Positions 1 to 64,000 of a stretch of DNA of 64,000 nucleotides are shown here, piece after piece. The number at the start of each line of letters is the position of its first letter. Position 1 is the first letter of the stretch. Position numbers and translations under genes: made by a program. A model generated the notes under the pieces. The model searched no databases. It was not told the DNA's origin and worked only from the letters and a program-made list of their open reading frames with translations. Source of the DNA: Atriophallophorus winterbourni (Eukaryota > Platyhelminthes > Trematoda > Plagiorchiida > Microphallidae); assembly GCA_013407085.1 (NCBI GenBank), contig JACCGJ010011267.1, forward strand, positions 23,664-87,663. Direction: 5' to 3'.

Positions 1-250
1 GGAATTAAGTAGGTCTTCATGATTCTTGGCAACGTTACAGGCGTTACCGGCGAACATTTACTCGTTTTTGTCACCATCTGCGAGGTTATCTAGTCAAATG
101 TTGGATTGTTCGAGTACAGTGGATTTTCTATTGGCTCTTTGGCAGTAACCTCTAAGTAGGGTAACGATGGTGCTTTTATGACGTTTATTTAACAGTTCAT
201 TCAGTTTTTGTATACTGGATTCCAATCCATTTACATGCGTATCAAATTCG

Positions 251-259
251 TACTCAGTG
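251..259. repeat. Target-site duplication, left copy (TACTCAGTG)
   Basis: TACTCAGTG here is repeated exactly at 532-540, on either side of the retrozyme insert. Deleting the insert and one copy rejoins the ORF1 reading frame. Confidence 0.8.
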
Positions 260-531
260 CGATGGGTGTGAGCAACACATTACTTTGGTCATCCTTAAGC
301 GCCGTGAGTGCTTGACCAAAAATCACTTTGTGATTCTGTGTTTGAACATCGTGGTTCGTTGTGCGAACCCTATGTAACAGTGGCATCCAAGTCTAACTTT
401 GTTTACCACTTATGCACTGTTTCAAGGCACACTTAACCTAATCTTACCATCTCCGTCTGATGACGCAAACAGCCAGAAACCGGTAGTGATGTGTAAGTGC
501 GGGGGATGTGAGCAACACATTACTTTGGTCA
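260..531 (+). mobile_element. Hammerhead-ribozyme retrozyme-like insertion, subfamily B
   Basis: A 272-bp insert lies between 9-bp direct repeats. Its first and last ~30 bp are the same sequence (GTGAGCAACACATTACTTTG at about 268 and 508), with a period of 240 bp, so it holds one full ~240-bp unit plus a terminal redundancy of about 0.13 unit. A degenerate hammerhead ribozyme lies at 451-491. The unit shares an AACAGTGGCA...TTTACCA...CACTGTTTCAAG core with subfamily A elsewhere in the window. Insert longer than unit length is what reverse transcription of a circular or multimeric RNA would give; that mechanism is inference. Confidence 0.75.
451..491 (+). ncRNA. Hammerhead ribozyme, subfamily B (degenerate copy)
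   Basis: The core CTGATGA (457-463) and GAAA (476-479) are present, and stem III is AC-CG-GT (479-484) followed by A485 as the cleavage-site nucleotide. Stem II (CGC...GCC) and stem I (CTCCGT against GTGATG) are weakened by substitutions compared with the copy at 36737-36778. Cleavage is doubtful for this copy. Confidence 0.6.
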
Positions 532-540
532 TACTCAGTG
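532..540. repeat. Target-site duplication, right copy (TACTCAGTG)
   Basis: Exact match to 251-259, marking the right edge of the retrozyme insertion. Confidence 0.8.
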
Positions 541-1077
541 GTCTTCACTTGCGAGGATGACGCTGTTGGTTTGGCCTTGCAAACCTGGCAAACGTAACAA
601 ACACCGAGACAATTATCCCCATTAATAATCGCTAACAAGGCCGAGGTCAGCGATTTGTCGCATTTTGCATGCACTTTCATCGAACACGCGTAACACGTGA
701 AAGACCTTGGCTTAGGACTTACCAAATTTTAGCAAACCGTACACAGCCAGATGCGGTTTTGTGGGTCATTCGGTCAGGGTTGTGAATAGCACTTTTCAGG
801 GGCTTTTGCACAAGCGGTGGTTCTGTCAAGTGATCGATGATGAATATCGTGAGCGCGACAAAATGCGGTTATCACGAATAAGAGGAAAATTAGAATTGAA
901 TCTGACGATACGCTTCGGTAGTTGATCGCACGATGTTGAACATATAACCAGTTGATGGCGAAGAATAAGTTCTTTCCGATTATGTTAATCCATTTGAGAA
1001 CTTGCAGAGTATTAACAGGGTTCCACGCGCAGATCCAATTTGGGAAAATCACGAAATCATATGACTTACTTGACTTA

Positions 1078-1320
1078 ATCCCTTGAGTTCCTGGAGGAAC
1101 ATAGAGCCTCGGCAACTTGCCTCCAGTTTGGTCTGTCCATAGCAGCTAGTTTGATGCCGTTCCAGTTAAGTCCACACTTGCGGATTTCCTCTTCACACGA
1201 GCACTTCCAAGATAGCCTTGGGCGTCCGACCCGTCTCTTCCAGATTGGGTTCCATACCAGAGCATGACGCGTGATGTCATCATAAGGTTTCTGCAAGGTG
1301 TGCCCAACCCGATCATATAC
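1078..1320 (-). pseudogene. RTE-like LINE, extreme C-terminal fragment
   Basis: The minus strand encodes the basic tail typical of RTE-like polymerases: GHTLQKPYDDITRHALVWNP, then GRPRLSWK and DRPNWRQVAEALCSSR before a stop near 1078. This tail lies beyond the reverse transcriptase domain. There is no RT or endonuclease next to it, so it is a 5'-truncated insertion. It matches in form, but not closely in sequence, the tail in the insert at 56901-57256. Confidence 0.75.
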
Positions 1321-1530
1321 TTCTTATTAATAAAAATTTGGCTTTAAACAAAAACTTCAATCATGTTGTTATTGGAATGTTGCAAAAATATTCCAAACAG
1401 TTAATGGTGCTACATTGCACCAACTGTTGGGACTTAGATTAGTCCCCACATGAAAGATAAATTTCAATTTGCAAATGAGGATTTATCCTCGAATTCGCTA
1501 ATAAATGGGTTTAGCACAAAGTCAGAACGG

Positions 1531-1619
1531 CGTTCGAATGTCAGGTCACGGATACGCATACCTGATGAGCGGCAATAATCGTGAAACCGGTCGTGTGCTT
1601 CCGTCCTGCTTTTCGAACG
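1531..1619 (+). ncRNA. Hammerhead ribozyme, form C, with long stem I
   Basis: The core is CTGATGA (1562-1568), stem II GCGG/TCGT with two G-U pairs, GAAA (1583-1586), stem III AC-CG-GT and cleavage-site C1592. Stem I is GCATAC (1556-1561) paired with GTGTGC (1593-1598), a complete six-pair helix in which several pairs differ from subfamily A (CCCTAC/GTGGGG) on both strands. Stem I continues outward as ACGGA/TCCGT, CAGG/CCTG and CGTTCGAA/TTCGAACG with internal loops. The paired changes argue for selection on the fold. No second unit is visible next to it. Confidence 0.7.
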
Positions 1620-3011
1620 TCTGGCTTTAAACAAAAATCACGAGAAATCCGAATTCGCTCGTATTATCAAATACCGCTACGAGAGTGGTATATGAAGAAA
1701 GCTGACTTCGGTGGGATACTCCAACAAGGTATAATATATCCAAGTACGTGTAAGAACAGTACATCATGATAATCAGGAGCTCAAAATAATGCGACCGCAC
1801 GGCACTTGCGACTATAGATAGCTTCGAAACTCGCCAAATATATGACGAATAAAGCGATATGTGACTGTCCCTATTGATTTTTGAAAGATTTTATATTTTT
1901 CTCAATACACCTCGTCATCCTATGGTTATTGTTAAGCTTACTGTTTTTTCTACCGTAAAACTTTCTGAGTTTTGAGTTCTGATTGGTAACGAATGAAAAC
2001 TCAAAACTTATTAGAGTGGCTAGAGATAACGTCCAGCAGACTGCTATGCGATGTGCTAATGACTAATGGAATAAAAGTAGCCTCGGTATCAAAAAGCTAC
2101 AAATACTGTCAAATTTTATGGTACTCATGATAGGATACAACGAGCTATTGGTCGAAACAAACTTCAAACAGCTACCATTAATTTAATATCTGGTAACCCG
2201 ATTATAATTCAGCCCAGCAGATGTAAAAATTGGTCGAGCACTTCCCCTCTATCTACTCTAGGGTTTTACCGCATGCAGTTGAAAATATCGAGCGTTTACC
2301 AATCAGTTAACACTAAGATCCTAAAGTTGACAAAGTTATAAGGACAATCCAGCTGAAAATGTTGTATATTAAAAGCCATGGAATGTCTGCATATTCGATT
2401 TCGTATCGCTTAGCGGGGTGTAATCAACAATCGAATGATGAGCTTCTCGGTTTTATGCTAGGAACAACACGACTCATTCCTTCTTCTCTATAAATGGCAA
2501 AAATTCCCCTTGTAAGCCGCATATCATTCTGTTCACCGACATAGTCCAACCATTGACTTGTTCGGCATTCAGAGGAAATATCAAACGGCAACGCTTATTT
2601 TAATCATTAGAATGAACAACCAGTGGTGGTTGACATCCCGGGGGTGCGCTAGGACAATCAGTGTGCGCGTGATCAGAATCATGTGTGCTGACCTGGAGGA
2701 TGTCAGTGCAGGGAACTTGATCACCAAATGTGTGGTAGACTATTTAAATTGGTTCCAATTACAAAATTCACCTCAATGGTAATCTCGAAAGATCTAATCA
2801 CTGGGAACAACGGTACGTGTTGCATCTTGGCTCGATGCCTTGGAGCGACCTATAAATCAGTCGTGCTTAAAATTAATTTTTCCACACATTTGTTAGTTTT
2901 CTAACATCAAGTAACCTTTATGTTGTTAAATTTTTGAAACATGTTTCTTTATAAACCAATGATATTCTGCGCCCCGGACGCTTCAAAGGCGATGCACTTT
3001 TTATATTTTAG
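1620..3011. other. Stretch without a recognised gene
   Basis: AT-rich sequence with short open frames only. The frame at about 2690-2780 on the plus strand (DLEDVSAGNLITKC... up to a possible GTAATC donor) could be an exon of the same gene as 3012-3128, but nothing confirms it. Confidence 0.3.
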
Positions 3012-3128
3012 AACTTGGAGTTTTTATTGCGTCGGTTGGAGAAAGAAGCACGATTGGAAAACATCTTGCAGGCTGAAATTTCGCCAATCACAATCACAAC
3101 GTTTGATGTCCCAAGTAGACGAATTTGA
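3012..3128 (+). CDS. Candidate terminal exon of an unknown gene (coiled coil)
   Basis: After a good splice acceptor (TTATATTTTAG ending at 3011) a 38-codon frame runs to TGA at 3126-3128. It starts NLEFLLRRLEKEARLENILQ, a leucine heptad pattern with mixed charge, and ends in a neutral tail. Codon content looks coding rather than random. No upstream exon could be placed with confidence, and I do not recognise the protein. It could instead be a chance open frame. Confidence 0.35.
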   Translation, partial: NLEFLLRRLEKEARLENILQAEISPITITTFDVPSRRI

Positions 3129-3485
3129 AGCTTTTTCGGATTTTAACATTTGAGTGGCAATCCAAAGCTTTCCAGAAAACTATCAATTCGATCTTCTGTT
3201 CGCACATTGTATTCTGAATTATTATATGCCAAAAATTTGTTCAAACAAATGAAGCTATTTTATTCTTCTATTCTTTCCTCGTCGTATACTTCTGACTGAA
3301 CGACCACTTTAAGTTGGCAACAGAGACTGAAATAGAAATAATTTCAAGTGTAAGATTTCATTGAAGATCGACAGGTTAGCCACTCGCTAAAGTCTTGTAA
3401 ATGAATATAGAGATGATTAATTGATCTTTAATTTGTCCTTGCATCGCTGTTAAGGTTATGCTTTTCGTAAAATATCATTATTTTT

Positions 3486-3488
3486 CAG
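3486..3488 (+). promoter_or_regulatory. 3' splice acceptor just upstream of the secreted-protein start codon
   Basis: A pyrimidine-rich ATTATTTTTCAG ends at 3488, seven bases before the ATG at 3496. Such a close acceptor fits either a 5'-UTR intron or spliced-leader trans-splicing, which flatworms use. The sequence cannot tell which. Confidence 0.6.
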
Positions 3489-3495
3489 ATTCACA

Positions 3496-3951
3496 ATGAA
3501 GCTAATAGCAATCAATTTCATCCTGCTTGGGTTCGTATCTATTGTTGAATTATTTGTAATTCCGTCGCGAGGAGGACCACATTCTTTACAGTGGACAGGA
3601 CACGGAAGCTACGGTCCGTCACAAACAAATATCTTGGCACATTATCCCGAAACCCCGAAACCGGTCGCTTATATTTTACAGCAAGTGATCGATAACTTGG
3701 GAGGGTACAAAACGCAACCAAGGCCACAGTCTCGTCTTTTTCCAGAAGCGGTAAAACCACATCCACCCCAACCTGCTCACTACCCTGAACCTCAGCCGGA
3801 AGAATCAGCTCAGCCAAATTACGAACAAGACTTTCAGACTGAACAGCCACCTGGGAATGAACAACAATTTTCACCGAACGCATACGATGAATCTTCACAA
3901 GCAGAGAACGAACATGAATCAAATGACGATACGGAGTCAAGCGATGAATAG
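3496..3951 (+). CDS. Secreted proline/glutamine-rich acidic protein, 151 aa, function unknown
   Basis: The ATG follows a splice acceptor by seven bases and begins a clear signal peptide (MKLIAINFILLGFVSIVEL, charged start then hydrophobic core). The mature part is low-complexity: residues ~75-130 are rich in Pro, Gln and Glu (QPRPQSRLFPEA, PHPPQPAHYPEPQPEE) and the C-terminus is strongly acidic, ending ESNDDTESSDE. There are no cysteines after the signal and no membrane segment, so it should be secreted. The frame is intact, and AATAAA follows at 4020-4025 and 4061-4066. I do not recognise a family. It could be a tegument, gland or eggshell-associated product, but that is guesswork. Confidence 0.7.
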   Translation: MKLIAINFILLGFVSIVELFVIPSRGGPHSLQWTGHGSYGPSQTNILAHYPETPKPVAYILQQVIDNLGGYKTQPRPQSRLFPEAVKPHPPQPAHYPEPQPEESAQPNYEQDFQTEQPPGNEQQFSPNAYDESSQAENEHESNDDTESSDE

Positions 3952-4019
3952 ATGACAAATTACGATCGATAATTGATTCTGAATGCTGTCAAAAATTCTT
4001 GTTTGAGAAATATTGATAT

Positions 4020-4066
4020 AATAAACGTGGTCAACAAAAGCATTATACTTACTTATAAATAATAAA
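4020..4066 (+). terminator. Polyadenylation signals of the secreted-protein gene
   Basis: Two AATAAA hexamers lie 69 and 110 bases after the stop codon at 3951, a normal distance for a 3' UTR. In AT-rich DNA one such hexamer could be chance. Confidence 0.5.
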
Positions 4067-4079
4067 CACAGATTCTTCT

Positions 4080-4630
4080 TGGGACATTATTCACTGGTTT
4101 AAATGAGCTATACGGAAAGTAAGTAGACTTCGATGAATTCTCTTAGGTATACTGACGAGCTCATTTTGAGTTCATTAGTGTGAATATGGGTTGAGCAATT
4201 TGTTTCTAAGACTATGCCCAGTGATCATTAGTGGAAGCCATGTGTGACTAACGATGTGCAACACAAATAGCTATACAACCGTTAACTTGCTCCCTCTTCC
4301 TTCTTTGTTATTCCGAACCCATTTCGGTTAAGTCAACTGACTGGGGGCAAATGGTAAAAGCTGTTTTCGTGAGGTCTGGAAAATATTTTAGATGACAGAT
4401 TGTGTTTCAAGATTCTAGAATTTATGGTAACTGAATTCACAATTTCCATATCATAGTAAATATTCGTTCATGCAGAAAGAATAAAATTGAGTATCTAATG
4501 TCAAGTATAGTCCTGTTGAATACTTAAAATGATTCAATACGCAGGTGTCCGTAAATCGTTATGCACCAAATAAGTGTCCCAATTTCGAATGAAAGTTTCG
4601 ACGCCGGGAGCGACGGCAATCATTTGGGGG
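4080..4630. other. Stretch without a recognised gene
   Basis: AT-rich sequence with no convincing frame, repeat or RNA fold seen by eye. Confidence 0.4.
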
Positions 4631-4638
4631 AGGTCATT

Positions 4639-5150
4639 TCAAATGAAACAGACACATACAAAATGAAAATTCATGACAGCTGATACGGGAATGGGGTATT
4701 TGTAGCAACGCGAAGTGGTGAATCCCAGATTTCCAAAAAAATGTTTCAAAGGTTGATGCAGGTAATAATCTATTAATATGTTGTATGTTAGTATCACATC
4801 ACACCGAAGGTTTCTTTGAAGCGGAGTGTGGAATCTCAGTTTTTGCAATCGTTCCTCATACGTTAGTTTCCGGAAACCACTTGTGAGATTTGTTGCGCGG
4901 TGGTACATATTATCGAGCAATACTATATTATTTTAACCACGGATTCCAAGCTTGTGATGGTTTGAATTAAGTAGGCCTTCATGATGGTGAGCAACCTTCC
5001 AGATTCTGAAAATCATTCGCAGCATACCTAGAATCTTGGAAGCACGCTTTTAGACGACCTCAGAATGCACGCTATTCTTCAGGCTGCCACATACCCAGAC
5101 ACCATGATCCATATCTAACTCGGTTCAGCTCAAAATCGTCCTCCCAAAGT
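4639..5150 (-). pseudogene. CR1/Jockey-like LINE, C-terminal fragment
   Basis: Minus-strand frames from about 5150 to 4639 read the region after the RT palm: MDHGVWVCGSLKN, then YHRATNLTSGFRKLTYEERLQKLRF, which parallels the ...RATKLVTGLYNRPYEERIAALN... of the plus-strand copy starting at 5162. Frames change and stops occur, so it is dead. The two related fragments lie head to head, 12 bp apart. Confidence 0.7.
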
Positions 5151-5161
5151 TATATTGGTAT

Positions 5162-5953
5162 TTGAATGGCTTACCAATTTGCGAAATTCTCCAAAAAGAT
5201 CTCGAAGCACTTCATAATTGGTCCTTGCGGAACTGCTTACCATTCAACATCCAAAAATGTAAAATGTTGAACGTCGGTAAATCATTCGAATTCACATACT
5301 CTCTGGGATCTCATCAACTTTCATGGGTTACTGAAGAGAAAGACCTGGGCGTGTGGATTAGCAGTAACCTGAAGTCTTCACGGCACTGTTCTGTTGTATA
5401 CAAAAAGTCCTGCCAAATCTTAGCATTGCTCAGAAGGATTTTTGGTCGTATCTCAAAGCAGATACTCCCACGTATAATGAACACCTATATCAGACCAACA
5501 ATGGAGTATGCTGTTCAAGCATGGTCCCCATGGTTACAAAAGGACATGACCTTGCTGCAACGGGTATACCACCGCGCTACAAAACTGGTGACCGGGCTAT
5601 ACAACAGGCCATACGAGGAGCGGATTGCAGCACTTAACCACTTTGACTTTTCGTACCGTCGTCTCAGGGGTGAGTTGATCCTGCTTTTCAACATTCTGCA
5701 TACAGTGGATCACCCACTTGAACACCTGTTTCATCGGCAAGAAGCACGTGGTAGCAGATCGCATGGATACAAGTTAATTATTCCACACTCCAGATCAAAT
5801 TGTCGAAGGTTTTTCTTTGCTGTCAGAGTCTGTTTTCTATGGAACTCCCTGACCCCACATATCATTTGCGCAACAAGCCTGAACATGTTCAAAGCTGAAC
5901 TTGACAAGTATATGTTGACTAAACCCAACCTTGCACCTGAATACACGTGCTGA
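5162..5953 (+). pseudogene. CR1/Jockey-like LINE, RT thumb and C-terminal region (open frame of 263 aa)
   Basis: This long open frame covers the part of ORF2 after the catalytic FADD motif: ALHNWSLRNCLPFNIQKCK, KDLGVWISSNLK, RPTMEYAVQAWSPW, RATKLVTG and VRVCFLWNSLTPHI all match the usual order in CR1-type polymerases. The endonuclease and the palm domain with its catalytic aspartates are missing, so it is a 5'-truncated insertion. The frame is still open for 263 codons, suggesting it is younger than its neighbours. Confidence 0.8.
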
Positions 5954-6135
5954 CTTTCCTTGTGTATAAAACATTTGTGTTGTTTTTATGAATTCCCTAT
6001 ATTTTTAATCTGTGGTTACTGTAAAGTATTTACTTTTTGGATCATTAGTACTTTGAATAACTTTGAATCACCTCGCATTTTCGGAAATTGAATTGTAGCT
6101 TATTCCAAACTGACCATTAATGGTAAGCATCGAAA

Positions 6136-6552
6136 TCACTTTTCAGCTGTGTATTTTATCCGCGTCCAAAGTTTTATGTCGTCTGCAATCAGCTTACATA
6201 AGAGCGTCTCCGGTAGGTCCTTGATGTAAACCAAGAAAAGTACTGGTTCGAAGATGGAACCTTGCGGTAGGCAACTAGAGGCTTCAATAACCTGTGATTG
6301 TAAACCGTAGATTCGAACGATCGCCTTGGGCCCACTGAGGTAACTTTCAAGACATACGAGTAGCTTTCCGCTGATACCCATATGCTTCAGCTTTTGTAGA
6401 AGCATAAAGTGACAAATTAGGTCAAAGGCTTTAAACATATCTAGAGAGCAAGCGTGAATGCTAGCTCCCTCGGCAACCGTATGGGTCCAGTCGTTTAACA
6501 CCATCAACAAGTCAACAAGTTGTTGACACTTTTCGAGTTCCTTTTTCGCCAA
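6136..6552 (-). pseudogene. CR1/Jockey-like LINE, RT palm fragment
   Basis: The 138-codon minus-strand frame carries degraded RT motifs in order: DWTHTVAEGASIHACSLDMFKAFD (motif A, usually DFSKAFD), LPQGSIFEPVLFLVYIKDLP (motif B region, usually GVPQGSVLGP) and LIADDIKLW (motif C, usually FADD). Flanking parts of the element are absent. The substitutions at conserved sites show it has decayed. Confidence 0.75.
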
Positions 6553-6559
6553 AATATAG

Positions 6560-7170
6560 AGTGGGTGTACCGAAAACCTCTGAAGATTACGCTCTTGACC
6601 AGCGCTATACTCGGAATAATAAGAACGGAATGGAAAAAAGGAAAACGAACATTATTCAAGGATGTTAGATTTAGCCCACCCAAACCCAATGTCATCAGTC
6701 AAACACTCCCTCGTCTAGAGACAGCAGTAGCAGCGTTTCCATCCAAATGGAAGAAATCAATGCATAAAAAACTTAGTACGTCCGGCTAGAATCTAACCGT
6801 ACCGAGCAATTCACACAAAGACCTAATTGTAGAACGCATCGGATATCGAATCAATCGCCCACGAAGCCACATTTTGGCGGAGAGACCATGTCGTGCTCGT
6901 ATTCGATTATTTCTGCAGTGCTTTGAGACAACGACGAGAGGAAAGTCATCCGTAAAGTCAACTTTTGGGGACTCAGAGAAGCACTCTATGAACTAAACGA
7001 GGTTCAACTTGTTTTCAGTGATCCAAATAAACATTCCAACTCACTGTTTAACTACATTCAGATCCAAATCCAATAAAACTCTCGATTTATTCCCAGTATA
7101 GATGTCCGCACCTTCCGATTCACTGTTCGCAGTAGAACCAGAAAATGGATTTCGCTGAAAAAACGAGCCA
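6560..7170. other. Stretch without a recognised gene
   Basis: A plus-strand frame (6520-6789) with a basic C-terminus is visible but resembles nothing I know. Parts from about 7080 may be 5' debris of the LINE that follows. Confidence 0.3.
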
Positions 7171-7173
7171 GGG

Positions 7174-7216
7174 CCTAATACGAGCGAGGTAGGCGCGATA
7201 GTAAGGACATCCCTGT
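7174..7216 (+). repeat. 44-bp repeat, copy 1
   Basis: CCTAATACGAGCGAGGTAGG and the following 23 bases recur at 8322-8365 with one substitution and a one-base length difference. See copy 2. Confidence 0.6.
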
Positions 7217-7244
7217 GATAACACCAGCTGTCGTCCCGACGAAG

Positions 7245-7890
7245 TAAATTACAGGCCTGTTACGCTGCTCCCATACACCTCGAAAATTATGGAGCGCATC
7301 CTCACTGAGTGTATCGTGGGCCACCTTTAAACCAAAGGACTTTTATCAGCAGCGCAACATGGGTTTCGTCGAAACAGATTTTGTTTGTCAAAGTTACTCA
7401 TCACTCTGGATGATTGGACAACGTTTCTTGTCCTAGGATACACGGTTCATGCATGCTATATTGATGTATGAAATGCGTGCGGTATCTTGGGTATGCTGAG
7501 GAGAATATTTGGGCGGTTCTCTTCTAAAACGATCAGCCACATTATAAATACATCTATCCAACGATAGAGCACATGATCAGAGTTTGAGGACAGTGGCCGC
7601 GTAGACATTGGATTGATGGATAAAATTTACGACCGAGCGACGAAGCTCGGAGTGAATGGCAATGCTGGGATTGACCGATTTTACACAAAGACGAGTGAGG
7701 AGCAACATGTTCATAACATATGAAATACCGCGGATGGAAAATCACCCTTTCGCGATTGGATTGAAGTCAGTTTTTATCTGCGCGTATTTGCTTTCTGTGG
7801 GATATCCACGATTCTACGATCCGTGATTTCAAATCGAAACTGGATGCTTATATCAAAGAGCTCTTCACTATCGGCACTGTATATTGACCC
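7245..7890 (+). pseudogene. CR1/Jockey-like LINE, internally deleted RT fragment
   Basis: Plus-strand frames read NYRPVTLLPYTSKIMERIL, then AAQHGFRRNRFC and LDDWTTFLV, all standard in the fingers of CR1-type RT. At about 7470 the sequence jumps directly to the region after the palm (LGMLRRIFGRFSSKTISHI and later parts), so the catalytic palm has been deleted. Several stops and frame changes are present. Confidence 0.65.
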
Positions 7891-8321
7891 TATATGAACC
7901 CACACAACCCAAACATGTCAATCGAATTTTGATTGCATCCCCGGAATTGTATACCTGCCATCCAATGTACATGTAAAGCGATTGCTTTTTTCATCAGAAA
8001 ATCTTGCAGTTATTATTAGAAAAGCAATGAAAACGAAATCTGTCAAAATCTCTTCCTATCAAAAAAATGGCGGCCTAGAAGCCAATTTCGTACGAGGTGC
8101 TGTATTTATAACATAATCAACTCAATACAGGCCATCCCACCAAATGATATGTACAAAGGCTGTAACAATAAAGGGTCTTCTTATATTCGGTGTTCTGAAC
8201 CTAAAATTTAGCGTTTGATGCGGTGGTGTTCGCCCCCCGCCGGATTCATATACATGAATGTTCTGAATGTAACATTTCGCGCCTGTACACGGACAGCCAA
8301 ATTACCCGCCATTATACAGAC

Positions 8322-8365
8322 CCTAATACGAGCGAGGTAGGCGCGATAGGAAGGAGCATCCCTGT
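8322..8365 (+). repeat. 44-bp repeat, copy 2
   Basis: Near-identical to 7174-7216, 1.1 kb away in the same orientation. Its context here shows no LINE coding sequence, so it may mark a separate short element. Confidence 0.6.
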
Positions 8366-9830
8366 CACTTGACAATAATCAAACCACAAGACATGGGCTG
8401 CTGCCAAACATCATTCCAACATGATGTTCACCCAGTACGCATTTGAACTTGTGGACGTTTAGTCTTCAACTTAGATGACATCGTCAGCAAAAACTTCAAC
8501 ATCATTTGGCAATGTCAAGCACACATTAGTCCAGACTTTATCGCGTTTAAAAGGTCTAGGACTGATAAACCACTGGAATAGCAATTGCTGACTGCCAGCC
8601 ATACTCCAAAAGTGCAATGGATTGACGGGATTCCACAAAGCAACGCTTCATGAGACACATAGAACTTATTCCAAAATATGTATGATTTAACAAATCCAAG
8701 TGAAAAGTGAAAGGTTATATTTGGGGAAGGAAAAAATAAAGAGTTAGACGAATGCATTAAACAGGACCAAACCAATCCTTGTAGATACACGAGAGGTGGA
8801 ACTCGGGAAATCTCAAAAGAACCACACGTTTCAATTGAAAACATGCGACGGCCAGTTAACGGTAAAGTTTATTGTTTCATAGCCTACTAACGATTATGAG
8901 TAACATGAACGATAAAATTAGTGAGTAGTATGAGAAGGCCAAAAAAAGGGACAGCAGATGTACGGGATAAATAACAGTGGTTAGCACAGGAAACTTCAAC
9001 TGGATGAGGTAGTGTACCGGTGACGAGGCCTGATCGATCGAACTTCCTCAACATGGTCCAAACCCAAACTATCATCGGAATCGATTGTCTGATCGACGCT
9101 GTCACCACCGACCTAGAGGAAAAAGAACAAACCGAATACTTTTGAGGAAAACAACAACAACAATACAAAATCGTTGGTAAACTGTCATACACTTAGAGTG
9201 GAATTATGCTATTGACAAAAGGCGAAGGAAGGAGACGGGACAAGCTGCACGTGTTTGCCAAGATGAAGCGAATATGAACTGGGCGGAGAGGCATCCGCCA
9301 CGAATACAAGCAACTTTATACGGCATGACAGGTCCTTAATGAATAATCGAAATTTGATGTAAAATTACACGACCCATTTTGCGATGACTTCAAGACCAAA
9401 CAGTCACTCACATACATCTAAGCGAACCTATATAGCTGTCTTCTGTCGCAAACGTGAAAGAAGACATTCTCTTAATCAAAAATGAAATTAATCGAAGTCT
9501 AAGTAACCGTTGCCAGGTTTGGTGTCATGACCCATATCCACGCCCACTCAAACTGCATACATTCAATTAGTATGGAAATTCAAAAAATCAGAGGTTTCTG
9601 TGGAAGAGTATATCAGTAGTATCGTATCTGGAGGTGTGAAAGAGTTCTACAATTACAGACCGCGTTCGACTGACAGCAAATATGCACAACTAAATATCTA
9701 TGCTAAGAAATAAAGCGCCTTTTGGGCTATCTCTTTTCGGTTTATGGCGAGCAGAGGTCCAAAATATGTGTACTTTAAAAAAAGGTTACGTGTAGTTCTG
9801 AGACAATGTTTCAGCAATTTACACTCGGTC
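8366..9830. other. Stretch without a firmly recognised gene
   Basis: No frame here is convincing. A plus-strand stretch at about 9040-9145 (NMVQTQTIIGIDCLIDAV...) has exon-like composition but no clear splice sites. Confidence 0.3.
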
Positions 9831-9863
9831 AGTTCCGAGGATGGTCTTGAAAAAGGAAGAGCA

Positions 9864-11292
9864 GTTCACGAAACTTGTTTGAATGCATGTTCCATTCGAG
9901 ATGTAGGCACCTCTTCCCAGTTTGTTTTTGCTTAATCCTCTATAGAATGGGTAGCTATTTAAGTCCCACCCTTCCCCATCTTTAAGGATTTTACTTTTTC
10001 GTGGTTGTGTGGCAGTTAAGCATTCGGTACATGCTACCGGTGTAATGCTGTCTGTGAGGATGATGATATAAAGGGCCATACACCGTTTGACAGGTAGAGG
10101 CAGTAGTAGCTTGTTTTTGCTTACCGGCACCGCTGTATGCGACAGGTACGAACCAGTTTACTGTGTGCGATAGGGCAATTTTTATATCAGACAAGAACGC
10201 TGAAGTGAAAGCGACCTCCGCTCCGTTAATAACTGGTTTCTCAACAGTTCATGACAATCAAGTCAAATTACGAACAGAATAGAGTCCAAGCATCGTGAAT
10301 CAAAATAACAAGGCAGTGTAGCAAGTAGAAGCGATGGTTCTCGGGGTGTGGAAATCTGGAGAAGGATACAGATCATAATTAGGATCTAGGAGTGAATATA
10401 AATCGAGTGCTTTCAGATGGCTGAGTGACAGCGATAGCAGCCAAGTTGAAATGAAACAAACTAAATGGGAGGAAGTAAAGGAAAATATTGAGAAAAGTGA
10501 AAAAAGATGTCACTCTTGACTTTATCAAACCCGGCTCTGTTGAAATGTCAGAGAACGGTACATACGCACCATCAGGTTCCAAAGGTTGTCATAGCCGGGG
10601 GTGGCAGTGGGAATAAGCTCCCACTGTTTATAAAATGCTCCCATATGGCGCGCGTCTCAAATAGCCTCTGACAACCAAGTCCACCTTCTGGCCTGCACGA
10701 CCGGCTCCCCGAGCCCGGTGGAACTGCTTCTACCAACAGGAGAAGGGGCGAGGGCGAGTGACTGGCGCCTGAAAACCAGTGTGCACTGATGTGCATTCGT
10801 ACAGTACCTATGTGCTGTACGGCTAACACCGTGCTAAATTGATTGTCCAAAGGTAGTGAGCTGCATGCTGAAACACGCTGGAGTCTCACTACCATTTCTA
10901 TTTTCTTTCTCATATCTGTCTAGGCCTGGGCAACCTGATAGTATCTTAGCCCACGTGCAGTCTCTGACTGTGCGGCACTTTGCCTCGATCAGGCTTGTGC
11001 TTTCGTATCGTATCATCTAAGGGAATGAAAACCCTGGTTTTAAACCTCCGCTGTCTTGCGGGATACCCGATCGCGGGAAAGGCTTCGGGAGAAAACCTTG
11101 AAACAGAGTCTGGTAGACTGTTAGTTGGTGCACACCACCTCTTTCTGGCAACTCCCTGCTGCACTTGGTTGTGCAAAGGCTAGAGAAGCTGACTCGAACA
11201 AACGCCGAGTGGTGCTGGGGACGCCGCTTTGTACCCAAATTCCCAAGAATCTTCATTGAAGCCGACTCATCCTCCAGGAGGAGATAGTCGCA
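9864..11292 (+). repeat. Composite dispersed repeat, copy 1
   Basis: This segment matches 27981-29478 in the same orientation with few differences. It starts with an RTE 3' tail (9864-10070, ending in a TGATGATGA-type run), continues with ~500 bp of unrecognised sequence, and ends with a ~530-bp module (from 10580) that also occurs at 36197-36713. A W element (about 10795-11018) is embedded in the module here and in copy 2 but not at 36.2 kb. The right end carries the tag GGAGATAGTCGCAC. No coding function is apparent. Confidence 0.75.
10795..11018 (+). mobile_element. W element (SINE-like ~200-bp repeat), copy 1
   Basis: One of about ten copies of a short repeat in this window. Features are a hairpin formed by GGTAGTGAG and CTCACTACC with an inner GCATG/CACGC-type stem, the segment TCTGTCTAGGCCTGGGCAAC, and a second small hairpin GCAGTCTCTGACTGTGC. 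I see no clear tRNA-type A and B boxes, so the promoter type and SINE class are unknown. Confidence 0.65.
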
Positions 11293-11620
11293 CACAAGTC
11301 ACAAGTCACATACGCATCAAACAGACAGACATATATGCTCCTACATTCGTACATCCAACGATTGGGTTGTAAGTCATATCGCCTAAATAGAAAAACTATA
11401 AGAAAGACTATAAGTAGGGAGCTAGTGAAGAATATAGTACCTAAAAGTATCCCTTCAAAGATGACATGATATATCGTCTTGTGAAATGGGATTTATTTCT
11501 TTGAGAGATGAAAATATAATAGAGGTCAACTATAGAATTGAGCACAATCTTGAAATGATGAACAGAGAAAGAATATGATAAGCACATGGAATGTTCCAAA
11601 GGATAAAGTTATTATATTAG
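11293..11620. other. Stretch without a recognised gene
   Basis: AT-rich sequence with no convincing frame or repeat. Confidence 0.4.
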
Positions 11621-11624
11621 CATT

Positions 11625-11710
11625 AGATCGCAAGCTTGGATCCAGGCAAGTGCCGCGCAGCCATAGACTGCACGAGTTCCAACATACTGTCAGATTGCAC
11701 AAACCTAGAC
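11625..11710 (-). mobile_element. W element, diverged partial copy
   Basis: TCCAGGCAAGTGCCGCGCAG, then TAGACTGCACG, ACATACTGTCAG and CTAGACTA keep the order of the W repeat in reverse orientation, with many substitutions. Confidence 0.5.
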
Positions 11711-12172
11711 TAGTATAGCGGAAATTGGCGTAATTCCGAATAAAACTTATTAGCAGTGATAATTTAATATCGTGTAGTGTTGCCTATTTAGTACAGAACT
11801 ACTGTACCATTGCACGTCCATGACGAAAAACCAATCGCGATAATTTGGGAAATCGGACACCAACAGTATTCGCAAGCTTTGCTGACGATGTCATCTAGCT
11901 TGGCAAAACGCCCAACAACAACTACTACGACACAAGCTCGGCGAACACCGTCCGAATAACGGTATTCGCACAATTTAAGCTCTTTTTGGGCGAGTGGCTA
12001 GTGATTACCGGCTATGCGAAATTCCATGCTCGATCAACTTGAAAGTGGAGATGGGCAGATAATCGTCCACACAAAACTACGACTTTGCTTGATCCTAAAC
12101 ACGATCCTTTGTGCCAAACACCGAGGAACAAGATTTTCGTATTTCTTATCATTCCGTTGTGGGAAAACAAAG

Positions 12173-12536
12173 TTAAGGCAGAATATCAACATAACAAATG
12201 CGCGCACTATTTACCGAGTAATCCTTTAACACTTCCGGAATCTCATCATCATCATCGTCATCGATATCCGACTTGTCTTCGTCTGATGGCGTTCGCATGC
12301 TGGACCTTGTATAAACCCGAAGGACAGAAGACGAGCCGTTACGTGAAGCTGGCCCACTTGTGATTTCATCGAATTTCTGATAATGTGCGCGAGGAGGATT
12401 AAGTTTCCCATTGCAAGGGGATTGAGTTCGCGTGGTAAGTGAGCCGTCCATGGGAGAGTGAGTTGCTTTGGAACGCTGACTGCTATCTAACACGGCAGAG
12501 ACACCGGAAGGGGATTTCAGACCGGACGAAGGGATA
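12173..12536 (-). CDS. Candidate last exon of the CEP43/FOP-like gene
   Basis: After an acceptor (TATGTTGTTCAG before 12536) the minus strand keeps an open frame of about 120 codons ending at a TAA at 12173. It is rich in Ser, Thr and Pro, with SSGLKSPSGVSAVLDSSQRS and then SDEDKSDIDDDDDDEIPEVL, followed by a short tail. Composition, strand and position downstream of the CEP43-like exons fit the disordered, acidic C-terminal region of such proteins. The exon must be entered in phase 2, while the last placed upstream exon (19140-19402) ends in phase 1, so at least one exon between them is missing from my model. A GTAAAT at 12214 could also be a donor. It may belong to a different gene. Confidence 0.45.
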
Positions 12537-12852
12537 CTGAACAACATACCAGACACCAAAATGTGATTATAAATATCCGAAGTCTCGATGGGTGATACAA
12601 AAGCGAACAAGGATACGCTAAATTTTCAAACGTGTCAATACAACCCAGACCATACGCCCACATATGTCACAAGAAATGCATCAGCATGATAACAGAACAG
12701 AGAAACAAAATGCAGGTAGGTAAATGCGTCGCTAATGTGTGACCGACGCACACGGAAGTCACAATTTGAGATTGACCGAAGGACGTAAGGTGAGGGCGCG
12801 AATTAATCGATAATACGATTGAACCAAAGAGTGGATGGATAACAGAACACTT

Positions 12853-13040
12853 ATGATAGTATGGAATGAAAGCACAAGCCTGATTCAAGCAAAGTGCCGC
12901 ACAATCAGAGATTGCACATGGGATAAGATACTGTCAGGTTGCCCAGGCCTAGACAGATACGAGAAAAGAAACAGAAATGGTAGTGAGACTCCAGCGTGTT
13001 TCAGCATGCAGCTTACTACCGGTGGCCAATCAAAAACACT
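12853..13040 (-). mobile_element. W element, copy 2
   Basis: Reverse-orientation copy. GCACAAGCCTGATTCAAGCA, then GATACTGTCAGGTTGCCCAG and GGTAGTGAGACTCCAGCGTG are present, with the terminal hairpin arms nearly intact. Confidence 0.65.
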
Positions 13041-13049
13041 TAACTAGCA

Positions 13050-13500
13050 AATGAGAAAAATATTTAAAAAATCAAGAGCAAACTATCCCGTTTTTAATCT
13101 TATCACAGAAAACCATCGAAACAATCCATTCACTGCGGAAATCTGCAAATCTTTCCTAGATGAGAAAAATAATGGAAGGTAATAAAAAACCGAGCAAACT
13201 AAACACTGCAAATAACCAAATCCAGTAGCCAGAAGGATAGGCACGCACAGACATGCAATCTGTAAACCGTTAATAAGTCACATGACCAGAGACAGCTTGT
13301 GAATCGACCGAGTCGGAAATTCTCGGTGAATGAAACGTAGTCTTTCACCTGGTTCACAATCAAGCACAGACGTTAGAAATGCCAACGTTAAGTGAAACCG
13401 ATGGAATTCAACAAATGCATTTGACAAGTCGGCGAAAACTAAGAGTCATGTGATTAGCACTAATAACAGCAGTATAAGTTGTATGTCAAACGATAGGACG
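13050..13500. other. Stretch without a recognised gene
   Basis: AT-rich sequence between a W element and a retrozyme remnant; nothing supported. Confidence 0.4.
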
Positions 13501-13504
13501 AAAA

Positions 13505-13660
13505 ACGAGAAGAGGGTTCACACATTCTGAACCTGTAAGCCACTGTTGGGTAAGGCTGCACAACTAACTTGACTCTGTGTTTGAAACAAAACCCATATTT
13601 GCAGGCATTTTCATCACAAACGCCCTACTATCGGTTCCGTGCTGTTTCAACTCGTCAATA
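13505..13660 (-). mobile_element. Retrozyme-like remnant, subfamily A
   Basis: Reading the minus strand, this holds the end of a unit with a broken hammerhead (TTGACGAGT...AACAGCAC...GGAACCGATAG on the minus strand instead of CTGATGAGT...GCAC...GAAACCGGTC) and part of the conserved unit core (CCACTGTTG and neighbours on the plus strand). Core nucleotides are mutated, so no cleavage is expected. Confidence 0.55.
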
Positions 13661-13664
13661 ATTG

Positions 13665-14360
13665 CAAGCATTGATCAACGGTCATCCACATTTGGTTTAT
13701 CTTTGAATACCAAAAATAAACCAAACGATATTTCCAACATGACTGGACAGCGATGTTTAGCTCTGCGTCAAAACATTCCTCGTGTTTCATTTAATGTTTG
13801 AAAGATGTAGTTGCTTCAAGTACCTTGGCGTTACAATATCCGGCAGTCTTAGCTGGACCAATCATTTGACCACACAATTCCTGACAGTTCGCCGGTTGTC
13901 ATTCTATGCTCTTTGTTTCCGTTCTCTCTCCATCCCACCCAATAAAATTCAACTCTTTGTTTTTTCTTGCATCGTTACGCACCTCCTCTACGTATACCCC
14001 GTAATTTTTCCCGGTCTCCTGGAAAAGTATTTTCTGCAGATCAGAACAGGTTTTAAGGTTATCCCCCAAGATTGAGCTGTGTCGCCGCAGATTTTATTCG
14101 ATACACTATTTTCGATCGTCACTTCCGTGAATGCAAGACGTTGATCAAAACATTTCTTCTGATAGTTCATTTCCACTGAACAAGACCATCGTTACCTGCA
14201 ACTCCTTTCCCTTCACCCGAAGGCAATATTTAATTTCCTATTCAAGAACTAATAAATTCAGAAAATCTTTTGTTCAATGCTTGACACGATACATGATTAA
14301 TCAATCGATGGCTCTTTCAGAGTTGAAAATGCGCCTGACAATTTTAAAGCGATGTTGAGA
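13665..14360 (+). pseudogene. Non-LTR retrotransposon RT fragment, Jockey/Perere-like
   Basis: Plus-strand frames read FKYLGVTISGSLSWTNHL, then LLYVYPVIFPGLLEK and, after frame changes, SDSSFPLNK and FTRRQYLISYSRTNKFRKSF. These are in the usual order of the region after the RT palm in a LINE family distinct from the CR1-like ones in this window. Stops at about 14075 and 14145 show decay. No palm motifs remain. Confidence 0.6.
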
Positions 14361-14404
14361 TCTCCTAGTCAGTTTTCTAACTTCATTTTCTAATTTCATT
14401 CGGA

Positions 14405-14495
14405 TGTCTGTCTATGTCTGGGTGACCTGACAGTATTGTGGCCCAAGTACAGCATTTATTGTGCGACACTGCCTGCATCAGTTTTGTGTGATTTT
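14405..14495 (+). mobile_element. W element, partial diverged copy 3
   Basis: GTCTGTCTATGTCTGGGTGA and then CTGACAGTATTGTGGCCCA keep the W order; only the right half is present. Confidence 0.5.
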
Positions 14496-14848
14496 ATACA
14501 TTTCACTTATAGTCAGCTTTGTGAAGAAATTAATTTAATTACTGAAAATTCGCGTATAGTATATATAGTAGAAAGGTAAAATAAATGAAGAACAACGAGA
14601 AGGACTTACGCATCGAAATCGTCCTGGTATTCTAGCACAGACAATCGGGAATGCGCGAATAACGGCCGTTCACGTGCAAGGTTAAAGTGTGAAAACAAGC
14701 GAAATGCGTGAGGTGAACGAGATATATTATAATATAATATGCACTAAGCAATAATAGCAGAATCGAGATACCCTTTAGGGATTGATTTGGAATGTGCGAT
14801 AGATCTATTTTCCGCGTGGCGAGCAGTATTATGACGTGAGATTGCATT

Positions 14849-14918
14849 CAACTTGAGTTTCTTTCGAGATATACCAGCAGGTTCAACTTGAGTTTCCTTC
14901 GAGATATACCAGCAGGTG
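14849..14918. repeat. 35-bp tandem duplication
   Basis: CAACTTGAGTTTCTTTCGAG plus 15 further bases is repeated immediately with two differences. The minus strand around it has a fair open frame (ending ...SIPKGYLDSAIIA at about 14752), but the unit is not a multiple of three, so the frame shifts between copies. It might be the missing exon of the CEP43-like gene; I cannot support that further. Confidence 0.5.
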
Positions 14919-15099
14919 ACAGAAACCTTGAAACTCTCATCAATCCATAACTGCCTCAAACAACGAAAACTATTTTTCCATAAGTAACGAGGCCGAAGTT
15001 CCACCGAACACAGATAAATAGTGTGAATCCAAAAGTGAATGCACTTAAGAGATTGAGACGCGAACTTGTTGAGATCAAAGCACACGGTACACAAAGTCT

Positions 15100-15910
15100 C
15101 AAAATCGGAGAAAATCCCGAGTATCCCAATCGTGGGACAGGATTATCATCCGAAAAGTACCGTTAACAAAACCAAACAGACATTTGCAGGCGTTACCATT
15201 ACCAAACCCCCACAACCTTCGAGTTAACTGCCATACGTCACATCGCCCCTCGTTAAAAAGAAAGCAACAATCAAAATGGTATCACCCAATGGCGAACGAG
15301 AATCGCCATGCACACCTTCTTTTACATCACCCGATAATGGCTCGCTCATATATCTGTCACAAGTTAAATAATCGATTGTTGTAGCCGTTAGAAATTGTCA
15401 CATTCTAGCTGACAAAAATGGCAATGAGCACCAAGATGCATAGTTGAAAGGCGACAAGAGAAGAGAGAGAGTTAACAAGGGAATATCATCACCGATTTCC
15501 GAAGGCTTAATGAAGTTTCACATTTGAGAGACGAATGGAATGACCATGTACGCAAGCTATGGCTAGTTAATTTACAGAATGCGCTACACAATACGGAGAA
15601 ACAAAGAAATAAATGAATGAACAGCTTAGTCAGAGCTTGGCAAGCTTTATGGGTTCAAGATTTAAAGTTGTTCCAAGCCAAACTAAGTAAAGAGATTGAC
15701 AATTACACGAAAACTGGCATTGATGAACAATGCGATTGATTAACTTAACAGCAATCCAGTGTGAAGAAAGGCCCAGTTTTACGAATGTTCTCTATCTGAC
15801 CGAATAAGCAAGAAGGTCGTTGGAGCGCAAAAGTTATGGAAATAAAAACGTAGGGTGACGGGAAATCTTTATTAAGCTGTTTAAACTTAGTCAAACATAA
15901 AGTACAAACA
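15100..15910. other. Stretch without a recognised gene
   Basis: No frame, repeat or RNA fold here is convincing by eye. Confidence 0.35.
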
Positions 15911-15914
15911 TTGA

Positions 15915-16065
15915 AGCTACTGTTGGATAACGCTAGCACAATAAACCTGTTCAATTCCGTGTGCACATACACACAAATGCGGAATAAATTCGTATTTATG
16001 TGAATTTCCATCATACACACATACCTCGTGACCGGTTTTGTGGTGTTTGAACATATGACATTTTT
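15915..16065 (-). mobile_element. Retrozyme-like remnant, subfamily A, degenerate
   Basis: On the plus strand, CCTCGTGACCGGTTTTGTGG followed by TGTTTGAACATATGAC is a mutated antisense copy of the subfamily A hammerhead. The preceding ~110 bp match the unit body (TTCAATTCCGTGTGCACA). Core bases are lost. Confidence 0.5.
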
Positions 16066-16079
16066 TCGCTCATATGAAT

Positions 16080-16295
16080 GTATGAAATCACAAGCCTGAT
16101 CCGAATTGCTCCAGTCATAGACTACACGTGATCTAAGATACTATCAGGTTGTCCAGGCCTAGGAAGATGCGAGAAAGGGAAATTGACAGTGAGACTCCAG
16201 CCTGTTTCCGTATGCAGCTCAACAGCGGTGTCATATCAATATAACACAATGTCAGCTGCGCAATACACAAGTACTGCACGATTGCACATCCATGA
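16080..16295 (-). mobile_element. W element, copy 4
   Basis: Reverse-orientation copy with AAGATACTATCAGGTTGTCC, CAGGCCTAGG and GTGAGACTCCAGCC, more diverged than copies 1, 2 and 5. Confidence 0.6.
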
Positions 16296-16299
16296 ATAC

Positions 16300-16715
16300 T
16301 ATATTTCTCATACCAACCTTCTTTTAATGTGTGCTTTACTGCTTTTACTATTCCATGTTGTTTGGCCCTTTGTCTGGCTCTGGGGTTTCAGGATGATGAT
16401 GATTGGAACAACTACAAAGTCAGGCAAAAAAGCAGATAGCATAGGGCTCTTTAATTACGAACAACGTATAATCGCGTTCGATTTGTTGTCCAAAAGGGTA
16501 ATCGCATCCGAGAGATGCATATTCCGGATGCTCAGTTGTAAAAACCTGGCGTGCAGACGAATATCTGCTTCCCCTATTGAAATCGTGGCGAAGCGTACTA
16601 GAATGCCACAAGTACTTCTTCGATGTTAGCTTACAATTGAAGCGGTTTACTATTCACTTTATCCTTTCATACTTTGTATTTTCCAAACGCGTTTTGATTT
16701 TCACTTAGTCAGCAG
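16300..16715. other. Stretch without a recognised gene
   Basis: Several overlapping open frames exist on both strands (for example 16420-16611 minus and 16183-16629 plus), but none has recognisable motifs or clear splice sites. Confidence 0.3.
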
Positions 16716-16718
16716 ACT

Positions 16719-17290
16719 CATCATCATCATCAAAGACAGCAATACACCGGTAGCACGTACCGAATGCTTAACTGCCATACAACCATGAGAAAGTAAAATC
16801 CTAAAAGATGGGGAAGGGTGGGACTTAAATTGCTACGGCTTCTATAGAAGAGTAAGCACAAACAAACTGGGAAGAGGTGCCTACACCTCGAATGAAACAT
16901 GCATTCAAACAAGTTTCGTGAACGAGTAGAATAACATCAGCACGGCACCTTCCTTGCGGCTTACCACCCCCCCCCCAACCCAATGTCATGATCATAACAA
17001 GATTTCTAGTCACTCCGCTTGACAACATACAAGTATTGCAAACACTTTCAAAGAAACAGCTTAGTGCAAGACCGCCATTGAACACGGTTTCGGGACATAT
17101 CCTTAAGCGTAACTAACCATTGCGATATATGATCGCGGGGACACCAGCCTGGAAGACGCGCTGCGCCTACTTTGGAAAGGTTACTAGTAAGAATTTTTAG
17201 CTGCCTATGCCATGTGACGGTTTGGCCACCCCGAGATTTACGCCAATCAGGATGTGGCGTCGCAGACTCGACCTTTATAGATAAACGAGT
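16719..17290 (-). pseudogene. RTE-like LINE, C-terminal tail and 3' UTR
   Basis: The minus strand from about 17290 encodes ATPHPDWRKSRGGQTVTWHR and GAARLPGWCPRDHISQWLVT, then SRNRVQWRSCTK, the C-terminal tail of the local RTE family. It is followed by its 3' UTR (with the segment TTGTTTGAATGCATGTTTCA in minus sense) and ends at 16719 in a TGATGATGATGA run, the usual short-repeat tail of RTE elements. A ~30-bp C-rich insertion lies near 16970. The element is 5'-truncated. Confidence 0.75.
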
Positions 17291-17495
17291 AATGCATTGT
17301 GCTAAATTGATTGGCCAACGGAAGTGAGCTGCATGCTGAAACACGCTAGAGTCTCACTACCATTTCTATTTCCCCCCTCATATCTGTCTAGGCCTGGGCA
17401 ACCTGACAGTATCTTAGCCTACGTGCAGTCTGTGACTGTGCGGCACTTTGCCTGGATCAGGCTTGCGCTTTCATACTATACCATATAATGCATCT
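17290..17495 (+). mobile_element. W element, copy 5
   Basis: Well-preserved plus-strand copy directly abutting the RTE fragment: GGAAGTGAGCTGCATGCTGA, TCTAGGCCTGGGCAACCTGA, GTGCAGTCTGTGACTGTGCG. Confidence 0.65.
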
Positions 17496-17619
17496 ACAAC
17501 ACGATACCATACAGCATTCTTTGATTCATATGACATCACTGAACCACCCGGACCAACCACGCTTTATTCAAAAAGGTTTGAACAAGAATCCTCATTTGCA
17601 TGCATTTCCATCACACACA

Positions 17620-17661
17620 CCCCACGACCGGTTTCGTGCTGTTTGCACTCATCAGGTAGGA
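17620..17661 (-). ncRNA. Hammerhead ribozyme, subfamily A, intact core
   Basis: Minus strand: stem I TTCCTAC against GTGGGG (with G-U pairs), core CTGATGA (17655-17649), stem II GTGC-AAACA-GCAC (four perfect pairs), GAAA, stem III AC-CG-GT and cleavage-site C17626-adjacent. A distal CATGC/GCATG pairing extends stem I. Stem III has only two pairs and a two-base loop, as in newt satellite hammerheads, which tend to act as dimers. Confidence 0.8.
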
Positions 17662-17857
17662 ACAGTACGATCAGGATCCGCATGCGCTTGAAACAGTGGA
17701 AGAATGGTAAACAGGTTGCGCTTGTATGCCACTGTTGGAATAAGGCTGGTACGACCAACCTGTTCAATCACATGAGACCCCGCTCATGTAGACTGGGTTT
17801 AAAACCCATGACCATAAATATAAACCACATTTGCATGCATCACCATCACACAAAACA

Positions 17858-17899
17858 CCCCACGACCGGTTTCGTGCTGTTTGCACTCATCAGGTAGGA
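17858..17899 (-). ncRNA. Hammerhead ribozyme, subfamily A, intact core
   Basis: Second unit of the array, identical in all core and stem II positions to the copy at 17620-17661: CTGATGA (17893-17887), GTGC-AAACA-GCAC and GAAACCGGTC, with stem I CCTAC/GTGGG. Confidence 0.8.
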
Positions 17900-18229
17900 A
17901 CAGTACGATCAGGATCCGCATGTACTTTAAACAGTGAGGAATGGTAAAGAAGTTGCGCTTGTACGCCACTGTTGGATAAGGCTGACATGGCCAGCCTGCT
18001 TGCAAATGAGGAGTTTTTGTTCAAGCCCGTGGATTTAAACAATCATGCGCGTGAGCATAGGTAAATGAACACGTTAGTTGTGCCAGCGTTATCTAACATT
18101 GGCTTACAAGCTCAACTTGATGAAAAAGCTTAATCGATTTCCCGTATACCATAGTGAATTTTTCAAGCTTGTAGCACCATATAATCACGCCGCCGGCGTG
18201 CCACTGACGCAATACAACCGAGTTCCGAT

Positions 18230-18420
18230 TACCGTTGCCATCGCTACGGGAGAGATTGTTTCTCCCGAGTCGGACTGTTTAGTCATTCAAAAAGCTGTAG
18301 AACATGAACATTCATGGTCGACATCGATCGAAGGAGGCCAACAACAACCACCAGATATTACAAAATCTGTACAACAGGGCTACATAACAAGTTCACGTTG
18401 CTTGGACAGCGGCATCAACG
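18230..18420 (+). repeat. Dispersed repeat, copy 1 (also at 39030-39180)
   Basis: CCCGAGTCGGACTGTTTAGT, TGGTCGACATCGATCG and neighbouring words recur in the same order at 39.0-39.2 kb. It lies in a plus-strand open frame (18078-18488) whose protein I do not recognise. Confidence 0.5.
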
Positions 18421-18769
18421 CTGGCTACACCATGTCTACAGAATATGAAGCGGTGGTACTCCAAAAGTTTTACACCATGAAGATTTAAAATCAAGAATTC
18501 GTTTTCCGGGTGGACGAAATCTGTAGTACAAAGTCGATTACAAAAATTATGAAATTTGTCAACGCTGAACAAATCTATAACAAGAACCACCGCTTGTTCC
18601 TTACTTTGGGCGTATAGTATAAAAACGTCAGTTTAAAGTAAAGGAATAGCGAATGTTGTGGTTAGTGCTCTATGAAGATCACGACGATACATAATAAAAC
18701 TAGGTCAATTGACAGAGTATTGCAACTCGCAGTACTTTACTACTTTACTTTTACTTTTGTGCGGCTGGC

Positions 18770-18930
18770 TCCACGGGTGGATTAGCCGGCTTCATTGATG
18801 TCTCGGATCGCACCAGCCCACGCACGTCGATCGGAAGCGAGATCGTTGCAGATCGTGATCCAGTCTCGTTCCCACCAGCAAACTCCGTAGACGGTACGCA
18901 GACCCATTGAGACATCATCATGAAGTTTCT
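18770..18930 (-). pseudogene. RTE-like LINE, last ~50 residues
   Basis: The minus strand reads WERDWITICNDLASDRRAWA then GAIRDINEAG and stop, the terminal segment of a second RTE-like family. A decayed copy is at 35150-35290. It is flanked by an ACTTTACTTT run at 18735-18755. Confidence 0.6.
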
Positions 18931-19139
18931 TGGGGGTAGTGTACAAGTGATGTCCCCAGCACCAGTATATTTTAGGTGACTGTTGCCACCAAAAACGGAT
19001 ATTGAAAATCACGCAAATCATGTGGTATATGAAACCACTACACCCAGAAGTTGTACATTGAGAGTTGGAAGCAAACAGACAAGCAGGCTAGTAGCAATCA
19101 CAAGTAACAACTGGAGAAATTATTTTTTAGAGAACACAC

Positions 19140-19402
19140 CTGGATTCGACGAAAATGGTCTGGGATCTGGACTCGGGATATCCAATTGGGAATGCGGGTC
19201 CTCTAGCGGATGTATATCGCGACGTGAGTGGGGAGCGCGATCGTATTCATTGGTTTTAGTAGAGGGTGGACTAGACATTGCTTTTGAGGTCTTGCATGAG
19301 GGACTTTTATCCGGTGTCGTCGAAAGAGAATCACCGGAAGGCTCGATGGCTCCATTGATTTTATTTTTTTCGTCCGATTCCGAATGTTTTGCTGTATGAT
19401 TA
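19140..19402 (-). CDS. CEP43/FOP-like gene, probable exon 7
   Basis: Bounded by an acceptor (CTTCGCTTACAG before 19402) and a donor (CCAG/GTGTGT at 19139), this 263-nt minus-strand exon is open throughout in the frame required by exon 6, which ends in phase 2. The encoded stretch is hydrophilic and Ser/Pro-rich (AKHSESDEKNKINGAIEPSG ... DIPSPDPRPFSSNPG), like the disordered middle of CEP43 proteins. It ends in phase 1. The match in phase, strand and composition supports it; there is no strong sequence identity to confirm it. Confidence 0.6.
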
Positions 19403-19461
19403 CTGTAAGCGAAGATGCCACATTAGATGCGCACGATTAGTATTGTTGACTAGTGATAATA

Positions 19462-19690
19462 TGTACGGTACGAAAGCACAAGCCTGATCAAGGCAAAGTG
19501 CCGCACAGTCAAGGACTGCACGTGGGCTAAGATACTGTCAGGTTGCCCAGGCCTAGACAGATATGAGGGGGGAATTGAAATGGTAGTGAGACTCCAGCGT
19601 GTATTCGCATGCAGCTCACTAACGTTGGCCAATCAATTTATCACGATGTTAGCCACACAGCACAGAAATGCTGTAGTGCAGTGCAGTGAT
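19462..19690 (-). mobile_element. W element, copy 6, inside the CEP43-like gene
   Basis: Reverse-orientation copy (same strand sense as the gene) with AAGATACTGTCAGGTTGCCC, AGGCCTAGACAGATATGAGG and GGTAGTGAGACTCCAGCGTG. It lies in the intron between exons 6 and 7. Confidence 0.65.
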
Positions 19691-20205
19691 AATATGTGAA
19701 TGTATGTCGTCCTACAGGGCCGCTAAATGTCATATTAGGCACAACCAGGTTTAGGGATCGACCTCGCAATCTCACATGGCGCGTGTCTTAGCGCTGATAT
19801 AAGCGACTCACATACGTTTCAATTCAAATGGCATTTTTGTTATCGAAAGAGGCAGCAATTGATTAATATGGGTATCAGTGTGCACCCTGTACAAAACTGA
19901 CGAATGTCGACGCATACATGTGAGGAACGAAGTAGTCTATGAACCAAAACCGATAAGCTGATGACAGAGAGAACCAAATTAGATCAATCCAGCTATTGCT
20001 TCATGGGATATTCATATTGAAGTGAACGGAGACAGTGAAACATGTTGCATCTTATCATGTCATCAAGGCAGGTCAAACGCTCCCAGAGCGGCAAAGGCAA
20101 CAATTGAACCAAATGGCCGAAAATCGTAAGATGGTGATGAAAGTCAAGATTTTTGCCAGCTGGCATAATCTTAACGGCATGCGCATGCAAATCCCGATCC
20201 TACGG

Positions 20206-20248
20206 CCCATACCGGATGATGCAAATAGCACGAAACCGGTCGTGGGAT
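20206..20248 (+). ncRNA. Hammerhead ribozyme, subfamily A, core-mutated (unit 1)
   Basis: CGGATGA replaces CTGATGA, one G of stem II is deleted, and stem I has mismatches; GAAACCGGTC is kept. Cleavage is not expected. Confidence 0.6.
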
Positions 20249-20439
20249 GTGTGCGATGGAAATACATGCAAATCAGCATTTTGGTTCATGGTTATAGGTT
20301 TAACCCCATTATACACGTGTTTGGACACACGTGATTGAACAGGTTGGTCGTATCAGGCTTATCTAACAGTGGCAGACAAGCGTAACTTGTTTACCATTCT
20401 TTTACTGTTTCAAGCGCATGCTGATCCTGATCCTAGTGT

Positions 20440-20482
20440 CCCTACCTGATGAGTGCAAACAGCACGAAACCGGTCGTGGAGT
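20440..20482 (+). ncRNA. Hammerhead ribozyme, subfamily A, intact core (unit 2)
   Basis: Stem I CCCTAC (20440-20445) faces GTGGAG (20476-20481) with one C-A mismatch and one G-U. The core CTGATGA (20446-20452), stem II GTGC-AAACA-GCAC (20453-20465), GAAA (20466-20469), stem III AC-CG-GT and cleavage after C20475 all fit the type I hammerhead. Confidence 0.8.
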
Positions 20483-20675
20483 GTGTGTGTGATGGAAATA
20501 CATGCAAATCAGCATTTTGGTTCATGGTTATAGGTTTAACCCCATTATACACGTGTTTGGACACACGTGATTGAACAGGTTGGTCGTATCAGGCTTATTT
20601 AACAGTGGCAGACAAGCGCAACTTGTTTACCATTCTTTTACTGTTTCAAGCGCATGCTGATCCTGATCCTACTGT

Positions 20676-20717
20676 CCCTACCTGATGAGTACAAACATCA
20701 CGAACCAGGCCGTGGGG
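20676..20717 (+). ncRNA. Hammerhead ribozyme, subfamily A, core-mutated (unit 3)
   Basis: CTGATGA and stem I (CCCTAC/GTGGGG) are intact, but GAAA has become GAAC and stem II has two mismatches (GTAC against TCAC). It should be inactive. Confidence 0.6.
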
Positions 20718-20910
20718 TGTGTGCGTGATGGAAATGCATGTAAATGAGCATTTTCGTTCGGGGTCATGGGTTTAAACCCAGTATACATGAGTGTGTGCTC
20801 ATGTGATTGAACAGGGTGGTCGTATCAGGCTTATTCAACAGTGGCATACAAGCGCAACTTGGTTACCATTCTTCCACTGTTTCAAGCGCATGCGGATCCT
20901 GATTTTACTT

Positions 20911-20956
20911 TCCTTACATGATGAGTGCAAACAGCACAAAACCGGTCGCGGGGTGT
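20911..20956 (+). ncRNA. Hammerhead ribozyme, subfamily A, core-mutated (unit 4)
   Basis: The first core base is changed (ATGATGA), and the GAAA guanine is lost (GCAC-AAAA). Stem II GTGC/GCAC is still perfect. Inactive by known core requirements. Confidence 0.6.
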
Positions 20957-21423
20957 GCCGGAAATGCATGCAATTAAGCATTTTTATTAACCAAAGATGC
21001 TTGGATAACAAACAAGAAGTCGGCCGATAATCGGGAACGGGTGTGCGTGATGCGATATGTAAAAACGGTTCTGATAAAAATAGTCTGTTTGTCATTCAAC
21101 TCAACGTAATAGCATTTCTGGCAAGTCGTTAACTTATCCCCCTTTAAAATATGATCTAGAATCATGGCATTGGCAAAGGCTCTTTATTCACTGTCGATGA
21201 GACAGCAGAGACCGCACCAAAACACCGAGACTAGAATATTTTTGCACTTACCACGCTCAAGAGTTATTGATGGTTGTATATGGAAGCAAAAACTCAAGAT
21301 GTACATCCCACATACAAGCTATTCATTTTAATACTACCTTAAATAACCCCGTGCTCTGACACATGAAGAATACACTTACTCTAACGCCCAAAACAGGGCA
21401 CTGTCTCAGGTGGGCCAACACTG

Positions 21424-21429
21424 TTTATT
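21424..21429 (-). terminator. Possible polyadenylation signal of a short CEP43-like isoform
   Basis: AATAAA on the minus strand, 23 bases after the TAA (21452-21454) that would end the alternative short form described for the gene. It may be chance. Confidence 0.35.
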
Positions 21430-21729
21430 ATGTATTCAACATGATTTATATTTAATGGGTGAAAAGAACGCGATCGAAGCTTAAATCGCCATCGACCGAG
21501 ATCTGGTTAAGAAAAGGTGATTAAAACATGGAGCACAGATAAATACATACATTGGCAACCGTAGCTTCATTATCTGAAATAACACTTAGCATGACATGCT
21601 GAACATGAAAGCCAATCGAGGCAGGATAGATGCTACATATATTCGGGACCGATTAATTTATAAAAGTCGCATGCAACAAGAACCGCAATCATGCATAAAC
21701 TACGTGCAATTTCTATAGCAGAAAGCTAC

Positions 21730-22492
21730 CTTGAACAACCTGTTCTTCTTGTCATACGGACAGGAATTCTACTGAAAGTATTAGGCAATGAAATGCATAC
21801 CAATTAGCTCCGACATATTGAAACATGAGAGAATAAGATTACGAAATGCTTACCTTGTTGAATCACGGCTTTCATGAACAACTGTAAAAATTGAAAAGCG
21901 TCATTGTGAAAAGCAAATGCCATAGGAGTAAGCAATCAGTTAGTTGATTTAAAGCAATTCAATACTAAGCACTTACCCGTTGGAACCGTTTTCTTTGATG
22001 ACATATAAGAGTCCCAAAGAGATGCCAACACTGATGTGTTTGAGTTAGATTCTAGAGCCAAATGTGACTGAAGATCATCCGCAGTCATTAGTGGAATGTT
22101 GTTCTTTATGATTGCTCAGAAGAAAAATGTACCTTACCAAACTGGCCTCATGCGTGAAAACCTCTAAGGTATTAGTTAAACGAGTGTGTCTCAGAAACTC
22201 CGCAACAAGGGAGAAGATGAAAAGACCTTTCTAATAAATGTGGGAAAACAAACGAAGATCACCTACCATCAGGGCTACTAAGTATCGCCTTTAAGGCATT
22301 ATTCGCGGGTGGCATAGTTTCGTGATAGTTATGCTTTTCGAGAGCTAGAAACACTGCGGCTCTCAGTTGAGCCTGAGAGAAAATGGGAGAAAAGTCGAAC
22401 GTTACCTGTAGACGCGATAGAATACCATTTGCACTCAACGACTGGATTAGCATGTCTTTCAAGTCGGTTTCACTGCTGCTAAGCTCTGACAT
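21730..22492 (-). CDS. CEP43/FOP-like centrosomal LisH protein, exons 1-6
   Basis: Minus-strand exons: 22406-22492, 22267-22372, 22138-22226, 21977-22103, 21854-21881 (28 nt) and 21730-21771 (42 nt), joined by GT-AG introns of 33, 40, 34, 95 and 82 bp with consistent phases. The start is MSELSSSETDLKDMLIQSL; the LisH-type N-terminus reads LRAAVFLALEKHNYHE across the first junction, then SPDG/LFIFSLVAEFLRHT across the second, matching the conserved N-terminal domain of FOP/CEP43, which anchors proteins at centrioles and basal bodies and aids ciliogenesis. SRIPVRM near exon 6 parallels the SKIP motif after that domain. A 5' acceptor (TTTCTCCTCAG, ~22541) may serve a 5' intron or trans-splicing. 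An alternative end, 32-nt exon 6 plus exons at 21551-21573 and 21452-21502 with AATAAA at 21424-21429, would give a 180-aa form. Confidence 0.8.
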
Positions 22493-22871
22493 TCCGCAAG
22501 ATAGATGAGAAAATCGGTATAATAATGGTCTGCTGAGGAGAAAAACGAGTGATTCAGAAGGCGACAATAAACGTAAAGAATGAAATACATTGGAATGCAA
22601 CTCAAAAAGTAAATATAAAAACCTTAGTGTAACATTCTTTGTACTATCCGAATTAAGTTGAGAAGGAAGACGGGTTTGAGTGGAGTAAGCAACGCTTTAC
22701 TATTCTAAGAATGAGCGTACAATAGCTGAAATGTAAACAAGATGTGTTAGTCAACGGCATATAGAAAATATACAACAAACAATCATGACACTTAGAGTCA
22801 AGTAGAGCGGTGCATAGCCATGGACTGCACAGCTGATAGGCCAAAGCCTATATACGTGTAAGTGATGATGA

Positions 22872-22945
22872 TGAAAGCACAAGCCTGATCCAGGCAAAGT
22901 GCCGCACAGTCAGAGACTGCACGTGGGCTAAGATACTGTCAGGTA
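22872..22945 (-). mobile_element. W element, truncated copy 7
   Basis: GCACAAGCCTGATCCAGGCA to GATACTGTCAGGT is an almost perfect half copy; it stops abruptly at AGGTAAGTG. A further diverged scrap (CATAGCCATGGACTGCACAG) lies at 22810-22832. Confidence 0.6.
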
Positions 22946-23159
22946 AGTGATAAAGCCAATAAGAGTACTGCGTACATCACACTATCAAGGGCAATTCATT
23001 TATCGCGGTTGCCTGTGCAAAACAGATGTAATGCAAAATTACTCATCAATACAAAACCAGATAAATGAACGATACGATTGTTTTGGATTGTTAGTGTATT
23101 CGTAACTGTAATCGGTTAAGAAATATTTAATAGTATATATAAGTTATCGACCACCGCCT

Positions 23160-23613
23160 CCACAAATTTTCGACATCACAAGCGCCATCTAGGTACCTGG
23201 CGATCCCTGTCACAACGTACTTGGGCGCAGATTGACCATATCGCGATATGCTACAGGTGGAGAGGTAGTGTCAAAAACTGCAGATCTTATTGGAGTACCA
23301 GTGTAGATTGTGATCATGCTTCAGTGTACGCAACAATCAACCTTCAATTCGGAGGTAAACCCAAAGTAAAGCGTCCTAAACTAGACACAAACGCTTTATC
23401 ACTGCCTGAAGTAAAAGACAGATTTTGGGATACTCTATGGGCTTCCTTTCAAAAAATCGGCCGGTCGAGCTGGATCGTCATTGGAACTTCTTTAAGCAAG
23501 CACTCTACGACCCTGCTACAGAATGCTGCAAAGATGCTCGCCAACCGTCACGCCACTGGATCTCTGCTGAGTCCCTCATGCTACTCAAACAGTGCCGTGT
23601 CTTACCGAGTAGT
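23160..23613 (+). pseudogene. RTE-like LINE, endonuclease end and linker (left of the piggyBac insertion)
   Basis: Plus-strand frames read RHLGTWRSLSQRTWAQIDHI, then RSYWSTSVDCDHASVYATI. These are the last blocks of an RTE-type apurinic endonuclease (the SDH histidine block appears as CDH), followed by the linker (LSLPEVKDRF and beyond). A frame change lies near 23440. The sequence is interrupted at 23613/23618 by a piggyBac element and continues at 25762. Confidence 0.7.
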
Positions 23614-23617
23614 TTAT
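23614..23617. repeat. Target-site duplication TTAT of the piggyBac element, left
   Basis: TTAT directly precedes the CCCTTTCA terminus; the same four bases follow the other end at 25758-25761. The canonical site is TTAA. Confidence 0.7.
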
Positions 23618-25757
23618 CCCTTTCATGCCTGAATTATTTTCTAACCCGAAATAAAATATTTTTTCTTCGGAAACGAGTTGCCCAGGGGTGAAATAACACA
23701 AATAATATAACAATTTTGTGATATTCACATAATTGAGAAAATAACAAAATGTAACCAATTGGTTACATCCGGCAGAAGTCATCAATTTTCAGGTGTCATT
23801 TCCTTATGGCACTGCATTGTACTTTTGTGTGATAGCCTCTATAACATGTTTTGTCGTAGGTCAGACACAGCTACATCGCATTTCTGACACCTCACTTTAG
23901 TCAATCCTTTTACACAGTGCTTGCATCTCTACCGGGTTTTCGAGATGAGCGGAAAATATCAAACGTTGTCGAAACGGGTTGAATTCACTGGGCAAGTGAT
24001 TTTCCTCATCTTCTGTGCGGGTTGCTGCATGTCTGTTGTAGACCTTGGCCTTCCTCTTGGAGTTACGGGCGGAGTCATTAGAGCGATTGCTATGTCTTCT
24101 TTGAAGTCAGAGAGACACATTCATGTTAAACTCATGAAATCACAGGTCCTTCGGTATAACAACCAAGTATTTACCACACTCAGATCTAACAGATAGAAAA
24201 AAATCCTCATGTACCATTTCTTCGACTTTAAATCGGTACGATAAAGTTCGATCAACATATTGCACAAATCGACTCCCCCATGAATTTGTTATATTCTTTT
24301 ACAACGAAAGATCTACCAACTTCTACATATGACTTCTGTTTTCGATCCCATCTCATCACTGTATCAGCCGGTTCTATTTCCGCATATGAAGAAAGTAGGT
24401 GAATTGGTTTGTTGTCAAACCACTTCACAGCTATTATATTACTATTGATTTCAACTCTAAAGTCGTAACTTCCTCTCCCATCTTTTTGTAGCAGTTTATC
24501 ATTCTTCAGTATACATCTTTTCAGCCTGTTCACCCTGACGGTAGACACATTGAGAATACCAGATTCCTGTAGCTTCCTTGATAAGCCCAATGAAGAGAAC
24601 CAGTTATCATAAAATAACTTGTAGTTCTTGTGCTTGGGTATACCTTCAGCAAGCCGAAGTGCGTAGGTTGATGACACTCCAACTTCGACATCTTCCTTCT
24701 TCCGATCCTTTCCCGTATAAATCTCGAAGTCATAAATAAGGCCACCCGATCCTGCTCTAGATATGACTCTATACCCCCATTTGTGTGGCTTTCTTAGATT
24801 GTATTTTTTATGGAGATATGCGCTTTCGTAGGAATAATGTCTTCATCCACGGCTTGATGTTCTTCTTGTGGAAGTTTCTGACAGTTCGATTTGATGGAAT
24901 CCATAATTGGTCGAATTTTGAATAGTTTGTCATCTTTGTTGCCATCTTCCTTCTGCGAAATGTTATCATTAAAGTGAAGATAGCGCTTTATCTCTTCATA
25001 TCTGTCTCGACTCATATTACTCGAAACTGCTTTGAGGCTTAAGCCTTTTTTCCAGTAAGTTCGATAACTAGGAACTTTGTTTATACCAGTTAGGAGTGTG
25101 ATCCCCACGAAAGTTCTCATATCCGTATTGTCAATTCGCAACTATTTCCCAGCGGTCTGCATTGCATAAATTTTGGTTTGGTAAACCATTGTCTCGAATG
25201 CCGAATTGTCGAACATCAACTCAAAAAAGGAAATCGGTAAGGAGATCTGGGTCGTGGGCGTATGAGTAAGCGTCCGCAGTTAACGATCGTGCGATCTGCC
25301 ATAGAAACAATGAGCGCTACACGGTCGTGAGACAGTTCCAACAGGCCTCTACGATTTTGGTGACTTTTGCCGGATGTAACATAAAGGTTACATCTATTTA
25401 AACGCAACGCATTTCGAAGATTTTCTGATTTATTCCAATTTTTTTACATAATGTCTTTGTAGGCATGACTAAGTTTATCCTGGAACAAAATTTATAATAG
25501 CTGAGACTTTCACACGATTTTTATTCGGCTCACAAAACTGCGAATTGTGAGGATACGTTCGAAACCCGTACCAGCACATACTTTCTCTTTCACTGTGGAC
25601 AAGTCAATGATGATTGCGAACAGAGAAGAAAACCACCCTGCAGTTAACAAGATTCTGTATGCGGCCGTGCAAAAAAATTCGGAAAATTCAGTTAGAATTA
25701 GCTTAAAATGACTTGCGAAGTTCATGTAACCAAAAGGTTACATCCGTCCTGAAAGGG
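23618..25757 (-). mobile_element. piggyBac-like DNA transposon, 2140 bp
   Basis: Both ends begin CCCTTTCA read inward, the short CCC-type terminus of piggyBac elements, and TTAT flanks both sides. Subterminal palindromic motifs of the form GTAACCnnnnGGTTACATCCG lie at 23751-23771 and 25724-25745, with a related half near 25370. The interior carries a decayed transposase on the minus strand. The element sits inside an RTE fragment whose coding sequence resumes beyond it. Confidence 0.85.
23796..25250 (-). pseudogene. piggyBac-like transposase, broken
   Basis: From about 25250 the minus strand reads FFELMFDNSAFETMVYQTK, a TAG at about 25150, then TDMRTFVGITLLTGINKVPS and YEEIKRYLHFND, as in the DDE_Tnp_1_7 domain. 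First catalytic Asp: VDEDIIPTK; second: LFYDNWFSS; third: VKWFDNKPIHLLSSY. A one-base frameshift in an A-rich run near 24815 and a TGA after FMSLT break the frame. The C-terminus keeps a Cys-rich finger (CKHCVKG...VRCQKCDVA), as in active relatives. Catalytic residues survive but the gene cannot make a full protein. Confidence 0.85.
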
Positions 25758-25761
25758 TTAT
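25758..25761. repeat. Target-site duplication TTAT of the piggyBac element, right
   Basis: TTAT follows the TGAAAGGG terminus, matching 23614-23617. Confidence 0.7.
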
Positions 25762-27254
25762 AGTACGAAGACGAAGTGTCTTGGACTTCTAATCACAGAT
25801 AGTCTGAGGCGTGACCGTGAGATTTGGTGGAAAGAACGCGCCTCGGAGATGGAAAGAGCGTCAGCTATGGGTAACATGCGGAGACTTTACCAATTGACTC
25901 GTGTTTGTGGCCATAATCCGCAAGGCCTGGGTGAAACCATCCTCGAGGTTGATGGCTCGCGCACAACGAGCCTTCATAGACGTTTAGAAAGATGGAGAAA
26001 ATAATTTAGTCAACACCCTCCTTCAGACACCGCAGACATCCCTCAATCTCCTTTGCAATAGTCAATGTCGCTAGCTCCGCCCAGTGTCGAAGAAATACCA
26101 AGAGAGATCCAATTACTAAAGTGACCCAAGGCGCCAGGCCCGGACAAGCTCCACCCGGTATTTTTCAAGGAAGGAGGTGAGACAGAATTGCGCGAGCTGT
26201 TCTTAAAGGTTTGGATGGATGAGAGGATACCTGCCTCCTGCTGTGTGTCGCTGACAATACCAGTCCATAAAAAGGAGTAAGGAAGGAATGTTGCAAATAT
26301 CGCGGATTTTCGCTTATTCCGGTGGTAGCTAAGATATTGTTCGCCATCCTCCTTCGCAGACATACCCCGATTCGAGAGGTCACTTCTCGCGAAGAGCAAG
26401 CTGGCTTTCGACCAGGGCGCGGATGTGTAGACCAGATCTTCCTTCTGCATCAGTTGCTAGAACACCGTCACATGTATCCGCGACCTACCATTGTGGTGTT
26501 TCTGGATATTAGAGCCGCATTTGAATCGGTTGACAGATCCGCCCTATTGAACTGCTTACTTCGCACTGGAATCCCATTGAAGTACGTCGCTATCCTAAAT
26601 GACTTATGCGCTCACTCGATAGGGAGGGTAAGGGCGTACGATAGCCTTTCAACGCCATTCAACATTACTACGGGTGTAAGACAAGGCTGTCCAATCTCCC
26701 CGTTCTTGTTTAAATTTACCAGGAGGACGTCCTCCGGAGTGCTCTTAGTGGTTTCTCCAAGGGTGGCATTGAGCTCCTTCCAGGTAGGCGTGTCATGGAC
26801 TTGGATTATGCTAATGATATTGCCTTACTGGGCGAAGAACCAACATTTATCCAACAGGCATTGGATATGATTGCAATGGAGGCATCTATGTATGGGCTAT
26901 TCTTTTCACCAAGAAAGTGTAAGGTGCTCCTTCAGGACTGGTCATGTGAACCTGCATAGTTTACGCTGGTCGGGTCACGTTTTACGGATGCCCGAATACC
27001 GACTTCCGAAACGGATTCTTTTTGCGACGCCACATCCTGATTGGCATAAATCTCGGGGTGGCCAAACCGTCACATGGTATAGGCAGTTAAAATCCCTTAC
27101 TATTACCTTTCTAAAGTCCGCGCAGCGCGTCTTCCAGGCTGGTGTCCCCGCGATCAGAAATCGCAATGGCAAGTTACGCTCAGGATGTCCCGAAACCGTG
27201 TTCAACGGCGGTCTTGCACTAAGCATCTTCTTAGAGTGTTTGCTTAACCTTTAG
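25762..27254 (+). pseudogene. RTE-like LINE, RT and C-terminal tail (right of the piggyBac insertion)
   Basis: The linker resumes with SLRRDREIWWKERASEMERA, then APGPDKLHPVFFKEGG, PIVVFLDIRAAFESVDR (motif A), TGVRQGCPISPFLF (motif B) and a mutated palm around 26800 (NDIALLG). The tail RWSGHVLRMPEYRLPKRI and PHPDWHKSRGGQTVTWYRQL ends near 27254. At least six stops or frame changes occur. Together with 23160-23613 it is one 5'-truncated element about 1.95 kb long. Confidence 0.8.
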
Positions 27255-27257
27255 TAA

Positions 27258-27278
27258 TATTATAATTATATATATATA

Positions 27279-27313
<35 letters not shown>

Positions 27314-27345
27314 CTATATATATATAATATATATATAATATATAT

Positions 27346-27382
<37 letters not shown>
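27258..27382. repeat. (TA)n microsatellite with GATA interruptions
   Basis: About 120 bp of alternating TA, broken by ATATAGATATAT words, directly after the RTE tail. Confidence 0.85.
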
Positions 27383-27384
<2 letters not shown>

Positions 27385-27439
27385 CATTTAAAAATGATAA
27401 GTGCCACCCGGCAATGTATGAGAAAAAGAAAAAAGGTAC

Positions 27440-27895
27440 AATATGAGGGGGAATTTTTTTGTCCATTGTTCCACATGTCGATTTTGAACGGTCGATTAGG
27501 TCTCGTAGCATCAGGCTGTCCACACCTAGAACACGGTGCCTCACTTCAACGTTGCTAGTGCGGTGTTGCCACCACACTCGTGCAAGTCTCGATGTTCAAA
27601 CACCTCCAAGCGCCAGAGCGCCTCTGTGCGTACTGCCCAGCTCTCGCACCCGTAAAGCAAGACCGACCTGACTGATGCCAGGTAAACTCTCCCCTTGAGT
27701 CTCAAACTCACGTCAGACCGCTTCCAGAGATGACCTAGACTGGTGAACGCGAAGCGAGCTCTCGCAATGCGGGAGCCGATCTCACTTTCCAGCCCTCCTC
27801 CCGCCGTGATGCAGCTACCAAGATAGGTGAACTGTTCTACACAGTCCAGACTGAGGTCCTCGACCGTCAGAGTGGGCTGCTTAACCTTGCGTGTT
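27440..27895 (-). pseudogene. RTE-like LINE, post-palm fragment
   Basis: The minus strand reads TLTVEDLSLDCVEQFTYLGS, then SEIGSRIARARFAFTSLGHL, RVYLASVRSVLLYGCESWAV and, after a frameshift near 27575, WWQHRTSNVEVRHRVLG. This is the conserved region downstream of the palm of RTE-like RT. The palm itself is absent. At 27895 it meets a plus-strand RTE 3' tail head to head. Confidence 0.75.
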
Positions 27896-28257
27896 GCCAA
27901 GTAGAGTGACAAGGAAAGCTTGTAATGATGCATGGCAGTGAAAGCCGCAAGGAAGCTGCCATGCTGATGTGGCTCTACTCGTTCACGAAACTTGTTTGAA
28001 TGCATGTTCCATTCGAGGTGTAGGCACCTCTTCCCAGTTTGTTTTACTTTTTCATGGTTGTATGGGAAGTAAGCATTCGGTACGTGCTACCGGTGTAATG
28101 CTGTCTTTGATGATGATGCTTAATCCTCTATAGAATCGGTAACTATTTAAGTCCCACCCTTCCCCGTCTTTTAGGATTTTACTTTTTCATGGCTGTGTGG
28201 CAGTTAAGCATTCGGTACGTGCTACCGGTGTAATGCTGTCTCTGATGATGATGATAT
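27896..28257 (+). mobile_element. RTE 3' UTR tail, with its last part duplicated in tandem
   Basis: GCCGCAAGGAAGCTGCCATG and TTGTTTGAATGCATGTTCCA are the same 3' UTR words as at 31750-31830. The final ~140 bp (from the Tyr-rich TTTACTTTTTCATGG to TGATGATGATG) occurs twice, at about 28045-28115 and 28180-28255. Confidence 0.65.
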
Positions 28258-29478
28258 AAAGAGTCATAAACCGTTTGACAGGTAGACAGTAGTAGCTTGT
28301 TTTTCGTTACCCGCACCGCTGTATGCGACATGTACGAAGAACCAGTTTACCATGCGCGATGGAGTAATTTTTATATCAGACAAGAACGCTGAAGTGAAAG
28401 CGACCTCCGCTCCGTTAATAACTGGTTTCTCAACAGTTCATGACAATCAAGTCAAATTACGAACATAATAGAGTCCAAGCATCGTGAATCAAAATGACAA
28501 GGCAGTGTAGCAAGTAGAAGCGATGGCTCTCGGGGTGTGGAAATCTGGAGAAGGATACAGATCATAATTAGGATTTAGGAGTCAATATAAATCGAGTGCT
28601 TTCAGATGGCTGAGTGACAGCGATAGCAGCCAAGTTGAAATGAAACAAACTAAATGGGAGGAAGTAAAGGAAAATATTGAGAAAAGTGAAAAAAGATGTC
28701 ACTCTTGACTTTATCAAACCCGGCTCTGTTGAAATGTCAGAGAACGGTACATACGCACCATCAGGTTTCAAAGGTTGTCATAGCCGGGGGTGGCAGTGCG
28801 GATAAGCTCCCACTGTTTATAAAATGCTCCCATATGGCGCGCGTCTCAAATAGCCTCTGACAACCAAGTCCACCTTCTGGCCTGCACGACCGGCTCCCCG
28901 AGCCCGGTGGAACTGTTTCTACCAACAGGAGAAAGGGCGAGGGCGAGTGACTGGCACCTGAAAACCAATGTGCACGGATGTGCATTCGTACAGTACCTAT
29001 GTGCTGTACGGCTAACATCGTGCTAAATTGATTGGCCAAAGTTAGTGAGCTGCATGCTGAAACACGCTGGAGTCTCACTACCATTTCTATTTTCTTTCTC
29101 ATATCTGTCTAGGCATGGGCAACCTGACAGTATCTTAGCCCACGTGCAGTATCTGACTGTGCGACACTTTGCCTCGATCAGGCTTGTGCTTTCGTATCGT
29201 ATCATCTAAGGGAAGGAAAACCCTTATTTTAAACCTCCGCTGTCTTGCGGGATACCCGATCGCGGGAAAGGCTTCGGGAGAAAACCCTGAGGAAAAACCT
29301 GAAACAGAGTCTGTTAGACCACCTCTTTCTGGCAACTCCCTGCTGCCTTGCAGGTCGCACTTGGTTGTGCAAACGCTAGAGAAGCTGACTCGAACAAACG
29401 CCGAGTGGTGCTGGTGACGCCGCTTTGTACCCAAATTCCCAAGAATCTTCTTTGAAGCCGACTCATCCTCCAGGAGGA
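27981..29478 (+). repeat. Composite dispersed repeat, copy 2
   Basis: Matches 9864-11283, 18.1 kb upstream in the same orientation. It includes the RTE 3' tail, ~500 bp of unassigned sequence, the 530-bp module (from 28769) and an embedded W element. Its right end is cut at 29478, where RTE coding sequence begins abruptly, so the two were joined by insertion or recombination. Confidence 0.75.
28990..29210 (+). mobile_element. W element, copy 8
   Basis: Nearly identical to copy 1, at the same place within the composite repeat, so it was copied along with it. Confidence 0.65.
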
Positions 29479-31986
29479 ATACCTGCGTAGATTCAGATCA
29501 TGCTCTTGTGCGATGTAGGTTCTCGTTAAAGTTCTCCGGTACGAAGCCCTCGAATGGGAAACGCATTGCTGTCGAAAAATTCTCTCTGCCTGCAGTTCAA
29601 GACATTTATAGGGCCACCTTGAGTAACTCACTCCCAGTATGCAACAACCGATGAATGGTGGAACAACATAGCAGAGATTATGCGAGCCGCCGCAATAACA
29701 GCCTGTGAGACTGCACAACCAACCTAAAAGTCCCACTGGATTTCACAGCGCTCTATAGAAATTCTTCACCAGCAACGCGAAATACCTCGTGGTCCTGGAC
29801 ACAACACAGAGCGTAGACACGTGAGGAATGAACTTAAACGGAGCCTAAGACTAGACAGAGAAAGGTGGTGGCTAAATAAGGTCGAAGAAATGGAAATAGC
29901 AAATAATGCGGGTAACGTGCGAAAACTCTTCCAACTTATTCGATCGACTGGGCCTACGAAACAGGAGTGAGTGAGACTATAGCGGAATTAGACGGTACTC
30001 TTATCACTAATAAGAATCGCCGCCTGTCACGCTGGGCCGAACATTTTGAAGAACAATTCAGCTGGTCGCCTGCAACAGAATCTTTCCCTCATTTGAAGCA
30101 GTGTGATCCTTGGCCTGTTAGCGTAGATCCCCCTAATGATTTAGAAATTAAAGCATGTATCGAATCCATGAAACGATTCAAAGCTGCTGGCCCCGATGAC
30201 ATACCGCCTGTTTTGTTCAAAGAAGGTGGCCAAGTCCTAATCAGCACATTAGGAGATCTCCTCCGTGAAGTGTGGATGTCAGAATCCGTCCCTCCGAGTT
30301 GGGGCGAATCAGTTATCATACCTATATTTAAAAAGGTGTGCGAAGCTCATGCTCTAATCACCGTGGGATAAGTCTCACTCCCATCATTACGAGATTATTA
30401 GCGTCCATATGTCTTCGAAGATTAACATCGCATAGGGAATCACAGATCCGTGAGCAGCAAGCTGGCTTCCGGCCTGGCAGAGGCTGTGTCGACCACATTT
30501 TTACTCTTCGACGGATATTAGAACTGCGGCACACCTATCGACAGCCGACAATAGCCATCTTTTTAGACTTCAAAGGAGCATTTGATTCAGTCGATCGAAA
30601 TGTCCTGTTTAAGACCTTGCTGTGCAAAGGCGTTCCGCATAAGTATGTCAACATACTACGCGCACTTTATGCTCATACATCCGGATGCGTTAAGTTTTAC
30701 AACGAAGTCTCACCCAAATTCCACACCACAAGTGGTGTCCGACAAAGATGCCCGATTTCTCCGTTTTTGTTCAATTTTGTAATTGATGCAATTATGGAGT
30801 TGTGCAACGATGGTGCCCCAGCTTTCGGAGTTCACATAATGCCATGCGTCAAGCTTCTCGACTTGGATTATGCTGATGACATAGTTTTGCTCTTCGACTC
30901 ATACACAGATGCACAGGCGATACTGAACAAGCTATCTAGTATTGTCCCCACATTTGGAATGCGTTTTGCGCCCTCTAAGTGCAGTGTTCTTCTGCAGGAC
31001 ATCGACTTACTTGACAATCAGGCGCTTGAAATTGTGGATCGTTTTACGTATCTCGGTAGTTGTATCAATAATTCTGCATCGTTAGATAACGAGGTCTCGG
31101 CACGCATTTCTAAAGCGACCGTAGCATTCCGCAACCTAGGTCACCTCTGGCGTCAGAAAGGAATGTCTCTGCTACTCAAGGGTAGAGTCTATAAAGCGAC
31201 AGTGCGGGCTGTGTTACTCTATGGGTGCGAAACCTGGACCTTACGTAAAGAACACATTCAACGTCTCCAAGTATTTGACAACCGGTGTCTCCGCAGCATT
31301 CTAGGAGTTAGCTGTTACAATCGTATGCGCACCGATGCTCTCCGAAATAAGTTGTTGGTAGTAATGTCGATATAGAGAAGCAGATCAACCTGCATAGGTT
31401 ACGCTGGTTGGGTCACGTTTTACGGATGCCGGACCACCGACTTCCGAAACAGATTCTTTTTGCGACGCCACATCCTGATTGGCGTAAATCTCGGGGTGGC
31501 CAAACCGTCACATGGCATAGGCAGCTAAAAATTCTTACTAGTAACCTTTCCAAAGTAGGCGCAGCGCGTCTTCCAGGCTGGTGTCCCCGCGATCATATAT
31601 CGCAATGGTTAGTTACGCTTCAGGATATGTCCCGAAACCGTGTTCAATGGCGGTCTTGCACTAAGCATCTTCTTGGAGTGTTTGCATAACCTTGTATGTT
31701 GTCAAGCGGAGTGACGAGAAAAGCTTGTTATGATGCATGACAATGAAAGCCGCAAGGAAGCTGCCGTGCTGATGTTGCTCTACTCGTTCAAAAAACTTGT
31801 TTGAATACATGTTCCATTCGAGGCGTAGGCACCTCTTCCCAGTTTGTTTGTGCTTACTCTTCTATAGAATCCATAGCAAGCTAAGTTCCACCCTTCCTCA
31901 TCTTATAGGGTTTTACTTTTTAATGGTTTATTTGGCAGTTAAACATTCGGTACGTGCTACCGGTGTAATGCTGTCTGTGATGATGA
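29479..31986 (+). pseudogene. RTE-like LINE with the best-preserved RT in the window
   Basis: From the endonuclease end (DSDHALVRCRF, about 29490) it runs through the linker to an open frame of 345 codons (30338-31375). RT motifs: REQQAGFRPGRGCVDHIF, FLDFKGAFDSVDR (A), TSGVRQRCPISPFLF (B; the usual QGC is QRC) and LDYADDIVLLF (C, catalytic YADD intact). VLLYGCETWTLR and the tail WLGHVLRMPDHRLPK and PHPDWRKSRGGQTVTWHRQL follow across a TAG at 31373. A one-base slip in an A run near 30340 separates the upstream frame. The 3' UTR ends near 31986 in TGATGATGA. The endonuclease start is missing. Confidence 0.85.
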
Positions 31987-32695
31987 GGGTCATGTGAACT
32001 GCCAATTATGCTATAAATGATCTGGTTCTCGATCGTGTTGAGCAGTTCAACTACCTAGGAATTCTGGTTTCCGGGGGTCGGATAGAGAAGGAAATCACGT
32101 CCAAAATTTCTAAGGGCAAACTAGCATTCATCAAACTTAAGTTACTCTGGAAGAGGTGATTTGAGCTTGAGTTTAAAAGGAAGGATATATTCCACCTCGG
32201 TAAGGGCAGCATTGCTTTACGTGAGTGAATGTTGGACAGTTCGTGCAGAAGATGTTAGGAGGTTGGAGGTCTTCGACTAATGTTGTTTGCGAATGATTGC
32301 TCACGTTCGGTGCAACACCCCGTTTGCAACTCTGAGGTTATGCGCCGCGTCTTAGGAAGCAACGGCGCTAGTCTTCAGACAGCCATAAACCGACGTCGTC
32401 TCCGGCACGTCCTGTGTATGAAACCCGAAAGGTATCCAATACAACTACGCTGAACATTTTATGCGTCAGCTCGTACAGACTGGGGAAAATGTGGCTGGTG
32501 ATCAGCCACTAACTTGGAAGAGTGACTTGAAAAGGCTTACTTCTGGTTTAGCCAAGGTTGAACGAGCGCGCTTGCCTGGATGGGGTACAAGATGTGAGTA
32601 TTTGGCTCTACACATTGGCAACGATGGCAATGAACCGACATCAATGGTAAGAGTTCATCTCTATTCTTCTTCGACATTTTTGGTCCGTCATAAAC
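31987..32695 (+). pseudogene. RTE-like LINE, second fragment in tandem, decayed
   Basis: Directly after the previous 3' end, frames read NYLGILVSGGR, then LSLKGRIYSTSVRAALLY, ECWTVRAEDVRRLEVFD and finally GDQPLTWKSDLKRLTSGLAK and LPGWGTRCEYLALHIGNDGN, all post-palm RTE regions of another family. Stops are frequent. Confidence 0.65.
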
Positions 32696-32736
32696 TATAA
32701 TAATAAATAAAAAACGACGTGTAAATGGACAAAAAA

Positions 32737-32920
32737 TTGTTCACTTTTCTATTTTCTCAATGTTCCCTACACGTTTTGTACATTTCATTGTTTCTGTTGA
32801 ACGGCACCATATTTTATTCAGATATATATGAATTATCTGAATAAGATAAGGTGCCGTTCAACAGAAGCAATGAAATGTACAAAACGGGTAGGGAACATTG
32901 AGAGAATAGAAAAGAGCAAT
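32737..32920. repeat. Long foldback (inverted repeat with ~85-bp arms)
   Basis: The left arm (32737-32825) and the right arm (32834-32920) are complementary with about 90% identity: CAATGTTCCCTACACGTTTT and TGAACGGCACC on the left face AAAACGGGTAGGGAACATTG and GGTGCCGTTCA on the right. The loop is under 10 bases. No coding capacity and no clear target duplication were seen. It may be a foldback or MITE-type element. Confidence 0.75.
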
Positions 32921-33450
32921 CAGGGTATGGCAGTCATTATACAGCACAACGTATTACGGTTTGATGCGATTCGGTTTATTACGATCAGCAGTGAGCTAAT
33001 GGAAATGATCGCATCTCATTTGCGATGAGTGAGAGTTTCTATTCAACGACGAAGAATTAATGATTTCGAAATAGTTCAATAGTTCAATAGTATATTTATG
33101 GTAAAATAAGCACATAGCTTCAAATAACCACAGGATGTGTTTACAGTGGATCGAAAAAATAGGATAAAGAAAAAAAACGTCAGAGTGGGGTTCGAGGGAA
33201 TAAATTGGTCAGTATAATCAGTATGGGTGCGGGGAGGCCTTATAGCGGGCCACACTCGCTTTGGAGTTGCGTCTTCCCGAGTTCGCTAGGCGGTAGCTTG
33301 AGAATAGGGAGGCTTCGGGGTTGTGTTAGACCTTTCCGGGATTCTTGTGGCATTTGTACGGGTAGGAGATCGACTCCAGACACGGGAAATAGTGAGTCTG
33401 AAAGAGTGGGAAACTTGGAACGCATTATAATCGGTGTGAATACAGAAGAA
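32921..33450. other. Stretch without a recognised gene; may include the 3' UTR of the adjacent CR1-like element
   Basis: Nothing coding is convincing. The last ~200 bp next to 33457 may be the 3' UTR of the minus-strand LINE. Confidence 0.35.
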
Positions 33451-33456
33451 AAAATG

Positions 33457-34920
33457 TCACGCAGAATAAACATACCCTTTCATATGTGTGTCCAAGCGTT
33501 GTTTAAAGGTTGAGACTGATTGGGAGTTTACAACGGTTGCCGGCAGTGCGTTCCATACTCGCGTAATTCGAAGCGTTAAAAAATTACTGCGGCAATTTAA
33601 CCGGCTGATTTGGTGTGAGAGCTTGAGATTATGTCCACGGTGATTGACAAGAGGAGACAAGATAAACATATTCCTGCATGGATGATTGATTTCAGTAAGT
33701 GCACGGAATGTGAAAATCAGATCTCCCCGCAGACGACGGTATTTCAGGGAAAAGAGATTACATCTTCTCAGACGTTCCTCATATGCTGTACTGGACAAAC
33801 CTCGAATAAACTTGGTAGCTCTGCGTTGAGGTTGCTCCAGTTGCTGTATATCCTTCTTTAGCCATGGACTCCATGCGCAGACAGAGTATTCCAGCGATGG
33901 ACGAACATAGGCTGTCAACAAACGTGGCAGGATCTGTGCGTGAAAATGTCCGAAGGCTCGTCTAAGAAATCCTAGATTTCGGTTTGCCGATCCAGCAGCC
34001 TTGCAGCAATGACGAGAGCAGCCTAGGTCCCGCTGCATAATGATTCCAAGGTCCGTTTCGCTCTCGACATTTTGTAGTTGCTCCCCTCCAAGGGTGTACG
34101 GAACTGGTGATTTAATTCTCAGTGAAAGAGTATGGCACTTAGATGTATTAAAATTCAGGCGATTTTCAGATGACCACTTGTGTAGCACATCTAGATCGGC
34201 CTGCAATTTGTCGTGGTCATCTGATGTCGCCAAAGCTTGATGTCATCCGCGAACATAAGAAATGGTGACTTTATTGTTAACCCGGTATCATTGATGAAAA
34301 AGAGAAACAATCGTGGGCCTAGTACGGATCCCTGTGGGACACCACAGGTCGCTGTGAAGCTCTCCGAATGGGATTGCCTGACACGCACACGAAGAGTTCG
34401 ATTTTGCAGGAATTTTTCTATCCATGCCAGAAGGGGACCACCAATTTTATAAAACTGGAGCTTGTGCAAGAGGATACTATGGTCAACACGGTCAAAGGCT
34501 TTGGAAAAGTCGAGGTAAACAACATCTACCCCTAAGCCGGAATCAACTGCTTTGGTCCAGTCATCGCGCGCAAGTATGAGGTTTGTGGTGCATGAACGAT
34601 GGCTGCGGAACCCGTGTTGTTCCGATGTGAGAAGGTTGTTTATTTCCAGGTGATTCATTATTGCGTCGGCCAGGATACTCTCCATAATCTTGGAAATAAT
34701 GGGAAGAAGGGTAATTGGGCGGTAATTGCTCGGCATTGTACGATCACCGAATTTAAATATAGGGGTGATAAGTCCGTTTTTCCATTGTTGCGGTATTTCT
34801 GTGTAGTCCAAAGAACGCTGGAATAAGGCTGCTAGGTAGTCTGAGATTATGGGCGCTGCGGCAATTAAAGCTTTTGGGTGTATCCCATCGAAATGGGGAA
34901 AAGCTTTCATTGAAAAGATG
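33457..34920 (-). pseudogene. CR1/Jockey-like LINE, nearly complete RT domain
   Basis: Two minus-strand frames (34191-34910 and 33457-34233) carry the RT with all main motifs: KNGLITPIFKFGDRTMPSNY, VDVVYLDFSKAFDRVDHSIL (A), TCGVPQGSVLGPRLFLFFI (B) and FLMFADDIKLW (C, catalytic FADD intact), then RPSLEYSVCAWSPWLKKD and RITRVWNALPATVV to a stop at 33457. A single frameshift lies near 34215, just after the catalytic motif. The 5' end is cut at about 34920, inside DGIHPKAL, so the endonuclease and ORF1 are missing. It looks like a fairly recent 5'-truncated insertion. Confidence 0.85.
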
Positions 34921-34924
34921 TGTT

Positions 34925-35760
34925 TATCCAGATAAACTCACGAAGATTCTGCTATAAGACTTAAAATTCTAGAATTTAAGTAAAAACACGGGGATGCGAA
35001 TGTAGTCAACGCAGTGTAAAGATTTTGATTAAAACATATTGAAGTCAAGCAATGCTGATCAAAACACGCGCTTTATATAAATCACTAACAAGTAGCGATA
35101 TTGATAACTTGGCAATGCTTTTTATTTCTTTTTTGTATGACTTCTAAATAGGTGAGTTAGCCGGATTCATTGAGATTTTGATTCACACACGCACACGCGG
35201 GTCGATTGTAGGCGAGATGGTTGCACATTGTTATCCAGTCACGTTTCCGCCTGTGCATGTCGTAGTGCGCTACTTTCACCTTGTATCTTCGTATTTTGTA
35301 GATACACCTTTTTTCCTAGTATTTTTATTTGTTTTTTAGCTTGTATACTTTATTCGAATTATTGCCTAAACAATAAACGTTTTGGCGGGTAATATAATTT
35401 TGAACTCTAGGACTTTGTCTTCTTCCGTTTTTTCAAAGATTGCGTGCATTACTTCGTGCTAGAATAGTGAATCACTGATCCTCCAACATTTAAGCGTATT
35501 TTGCACTATTGATAGCATCTTTTGGACTTTCCGTGTGGATTATCTCGTTATCGCTGGACTTCACTGGATCTTTCCTTGGACATATGCTCTGTGGGTCTTT
35601 TAGTATGTTCATTCCGTTTTCAATGTATTCGGTGTAGTGTAGACTTGTTTTTGTTCCACTATAGCTTATCGTATGATACCTATCACTAATGAAAGTGGCC
35701 CGAGAACTTTTATCACTCAGATTTAATCTGATTAAGTTTTGCATGCCTTAGTTTACCAAG
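34925..35760. other. AT-rich stretch with one RTE tail scrap
   Basis: Between 35150 and 35290 the minus strand resembles the RTE tail at 18770-18930 (RDWITMCNHLAYNR). The rest shows no supported gene. Confidence 0.4.
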
Positions 35761-35761
35761 A

Positions 35762-36156
<395 letters not shown>

Positions 36157-36196
36157 GTGCGGTGTTGTTCACCCCCCCGGAATTACACTCCAGTCC

Positions 36197-36713
36197 CAAA
36201 AGTTGTCATAGCCGAGGGTGGCAGTGGGGATAGGCTCCCACTGTTTATATAATGTTCTCATATGGCACGCGTCTCAAATAGCTTCAGAAAACCAAGTCCA
36301 GCTGCTAGCCTGCACCAGTGGCTTCCCAAGCCTGACGGAACTGATGGGCGAGGGCGAGTGACTGACGCCTAAAAACCAGTTTGCTTCGGGTAGATGGAGC
36401 TCGTTAGCCTGAGAGGGCATTTCATCTAAAGGAAGGAAAACCCTGATTTTATACTTCCGATGTCTTGCGGGATACCCGATCGCGGGAAAGGCTTCGGGAG
36501 AAATCCCTGAGGAAAGATCTGGAACAGAGTCTTTTAGTCACATCACCTCTTACTGGCAACTACCTGCTGCCTTGCAAGTTGCACTTGGTCGTGCAAAGGC
36601 TAGAGAAGCTGACTCGAACAAACGCCGAGTGGTGCTGGGGACGACACTTTGTACCCAAATTCCCAAGAATCTTCATTGAAGCCGACTCATACACCAAAAG
36701 GAGATAGTCGCAC
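36197..36713 (+). repeat. Composite repeat module, copy 3, without a W element
   Basis: Matches 10580-11292 and 28769-29478 at both ends (GGTGGCAGTGG near the start, CGGGATACCCGATCGCGGGA in the middle, GGAGATAGTCGCAC at the end), but the W element is absent and ~45 bp of other sequence stands in its place. It ends in AAAGTAAAGTAAAGTAA. Confidence 0.7.
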
Positions 36714-36736
36714 AAAGTAAAGTAAAGTAAATTACA

Positions 36737-36778
36737 CTCCACTACCGGTTTCTGGCTGTTGGCCGTCATCAGGTGGAG
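36737..36778 (-). ncRNA. Hammerhead ribozyme, subfamily B, best copy
   Basis: Minus strand: stem I CTCCAC (36778-36773) pairs perfectly with GTGGAG (36742-36737). The core CTGATGA (36772-36766), stem II GGC-CAACA-GCC preceded by a C-A mismatch, GAAA, stem III AC-CG-GT and A as cleavage-site nucleotide follow. All core positions fit; the mismatch at the base of stem II may lower activity. Confidence 0.75.
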
Positions 36779-37131
36779 ACAGTGCGATGAGGTTCAGTGA
36801 GCGTTGAAACCGAGAATAAATGGTAAACAAGTGTATACTTGAATGCCACTGTTACATAGGGTTCGTACAACGAACCACGATGTTCAAACACAGAATTCCA
36901 TAGTGATTCGTGGTCAAGCACTCAAGGCGCTTATGAATGACCAAAGTGATATCTTGCTCACATTCCCCGAAATTACGCTCCACTACCGGTTTCTGGCCAC
37001 GAATCACTATGTGATTCTGTGTTTGAACATCGTGGTTCGTTGTAAGAACCCTACGCAACAGTGGCATTCAAGTATACACTTGTTTACCATTTATCCACTG
37101 TTTCAAGGCTCACTGAACCTAATCTTACTGT

Positions 37132-37173
37132 ATCCACCTGATGACGGCCAACAACCAGAAACCGGTAGTGGAG
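37132..37173 (+). ncRNA. Hammerhead ribozyme, subfamily B
   Basis: Stem I ATCCAC/GTGGAG has five pairs; CTGATGA (37138-37144) and GAAA (37158-37161) are intact, and A37167 precedes the cleavage point. Stem II is reduced to GG/CC by a G-to-A change in the loop side (CAACAACC). Confidence 0.65.
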
Positions 37174-37323
37174 TGTAATTTCGGGGGATGTTAGCAACAC
37201 ATCGCTTTGGTCATGCATAAGCGCCTTGAGTGCTTGACCAGGAATCACAATGTGATTCTGTGTTTGAACATCTGGGTTCGTTGTACGAACCCTGTGCAAC
37301 AGTGGCATTCAAGTATACACGTG

Positions 37324-37324
<1 letters not shown>

Positions 37325-37398
<74 letters not shown>

Positions 37399-37399
37399 T
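37325..37399 (+). repeat. (TTA)n microsatellite, ~75 bp
   Basis: A pure TTA run that directly follows the last retrozyme unit. Confidence 0.9.
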
Positions 37400-37930
37400 A
37401 TTATCAATATTATTATTTACAAAGGAAGTATGTATTTTTCAAATTGATCAATATGGGTGTGTGATAATAGGAGGGCACAAGATACACACACGCACGCAAA
37501 ACCTGGGGATGCAAAAATAAGGAAGGTGCGCGAACAGCAAGTCCTTCGAAACAGCCGCCGATCCGAGTGCGTTTGCTAAGAGATGAAAAAATATATGGTC
37601 CAAAGGCACGATGGGCCAAATTTCATCGTTATCATTGAACGCAGTGAAGTGAAGTGAAGCACAGTTGTTCATAAAATGAAAGAGCTCTTCAGATAAACGG
37701 GAGGAGAAGCACAGTCAACGTTGGAAGAGAACGTGGTGTAAAAGAATAAGAACACAACGAAAACATGCAATGCAGCAGCAATGTTTCAAGGGAACTGACG
37801 AAAACACGCATAGTAATAATACACAAGTGGAAAGTCTCACGAAACGCCGGAGGAGTTGACGAAAAACACAAGTGACGGAGTCGGCAGAGCTCGAACTGCT
37901 CGAACTGTTTCGCTTGGCCGTCATCATTTT
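37400..37930. other. Stretch without a recognised gene
   Basis: The part next to 37937 is the former calmodulin 3' region (read through from the lost stop); it contains the short duplication AGTTCGAGC. The rest shows nothing supported. Confidence 0.35.
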
Positions 37931-37936
37931 GACAAA

Positions 37937-38470
<534 letters not shown>

Positions 38471-38579
38471 AACATAGTTAGAAATGTATCTCACTGTTCA
38501 ATATTATTCTTATTCATATTCGTATTATCATTAAGACTAATATTATTATTATCATTATTATTATACTACCTTCTTGAAA

Positions 38580-38775
38580 TCTGGACCACACACGCAAGAC
38601 ACGAACGGATGTTGAATGATATCCATCTAGGAAGCATCCGTCGTAATTTGAAAATATCGTGTATGGACAAAGTGACTAACGCAGAATTACTTTCAAAAGA
38701 TGATTTGCAGAGCATGTTTTCCGCACTGAGACATCGCCACCCGTGGTGGCTTGGTCACGTTTACAGAAAAAAATA
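38580..38775 (+). pseudogene. RTE-like LINE, post-palm scrap
   Basis: The plus strand reads SCMDKVTNAELLSKDDLQSM then HPWWLGHVYRKK, like the VSNEELL...RWLGHVLRM block of RTE-type polymerases. Confidence 0.55.
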
Positions 38776-39029
38776 GTATTCCGGAAAAGCTATTCTATAG
38801 TGATTTGAAATCAGGAAGTGAATCATTATGCAGACCACACTTGCTGAACAAAAAACGTTTGCAAAATAGATATAAGAGCTCCTTGCAGAGATCCGCTAGT
38901 TGAGATGGACTTGCTCTTGACCGCTCGTATTGGTGGCGTCATGTAAAGCATCGTCAGCAGGGATGGATCGGAAACAGCGCTTAACAGCTGAATGCAGTTC
39001 ACGCCGCGGACGTGAAACTGATGCCGATC

Positions 39030-39180
39030 GACCGAGTACTGCCTATGGGGTCGAGAATGATCCTCCCGAATCGGGCGGTTTAGTCATTTTGAAGCTGTGC
39101 TATTCGAAAAAATCATGCGATTCTGATGTACATTTATGGTCGACATCGACCAAAAGTCGAACAACAAATGCTTCGAAGAA
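39030..39180 (+). repeat. Dispersed repeat, copy 2 (also at 18230-18420)
   Basis: CCCGAATCGGGCGGTTTAGT and TGGTCGACATCGACCA correspond to the copy at 18.2-18.4 kb. No recognisable protein. Confidence 0.5.
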
Positions 39181-39199
39181 CGTCATCCTATCAGAGTTT

Positions 39200-39565
39200 A
39201 TTTAACTATTTGCTTAACTTTACCGAAGGGAAATGATTACTGAGCAATTACAGTCTAGTTTATCTCGTTGATGATATGTGTATATTTGCCGCGAATATTT
39301 TTCTTGTGTAACTCAAACATGATTTGTTGTGTTTTCTAGAACTAGAATAAAGCTAGAATGTCGAAATATTTGAATACAGTTTGTCCATCTTATTCTACTA
39401 AGATTACTTGTTGGGTGCAGACTGTTACGGGTCTTATAAACGTGGTGGTTTCAGAGTTCCAAATGTGCGGCTGAGAAATCACGATATCTGATTTTCGACT
39501 TAGCACCTCTACAACATTGCCAGGTAAACCCTAGTAAAAGGTGAGTGACAACAGCTTCATATTCG
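39200..39565. other. Stretch without a recognised gene
   Basis: AT-rich; nothing supported. Confidence 0.4.
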
Positions 39566-39639
39566 ACTAGCGGTAAAACAAATCGACTTCAAATTGCAAT
39601 TTTCCTGATACATTGACAATTGCCTCATTCGTTTTACAT

Positions 39640-40420
39640 AAATAAATGATTGATTTTGTTCTTGGATATCCATTGCATGCTAATAAATAAATAAATGAAT
39701 AAATAAATATACATTCATGATCAATAATTGCCCATGCACTTGTATAATCAAATTTTAATATGTAAAATCGCGAATATATTTTCATGGTCACTTCAGCAAC
39801 GGAATTCTACGTTCAATATAAATAAACGCAAAAATTAATCACAAAATGCTTCAAGATGATTAGAAAAACATCTGTTATTATACAAAAGAAATACATCGCG
39901 AGAAAGAAAAATCAATGAATGTTTCGGAAAACACTGAACTTTAACGGATTATTTCCATCGAATTTGCGTTATGTTTTGTGTTGTGGATTTTCCGATACTT
40001 TTTGTATTGATTGTTTGAAATAGATTATCCAGTTCTTAATATGAACTGTTTTCTTATTCGGTTGTCGAGAGACATTAATTCCACTAAGTATGAGGTCTCC
40101 TGTTGAGCAGTTTTATTTGGGTGCTAGTGGAGAAGTTATGTAGAAAAGCAAATACTCGAAAGCGAGTGAGTGTTCACAAGAAAGTTGTAAACATTAATTT
40201 AATATCAATACCCAGGTATGCCATTATAATATAGATCATCAGGTGGAATATGTAGATTACGAAGATCCAGTGTTTTTCTATGGTAAGAAATGAAGGCAGA
40301 AGTGATTTGAATTCATGTAAAGGGGAACTGAGTCATTATATATTTTCGGAGAAGATTCTACAGTTTAACATACATCGTTAAGTAGAACTTATTCCTTACT
40401 TTATTACGAAACCTTGTAAA
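39640..40420 (-). pseudogene. LINE family with (TTTA)n tail, decayed 3' portion, copy 1
   Basis: It matches 55025-55760 in order: TTATTTATTTATTAGCATGC-type tail at the left, then a shared ~500-bp body, then GTGATTTGAATTCATGTAAA and CTTTATTACGAAACCTTG. Coding remnants are clearer in the other copy. The minus-strand orientation follows from the terminal TTTA run. Confidence 0.6.
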
Positions 40421-40659
40421 TTTAATATTGTTATTGTTATTCAAGTTATACTTGAAATCCTTTGACTCACGTTACTGAGATCGGCGAACATAAAAGGGTC
40501 TAATCAATAAACGTCGAGCAAAAGGTGATTAAATACTTTTATTACTTTACCAATAATGTTTATTGAGCGACATGATCGACATTTACAGAATACGCAATTT
40601 TTCGGCGATTGTGGTAATTATTAATAATACCAACATCTTCTCCATCAAGTGTAGCAGAA

Positions 40660-40885
40660 AGAATAGTAATAATGATGACTACTATGTTGTTAAAAATGAA
40701 AAAATAGATGATTTAAAATATCTCATCGAACACAAATGTGAGTCGAGTATAAAGATTGCGATAGAAAATGTCAGTTACTTTTTCTCAGCAATGTCGAGGA
40801 TTTAGCGACCAAACAATAACCCACAAATACAATTGATTAGATCCATTGTGATAAGTTCCAAAAAGAACAGAAGTTCGAGTAATTA
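40660..40885 (+). repeat. Dispersed AT-rich repeat, copy 1
   Basis: Segments such as GATAGAAAATGTCAGTTACT and AAGTTCCAAAAAGAACAGAA recur at 43765-43930 and 44985-45010. The last piece resembles the distal part of the Gypsy LTR at 45.0 kb, so this may be old LTR debris. Confidence 0.4.
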
Positions 40886-41168
40886 ATGGTTCGGTTTGAA
40901 CTTGTTCTCACACAATCAGCGCGAAAGAAGCATCCGTGCTAGGGTACTCAAATTTATATATTTTCAAGGTCACATGATAAAAACATTTGCTTTCGAAGAG
41001 ATCAAATTCAGTTATAATTCCAGTCTTCTTGATGTCGCACTCGGTACTAGGGATCTGATGCTATGCACGCATAAGTTCGATTTTTGGAAAAATGGTTTTA
41101 ACACACCGGCTTGCGGAAACATTGTACATTAGTGTGATGGGGTAGATTAAGCGTTCAAAGCATGATAA

Positions 41169-41300
41169 TTACAGCAAGGTCTTCAAACGCTTGCGGATTT
41201 CATGGGAACAAGATGACCAGTAGCTATTGGAAGGGTGAGATATACCGAGTTGAGGCATGTGTTTGAATTCGTATTTTTCTGCATTTATTTTGACAGTTGC
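41169..41300 (-). pseudogene. Gypsy-like RT N-terminal scrap
   Basis: The minus strand reads NAEKYEFKHMPQLGISHPSN, the diverged counterpart of AKREFEHMMELGIIRPSNS at about 48475 in the Gypsy element. No other domain is present. Confidence 0.6.
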
Positions 41301-41860
41301 TAGAGGGAGTGCAGAAACGGGTATAACTATAGTATCATTTAGGTAAATCACATCGCGTTTGACAGTTACTTGTTCGGAAGATTGAGGAAATTTGATAGGG
41401 ATTTTGTCATTATACTTCGTCTTAAAGCAAGGGATTTTCTCGTCATCATAATTATCGCTCAATTAATCACACCTTTTCATTCTAGACTATTCGAAAAATT
41501 GCTGAATAACGCATTGATAGATCACTTGAGACAAACAATTTTTCTCCCTTGCGGCATACCATTTGAACCCAAAGTCCTGCATTACATATCAGCAGCAATA
41601 GTTAGACTATGTACCGATTTATTATATTCAGAATTATCTGTACTGAATTTTTCTCAATCATTTACGAGGAATTTGATTGGATTTCTCATTCTCTTGTTCT
41701 CGTAACATCATTATTGCTTGGTATTTTTGGAACACACTTTTATTGGTAACGTTCATATCGTTTTGATCGTAGCTCCTTAGTTTCCGTTAACTGTGTATCC
41801 TCTGAAATTAAATATATACAATGAGGAGTCATTCAGCGTAGCGTACTAGCTCCCATCATT

Positions 41861-41883
41861 ATATATATATATATATATATAAT

Positions 41884-41914
<31 letters not shown>

Positions 41915-41915
41915 T
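41861..41915. repeat. (TA)n microsatellite
   Basis: About 55 bp of alternating TA with two AATAT breaks. Confidence 0.85.
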
Positions 41916-41919
41916 AATG

Positions 41920-43760
41920 ATGTACAAAACGTGGTGAAAACTCAAAGCTTTGTATCTTTGCAAATGATATTAAACTTGTGTTAGCTTTTGCGATTATACA
42001 GATATCAGATGCTATAGACTACTTCAACTATGATTCCTCAACCTATTCAAATTTAGGATAATAGTTACAGTTAGAATTCTTAGCTATGCTTCAATATTCG
42101 GGACATGTAACACATTTACCTATATTTATGTTCATTTTTAGGCGAATAAAAGCATTCTTTTAGTTTATACCTTGTTTCCATGATTTACCAGTCCAAGTTT
42201 TATCGTGAGCAAAATAATTTAATAAAACACAAAATTTCGATACATAAAATAATTAATTTTTATGATTAAAAATGTATGAATGTGATATCCAATCAGTTTG
42301 CATATGGTCAGGCAAAATATATCTAACGCCATTCGTGCACTTTTATTTCACTTTCTCAGAATTGTATGACTTTCAAATATCTTCCTAATCGCATTACTCA
42401 CTGTTGGATTGAAAACATTGCATTGAATATATTTATGCTGTTTATACATTTCGCTGCATTTCTGCGTACATTAGTTATTCTCATCCGGATGTACTCTTCT
42501 TATTCTCTAGTTCAGATACTCCATTCAAATGAATTCTCATTATTATTGAATATTTTAGAAAATTTTACCGCAAATGTTTGCTACCATTTCCAAATTTTGA
42601 GGCAAATAACATTTTTTGAATTTGAATGTCTTGCTATTCATTCAATTTTTTATTATGCTGTAAACATTTTGAAATCTTCATCGTGTATTTAATGGCTTGA
42701 TTCACCAAGAATAAATTATTATGAATAATATCCAAACAGGAACGAATGCCAATTGAAGCACTTAAATGTATACTAATTCAGCGGAGAGTTGACGTTTTAA
42801 ATAAGACAAAAACGGCTGTAATGCTGTCTAACAATTTTCTGTATTTAAGTTTGACCCTTAGGACAAAGAATTTCAAAATAAGCTCACATTACGCTGTGTT
42901 GGACAACATCAATCATAAAAATCGAAGAGAAAAAATGTTGAATGCACAAGGCGTGTGTCAGTGGTTTGCGTCCGTATTTATGGATGACTGATCCATTTTC
43001 AGTCTGCATAGAAATAAAGTTGCACGAGCTCTGTCGTTCTCAGAAGGAGGAATCAAAAAGAAGTGGACGGGTCCTAAACAAACGTTAGATGACTTTGAGA
43101 AGAATCGCCAACTGCAGTTTTCGTCTTTAGTGAGTTACTTGCGAGTATCCCAGTGGTTTTCTCGGGGGTACGTAAGCACAAGGCTTCACATTACCGCTTG
43201 TTTTACCAACAAATGTCGTGATCATTATTTGAACGGCGAGATGATGAGAAGTAGGATCCAGTGATTTGAGAATCTTTCATGAAATTTAGAGTTATGCTTT
43301 CTGGAAAAAAGCAAATTAGCTGTTACATCTAAACTTAAAGCATCGTAATTACCTTATACATTTGAGCATCACAAGCACATGGCTGATTAGTAATAAAAGC
43401 AATGTAGAAAAGATTTGGTTAATAATGAATGGATGAAACTGTAGCGGTTAATCCAGTGGAGATTCCACCACTAACTGCGTACGCCTTCTGATTATTGTAC
43501 CCAAAAAAATAGGAACACACTTCTCAACGTAACACGGCATACGGATCCAAAACAATCAGACGATAGACTTGTCCCAAAACAGAACACGTGAGCAGCGTGA
43601 ATAATATTTTGAAATTGTGTACATATTTACATGTATGATTATAACAAAACAACTGACAAAATATGTAGGATTGGTGTAATCAAATATACAACGATGAAAA
43701 CACCATAAACAAATAAACCTTCGAAATAAGGTATTGTAGCGGAGTCCGGCTAACCAAATT
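41920..43760. other. Long AT-rich stretch without a recognised gene
   Basis: Open frames here (for example 42366-42692 plus, hydrophobic) have no recognisable motif and no clear splice context. Confidence 0.35.
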
Positions 43761-43764
43761 GTGG

Positions 43765-43930
43765 CTGTAAGAATAATAACAACAATGGCTACACTATTTT
43801 CTAAATGAATAAAATAGAAGATTCAGAATAACTCACCAAGCGCCAATGTGAGCTGAGTGAAAACATTGTGATAGAAAAGGTCAGTTACTCTTTCTCTGTG
43901 ATGTCAAGGACTTAGAGAACAGAAAATAAT
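43765..43930 (+). repeat. Dispersed AT-rich repeat, copy 2
   Basis: Matches 40660-40815 with scattered differences (GATAGAAAAGGTCAGTTACT, GATGTCAAGGACTTAG). Confidence 0.4.
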
Positions 43931-44189
43931 CAGCCACGAAAGCTTTTACCCGGTGCATTGAAGTACACTATACATCTTTACCCCATCCAAACGGTTGAAA
44001 ACAATTTCTGCACTACGGATTTTTACGTGATTCCTGAACTGATCGGTAAGCAAACTAATCCTATTTTAACTACATATGTTATTCGTAATTCGCATATTAT
44101 TCTGTAGTTTTTGTAAAGTTATGTGCTATTAGACCATTACATTGAATTACATTGAATTGAGGTTGATTTCGTTCTGACCTCGCTGGCAT

Positions 44190-44870
44190 AAAAGGTGAGG
44201 TTTTGTTGTCCCTCTACAAGGCAATAGTAAGGCCACATTTAGAATACTGTATCTAGGCTTGAAAGCCATATTACCATAAGGATATGGCGCAGTCAGAAAA
44301 GGTACGTAAGCTGGCCACTCGCATGATCGAGCGGTTAGCATTTGGACTTATTCGCTTTGAAGGATGCAACTTAGGGAAGATGTTTTAGAGACGTGTTAGG
44401 TTGTCAAATGATTAAGTTGTCTCAAAATAAATGACCTCTTTTGGTTTTCTATTTTAATTGGTACAAGAGTGCATAGTCTTAATCTAAATTAACATCACAC
44501 CAGACTGGAATCCAGAACGCATCTCTATAGCATCCGTGTAGTGAACACGTAGAATTCAATTCCCGCAGATCAACTAACGGCAACTTCATTAAATGTGTTC
44601 AAACATTGACTGGACAAACGTTGGCAGGTTCTCTTTCCGGAACATTACCCTTAAGACTGAAACCAATTACATTTATTGTCAAAAAACACAAAAATGATCG
44701 GAAAATCTTTTTAAAACACAAAAAGCGTTTCTTTTTCATTTTTTGTTATGGTTGAAATAAACTGCTGCCCATTGTCTTTTCATTAGATTGGACACGCAAC
44801 ATGCTTTAACTCTCACACCTTACGGTGATGAGACCACTACCATCTTCGATTCACATGTACCCATGCCTGT
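44190..44870 (+). pseudogene. CR1-like LINE (family A), C-terminal scrap and 3' UTR
   Basis: The plus strand reads LLSLYKAIVRPHLEYC, KVRKLATRMIERLAFG and later GRFSFRNITLKTE, the same family as the minus-strand element at 50.5-54.6 kb. The 3' UTR hairpin is present at 44810-44833. Confidence 0.65.
44810..44833 (+). other. Conserved 3' UTR hairpin of CR1-like family A
   Basis: CTCTCACACC-TTAC-GGTGATGAGA folds into a stem with a four-base loop. The same hairpin occurs at 50502-50522 and 61883-61904, next to the 3' ends of two other copies. LINE polymerases often recognise such 3' structures. Confidence 0.55.
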
Positions 44871-45129
44871 GCTTACTACGAATCAATCCTGGTAGTGGCG
44901 AGTGTTCTCACACACACCTCCGATAGAATCTGGGCACTCCTTTCGACTTGGTCGATTATCGCCCAGTGATACTGATACTGATAATAAAGTTCCAGAAAGA
45001 ACAGAATTCCGAGTAACGAATAAAGTTGTTGTTTAGATAAACTCGATTTGTTTCGCTTGTAGTGGATAGTGGGGAGTGGATTCTGAGGCTGCGTGTGTTA
45101 CAGTTATATCCACATACAATTTGGACTCC

Positions 45130-45261
45130 CAGACAACCACAGAAGAACGAAAACCGTGTGTAGAAAAAAGTGTATTGTAATTAATGTAAGTTTAACAACA
45201 AGAAAATTTGAATTACGGAATTATTGATTACTATTGATTAAATATTTGAAACTTCACCACA
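45130..45261 (-). mobile_element. Gypsy-like LTR (3' copy), inner part
   Basis: On the minus strand the LTR starts TGTGGTGAAGTTTC at 45261, directly after the polypurine tract. About 120 bp match the right-hand copy at 48612-48730 in the same orientation. The LTR continues leftward for an unknown length, probably past 45000, because the other copy is truncated. Confidence 0.75.
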
Positions 45262-45263
45262 GA

Positions 45264-45273
45264 TTCCCCTCCT
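45264..45273 (-). promoter_or_regulatory. Polypurine tract of the Gypsy-like element
   Basis: AGGAGGGGAA on the minus strand, two bases before the LTR start, the primer site for plus-strand synthesis in LTR retrotransposons. Confidence 0.75.
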
Positions 45274-47745
45274 AGAGCGTCGAACAAGAAAAAGACGCTC
45301 GAAAAAAACAACAGGTTATAAAATCGTCAAACTTTTGGGGGAAATGTACCTTGTGGATTGAGTGTGTTTGTCTGTCGGGTGGTTTGAGACAGGAACGGAA
45401 TGGGGGTTTATCAGGGGTAAGGTTGGTTTCTGGCGAATGAGATAAGGGGACGTGTTGTTCAGTAGTAGATGTCTGTGGAGTAATGTTTCGGATATTTTCT
45501 TTCGCTTTCGATGTTGGTTCTACGTAAGCGACTTTCAGACGATCGATACTGATGGATTCTCTTGATCCATTCCGGTCAATTATGAAATACTTATGATGCC
45601 TGCTAAGCACCTTGAACGGACTAATATACGGTTGTTGAAGTGGTCGACGTACATGATCGGCGCGCACAAACACAAAGTCTCAGGTAGACAAGTCAGCTGG
45701 GATGTAGAACTGTTGAGCGTGTTGGCGAGTTGGGATAGCTCGTAATGATTTCATGAAGTTGCGAAGGCGACTGACATATTGTGAAGCTGTAAGATCATTT
45801 GGTGCATCAGAAAATGTCAGAAATTCGCCAGGTAGGTTCAGTGTACTCCCGTACAGCATCTCAGCAATTGAGCAACCCAGGTCTTCTTTAACGGTTGTAC
45901 GGATACCAAGAAGCACCAATGGCAATGACTCGGACCAACGTTCTGAATTCCCGTGACTCATGATTGCGGCTTTGAGTTGTCGGTGAAATATTTGGACTAA
46001 GCCATTTGAAGAAAGATGGTAGGCTGTAGTCTGCATGTGCTTTGTACCGAGTGTTCTATTCCATTCCCGAAAAAGCGTTGACTGAAATTGGGAAACTGTC
46101 AGTGGTAATAGTGTTCGGTACACAAAAGTTGGTGATCCAATGTTGAACGAAAGATTTCGCAACCGTTTCTGCACTGATATCATGAATGGCTACAGCCAAT
46201 GGCCAACGGGTAAAACGGTCGACGCAGGTCAATATATAGGAGCAACCGTTAGAGACCGCTAATAAACCAACGAGATCCAAGTGAACGTGCAGGAAGCGCT
46301 CCGTAACCGGTGGAAATACACCAGGGGAACTGATGGTGTGACGTTGAAATTTGCTTTGTTGACATCGGAGGCAGCTCTTGGTCCAAAGTTGAATGTTTTT
46401 ATGCATTTCGGATCAAAGATAACGAGAGCTAATCAGCCTCCGAGTAGCTTTTACTCCGAGATATGATAAACCATGCAAATGCTCGAATACGGTACGTCTC
46501 AAATCTGATGGAACAATTGGACGGGCTTTACCAGTAGACATGTCACAAACAAGATAATAATTGGAATTAGGTATCGGAATACGGCGGATTTTACCTGATT
46601 GTGAAGTAATATACCAATTTATTACAGGGTCGTCTTGCTGCGAACGTGCTAATTGCTCAAAGTCGATTCCAGGCAGGTCAATAGGACTTAACTGAATCCG
46701 AGAGAATGTATCCGCAACTGTGTTTGACGAGCCGGAAAGATATCGAATGTCACTCGTGAATTGCGAAATATAATCCAAGTGACGTATTTCTCGAGGCGAA
46801 TATCGATCCGATGGTGCGGAAACAGCAAACGTTAAGGGCTTTTGATCGGTCCATACTGTGAAATCACGGCCTTCAAGCAAATGTCTAAAATGTCGTATCG
46901 CATAATAGGTAGCCAGTAACACACAGCCGAACGTAGTATATCGAGTATGAGCTGGTTGAAGGCGACGAGAAAAGAAAGCGAGTGGCTTGGTGATATTGTC
47001 TTTTTGTTGTTGAAGGACTGCGCCGACTGCTACTTGTGATGCGTCTGTAGCGAGAGACAACCGAGCATTGGGGTTCGTTGATAAATGAGTCAGTAAAGTG
47101 ACTTTGTGTAGTGCAGATTTGAGTTGTTCGAATGATTTGATGACTTCGTCATTCATTTCAAATTCACGTTTCTTTCCACGTAACAAGTCAATCAATGGTT
47201 GTGAAATCATAGCACATTGTGGAATAAAGCGTCTATAATAGTTGACCAAACCCAAGAAACGTCTGACTTGACGGATGGAGCTGGGACATGGATAATCTTG
47301 GAAAGCTGATAGTTTTTGAGGTAACAGTTTTATACCGGAACTATCAATTCGGTGTCCAAGAATTTCGATAGAACTCACATCAAACAGACATTTATCGGGA
47401 TTAATCACAATGCCGTAGTGGGATAGACGTTGGAATACTTCACGAAGGTATTCAAGGTGTTCAGCGGGATTTGTACTTGCGACTAGGACATCATCAATGT
47501 ACACGTAGACGAAAGATAAACCGAGGAAAACTTGGTCCATGAATTTCTGGAAGGTCTGTGCAGCATTGCGTAGACCGAATGGCATTCTAAGAAATTCGAG
47601 CAGACCAAATGGAGTGGTGATGGCAGTTTTGGGAATATCTTCGTCAGCTACGGGAATTTGATGATATGCCCGCACTAAATCCAACTTTGAGAACACCGAT
47701 TTTCCGTGAAGAGATAGTGCAAAGTCTTGTATGTCACACATGTCT
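45272..47745 (-). pseudogene. Gypsy-like pol: reverse transcriptase, RNase H and integrase
   Basis: The long minus-strand frame (46413-47741) begins inside the RT at [20 protein letters not shown], with [13 protein letters not shown] (catalytic YIDD), [19 protein letters not shown], RNase H ([29 protein letters not shown]) and the integrase zinc-region start ([17 protein letters not shown]). The integrase continues in other frames: CLRCQQSKFQRH, HLDLVGLL (first Asp), TITTD (second Asp) and, after a frameshift near 46095, SSNGLVQIFHRQLKAAI, where the third catalytic residue Glu is replaced by Gln. A C-terminal domain ends at 45272. The missing N-terminal RT and protease lie inverted at 47750-48605. 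Confidence 0.9.
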
Positions 47746-47749
47746 CACA

Positions 47750-48605
47750 TTTCGAACACTAAACCACACAGTCAAACACGAACATCTGAGCTATGCTACT
47801 ATCATCGCCGTTTCGGAGCGAAAGCCTTGCATTGCACGTCCCCATGCAGCTTCAAATCACAACACCACAATCAGGGAAACCGCGAAGCCGGACAGTAGAA
47901 GCGGCAGCTCTGTCTGGCAATACCACCAGCCGCTTATTCTACGTCACTGATGGTTCAACAAAAATGCGTTTTCTGATCGACACGGGAGCCGAACGGAGCG
48001 TTATCCCACCCACAAACTCAGAACGCAAAAACCACTCTTCATTGACTCTACAAGCAGCGAACAGTACTCGAATAACCACATACGACCAACATCCACTCTC
48101 CATCGACCTCGGTCTCCTACGAAACTTTCGATGGATTTTCACTGTTGCTGATGTAAATACCCCTATCCTGAGAGCCGATTTTCTCTCACACTTTAATCTT
48201 TCAGTCAACATGAGTACACGAAAACTCATTGACAATGTCACAAAGATTAACGTCATCGGCCATTTGTGCAATTCTCCAATAGAAACTATTCGAGTCCTGA
48301 TTCCAGATACTGCTCCGAATAACGTTTCGCTCATCAGGGAATTTTCGGACATCTTTAAACCCTGTACACACGACACCCCTGTGAAGCATGACATCAAACA
48401 CCATATTTCAACCCGTAGACCCCCGGTTTTCAGTAGACCACGCAGACTGGCGCCTAACAAACTTGAAGCTGCCAAACGAGAATTCGAGCATATGATGGAA
48501 CTCGGAATAATCCGTCCATCGAATTCACCTTGGGCCACTGCTCTTCACATAGTCGAAAAGAACAAACCGGACGTCTGGCGTCCATGTGGCGATTATCGTG
48601 CTTAA
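47750..48605 (+). pseudogene. Gypsy-like protease and RT N-terminus, inverted segment
   Basis: The plus strand encodes an aspartic protease (RFLIDTGAERSVIPP, ILRADFLSHFNLSV), then the linker and the start of the RT (KREFEHMMELGIIRPSNSPW, WRPCGDYRA) up to a stop at 48605. The next residues of the RT are found on the minus strand from 47741. The segment has therefore been flipped in place relative to the rest of the element. The frame itself is open for 270 codons. No gag is visible. Confidence 0.85.
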
Positions 48606-48611
48606 AATCGT

Positions 48612-48730
48612 GTAACAAAAACCGTGCGTAGACAAAGAGTGTATTGCAATTAATGTGAGGCTAACAACAAGAAAATTTAGATTACAGAATAATTGATTAC
48701 TATTGATTTAATATTTAAACCGTCACCCTA
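48612..48730 (-). mobile_element. Gypsy-like LTR (5' copy), truncated
   Basis: It matches 45140-45261 in the same orientation (AATTGATTACTATTGATTTA, GTGTATTGCAATTAATGTGA). It is cut at about 48610, where the inverted protease-RT segment ends, so no primer-binding site remains. Confidence 0.7.
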
Positions 48731-48734
48731 CGCT

Positions 48735-49390
48735 GAGCGTTAATGATTCTCACAGTTCACACATTCAAAGCAGTCAGGCCAGACCGCTACGAACCGGTTC
48801 TCACACATATTGATCATGCTTAGCATGCCTTGGAAATCCAAGAATAAAACATTTATTCATTTATTCATTTATTTATTTATTTATTTTATTTATTTAATCA
48901 GCTCAGCCACAGCGAGAGAGAAGGATCTGTGCTGGGTGGACTCAAATGTATATATTTTTACAGGGTCACAATGTTAAAACAATTGTCATTTACCAAATAG
49001 AAATAGAGTAAATACAATATCGACCATTGAAACATTACAAACATGAAGTTCGATGTTTAGCTTTCTTAAGATCATGGTCATGAATTCAAGGCCACATTAG
49101 ATCGGTTTTCTTCAACGCCCTTCGTGAAATCGTGCTTTGCTTCTGTACTGCTCAAGTAACATTGTGCTTGATTACTTTGAGAAACGCCACGAGCCATGGT
49201 CTTTATACACTTCTATTTATACCTGTTGAGACCATGACAACAACGTACAGTCTTTGATTATGTGCCACTTGCCTGGATCCAGACTAGTAAACTTCCCCAA
49301 CATTCTAAGCTTCAATAGTAGATTATACCATGAATGGCCTACCATATTTCCGCAAATTGTCTAATAATAAAACTGATAAAAACATATTGT
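48735..49390. other. Repeat debris with a (TTTA)n run
   Basis: A LINE 3' end (GCATGCCTTGGAAATCCAAG) runs into TTTATT repeats at 48855-48897. Words at 48910-48975 recur at 40920-40985. No gene is supported. Confidence 0.5.
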
Positions 49391-49394
49391 TCAA

Positions 49395-49500
49395 TTTTCC
49401 TTCACATATTTGTCTAGGCCTGGGAAAAGTGACAGCATCTCAGCCCACATGCAGTTTATGATTATGCTACACTTTACCTCGATTAGCATAGTGATTTCAT
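49395..49500 (+). mobile_element. W element, diverged partial copy 9
   Basis: ATATTTGTCTAGGCCTGGGA, then CAGCATCTCAGCCCACATGC and ACTTTACCTCGATTAGC keep W order with many changes. An older scrap lies near 49250-49290. Confidence 0.5.
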
Positions 49501-49929
49501 AAGTCATACATTGTTCACGCATATTATTGAATTGTTTCCTAAATCGATGACCTCTCACCACGCCATGAAAATGAACTCCGTCCTTACTTTCCAGAAATCC
49601 GGAAAGAAGAACGTGCAAAACGTGTGATCTGTCTACTCAATATCAAAAAGCCGAGAGCTCAACAGCATACGTCGAAGGAAATCTGTGCGCGTGATTGGCT
49701 TATATCCACCTTCAGCCCTGCGCAACCTTGAGTTAAACTTGCAGTCCTAGTCACCAAGTAAAGATATCCCGCATCTTTGGTCGAATCGACATCGTCCAAC
49801 TAGAAACTCAAGCAATGAATCTGAGTTCGAAGCCAGAAGAATTAAAATCTAGTGTAGAAATCAGGTGGAATATTACAAACGGACACCTTTTACAACTACA
49901 GAATAGTTTTGCTCCTCTACAACCAGTGA

Positions 49930-50450
49930 GAAAGTGAGGAAACCCCCCGGTGGAGCGCGTCTATTTGCAAGGCTGTTAGATGTCGTGACCGTAGCTGGAG
50001 GGCTTACAAATTCTGTGGAACTCACAGATCTAGACTGCAGTACATGCAGACCAGAAATTCAGCTGTTGCGCTGCAAACAAAAGCTAAAAGCTACTTCGAA
50101 TCCCGAACTGCCAAAAAAGCAAACATTAACTTAAAAGCTTTTTATGTCTAAGTTCAGTCCAAGCGATCATTAAGAGAAGAAAAAGGTAAGTTAGTGCTGG
50201 ATGATTGCATTACGGGTTTGACTGCACCGGAAATAGCCGATGCGTTGCATTCATTCTTCTGTCGTGTTTATCGGTACGATTCAGATAACTGTTTAGAAAC
50301 TCACGAGTGCAGAGCACCCCTTTTAGCTCGGCGGAGGTTAATCGGGAAATGGTCACCACAGTTCTGTCACAGCTGGATAAAACGAAGTCAGCTGGCCCCG
50401 ACGGTATACTTCGGAGGTGTGCTTGAAAACATCTGCCACTACCAGGATTG
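49930..50450 (+). pseudogene. CR1-like LINE, linker before the RT
   Basis: Plus-strand frames read MQTRNSAVALQTKAKSYFES, then LKAFYV, GKLVLDDCITGLTAPEIADA and, after shifts, SQLDKTKSAGPDGI, the entry block of CR1-type RT. It stops there; the RT is absent. Confidence 0.65.
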
Positions 50451-50454
50451 ATTC

Positions 50455-53400
50455 GTAAGTAACACTGGCGTGTGAAACTGTGAATGTAAGATGGAAGAGG
50501 TCTCATCACCGAAAGGTGAGAGAGTTATGCATGTTGCATGTCCAATTGAATGAAAAGACGATGGACAGCAGTTTATTTCCACAAGTACGAAAAAACGAAA
50601 ACGAAACTCTTTTTTGTTTCAAATTTTTTTTCGAATTTTTTAATCCAGTCTTAAGGGTAATGCTCCGGGAAGAGCACCTGCCACAGTTCGTCCAGCCCAT
50701 GTTTGAACGCAATTACTGAAGTTGCTATGATTAGTTCTGCGGGAAGTGAGTTCCACGCGTTCACTATACGGATGCTAAAAAAGTGCGTTCTGGATTTGAG
50801 CCTGGCGCGCTGTTTAGTTAGCTTAAGACTGTGCCCTCGTGTACCAAGAAAAAGAAAAGAACGGAAAGAAGTCATCGAATTCGAGAAAACTTAATCCTTC
50901 GACAACCTTGAAGGTCGCTATAAGATCCTTCTTAAGTTGCCTCCTCCAAATGAGAAAAGTCCTAGTGTTAATAGACGATTTTCATAATTGGTGTATGCTA
51001 ACCCCTCGATCATGCGAGTGGCCAGCTTCTGTACCTTTTCTAGTTGCACGATATCCTTCTGGTAATACGGCTTCCAAGCCTGGATACAGTATTCTAAATG
51101 TGGCCTTACTATTGCCTTGTAGAGGGGCAATAGCACCTCAGCTTTTCTGCAAGTGAGGGTTGAACGTAGTCGACAGAGTTCCCTCCTGGCCCTTTGAGCT
51201 GGAGCAGCACATTGGTCAGCCCACTTGAAGTTTGCGGAGATTACGATTCCTAGGTCCTCAGTAGACTTTACCCTACGGAACTCCGTGTGAGCTGGGGGCG
51301 TAGACACAATCATGTTGCCTGCCAGTGTAGAGAGCAAGTGACTCTTATCTAGGTTAAGGGGAAGTTCCCACTTACCCGCCCATGCTGTTACAGCTTCCAC
51401 GTCACGTATCAGATCGGAGTTATCCGACCTACCGACAATTGTAACCTCGTCAGCAAACATATCACAGGGTGGGCACAGTTGGTTGGCTAGATCATCAATT
51501 AAGATGAGGAACAGCAGCGGCCCCAAGACTGAGCCCTGGGGAACCCCACTCGTTACATGCGCTTTTGCGGAGTAAGTATCATCCACCCTGACAGTAAAGG
51601 AACGGTCGCTAAGGAATGCTCAACTCCAGCCCAGAAGGTTCCCTGATACTCCTATGGCTGAGAGTTTGAGAAGCAAGAGCCTATGGTTGACTGAATCAAA
51701 GGCCTTACTAAAGTCGAGGTAGAAGACTTCTACAGCTATACCATCATCCATCCTATTAGTAACCTCGTTTTGAGAGCTTAAAAAATTTGTCAGACATGAC
51801 CTACCTTTTAGGAAGCCGTATTGTGCGCCATTCAAAAGAGAGTGTTTAGTTAGATATCCACATATTTTATCGCGGATCAATCTTCCCATAACCTTACATA
51901 GTACAGTAGTGAGGCTAACCGGGCGGTAATTTTTGACCGCCGAGGAAGCTCCTCCCTTATGGATAGGCACTACAACGGCTGTTCTCCAGTCCAAAGGAAG
52001 GGTACCCTGACTGAGGGATGATGTGAAAAGTTCTGTGATCGGCACAGCTAATATAAGCGCTAGCAGTCTGATCATTCGTGGATGGATGCTATCGGGCCCT
52101 GCCGACTTGTTGTAAGCTAGACTTGCCAATATATTCTTGACATGGTGTACCTCGAATGTAAGGTCAGTGCAGAGGGGGCGATCAGCGAGTACACATTGAA
52201 GTGATGGCGCAGAGGCGTTCAAGTTATAATCTCGGCGTTGCACGCCTTGAAAATGCGAGGAAAACAATTGAGCTTTTTCAGTGCTTGCAATGACGGCTGA
52301 GCCATCGTTCCTTCTCGAAGTACCTACACCTTTTCGTGTTGACCCTTTTGATTGAACGTAGCTGTAGTAACGTTTCGGATGAGTATGGGCCTCTTGAGCG
52401 AGTCTCGTTTCGAAAGAAATCTTTGCTGCACGTATCTTGGAAACAGCTATATTTCGCGCTTCTTTGTAACGGGCCCAAGTCCCACATGAGGGAGTAAGCT
52501 TATAACGCCTCCATTTTGCGTCACGGTGACGTACGCTACGGGAAACTGAGGCTGGCCACCATTGAGGTTTACCTTTTTTGCGAACGGGTGAGAGAGGAGC
52601 GAATCGATCCTGAAGTTGAAGGATGGTTTTCTTGATCTGCCCCCACATCCCATCCACATGTTTTGTCATGGGAGTAGCGCTGCTGCCTGTAATAGGGAAG
52701 CCGGGTCGATCAGGTGGAAGCTTCGAGACATCTTAAGTGGGGGTTTACCAAATGACAGAAGTAACTCGCAGGCTAACACTACGTGGTCACTCTTTCCTAG
52801 TGGTGGCAGTAAGACCAAATTTTGTATACCGCTTTCAGGAGTTGAAATAACTAGGTCAAGAATAGACGGAGACTGACCCTCTCTGAATCAAGTTGGTTCG
52901 TTTACGTGTTGGTAAAGTGCATGGGAGTGTAGTCAGTCCAGAAAATCGTTCGCGATTCCTGGGGCATGTGAGGTTTGGTACTCCCAGTTCATTTCGGGTA
53001 GATTAAAATCGCCGAAGATTACAACACGTGGTGCTACGGCTAAAAGAAACGAGAGCTCAATTTGCATCTTCTTCCAAACTAGTGCTCGGACTACGGTGGA
53101 CGCAGCTTACAACTATACGCGAGCATCCGTGCATGAGCAAGGAAGATATTATCTGCACATTCGTTGTAGAAAAAGAAATACTTTTTTCGAAGGGAATAGC
53201 GTTATCAATAAGGAGGAAAGCCCCTCCTGCTAGCTTACCCGGAGGTCGATCGCTTCTTATGGCGCTAAACCTATCCGCGATAAAAGCTGGTATGTGGTCA
53301 TCATGAGACAACAATGATTCCGTGACCCACAATTTTGTAGTGAGTGTCATCAACTCTACAGAGGAGTTCAGCCCATTTATTTCTTATGCTACAAGCGTTT

Positions 53401-53600
53401 GTATAGAACAGAAGGGCAATATCATATGGGGACAGACTCCCGGTGTTAGGGTTACCTAAGAGCTCTTTGTCCTCGGGCGTAATGCCGGAGGTTGCTTCGC
53501 GTTTTTTTGAAGGCTGAATTTCATCAAGAAATACAGCATTCGTTTTTTGAAACAGACGACAACTCCTGGCATCTAGTTTCATCTTCATTGTCTGAGTCCC
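50455..53600 (-). pseudogene. CR1-like LINE (family A), ORF2: endonuclease and reverse transcriptase
   Basis: Minus-strand endonuclease blocks (TNACSIRNKWAELLCRVDDT, ESLLSHDDHIPAF, FNLPEMNWEYQTS, SPSILDLVIS) run from ~53470 to 52780 with frame changes. A 349-codon frame (51620-52669) holds the linker and RT fingers (KSAGPDSIHPRM, NYRPVSLTTVLCKVM, VEVFYLDFSKAFDSVNHRL). One in-frame TGA at 51620-51622 separates it from SGVPQGSVLGPLLFLILIDD and MFADEVTIVG, where the catalytic FADD is FADE. The post-palm region ends in VNAWNSLPAELI (~50740). The 3' UTR carries a hairpin at 50502-50522. With ORF1 upstream this is the most complete LINE in the window. Confidence 0.85.
50502..50522 (-). other. Conserved 3' UTR hairpin of CR1-like family A
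   Basis: CTCATCACC-GAAA-GGTGAGAG, a stem with a GNRA-type tetraloop in plus-strand reading. The minus-strand reading is nearly identical to 44810-44833. Confidence 0.55.
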
Positions 53601-54605
53601 TACAACTCATCCACGATTCGAACTTTAAAGGACGTAGCACGACAGCAGCGCTCTTTAATGATGGAGTATAATTCTCCTGTGTTAGCGTCATCGCCCACTT
53701 TTGTCATTTTCTAAGTTTCGCCTTGGGAGCGAATTTGGTGAGCTACGATATACAGCTTACTTTGACTTTCTAGCTCTAATTGGACTAGAAGTTTACAGGT
53801 GTGCCGGGTGTCCGGTTGCACGATGCATTTTCCTTCGACTCAGTTAAGTTTCTCTGCTTTCAAAAGAAAGTAGTCACGATCACATTGCTTTGTGAATTCG
53901 ACTAAAATTGGCCGCGGCGATCTGGTAGATGCGTCAATTGGGCCACCCCTCCATTTCATGACCCTGTGAACTCGCTTCAGCGGAGTAGTCGGTCTCATGC
54001 CTGAAGCACGCAGTGGGTCGATAACCTTTCTCCGTTCGCTTTCCTTACGAGCCTTTGATTCTCAGGTAAAAGGCTCAACCTGAATTAAAATTAGGACATT
54101 TTTAGCCTGTGTTGAGCTAACTTGGTTTCTGGCTTGCAGCTCAGCAACCACTTTTCCTAAATGGTGGACTTCCAGAGCTAAAGCGCGAACATCCTTAGTC
54201 GGGCTAATGTGAACACCCCGATTTTCTTTAACTTTCTTCCATGGAGCCTTTGGAGGACAGGAGGATGGTGATGGTTTCGCCTTCTGTGATCTCAAGGGTG
54301 TGGTATGCTGGCTGGAGGTAGACGGGACAACTGACCTAGCTACTTCGGCAAACGTTTCGGGTTTCGGAGACGGACGTGGAGGAGAACGCTCACGTTCCTC
54401 AAGACGCTTACGCTCCTCAACCAAAGCTTCCACGGACTTTATGCAGTCAGCGCATAGCGATGTAAGCCATCGATGCTGACGACAGTCCAGAGCAGTCCAG
54501 GAGTCCAGGATGAGCCCAACGCATGCACACGTCGCACTCTATACCTTTGGAAACCGTCTTGTTGCAGCTAGAGTTAAGGCAAATACAAGAATTTTGAATC
54601 ATTTT
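53601..54605 (-). pseudogene. CR1-like LINE (family A), ORF1 with PHD-type finger
   Basis: From the ATG at 54605 the minus strand reads a Cys-rich start (SCICLNSSCNK, then IECDVCMRWAHPG), the pattern of the PHD-like finger of CR1 ORF1. After one frame change come EALVEERKRLEERE (coiled coil), a Pro/Ser-rich linker and LALEVHHLGKVVAELQ. Further on, PTTPLKRVHRVMKW and RPILVEFTKQCDRDYFLLKA match the ORF1 domain also present at 55903-56355. A TGA at 54062 and later frame changes show decay. ORF1 products bind RNA or DNA. Confidence 0.75.
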
Positions 54606-54695
54606 GCTAATGTAATCGATGAATCCAAAATTTAATTAATTTCGAAAAATTTAGCAGCGTGGAAATAAAATTCAAACCGGGCGTGACCTTGGTGA

Positions 54696-54838
54696 CTTCA
54701 TCATCCATCCTCTTAGTAGTCTCGTTTAGAAAGCTCAACAAATTTGTCAGACATGACATACCTTTTAGAAGGCCGTGTTGTGCGCCATTCAAAAGAGAGT
54801 GTTTGGTTAGATATCCGCATATTTTATCGCGGATCAAT
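54696..54838 (-). pseudogene. CR1-like LINE, RT scrap
   Basis: IRDKICGYLTKHSLLNGAQH and LTNLLSFLNETTKRMDDE are a second copy of the family A RT block found at about 51760-51900. It abuts the 5' end of the element above, so it belongs to a separate, older insertion. Confidence 0.65.
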
Positions 54839-54840
54839 CA

Positions 54841-55024
54841 AGCTTCCTCTCCGAAGGTGGTAAACGTAGCCAAAACTCTGAAAAAACGAACCAAGCACAG
54901 TAAAGCTCATACTCAACGGAAGCAACATGGAAATGTTGCTGGCTCACCCAAGCTGGATGAAAATATCCAGGAATTAAACGGTTTGCGTAAGCAATTTGAG
55001 TCACTGAACGGCAATTCTTATTGA
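54841..55024 (+). CDS. Candidate terminal coding stretch of unknown origin
   Basis: Plus strand: SSPKVVNVAKTLKKRTKHSK, then GSPKLDENIQELNGLRKQFE and LNGNSY before TGA at 55022-55024, with AATAAATAAATAAATAAAT directly after. It has a basic start and a helical end and looks coding. No splice acceptor is clear at its left edge, where LINE sequence begins. It may be the last exon of a gene or a captured mRNA end. I do not recognise it. Confidence 0.3.
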
Positions 55025-55905
55025 ATAAATAAATAAATAAATAAATTTTATTCTTGGAAGTCCAAGGCATGTTAAACATGATCAATAATTTCCAAAAGCT
55101 TTGTACAATCAGATTATAGGATGTACATTTACAAAAACAATTTGTTCAAGGTCGTTCGTTTCAGCCGAATTTAACGTTCAATAAATATAAAGGTAACGGT
55201 TTTTAAAGTTGTTTCCAGGTAATCGGTACGTGATCTGATATATTACGAAAACACAGCTATTGCAAGGAAAAGTCTAGAATGTTTTCGGCAACACTGATGA
55301 TCAATGGATAAGGTCCATTAAAGACGCGCGAAGAATCTCTATTGTTGATGTTCCAAACGTTTTCATTTTGATTGTTGTAAATAGATTGATCTTTCCTGAC
55401 CATGAGCCGTTTTCTTGTCCGCTAGGCGAAGGTGGTTTATTCCACTAGTTTGAGATCTGGGGGCCAGTTTCATTTTAGTGCGGATTGAGAATTTTGCTGT
55501 GGAGAAAAAACTCAGAAGCGGGAGAATGTTATTTCGAACGATATGAACGTTTATTTAATATCAATAACCAGGAATGCCATTATTATATAAATCATCAGGT
55601 AGAACATTTAAATTTAGAACATTGCGAATTTTATCAACGTTAGGAAATAAAGCTAGATGTGATTTGAATTCATTTAAAGAGGAACTGAGTCTTATATATT
55701 TTGAAAGAAGATTCCACAGTTTAGCATACTTAGTCAAGAAGAAATTGTCCTTACTTTAGTACGAAACCTTGGTAACTTAATAGTTTTTTCTTCAAAAACT
55801 AGAACCCGAAATGTTCTAGTTTTTAACCGAGCGGAGCCTTTTATTAGGGAATCAAAAAGTCGAAGAGATTTTGATCGCAGATGTATCAGCGATGTTATCC
55901 GGATG
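55025..55905 (-). pseudogene. LINE family with (TTTA)n tail, C-terminus and 3' UTR, copy 2
   Basis: The minus strand reads SLRLFDSLIKGSARLKTRTF, then KTIKLPRFRTK and further pieces resembling the post-RT region of a non-LTR polymerase, followed by a ~550-bp 3' region and a terminal TTTA run at 55024-55047. It matches the copy at 39640-40420. Several stops are present. Confidence 0.6.
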
Positions 55906-56355
55906 GTAGGTTTCAAGCCTTCTACTCCCACGGTGCGAGTTCACCGTGTAGGGAGATGGAAGATGGATAACCGCCATAGGCCAATACTGGTAGAATTCAA
56001 ATACCAGGCGGATCGGGATGCGTTATTGTCTAGGGCTGAATACATCGCCACAACAACTTTAGACAAGATTCTGGTTAAGCCAGACAACCCTCCATCTCAT
56101 ATTAGACAAAACCCTTCCGCTCCAAATGGGAGAAACCTTGCTTTAAGGACATCTGCTATCAGTAAGCCTGATGCAAATCGGAGTGATAGTGAATCCGTTA
56201 CGATCTTACCGGAAAGCTCATCGCTACGAGTCTGGCTGTCTGGATTAGACGATGTTGAAGCGCTTATCGAAAATGAAGATGGGAGCCAAGCAAATTTCTC
56301 TAGTTGTTACTCTTCGATAGAGGCGGCCTCAATCCTCAATGCAAGAGATTGCTGA
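55905..56355 (+). pseudogene. CR1-like LINE (family B), ORF1 C-terminal part
   Basis: The plus-strand frame reads FKPSTPTVRVHRVGRWKMDN, HRPILVEFKYQADRDALLSR and TTLDKILVKPDNPP, then a Ser-rich tail to TGA at 56355. It matches the ORF1 domain of family A. The PHD finger and coiled coil upstream are missing because the copy starts at about 55905. Confidence 0.7.
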
Positions 56356-56900
56356 ACCAGATACTCCTGCTTTAAGTAGCACGCCAAAAAACGTGCATCT
56401 CCCTCGGGTGCTTCGACAGAGGGCCAAGCGGGGTTAGTTTCCGAAGCACACCGAACCAGCGCTTATTGCTGTACGCTAATGTGTGCAGCATAAAGGATAA
56501 GTGGGCTGACCTCTCTTTTCTTGTGGCTGAGTTGCAACCTCGGGTTATAGCGCTTTCTGAGACCTGGCTGTCCGCACTTAACGATGTGCCAATGAACATC
56601 AGCGAGCAGTATCTCATCATTAGATGCGATAGACCTGGCGATAGGCGGTGGCGTTGCACTCCTCCTAGAGTATGGTTTGCACAATACAGGAACGGGTATA
56701 TCCCTAACCAGTAAAAACGTCCAAGTTGTTACCAGTATCCTGACTTGCTACAAGTCAGCCCTCGCAATTGCTTGTGTCTACGTCACACCCAGTGCAGCCC
56801 AGCAGGAGATTACACAGCTGATTGGGACGCTCGACAGGTCGTTTCAATCAGCTCCCAGCGTACACATCTTAGGTGATTTCAACCTCCCGGACATAAATTG

Positions 56901-57256
56901 AACTCCTCCAAGGACGGTCCCAAGCCCGTCTGAGAAAGGAGGAGGGTTGGGCTTGGGGCTAGCAACCCTATCCCGTAAAACCTACATTGCTACGAAAACG
57001 ATGACAACAGATCCGTGTTTCGGTCATGTCTGCAGGATGGATCCCAGTTCGCATACGAAGGTAGCCATGCACTGGCATCCGCAAGGTAAACGAAAAAGGG
57101 GACGGCCCAAGGAAACTTGGCGCAGAACGTTGGAACGCGAACTACATGCACAAGGATTCACGGTGCAGACAGCAACGGAAGCAGCGACAGACCGAAACCA
57201 CTGGCGTGAAGTTGTCTTCGCCTCATGTGCCACCCGGCACGGAGAGGACTGATGAT
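56901..57256 (+). mobile_element. 356-bp non-autonomous element made of a LINE head joined to an RTE-like tail
   Basis: The insert is bounded by a perfect 12-bp target duplication GGACATAAATTG (56889-56900 and 57257-57268). Its first ~80 bp (AACTCCTCCAAGGACGGTCC ... AACCCTATCCCGTAAAAC) contain CTCCTCC/GGAGGAG and CCCAAGCCC/GGGCTTGGG pairings that interlock. The rest encodes an RTE-like C-terminus (FGHVCRMDPSSHTKVAMHWH, GKRKRGRPKETWRRTLEREL, DRNHWREVV) to a TGA at 57250, and it ends GATGAT. Such a head-plus-tail copy, lacking all enzyme domains, would need a partner LINE to move. Confidence 0.85.
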
Positions 57257-59366
57257 GGACATAAATTGGGCCGTCACTGTAGGTTTAGTCACCAAGCAAT
57301 TTGAAGTGTCTCTCGAATGGCTCCATGATCATGCGCTGCATCAGCATGTGAGTGGTTCTACGAGGTTTCGTAATGGACTCTCGACCTAGTATTGTCGTCC
57401 CAGCCCGAAGCCGTTAGATTTTCAAAATACCTACCACCGCTCGGCAAAAGCGATCACATAATGATAAGTTTCGAAGCGGTACTGCGGTTCCGCAAACCTA
57501 CTACTCGCCCTAGACGAAATTTTAGGCTTGCAGACTGGGATTTTGTTCTACAGACTTCAAAATCTTTCTTTCAGTTCTCTAACGATTTTAATGTAAGTGG
57601 AAACTGGTATAGAATTTGTAAGTATCTTAAGCAGTTACAAGACAAGCACACTCCGCTGCGAGTCTTGAAAAAGCATCATAGGCCGCCCTGGTGGACTCCT
57701 CGAGTTCGTCGGTCTACCCGTAAACAAGATCGTTTATGGCGGCAATATAAGTTATCTCTCACTTCTGGTTCTTGGGTCCGATGCAAAACCGCTCGGAACG
57801 CTTGAGTTAAAATACAGCGTTTGCTCAAACAAGAGTTTGAGTTATCCTTAGCTAGGGATGCTAAATCCAAACCCAAAAGATTTTATAGCTACGCTCAAAC
57901 GAATGGAAAAACCAGGGAAAACTTTGGAGATTTAAATCTGGAGGACGGAAAATTAGCCGATACCGACCTGTCTAAGGCGACTGCCTTCTCTAGGTTTTTT
58001 AGTGGCGTTCAGAGACGTGATAATTCATTGATTGCTCCGTCTAGCTCGATCAATCTACTGCCTGGCGCTCCTGCACTAGATTAGTTGTCCTTCATGGAAT
58101 CCGAGGTGTATGAAGCACTTATCCATGTTCGCGTCAACAAAGCTGAGGGACCAGACGGAATCCACTCGATTATGATAAAGAATCTTGCCTTCAGTGTTTA
58201 CAGAACCCTTATGCAAGCTCTTCAATTCATGCTTGAACATGGGAGTGATTCCTGGTGAAGGGAAAGAAGCTATAATCGTGCCAATACACAAGGGTGGTTG
58301 CAGCTCAACTGCTGGTAACTATAGACCTGTCAGCCTGACTAGTATCGTCTCGAAAGTAATGGAAAAACTGCTGCGTGACAAAATCTGTCAGCATCTTTGT
58401 CGGCATTCTCCACTGAGTGTAACTCAGCATGGATTTCTTAAGGGTAGATCCTGCCTGACAAACCTTCTTAGTTTTCTCAATACTGCCACTAAAAGGATGG
58501 ATGAAGGGAAGCCTGTCGAAGCCCTCTACCTAGATTTCAGCAATGCTTTTGATTCCGTAAACCACCGCCTTCTAGAGATTAAGCTAGCAGCAAAAGGCAT
58601 TCGGGGTAGTCTACTTGCTTGGATAAAAGCCTTCCTAACAGGTAGAACATTCCTAGTTAGGGTAGGATCTACGCTGTCTAATGAAACCGACGTAATCAGT
58701 GGTGTACCCCAAGGTTCGGTACTTGGTCCTCTTCTATTCCTGATTTTCATCGATGACTTGTCCTCTGCATTGAAGTGCCCATGCTTCATTTTTGCGGATG
58801 ATGTGAAATTCATCGGATCAACGGACGAAGATACCTTGATGCACGACCTTGAACGGGTCATAAACTGGTCACACCAGTAGGACCTCCCACTTAACCTTAA
58901 TGAGAGCCAACTCTTGTCAGCACTGGTTGATAAGATTTCAGTTCAGGTTTCGGGCAATTCTCTCACTGTTAGCGCCACACAGCGTGTTAAGGATTTAGGA
59001 GTACTAGTTAGGACTGACTTCAAATGGGAGGACCAATGCGCCGCTGCAGCTCAACATGCTCGCAAAGTTCTCTTTCGGCTGAGATCCGTGTTATCCAGCA
59101 GAAGACCCTATGTATTCCTGCCCCTTTACAAGGCATTAGTTTGGCCGCATTTAGAATATTGTGTCCAGGCGTGGTGCCGTTACTACAAGAACGATATCGT
59201 TCAACTCGAAAGCGTACAGCGTCTCGCAACTCGCATGATTGAAGGTCAGCGAGGGAAACCATACGCTGCATGCCTGAAGTCCCTAGATCTTTTTTTACTT
59301 AAGTGCCGTCGTTTGAGGGGTGACTTAATTGAAACCTTTGAGATCTTGAAGCTGTTAAGTGTCGTT

Positions 59367-59374
59367 ATCATGAC
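59367..59374. repeat. 8-bp target-site duplication of the hAT element, left
   Basis: ATCATGAC, repeated exactly at 61551-61558. Confidence 0.85.
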
Positions 59375-61550
59375 CAGACAATAACGAATGTCACTTTTTT
59401 AGAGCGAAGCGAAGTGCGAAGCGAATTTTCGAAGTGCCCTAACTGCCCTTCGCGATAGCGAATAGTATCAAAGCAAAGCACTTCGCAATGGCGAAGCGAA
59501 GCGAATATTCGCACTTCGCTATAACGAATATTAGCGAATAATCTTCGCTCAACTTCGATGTAACCCAAAACTTCGTTTTCGACAAAAAACCTTGCTTTAA
59601 TTTGCTATAATTCGCTAATATTCGTTTAAATTCGCCTTTCTTCGCTGAAATAAAACGAATTCCGAAATAAATTATTTTTTGACCATGAAAGAACTTTTAT
59701 TTAACAAGAGATGAGTTTTTCATGAGCTTTGGAATTGTAAATATAAAAAACCGTGTTTTCTCAAAGGAAATTAGGCTCCTCCTCTGACTCTGTCTCTGAG
59801 ACCGGGGTTCTGGACCTGGACCTGGTGCCGGAACTGGTCCGGCTGCCTCCAGTCAGAGGGGAGTAGGCCCCCGCCGTGAGCTCCTGGGTGTCGACAAACT
59901 CAGGTACCCCTGGTTGGAGCGGCTGGTCCACATGTCACTGGTGAATCCAACTCCCATGAGGTTGGCCAGGTCCTTGGCGAGCTTCTTCTCCATGGCTTCC
60001 TCTACATTCTTGAAGAGGAGGGTACAGATGTGCCTGGAAAACATGATCTGCCTGGGGATGTTGATTTTCGGGTCCAGCGACTGAGAATACCTGGAATAAT
60101 AGCGAAGGTATTAGCGATATATCCAAATTATAGTGATTTTAATCGAAAAATAGCAATATATAACAAAGAATAGCGAAGATTAAGCGAAGTATAGCAAAGT
60201 AAAATCAAAATTATCTTTCAAGTAAGAAGGTAACAACTTGTAATTGTCCTCAACTGGAGAGGACTGTTCGGGTTGTACTTCTTGGGAGCGCTGGCGCTGC
60301 CGCCGGACTTGTAGTACTGGGTGATCGGGGTCACTGATAGCCTTCTTGAAGAGGTTTTTGATGACTTCCCGAACTTGACTCGCCAAGAGCTGGACTGGGA
60401 CTGCTGCTGCTTCTTCTGGGAAAGAAAATAAAGAAAAAACAGTTGAGCTTCATTTCCAACAAACTATTGCAAAGTATAATGATGTTCATGCACAGTATTT
60501 GGAAGTACTAAGCGATCTATAACAAAGTATATGGCAAGATATTGCGAAGTATAGCAAAGTTTAAACGAAGTTTAGCGAAGGTTGCGTCAAACTGAGTCTA
60601 ACTCACCTTTTCAATCTCCAACTTGGCCTTCTGGTTCAGAAACTGCTTAGAAACGTCCGGATGCTTCGACATGATGTGGCCGACCATGCCTTGGGGGGGT
60701 TCCCTGAGGCCGGGCGATGGACTGGCCACAATCCTCGACTTGGCAAAGAGCTCGAACTTCTCTTTCCTTCGCACCTTTCTTCACAGCCGCCTTCTTGAAG
60801 AAGTTCCAGATCGGTGATCTGGTAGGCTTGTGCCGGTAGGTGGTGTGATGAAAGTCGTCATCATCATCATCATCTGACGGCGGCGGAGACCTCTTTCTTG
60901 AGGAGTTGGGGGTCCACGGGTCTTTGGACGGCAGCTTGACGTTGAGGGTCGGGCTCCTCTTGGACTTCTTGGCCGAGGCCGAGTCTTTGTCCTTGTCCGA
61001 CTTGTGATGCGTCTTCGGGGGCTCATGATGAAACTATGATGAGACAATTAAATTTTCATCCTATTTATAGCAGACAATAAATAGCAGACAAAATATTAAA
61101 GTACAAAAAGAACAACCCTTTGTCTACTGACCGTAACACTAGTTACCACCTCAAATGTTAGCTTATAGCAAATAAACAAGCAGTCTGTTGCTAACTGGCT
61201 TACGTCGGTACTTTCAGTCACCATCGGAGTTCACTTGTCTGGCGGTGTCTATCAACAAGTGTCAACATCAAAAACAATTCCCGTAGAAGGGTTAAAATAT
61301 TAAAGTACAAAAACGAAGACTTCGCTTTTAGCGAATACTTCGCTTTTAGCGAATACTTCGCTAATATTCGTTTACGGCGAAGTTTGAACTTGCACTTCGT
61401 TTTAAGCGAAGCGAAGTATAACGAATTTTTAGCGAAGTTTATTTTTGCCCTTCGCCATGGCGATAGCGAAGCGAATATTCAACAATATTCGCTTCGTTTC
61501 GCAACTTCGCTTCGCTTTAAATCCCAAAGCGAACTATTCGTTATTGTCTG
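59375..61550 (-). mobile_element. hAT-like DNA transposon, 2176 bp
   Basis: Terminal inverted repeats CAGACAATAACGAAT at both ends and an 8-bp target duplication are diagnostic of the hAT superfamily. The first and last ~250 bp are packed with GCGAA/TTCGC words (for example AGCGAAGCGAAG), likely transposase-binding subterminal repeats. The interior (59.78-61.05 kb) is clearly GC-richer than anything around it and encodes part of a transposase in pieces separated by introns. The element lies inside a CR1-like ORF2. Confidence 0.9.
59853..61035 (-). pseudogene. hAT-like transposase, N-terminal part in three exons
   Basis: Exon 1 (about 61030-60606, minus) has a Lys/Ser/Pro-rich start (AKKSKRSPTLNVKLPSKD), an Asp run and a BED-type zinc finger (SPIWNFFKKAAV, CQVEDC, then in another frame MVGHIMSKHPDVSKQF), ending at a donor GAAAAG/GTGAGT. 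Exon 2 starts after TTTCTTTCCCAG (about 60415) and is Gln/Ser-rich (TPITQYYKSGG). Exon 3, after TATTATTCCAG (about 60092), reads YSQSLDPKINIPRQIMFSRH and VGFTSDMWTSRSNQGYLSLS, the conserved start of the hAT catalytic domain with its first Asp. It stops soon after (59853); the remaining catalytic region and C-terminal dimerisation domain are absent. A frameshift lies inside the finger. Confidence 0.8.
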
Positions 61551-61558
61551 ATCATGAC
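61551..61558. repeat. 8-bp target-site duplication of the hAT element, right
   Basis: ATCATGAC, matching 59367-59374. Confidence 0.85.
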
Positions 61559-61882
61559 CGATTTCTTTGCCTGAAGTCCTTAGCTGGGCATCCGGGGCCA
61601 TTCACTTAAACTTGCTAAGGAGTGATGTAGACTAGACTCCAGGAAAAACTTTTTCAGCCTCAGGGTGGTAAATTTCTGGAACCGGCTTTCAGAAGAACTT
61701 ATATCCTGCTGTTCTATCGCTAGTTCTAAGAACGGTTTGGACCGCATCTGGGGTAAGCTTTTTCCTGAATCCCCTTCTAATTTTTATGCAAGATTTGGTT
61801 GTTCACCATTTTTAGCGTTGTTTGGTAAGTAAGTAAATGCTAAAGTTCTTTTTGTTTAATACACAACTCTACTTTAGTTGAC

Positions 61883-61904
61883 CTCTCACCGTACTGGTGA
61901 AGAG
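61883..61904 (+). other. 3' UTR hairpin of the CR1-like family B element
   Basis: CTCTCACC-GTACT-GGTGAAGAG, related to the hairpins at 44810 and 50502, with loop sequence changed and the stem kept. Confidence 0.5.
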
Positions 61905-62022
61905 AAATGTATTCTTATCTTTCCAGCATCATTCATAACGTGGTGTTTCCTAAATACAACCCGGATAATCCCTTGGCATCGCGATCGTCGAGGATATCCA
62001 AATCAAAATAAGAATAAACGCT

Positions 62023-63990
62023 TTGGCAGTGGTGGTTGCTTCTCTGCAGCTTTCCAACGAAAGAAATTCTGGATGCTCGATTGGCTCGTTTGCCACTGAC
62101 TGTCCTGTGCAACTGAAAAAGGATAAAAGAAGTCTATTCGAGCTTCAATTAGCAAATTCTTCGAAATATAATCCTAAACGATTATTTGCGTACATTCGGC
62201 GACGGGTCAAATTATCGAACCCCGTACCTTCTCTCAAAAATTTGGAACGGGAGGTTATAGAGACTGACACTGGGAAAGCTGAGGTGTTTGCATCGCAATA
62301 CCAATCAGTTTACGCAATGAAGCCTACCATATCACGCGAACAAATATCGCCGACGGAAGTAATGGCCAATTTTGAGATCACGGCTGACATGGTGCGAATC
62401 CTCATCGAACATCTAAAGGTACAGACATCTCCAGGTCCTGATGGTATTCACCCTGCCATAATAAAACCTTTATCAAGGATCATCAGTTCACCTTCAGCCG
62501 CTATATTCCAAATTTAAATCAATTCGGAACGTCTACCAGAGGATTGGAAAATGGGTATAGTAAAGCCGATGTTCAAAGTTGGGAGTATATCAGATCCTGT
62601 AAATTACCGTCCTGTTACACTTACATCTGTCGTAGGCAAATTGCTGGAACAGATTGTAAAGAATAAGATAGAACAGTATTTGCGCAAGACCCATCAATGC
62701 TCGAATGCCCAACACGGCTTCATGGAAGGTCGCTCATGTATCTCCAATCTACTGACTGCTCGAGAACATTGGTGCAGAAGCCATGACGCTGGTGTGCCAG
62801 TTGATGTAGTCTTCATCGACTTTAGTAAAGCATTCGACCGTGTTCCACATCAGAGGCTTAGTTGGAAACTAAGAATGTCTGGTATAGAGGCTTCATTGCT
62901 TGCTTGGATTGAGGATTTTCTCATCGGAAGGCGAAGCCTCGTTGAAGTCAATGGGGCCAGATCTGCATCCTTCATCCCCACTTCTGGTGTACCACAAGGA
63001 TCCGTTCTGGGGCCAACCTTATTCAAACTCTATGTGAGTGACCTTCCCGGTATTCTAAACAGTGGTTGTCTCTTATTTGCAGATGATCTGAAGGTGTGGG
63101 CTCCTATCACCACTGCCGCTGACGCTTCCCACTTGCAAAATGATTTGAATGAACTTCGGAATTGGACTGACGGATGGATGCTCCCGATTAATGAAGAACA
63201 GTGTGCTATCATGCACATTGGGAGCAACAACGTGCGACATGCATATCATTTGGAGGGCCATGTTCTCAGGATAGTTGATGTAGAGCGAGATTTGGGGGTG
63301 ATGTTAAATTCATTCCTCAAAACTGCGGAGGATACTGCCAGAAAGGTCGGTTCTGCCAGCCGCATGTGGTGGGCATTAAGACGACCCTTCTTAGAGATAA
63401 ATCCCAAAGTTTTTCAAGTTCTGTATAGCTCTCACGTCAGACCAATATTAGGATTTGGGCTTCCGGTGAACTATCCGTTAATCAAAGAGGAGAAGGTTCG
63501 ACTGGAGAAAGTCCAAAGGAGGGCTACCAAGTGCCTATGACGACCGATTGCAGGAACTCAAACTTTTCCCACTGGAATATCGAAAAATGCGATATGATTT
63601 GCTGGTCACGCGGAGAATCCTGCTTGGATATTACGGAACGGAACTTCAACAATTCTTTTCGGTATCCACGGACTCCAGAACTAGGGGTCATTAGCTGAAG
63701 TTGCAGAAGCGCCGATCGCAACACCTGAAGCCATCGTTTACTTTGTCAACCAGAGTGGTCAATATTTGGAATGCACTCTCCGCTGATGCAATCGGGGCAG
63801 TCACCGAAGAGCAGTTTGAGCGCATGTCGGACAGTGAACTTCCCGCTATCCTGCGCGATTCGCCTACTCTTTCAGCTCAGTAACTCCTCGTGAGGAATCT
63901 ACGCTGAGATAGCAGAGACCCGGGAGGTGAAGCGGCTATCACGGGCTGTAGTCCTCCTGCCGTCTATTTAGAAGAAGAAGAACTGAACTG
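62023..63990 (+). pseudogene. CR1/Jockey-like LINE (family D), linker, RT and 3' UTR
   Basis: The plus-strand frame runs from the linker (NPKRLFAYIRRRVKLSNPVP) through SPGPDGIHPAIIKPL, a single in-frame TAA at 62515-62517, then MGIVKPMFKVGSISDPVNYR, VDVVFIDFSKAFDRVPHQRL (A), TSGVPQGSVLGPTLFKLYVS (B) and LLFADDLKVW (C, FADD intact). YSSHVRPILGFG and RRATKCL lead to a frameshift at 63535; the C-terminus continues as YDDRLQELKLFPLEYRKMRY and STRVVNIWNALSADAI to TAA near 63883. The 3' end shows GAAGAAGAAGAACTGAACTG repeats. The endonuclease is missing. With one stop and one or two shifts it is among the youngest copies. Confidence 0.85.
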
Positions 63991-64000
63991 AACTGAGCAT

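Follow-up and report, generated by a model that had tools for sequence, protein, structure and literature searches.

Insertion A1, 272 nt long at positions 260 to 531 of the 64,000-nt stretch that we analysed (the window), is best explained as a copy of a hammerhead retrozyme that is non-autonomous and codes for no protein. According to this explanation, retrozyme RNA would be copied by a reverse transcriptase that is encoded elsewhere and that starts internally, the target would be duplicated over about 8–15 bp, and the enzyme would most likely come from a Penelope-like element (PLE). We put the probability of the explanation as a whole at about 55%. Three features of the copies together argue for target-primed reverse transcription: their target duplications, their preferred 3′ ends, and the head-to-head arrangement of inverted pairs.

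Results

A repeat unit inserted between exact 9-bp repeats

The direct repeat TACTCAGTG occurs at 251–259 and, without a mismatch, again at 532–540, bracketing A1 (260–531, plus strand). Among 3,000 random 272-bp intervals from the window, four had a repeat of at least 9 bp near both ends, and none had 9-mers that abutted the interval exactly. The insert amounts to 1.13 units of a 240-nt repeat (family A), and its homology to the unit spans 256–535. Aligned at the 240-nt period, 256–295 and 496–535 have the same base at 36 of 40 positions. Because parts of the target (AGTG at 256–259 and T at 532) match the unit too, the ends of A1 are uncertain by a few bases. The terminal redundancy forms a 3′ tail of 32–36 nt after the hammerhead (500–531); a similar 3′ region is present in other copies, which also end elsewhere. 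A1 is non-coding (all six frames of 260–531 contain a stop), and its GC content is 0.45–0.46. A first-pass annotation of this DNA had already described an insert between 9-bp repeats that is longer than one unit, with a 240-bp period and redundant ends, and these measurements bear it out.

The target was a LINE ORF1

On either side of A1, the minus strand carries remnants of a LINE ORF1. The remnant at 541–728 is the side with a Cys/His finger (C1_1 at E = 0.0099, below the cut-off); from frame reading, the remnant beyond the insertion (1–250) is coiled-coil-like by eye and has further stops. The first-pass annotation held that deleting the insert and one repeat rejoins this frame exactly. The frame is open across the site, but there are stops further out on both sides.

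To find paralogues of the host LINE, we used the right flank as a query against the genome, and 40 of 1,689 first-look candidates were scored. From the 40 matches listed we retrieved 10 loci (numbered with L below), of which three are filled and seven are unfilled. In six of the seven unfilled paralogues, the left flank meets the right flank with 5–9 bases of overlap, as expected of a single copy of the target (for one of the six, L069, the left flank that aligns is only 59 nt long). In the seventh, L070, 18 nt separate the aligned pieces of flank. L019 holds one further unfilled copy of the LINE. One unfilled paralogue, L064, has a separate family A copy at 530–769, about 0.7 kb away.

In the unfilled locus L067, the site is crossed by an open frame that has this finger and the residues that follow it. 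Downstream is a second frame, which is endonuclease-like (Exo_endo_phos at E = 0.0085, under the Pfam cut-off); together these identify the target of A1 as a LINE ORF1. The ORF1 frame of L067 matched no family. Whether such an ORF1 exists anywhere without the insert had been set in advance as a test of the insertion claim, and in L067 it does, open across the site.

The filled loci are L001 (the window), L002 (on the same contig, 14 kb away), and L003 (on another contig). They have the insertion, the target repeat, and the flanks in common at about 91–96% identity, and blocks of several kilobases were duplicated along with the insertion at about 91–97%. The A1 insertion is therefore older than this segmental duplication. 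We ruled out three independent insertions: there was one event, which was later duplicated with kilobases of flank. Overall, the unfilled sites support the earlier claim that A1 transposed as a discrete element with a target duplication, and so does the finding that other copies have end repeats more often than controls (see below).

Two related families of repeats

We searched the genome (537 Mb in 15,840 contigs) for family A, with a 272-nt query, and for a second family, B, whose unit is 236 nt. There were 3,478 first-look candidates for family A and 4,397 for family B, and 40 of each were scored. The unit has other genomic copies, with thousands of first-look candidates per family; the families are related to each other, and the two sets of candidates may overlap. 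Both families occur as tandem arrays (for example, at L019, L022, L023, and L038) and as single dispersed copies. The side pieces of genome matches stop about 50 nt past the main match, apparently an effect of the search itself, and were not taken as element ends; ends were scored only in loci that were retrieved with their flanks. A search of a plasmid collection led nowhere.

Besides A1, the window contains eight further pieces of these families. Family A is represented by a head-to-head pair at 36732–37327 (36732–36997 on the minus strand and 36994–37327 on the plus strand) and by an old fragment at 38395–38512 (minus). Family B is represented by an array of about 3.3 units of 236 nt at 20178–20984 (plus), by a head-to-head pair at 17579–18119 (17579–17998 on the minus strand and 18001–18119 on the plus strand), and by old fragments at 13500–13657 and 15916–16052 (both minus). 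Long (TTA)n arrays lie at 35764–36156 and 37325–37417, one of them directly 3′ of the family A copy that ends at 37327.

The hammerheads

By eye, the hammerhead core of A1 can be read at 457–485 on the plus strand: CTGATGA at 457, GAAA, a palindromic and loopless stem III (ACCGGT), and a GTA triplet, with the predicted cut after GGTA at 485. At A1, Rfam had no hammerhead match at E values up to 10. So the hammerhead that the first-pass annotation saw in the insert has readable core motifs, but it is degenerate. The only hammerhead in the window above the Rfam gathering score is at 20440–20481, within the family B array, and the family B copy at 17579–17998 has two matches just under gathering (17620–17661 and 17858–17899, minus strand). 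A strict core pattern fits 11 of the 52 family A units and fails in 41. In the family A consensus, one base of the core varies (CTGA[C/T]GA; the Rfam consensus also writes that base c), and stem II has a C-A mismatch at its base. Judging from these features, the family A hammerhead looks weakened. Axolotl work reported in PMC7229834 includes the observation that hammerheads with a weak stem III work better as dimers.

Other candidate structured elements lie elsewhere in the window. A different hammerhead insert, at 1339–1637, has a match to the Rfam model HH9 at 1541–1615 (below gathering) and is flanked by exact 16-bp repeats, TGGCTTTAAACAAAAA, at 1339–1354 and 1622–1637; perhaps it belongs to a third family of hammerhead elements. 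A twister-P1-like match at 56896–56950 scores below gathering (E = 4e-4) and lies near LINE-like frames; in passages of PMC7761336, RTE elements are described with truncated twisters at their 5′ end. The long hairpin at 32748–32910 matched microRNA models far below gathering, and it is more suggestive of an inverted-repeat transposon than of a microRNA.

Target duplications exceed the background

For each insertion, we measured the longest exact repeat shared by its two end regions, and we did the same for 1,122 controls in which left and right flanks were mispaired. We scored 34 insertions, that is, 31 rows from family A-derived loci and three from the window (two of these three are from family B). 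A repeat of at least 8 bp was found for 14 of the 34 insertions and for 38 of the 1,122 controls. At 9 bp or more, the counts were 10 of 34 and 12 of 1,122 (9 of 33 insertions if L036 and L037 are counted once), and at 10 bp or more, they were 3 of 34 and 0 of 1,122. The first-pass annotation expected target duplications at most copies. An excess over mispaired flanks is present, but an exact repeat of at least 8 bp was found in just 12 of the 31 family A rows and is absent from 19 (the 12 exclude an internal match in L034 and count L036 and L037, which are one insertion, once). Family A rows without a repeat of even 7 bp include L004, L005, L007, L011, L015, L016, L017, L020, L021, L025, L027, L028, L030, L039, L040, L042b, and L043. 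In old copies, some target duplications could be obscured by mutation.

In family B, 5 of 20 insertions and 14 of 380 mispaired controls had a repeat of at least 8 bp. This is a weak excess, and among the five, one repeat is internal to the element (L083) and two are from a single insertion (L071 and L074). We rejected the repeats of L034, L083, and L080 as target duplications because they lie inside the element.

Preferred 3′ ends

We numbered the family A consensus with cA1 at GATGTGAGCAACACATT. Of 48 family A 3′ ends, 24 fall in cA19–33 and another nine fall in cA140–152, while a 15-nt bin would be expected to hold three. The highest count in any bin among 5,000 random draws was 13 (versus 24 observed). 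As the 272-nt query could favour copies in the phase of A1, we checked two subsets. Among family A copies of over 340 nt, on which the query could not impose that phase, 7 and 5 of the 17 listed ends are in the two bins, which cover 28 of 243 nt. Among bystander copies (those other than the copies that brought in the locus), 4 and 4 of 18 ends are in these bins. Both the long copies and the bystanders keep the 3′-end excess. TTA-like sequence follows the second site in L027 and perhaps in L028.

The 3′ end of A1 lies 46 nt past the predicted cut, after a short hairpin. In family B, 11 of 20 3′ ends are in an 18-nt bin about 40–57 nt past the predicted cut (10 of 19 if L071 and L074 are counted once). 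In both families, then, 3′ ends concentrate about 40–57 nt past the predicted hammerhead cut.

The lists of 3′ ends were typed by hand and are not exhaustive. Three family A ends depend on the scoring (L028 at 142 or 168, L040 at 20 or 32, and L043 at 146 or 152), and taking L028 at 168 brings the count for long copies to 11 of 17. The long list excludes L019 (about cA22 by eye), L035 (94), and L042 (143), whose 5′ sides are cut by the end of a contig or locus; with these three added, the count is 14 of 20. The bystander list omits the minus piece of L009 (149), and the family B list omits L078 and L091, which are cut by locus ends. We also considered whether the 5′ ends of family A copies coincide with the hammerhead cut. 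This is so in about a dozen copies, but the query favours the phase of A1 and the bystanders do not show the pattern, so we rejected this idea.

Inverted copies are joined head to head

When two neighbouring pieces lie on opposite strands, they are nearly always head to head: after 15 loci were dropped as duplicates, we counted 16 head-to-head pairs and one tail-to-tail pair. Three pairs that appear at a laxer threshold (L009, L030, and position 17998 of the window) were missed by this count, and all three are head to head. The junctions in L009 and L030 are near palindromes. The head-to-head composite in L071 is enclosed by a 15-bp direct repeat, so in L071 at least, both arms come from one event. 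The composites in L012 and L075 are enclosed by 8-bp repeats, a length also found in 3–4% of mispaired flanks. For most of the head-to-head composites, we looked for an enclosing direct repeat and found none.

How the copies may have been made

We propose that a reverse transcriptase whose gene lies elsewhere would take up RNA of the 240-nt unit, in multimeric or perhaps circular form. It would nick the target, and copying would start internally, about 40–57 nt downstream of the hammerhead cut or at a second, weaker site about 120 nt further on. Copying would then proceed back across the uncut hammerhead, over a length that could exceed or fall short of one unit, and a staggered cut in the target would give a duplication of about 8–15 bp. 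Often, both target strands would prime, or the new strand would snap back, leaving two copies joined head to head.

The first-pass annotation suggested that the template was a circular or multimeric RNA. A start beyond the hammerhead, followed by passage through the intact cut site, excludes a cleaved linear monomer, and this applies to any insert of more than one unit; but uncut multimers fit as well as circles. A covalently closed circle of about 240 nt, cleaved and ligated by the hammerhead and copied more than once round, would also explain why inserts of over one unit pass the cleavage site intact, and PMC7229834 shows that retrozyme RNAs are circular in coral, mussel, and axolotl. On the other side, the tandem arrays at L019, L022, L023, and L038 could be the source of uncut multimers with this sequence, and with the mismatch at the base of stem II, cleavage of family A RNA may be slow. 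We give the circle somewhat less than an even chance. It concerns the template and is compatible with either of the enzymes considered below.

As for the enzyme, we infer from published insertions that a PLE is the most likely source. Descriptions of PLE insertions in PMC3846280 include target duplications of 8–10 bp (with a 9-bp example), a 31-bp tail that may be present or absent, and inverted pLTRs that meet head to head at palindromic junctions. According to the purified-enzyme work in PMC11167929, a PLE starts reverse transcription inside its RNA, extends both target strands, and yields a tail of 30–40 bp. In these two papers, the length of the target duplication, the head-to-head inverted repeats, the palindromic junctions, and the presence of hammerheads are like what we see here. 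The tail of A1 is also of similar length, but other copies end at other places too. These parallels are why we favour a PLE partner. PLEs encode a reverse transcriptase and a GIY-YIG endonuclease, whereas A1 encodes nothing; A1 is not itself a PLE, and it may move by PLE machinery.

The genome does contain candidates. When 150 of 1,370 candidates were scored, at least 17 PLE-type GIY-YIG endonuclease frames were above the cut-off, including several near-identical pairs. In the comparison of L050 with L060, the match ends about 43 nt after a hammerhead-like core, whose triplet is GCC in L050 and GTC in L060. This core is a pattern match only, as Rfam reported no ribozyme in any of the 14 PLE loci (of 17) that it was run on, L050 and L060 among them. 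Using blastn, we compared families A and B and the element at 1353–1622 with the 17 loci and found no convincing sequence in common with the retrozyme 3′ region. The search did find family A copies of the ordinary kind at two loci, L045 and L047. It also gave a 36-nt match to family B (E = 0.010) in the related loci L046, L057, L058, and L059, which is in a Gypsy-like frame and which we take to be due to chance. In these same four loci, inverted PLE-type endonuclease frames lie beside Gypsy-like pol frames, in an arrangement that is nearly identical across all four. Within the window, the search for a PLE gave one short and weak match, at 47928–48101.

Because the retrozyme 3′ region was not found in the 17 PLE loci compared, the main rival is twin priming by a LINE that would recognise the 3′ tail. 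In this scenario, a SINE-like retrozyme is copied in trans by a LINE (for example, of the CR1-like type in the window), ordinary twin priming makes the inverted copies, and the hairpin and ACTTTG(GTCA) at the preferred 3′ site are the tail that the LINE recognises. The window has reverse transcriptases of the LINE type; when 8,000 candidates were scored, named relatives of one of the reverse transcriptases included proteins from Dicrocoelium and Spirometra, as would fit DNA of a flatworm and probably of a trematode. SINEs that depend on LINEs usually have fixed 3′ ends, which also speaks for this scenario. Head-to-head copies do not distinguish the two enzymes, since twin priming yields inverted copies inside target duplications (as described in part of PMC2837659), and this weighs against a PLE. 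The account of Nematostella repeats in PMC4918200 includes 15-bp, LINE-like target duplications. Yet the duplications here lack a T/AAAA-like start by eye, ARAGORN found no tRNA in the window (a degenerate tRNA could escape it), no LINE 3′ end like that of the retrozymes came to notice incidentally, and a redundant tail beyond the ribozyme is characteristic of PLEs. On balance we consider this scenario, recognition tail included, less likely than a PLE.

An RNA step might be dispensed with altogether if the copies spread as satellite-type DNA, by unequal exchange, re-insertion of circular DNA, or gene conversion. Long tandem arrays do exist, and segmental duplication did multiply the A1 locus, but neither the excess of target duplications, nor the preferred 3′ ends, nor the one-sided polarity of the inverted copies is expected from such dispersal, and we find it very improbable. 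Our preferred explanation, internal initiation by a reverse transcriptase from elsewhere, has evidence against it too: the 19 of 31 family A rows without an 8-bp repeat, the weak excess in family B, and the weakened hammerhead. Also, the targets of PLEs are said to be AT-rich and the target duplications here, by eye, are not, which counts against a PLE. The most specific form of the proposal is that PLEs trans-mobilise animal retrozymes, starting internally at a site with a hairpin, 40–57 nt past the cut, on uncleaved RNA (multimers or circles) and extending both nicked strands of the target to give head-to-head pairs in one duplication; we regard it as an even bet. If it is true, insertion scars would identify the missing reverse transcriptase for a whole class of elements.

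Comparison with known systems

A1 does not match two other kinds of element. Plant LTR retrozymes have a 4-bp target duplication and LTRs of about 350 bp, while A1 has a 9-bp duplication and a redundancy of only 40 nt. A tRNA-derived SINE would have a tRNA-related head, and ARAGORN found none in the window. Schistosomes reportedly carry hammerhead repeats, Sm-alpha and Sj-alpha (Ferbeyre in 1998 and Laha in 2000 are said to have described them). By description, families A and B resemble the schistosome repeats and the W elements of S. mansoni, as characterised in sections of PMC8490949, in being hammerhead repeats dispersed in a flatworm genome; those sections mention a possible target duplication in one case, W25.2. 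Schistosome repeats hold a tRNA, according to a passage in PMC4918200, whereas ARAGORN found none in this window.

The closest match is to the metazoan non-LTR retrozymes. In the descriptions given by Cervera and de la Pena in 2020 (PMC7229834), these are non-coding units of about 240 nt, both tandem and dispersed, with GC content under 50%, as here; they have type I hammerheads (in our case, family B passes Rfam gathering and A1 is degenerate), and their target duplications, when present, exceed 4 bp (9 bp for A1). The units of metazoan retrozymes range from about 150 to 450 bp, and families A and B fit at 240 and 236 nt. That the hammerhead repeats of animals are non-autonomous retroelements and have long target duplications is already set out in passages of PMC7229834 and PMC4918200. 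Their reverse transcriptase is left open in the relevant passages of PMC7229834 and PMC7761336, with no motif that would betray it noted in the latter, and PLEs are named in the former as strong candidate partners on circumstantial grounds. Clustered 3′ ends and head-to-head inverted copies set families A and B apart from metazoan retrozymes as those passages describe them, and in the open-licence literature, we found no description of either feature for retrozymes. The kind of element is already known, and the anatomy of its insertions is the contribution here: with preferred 3′ ends in two families and one-sided head-to-head copies, the question of which reverse transcriptase is used becomes testable from genome sequence alone.
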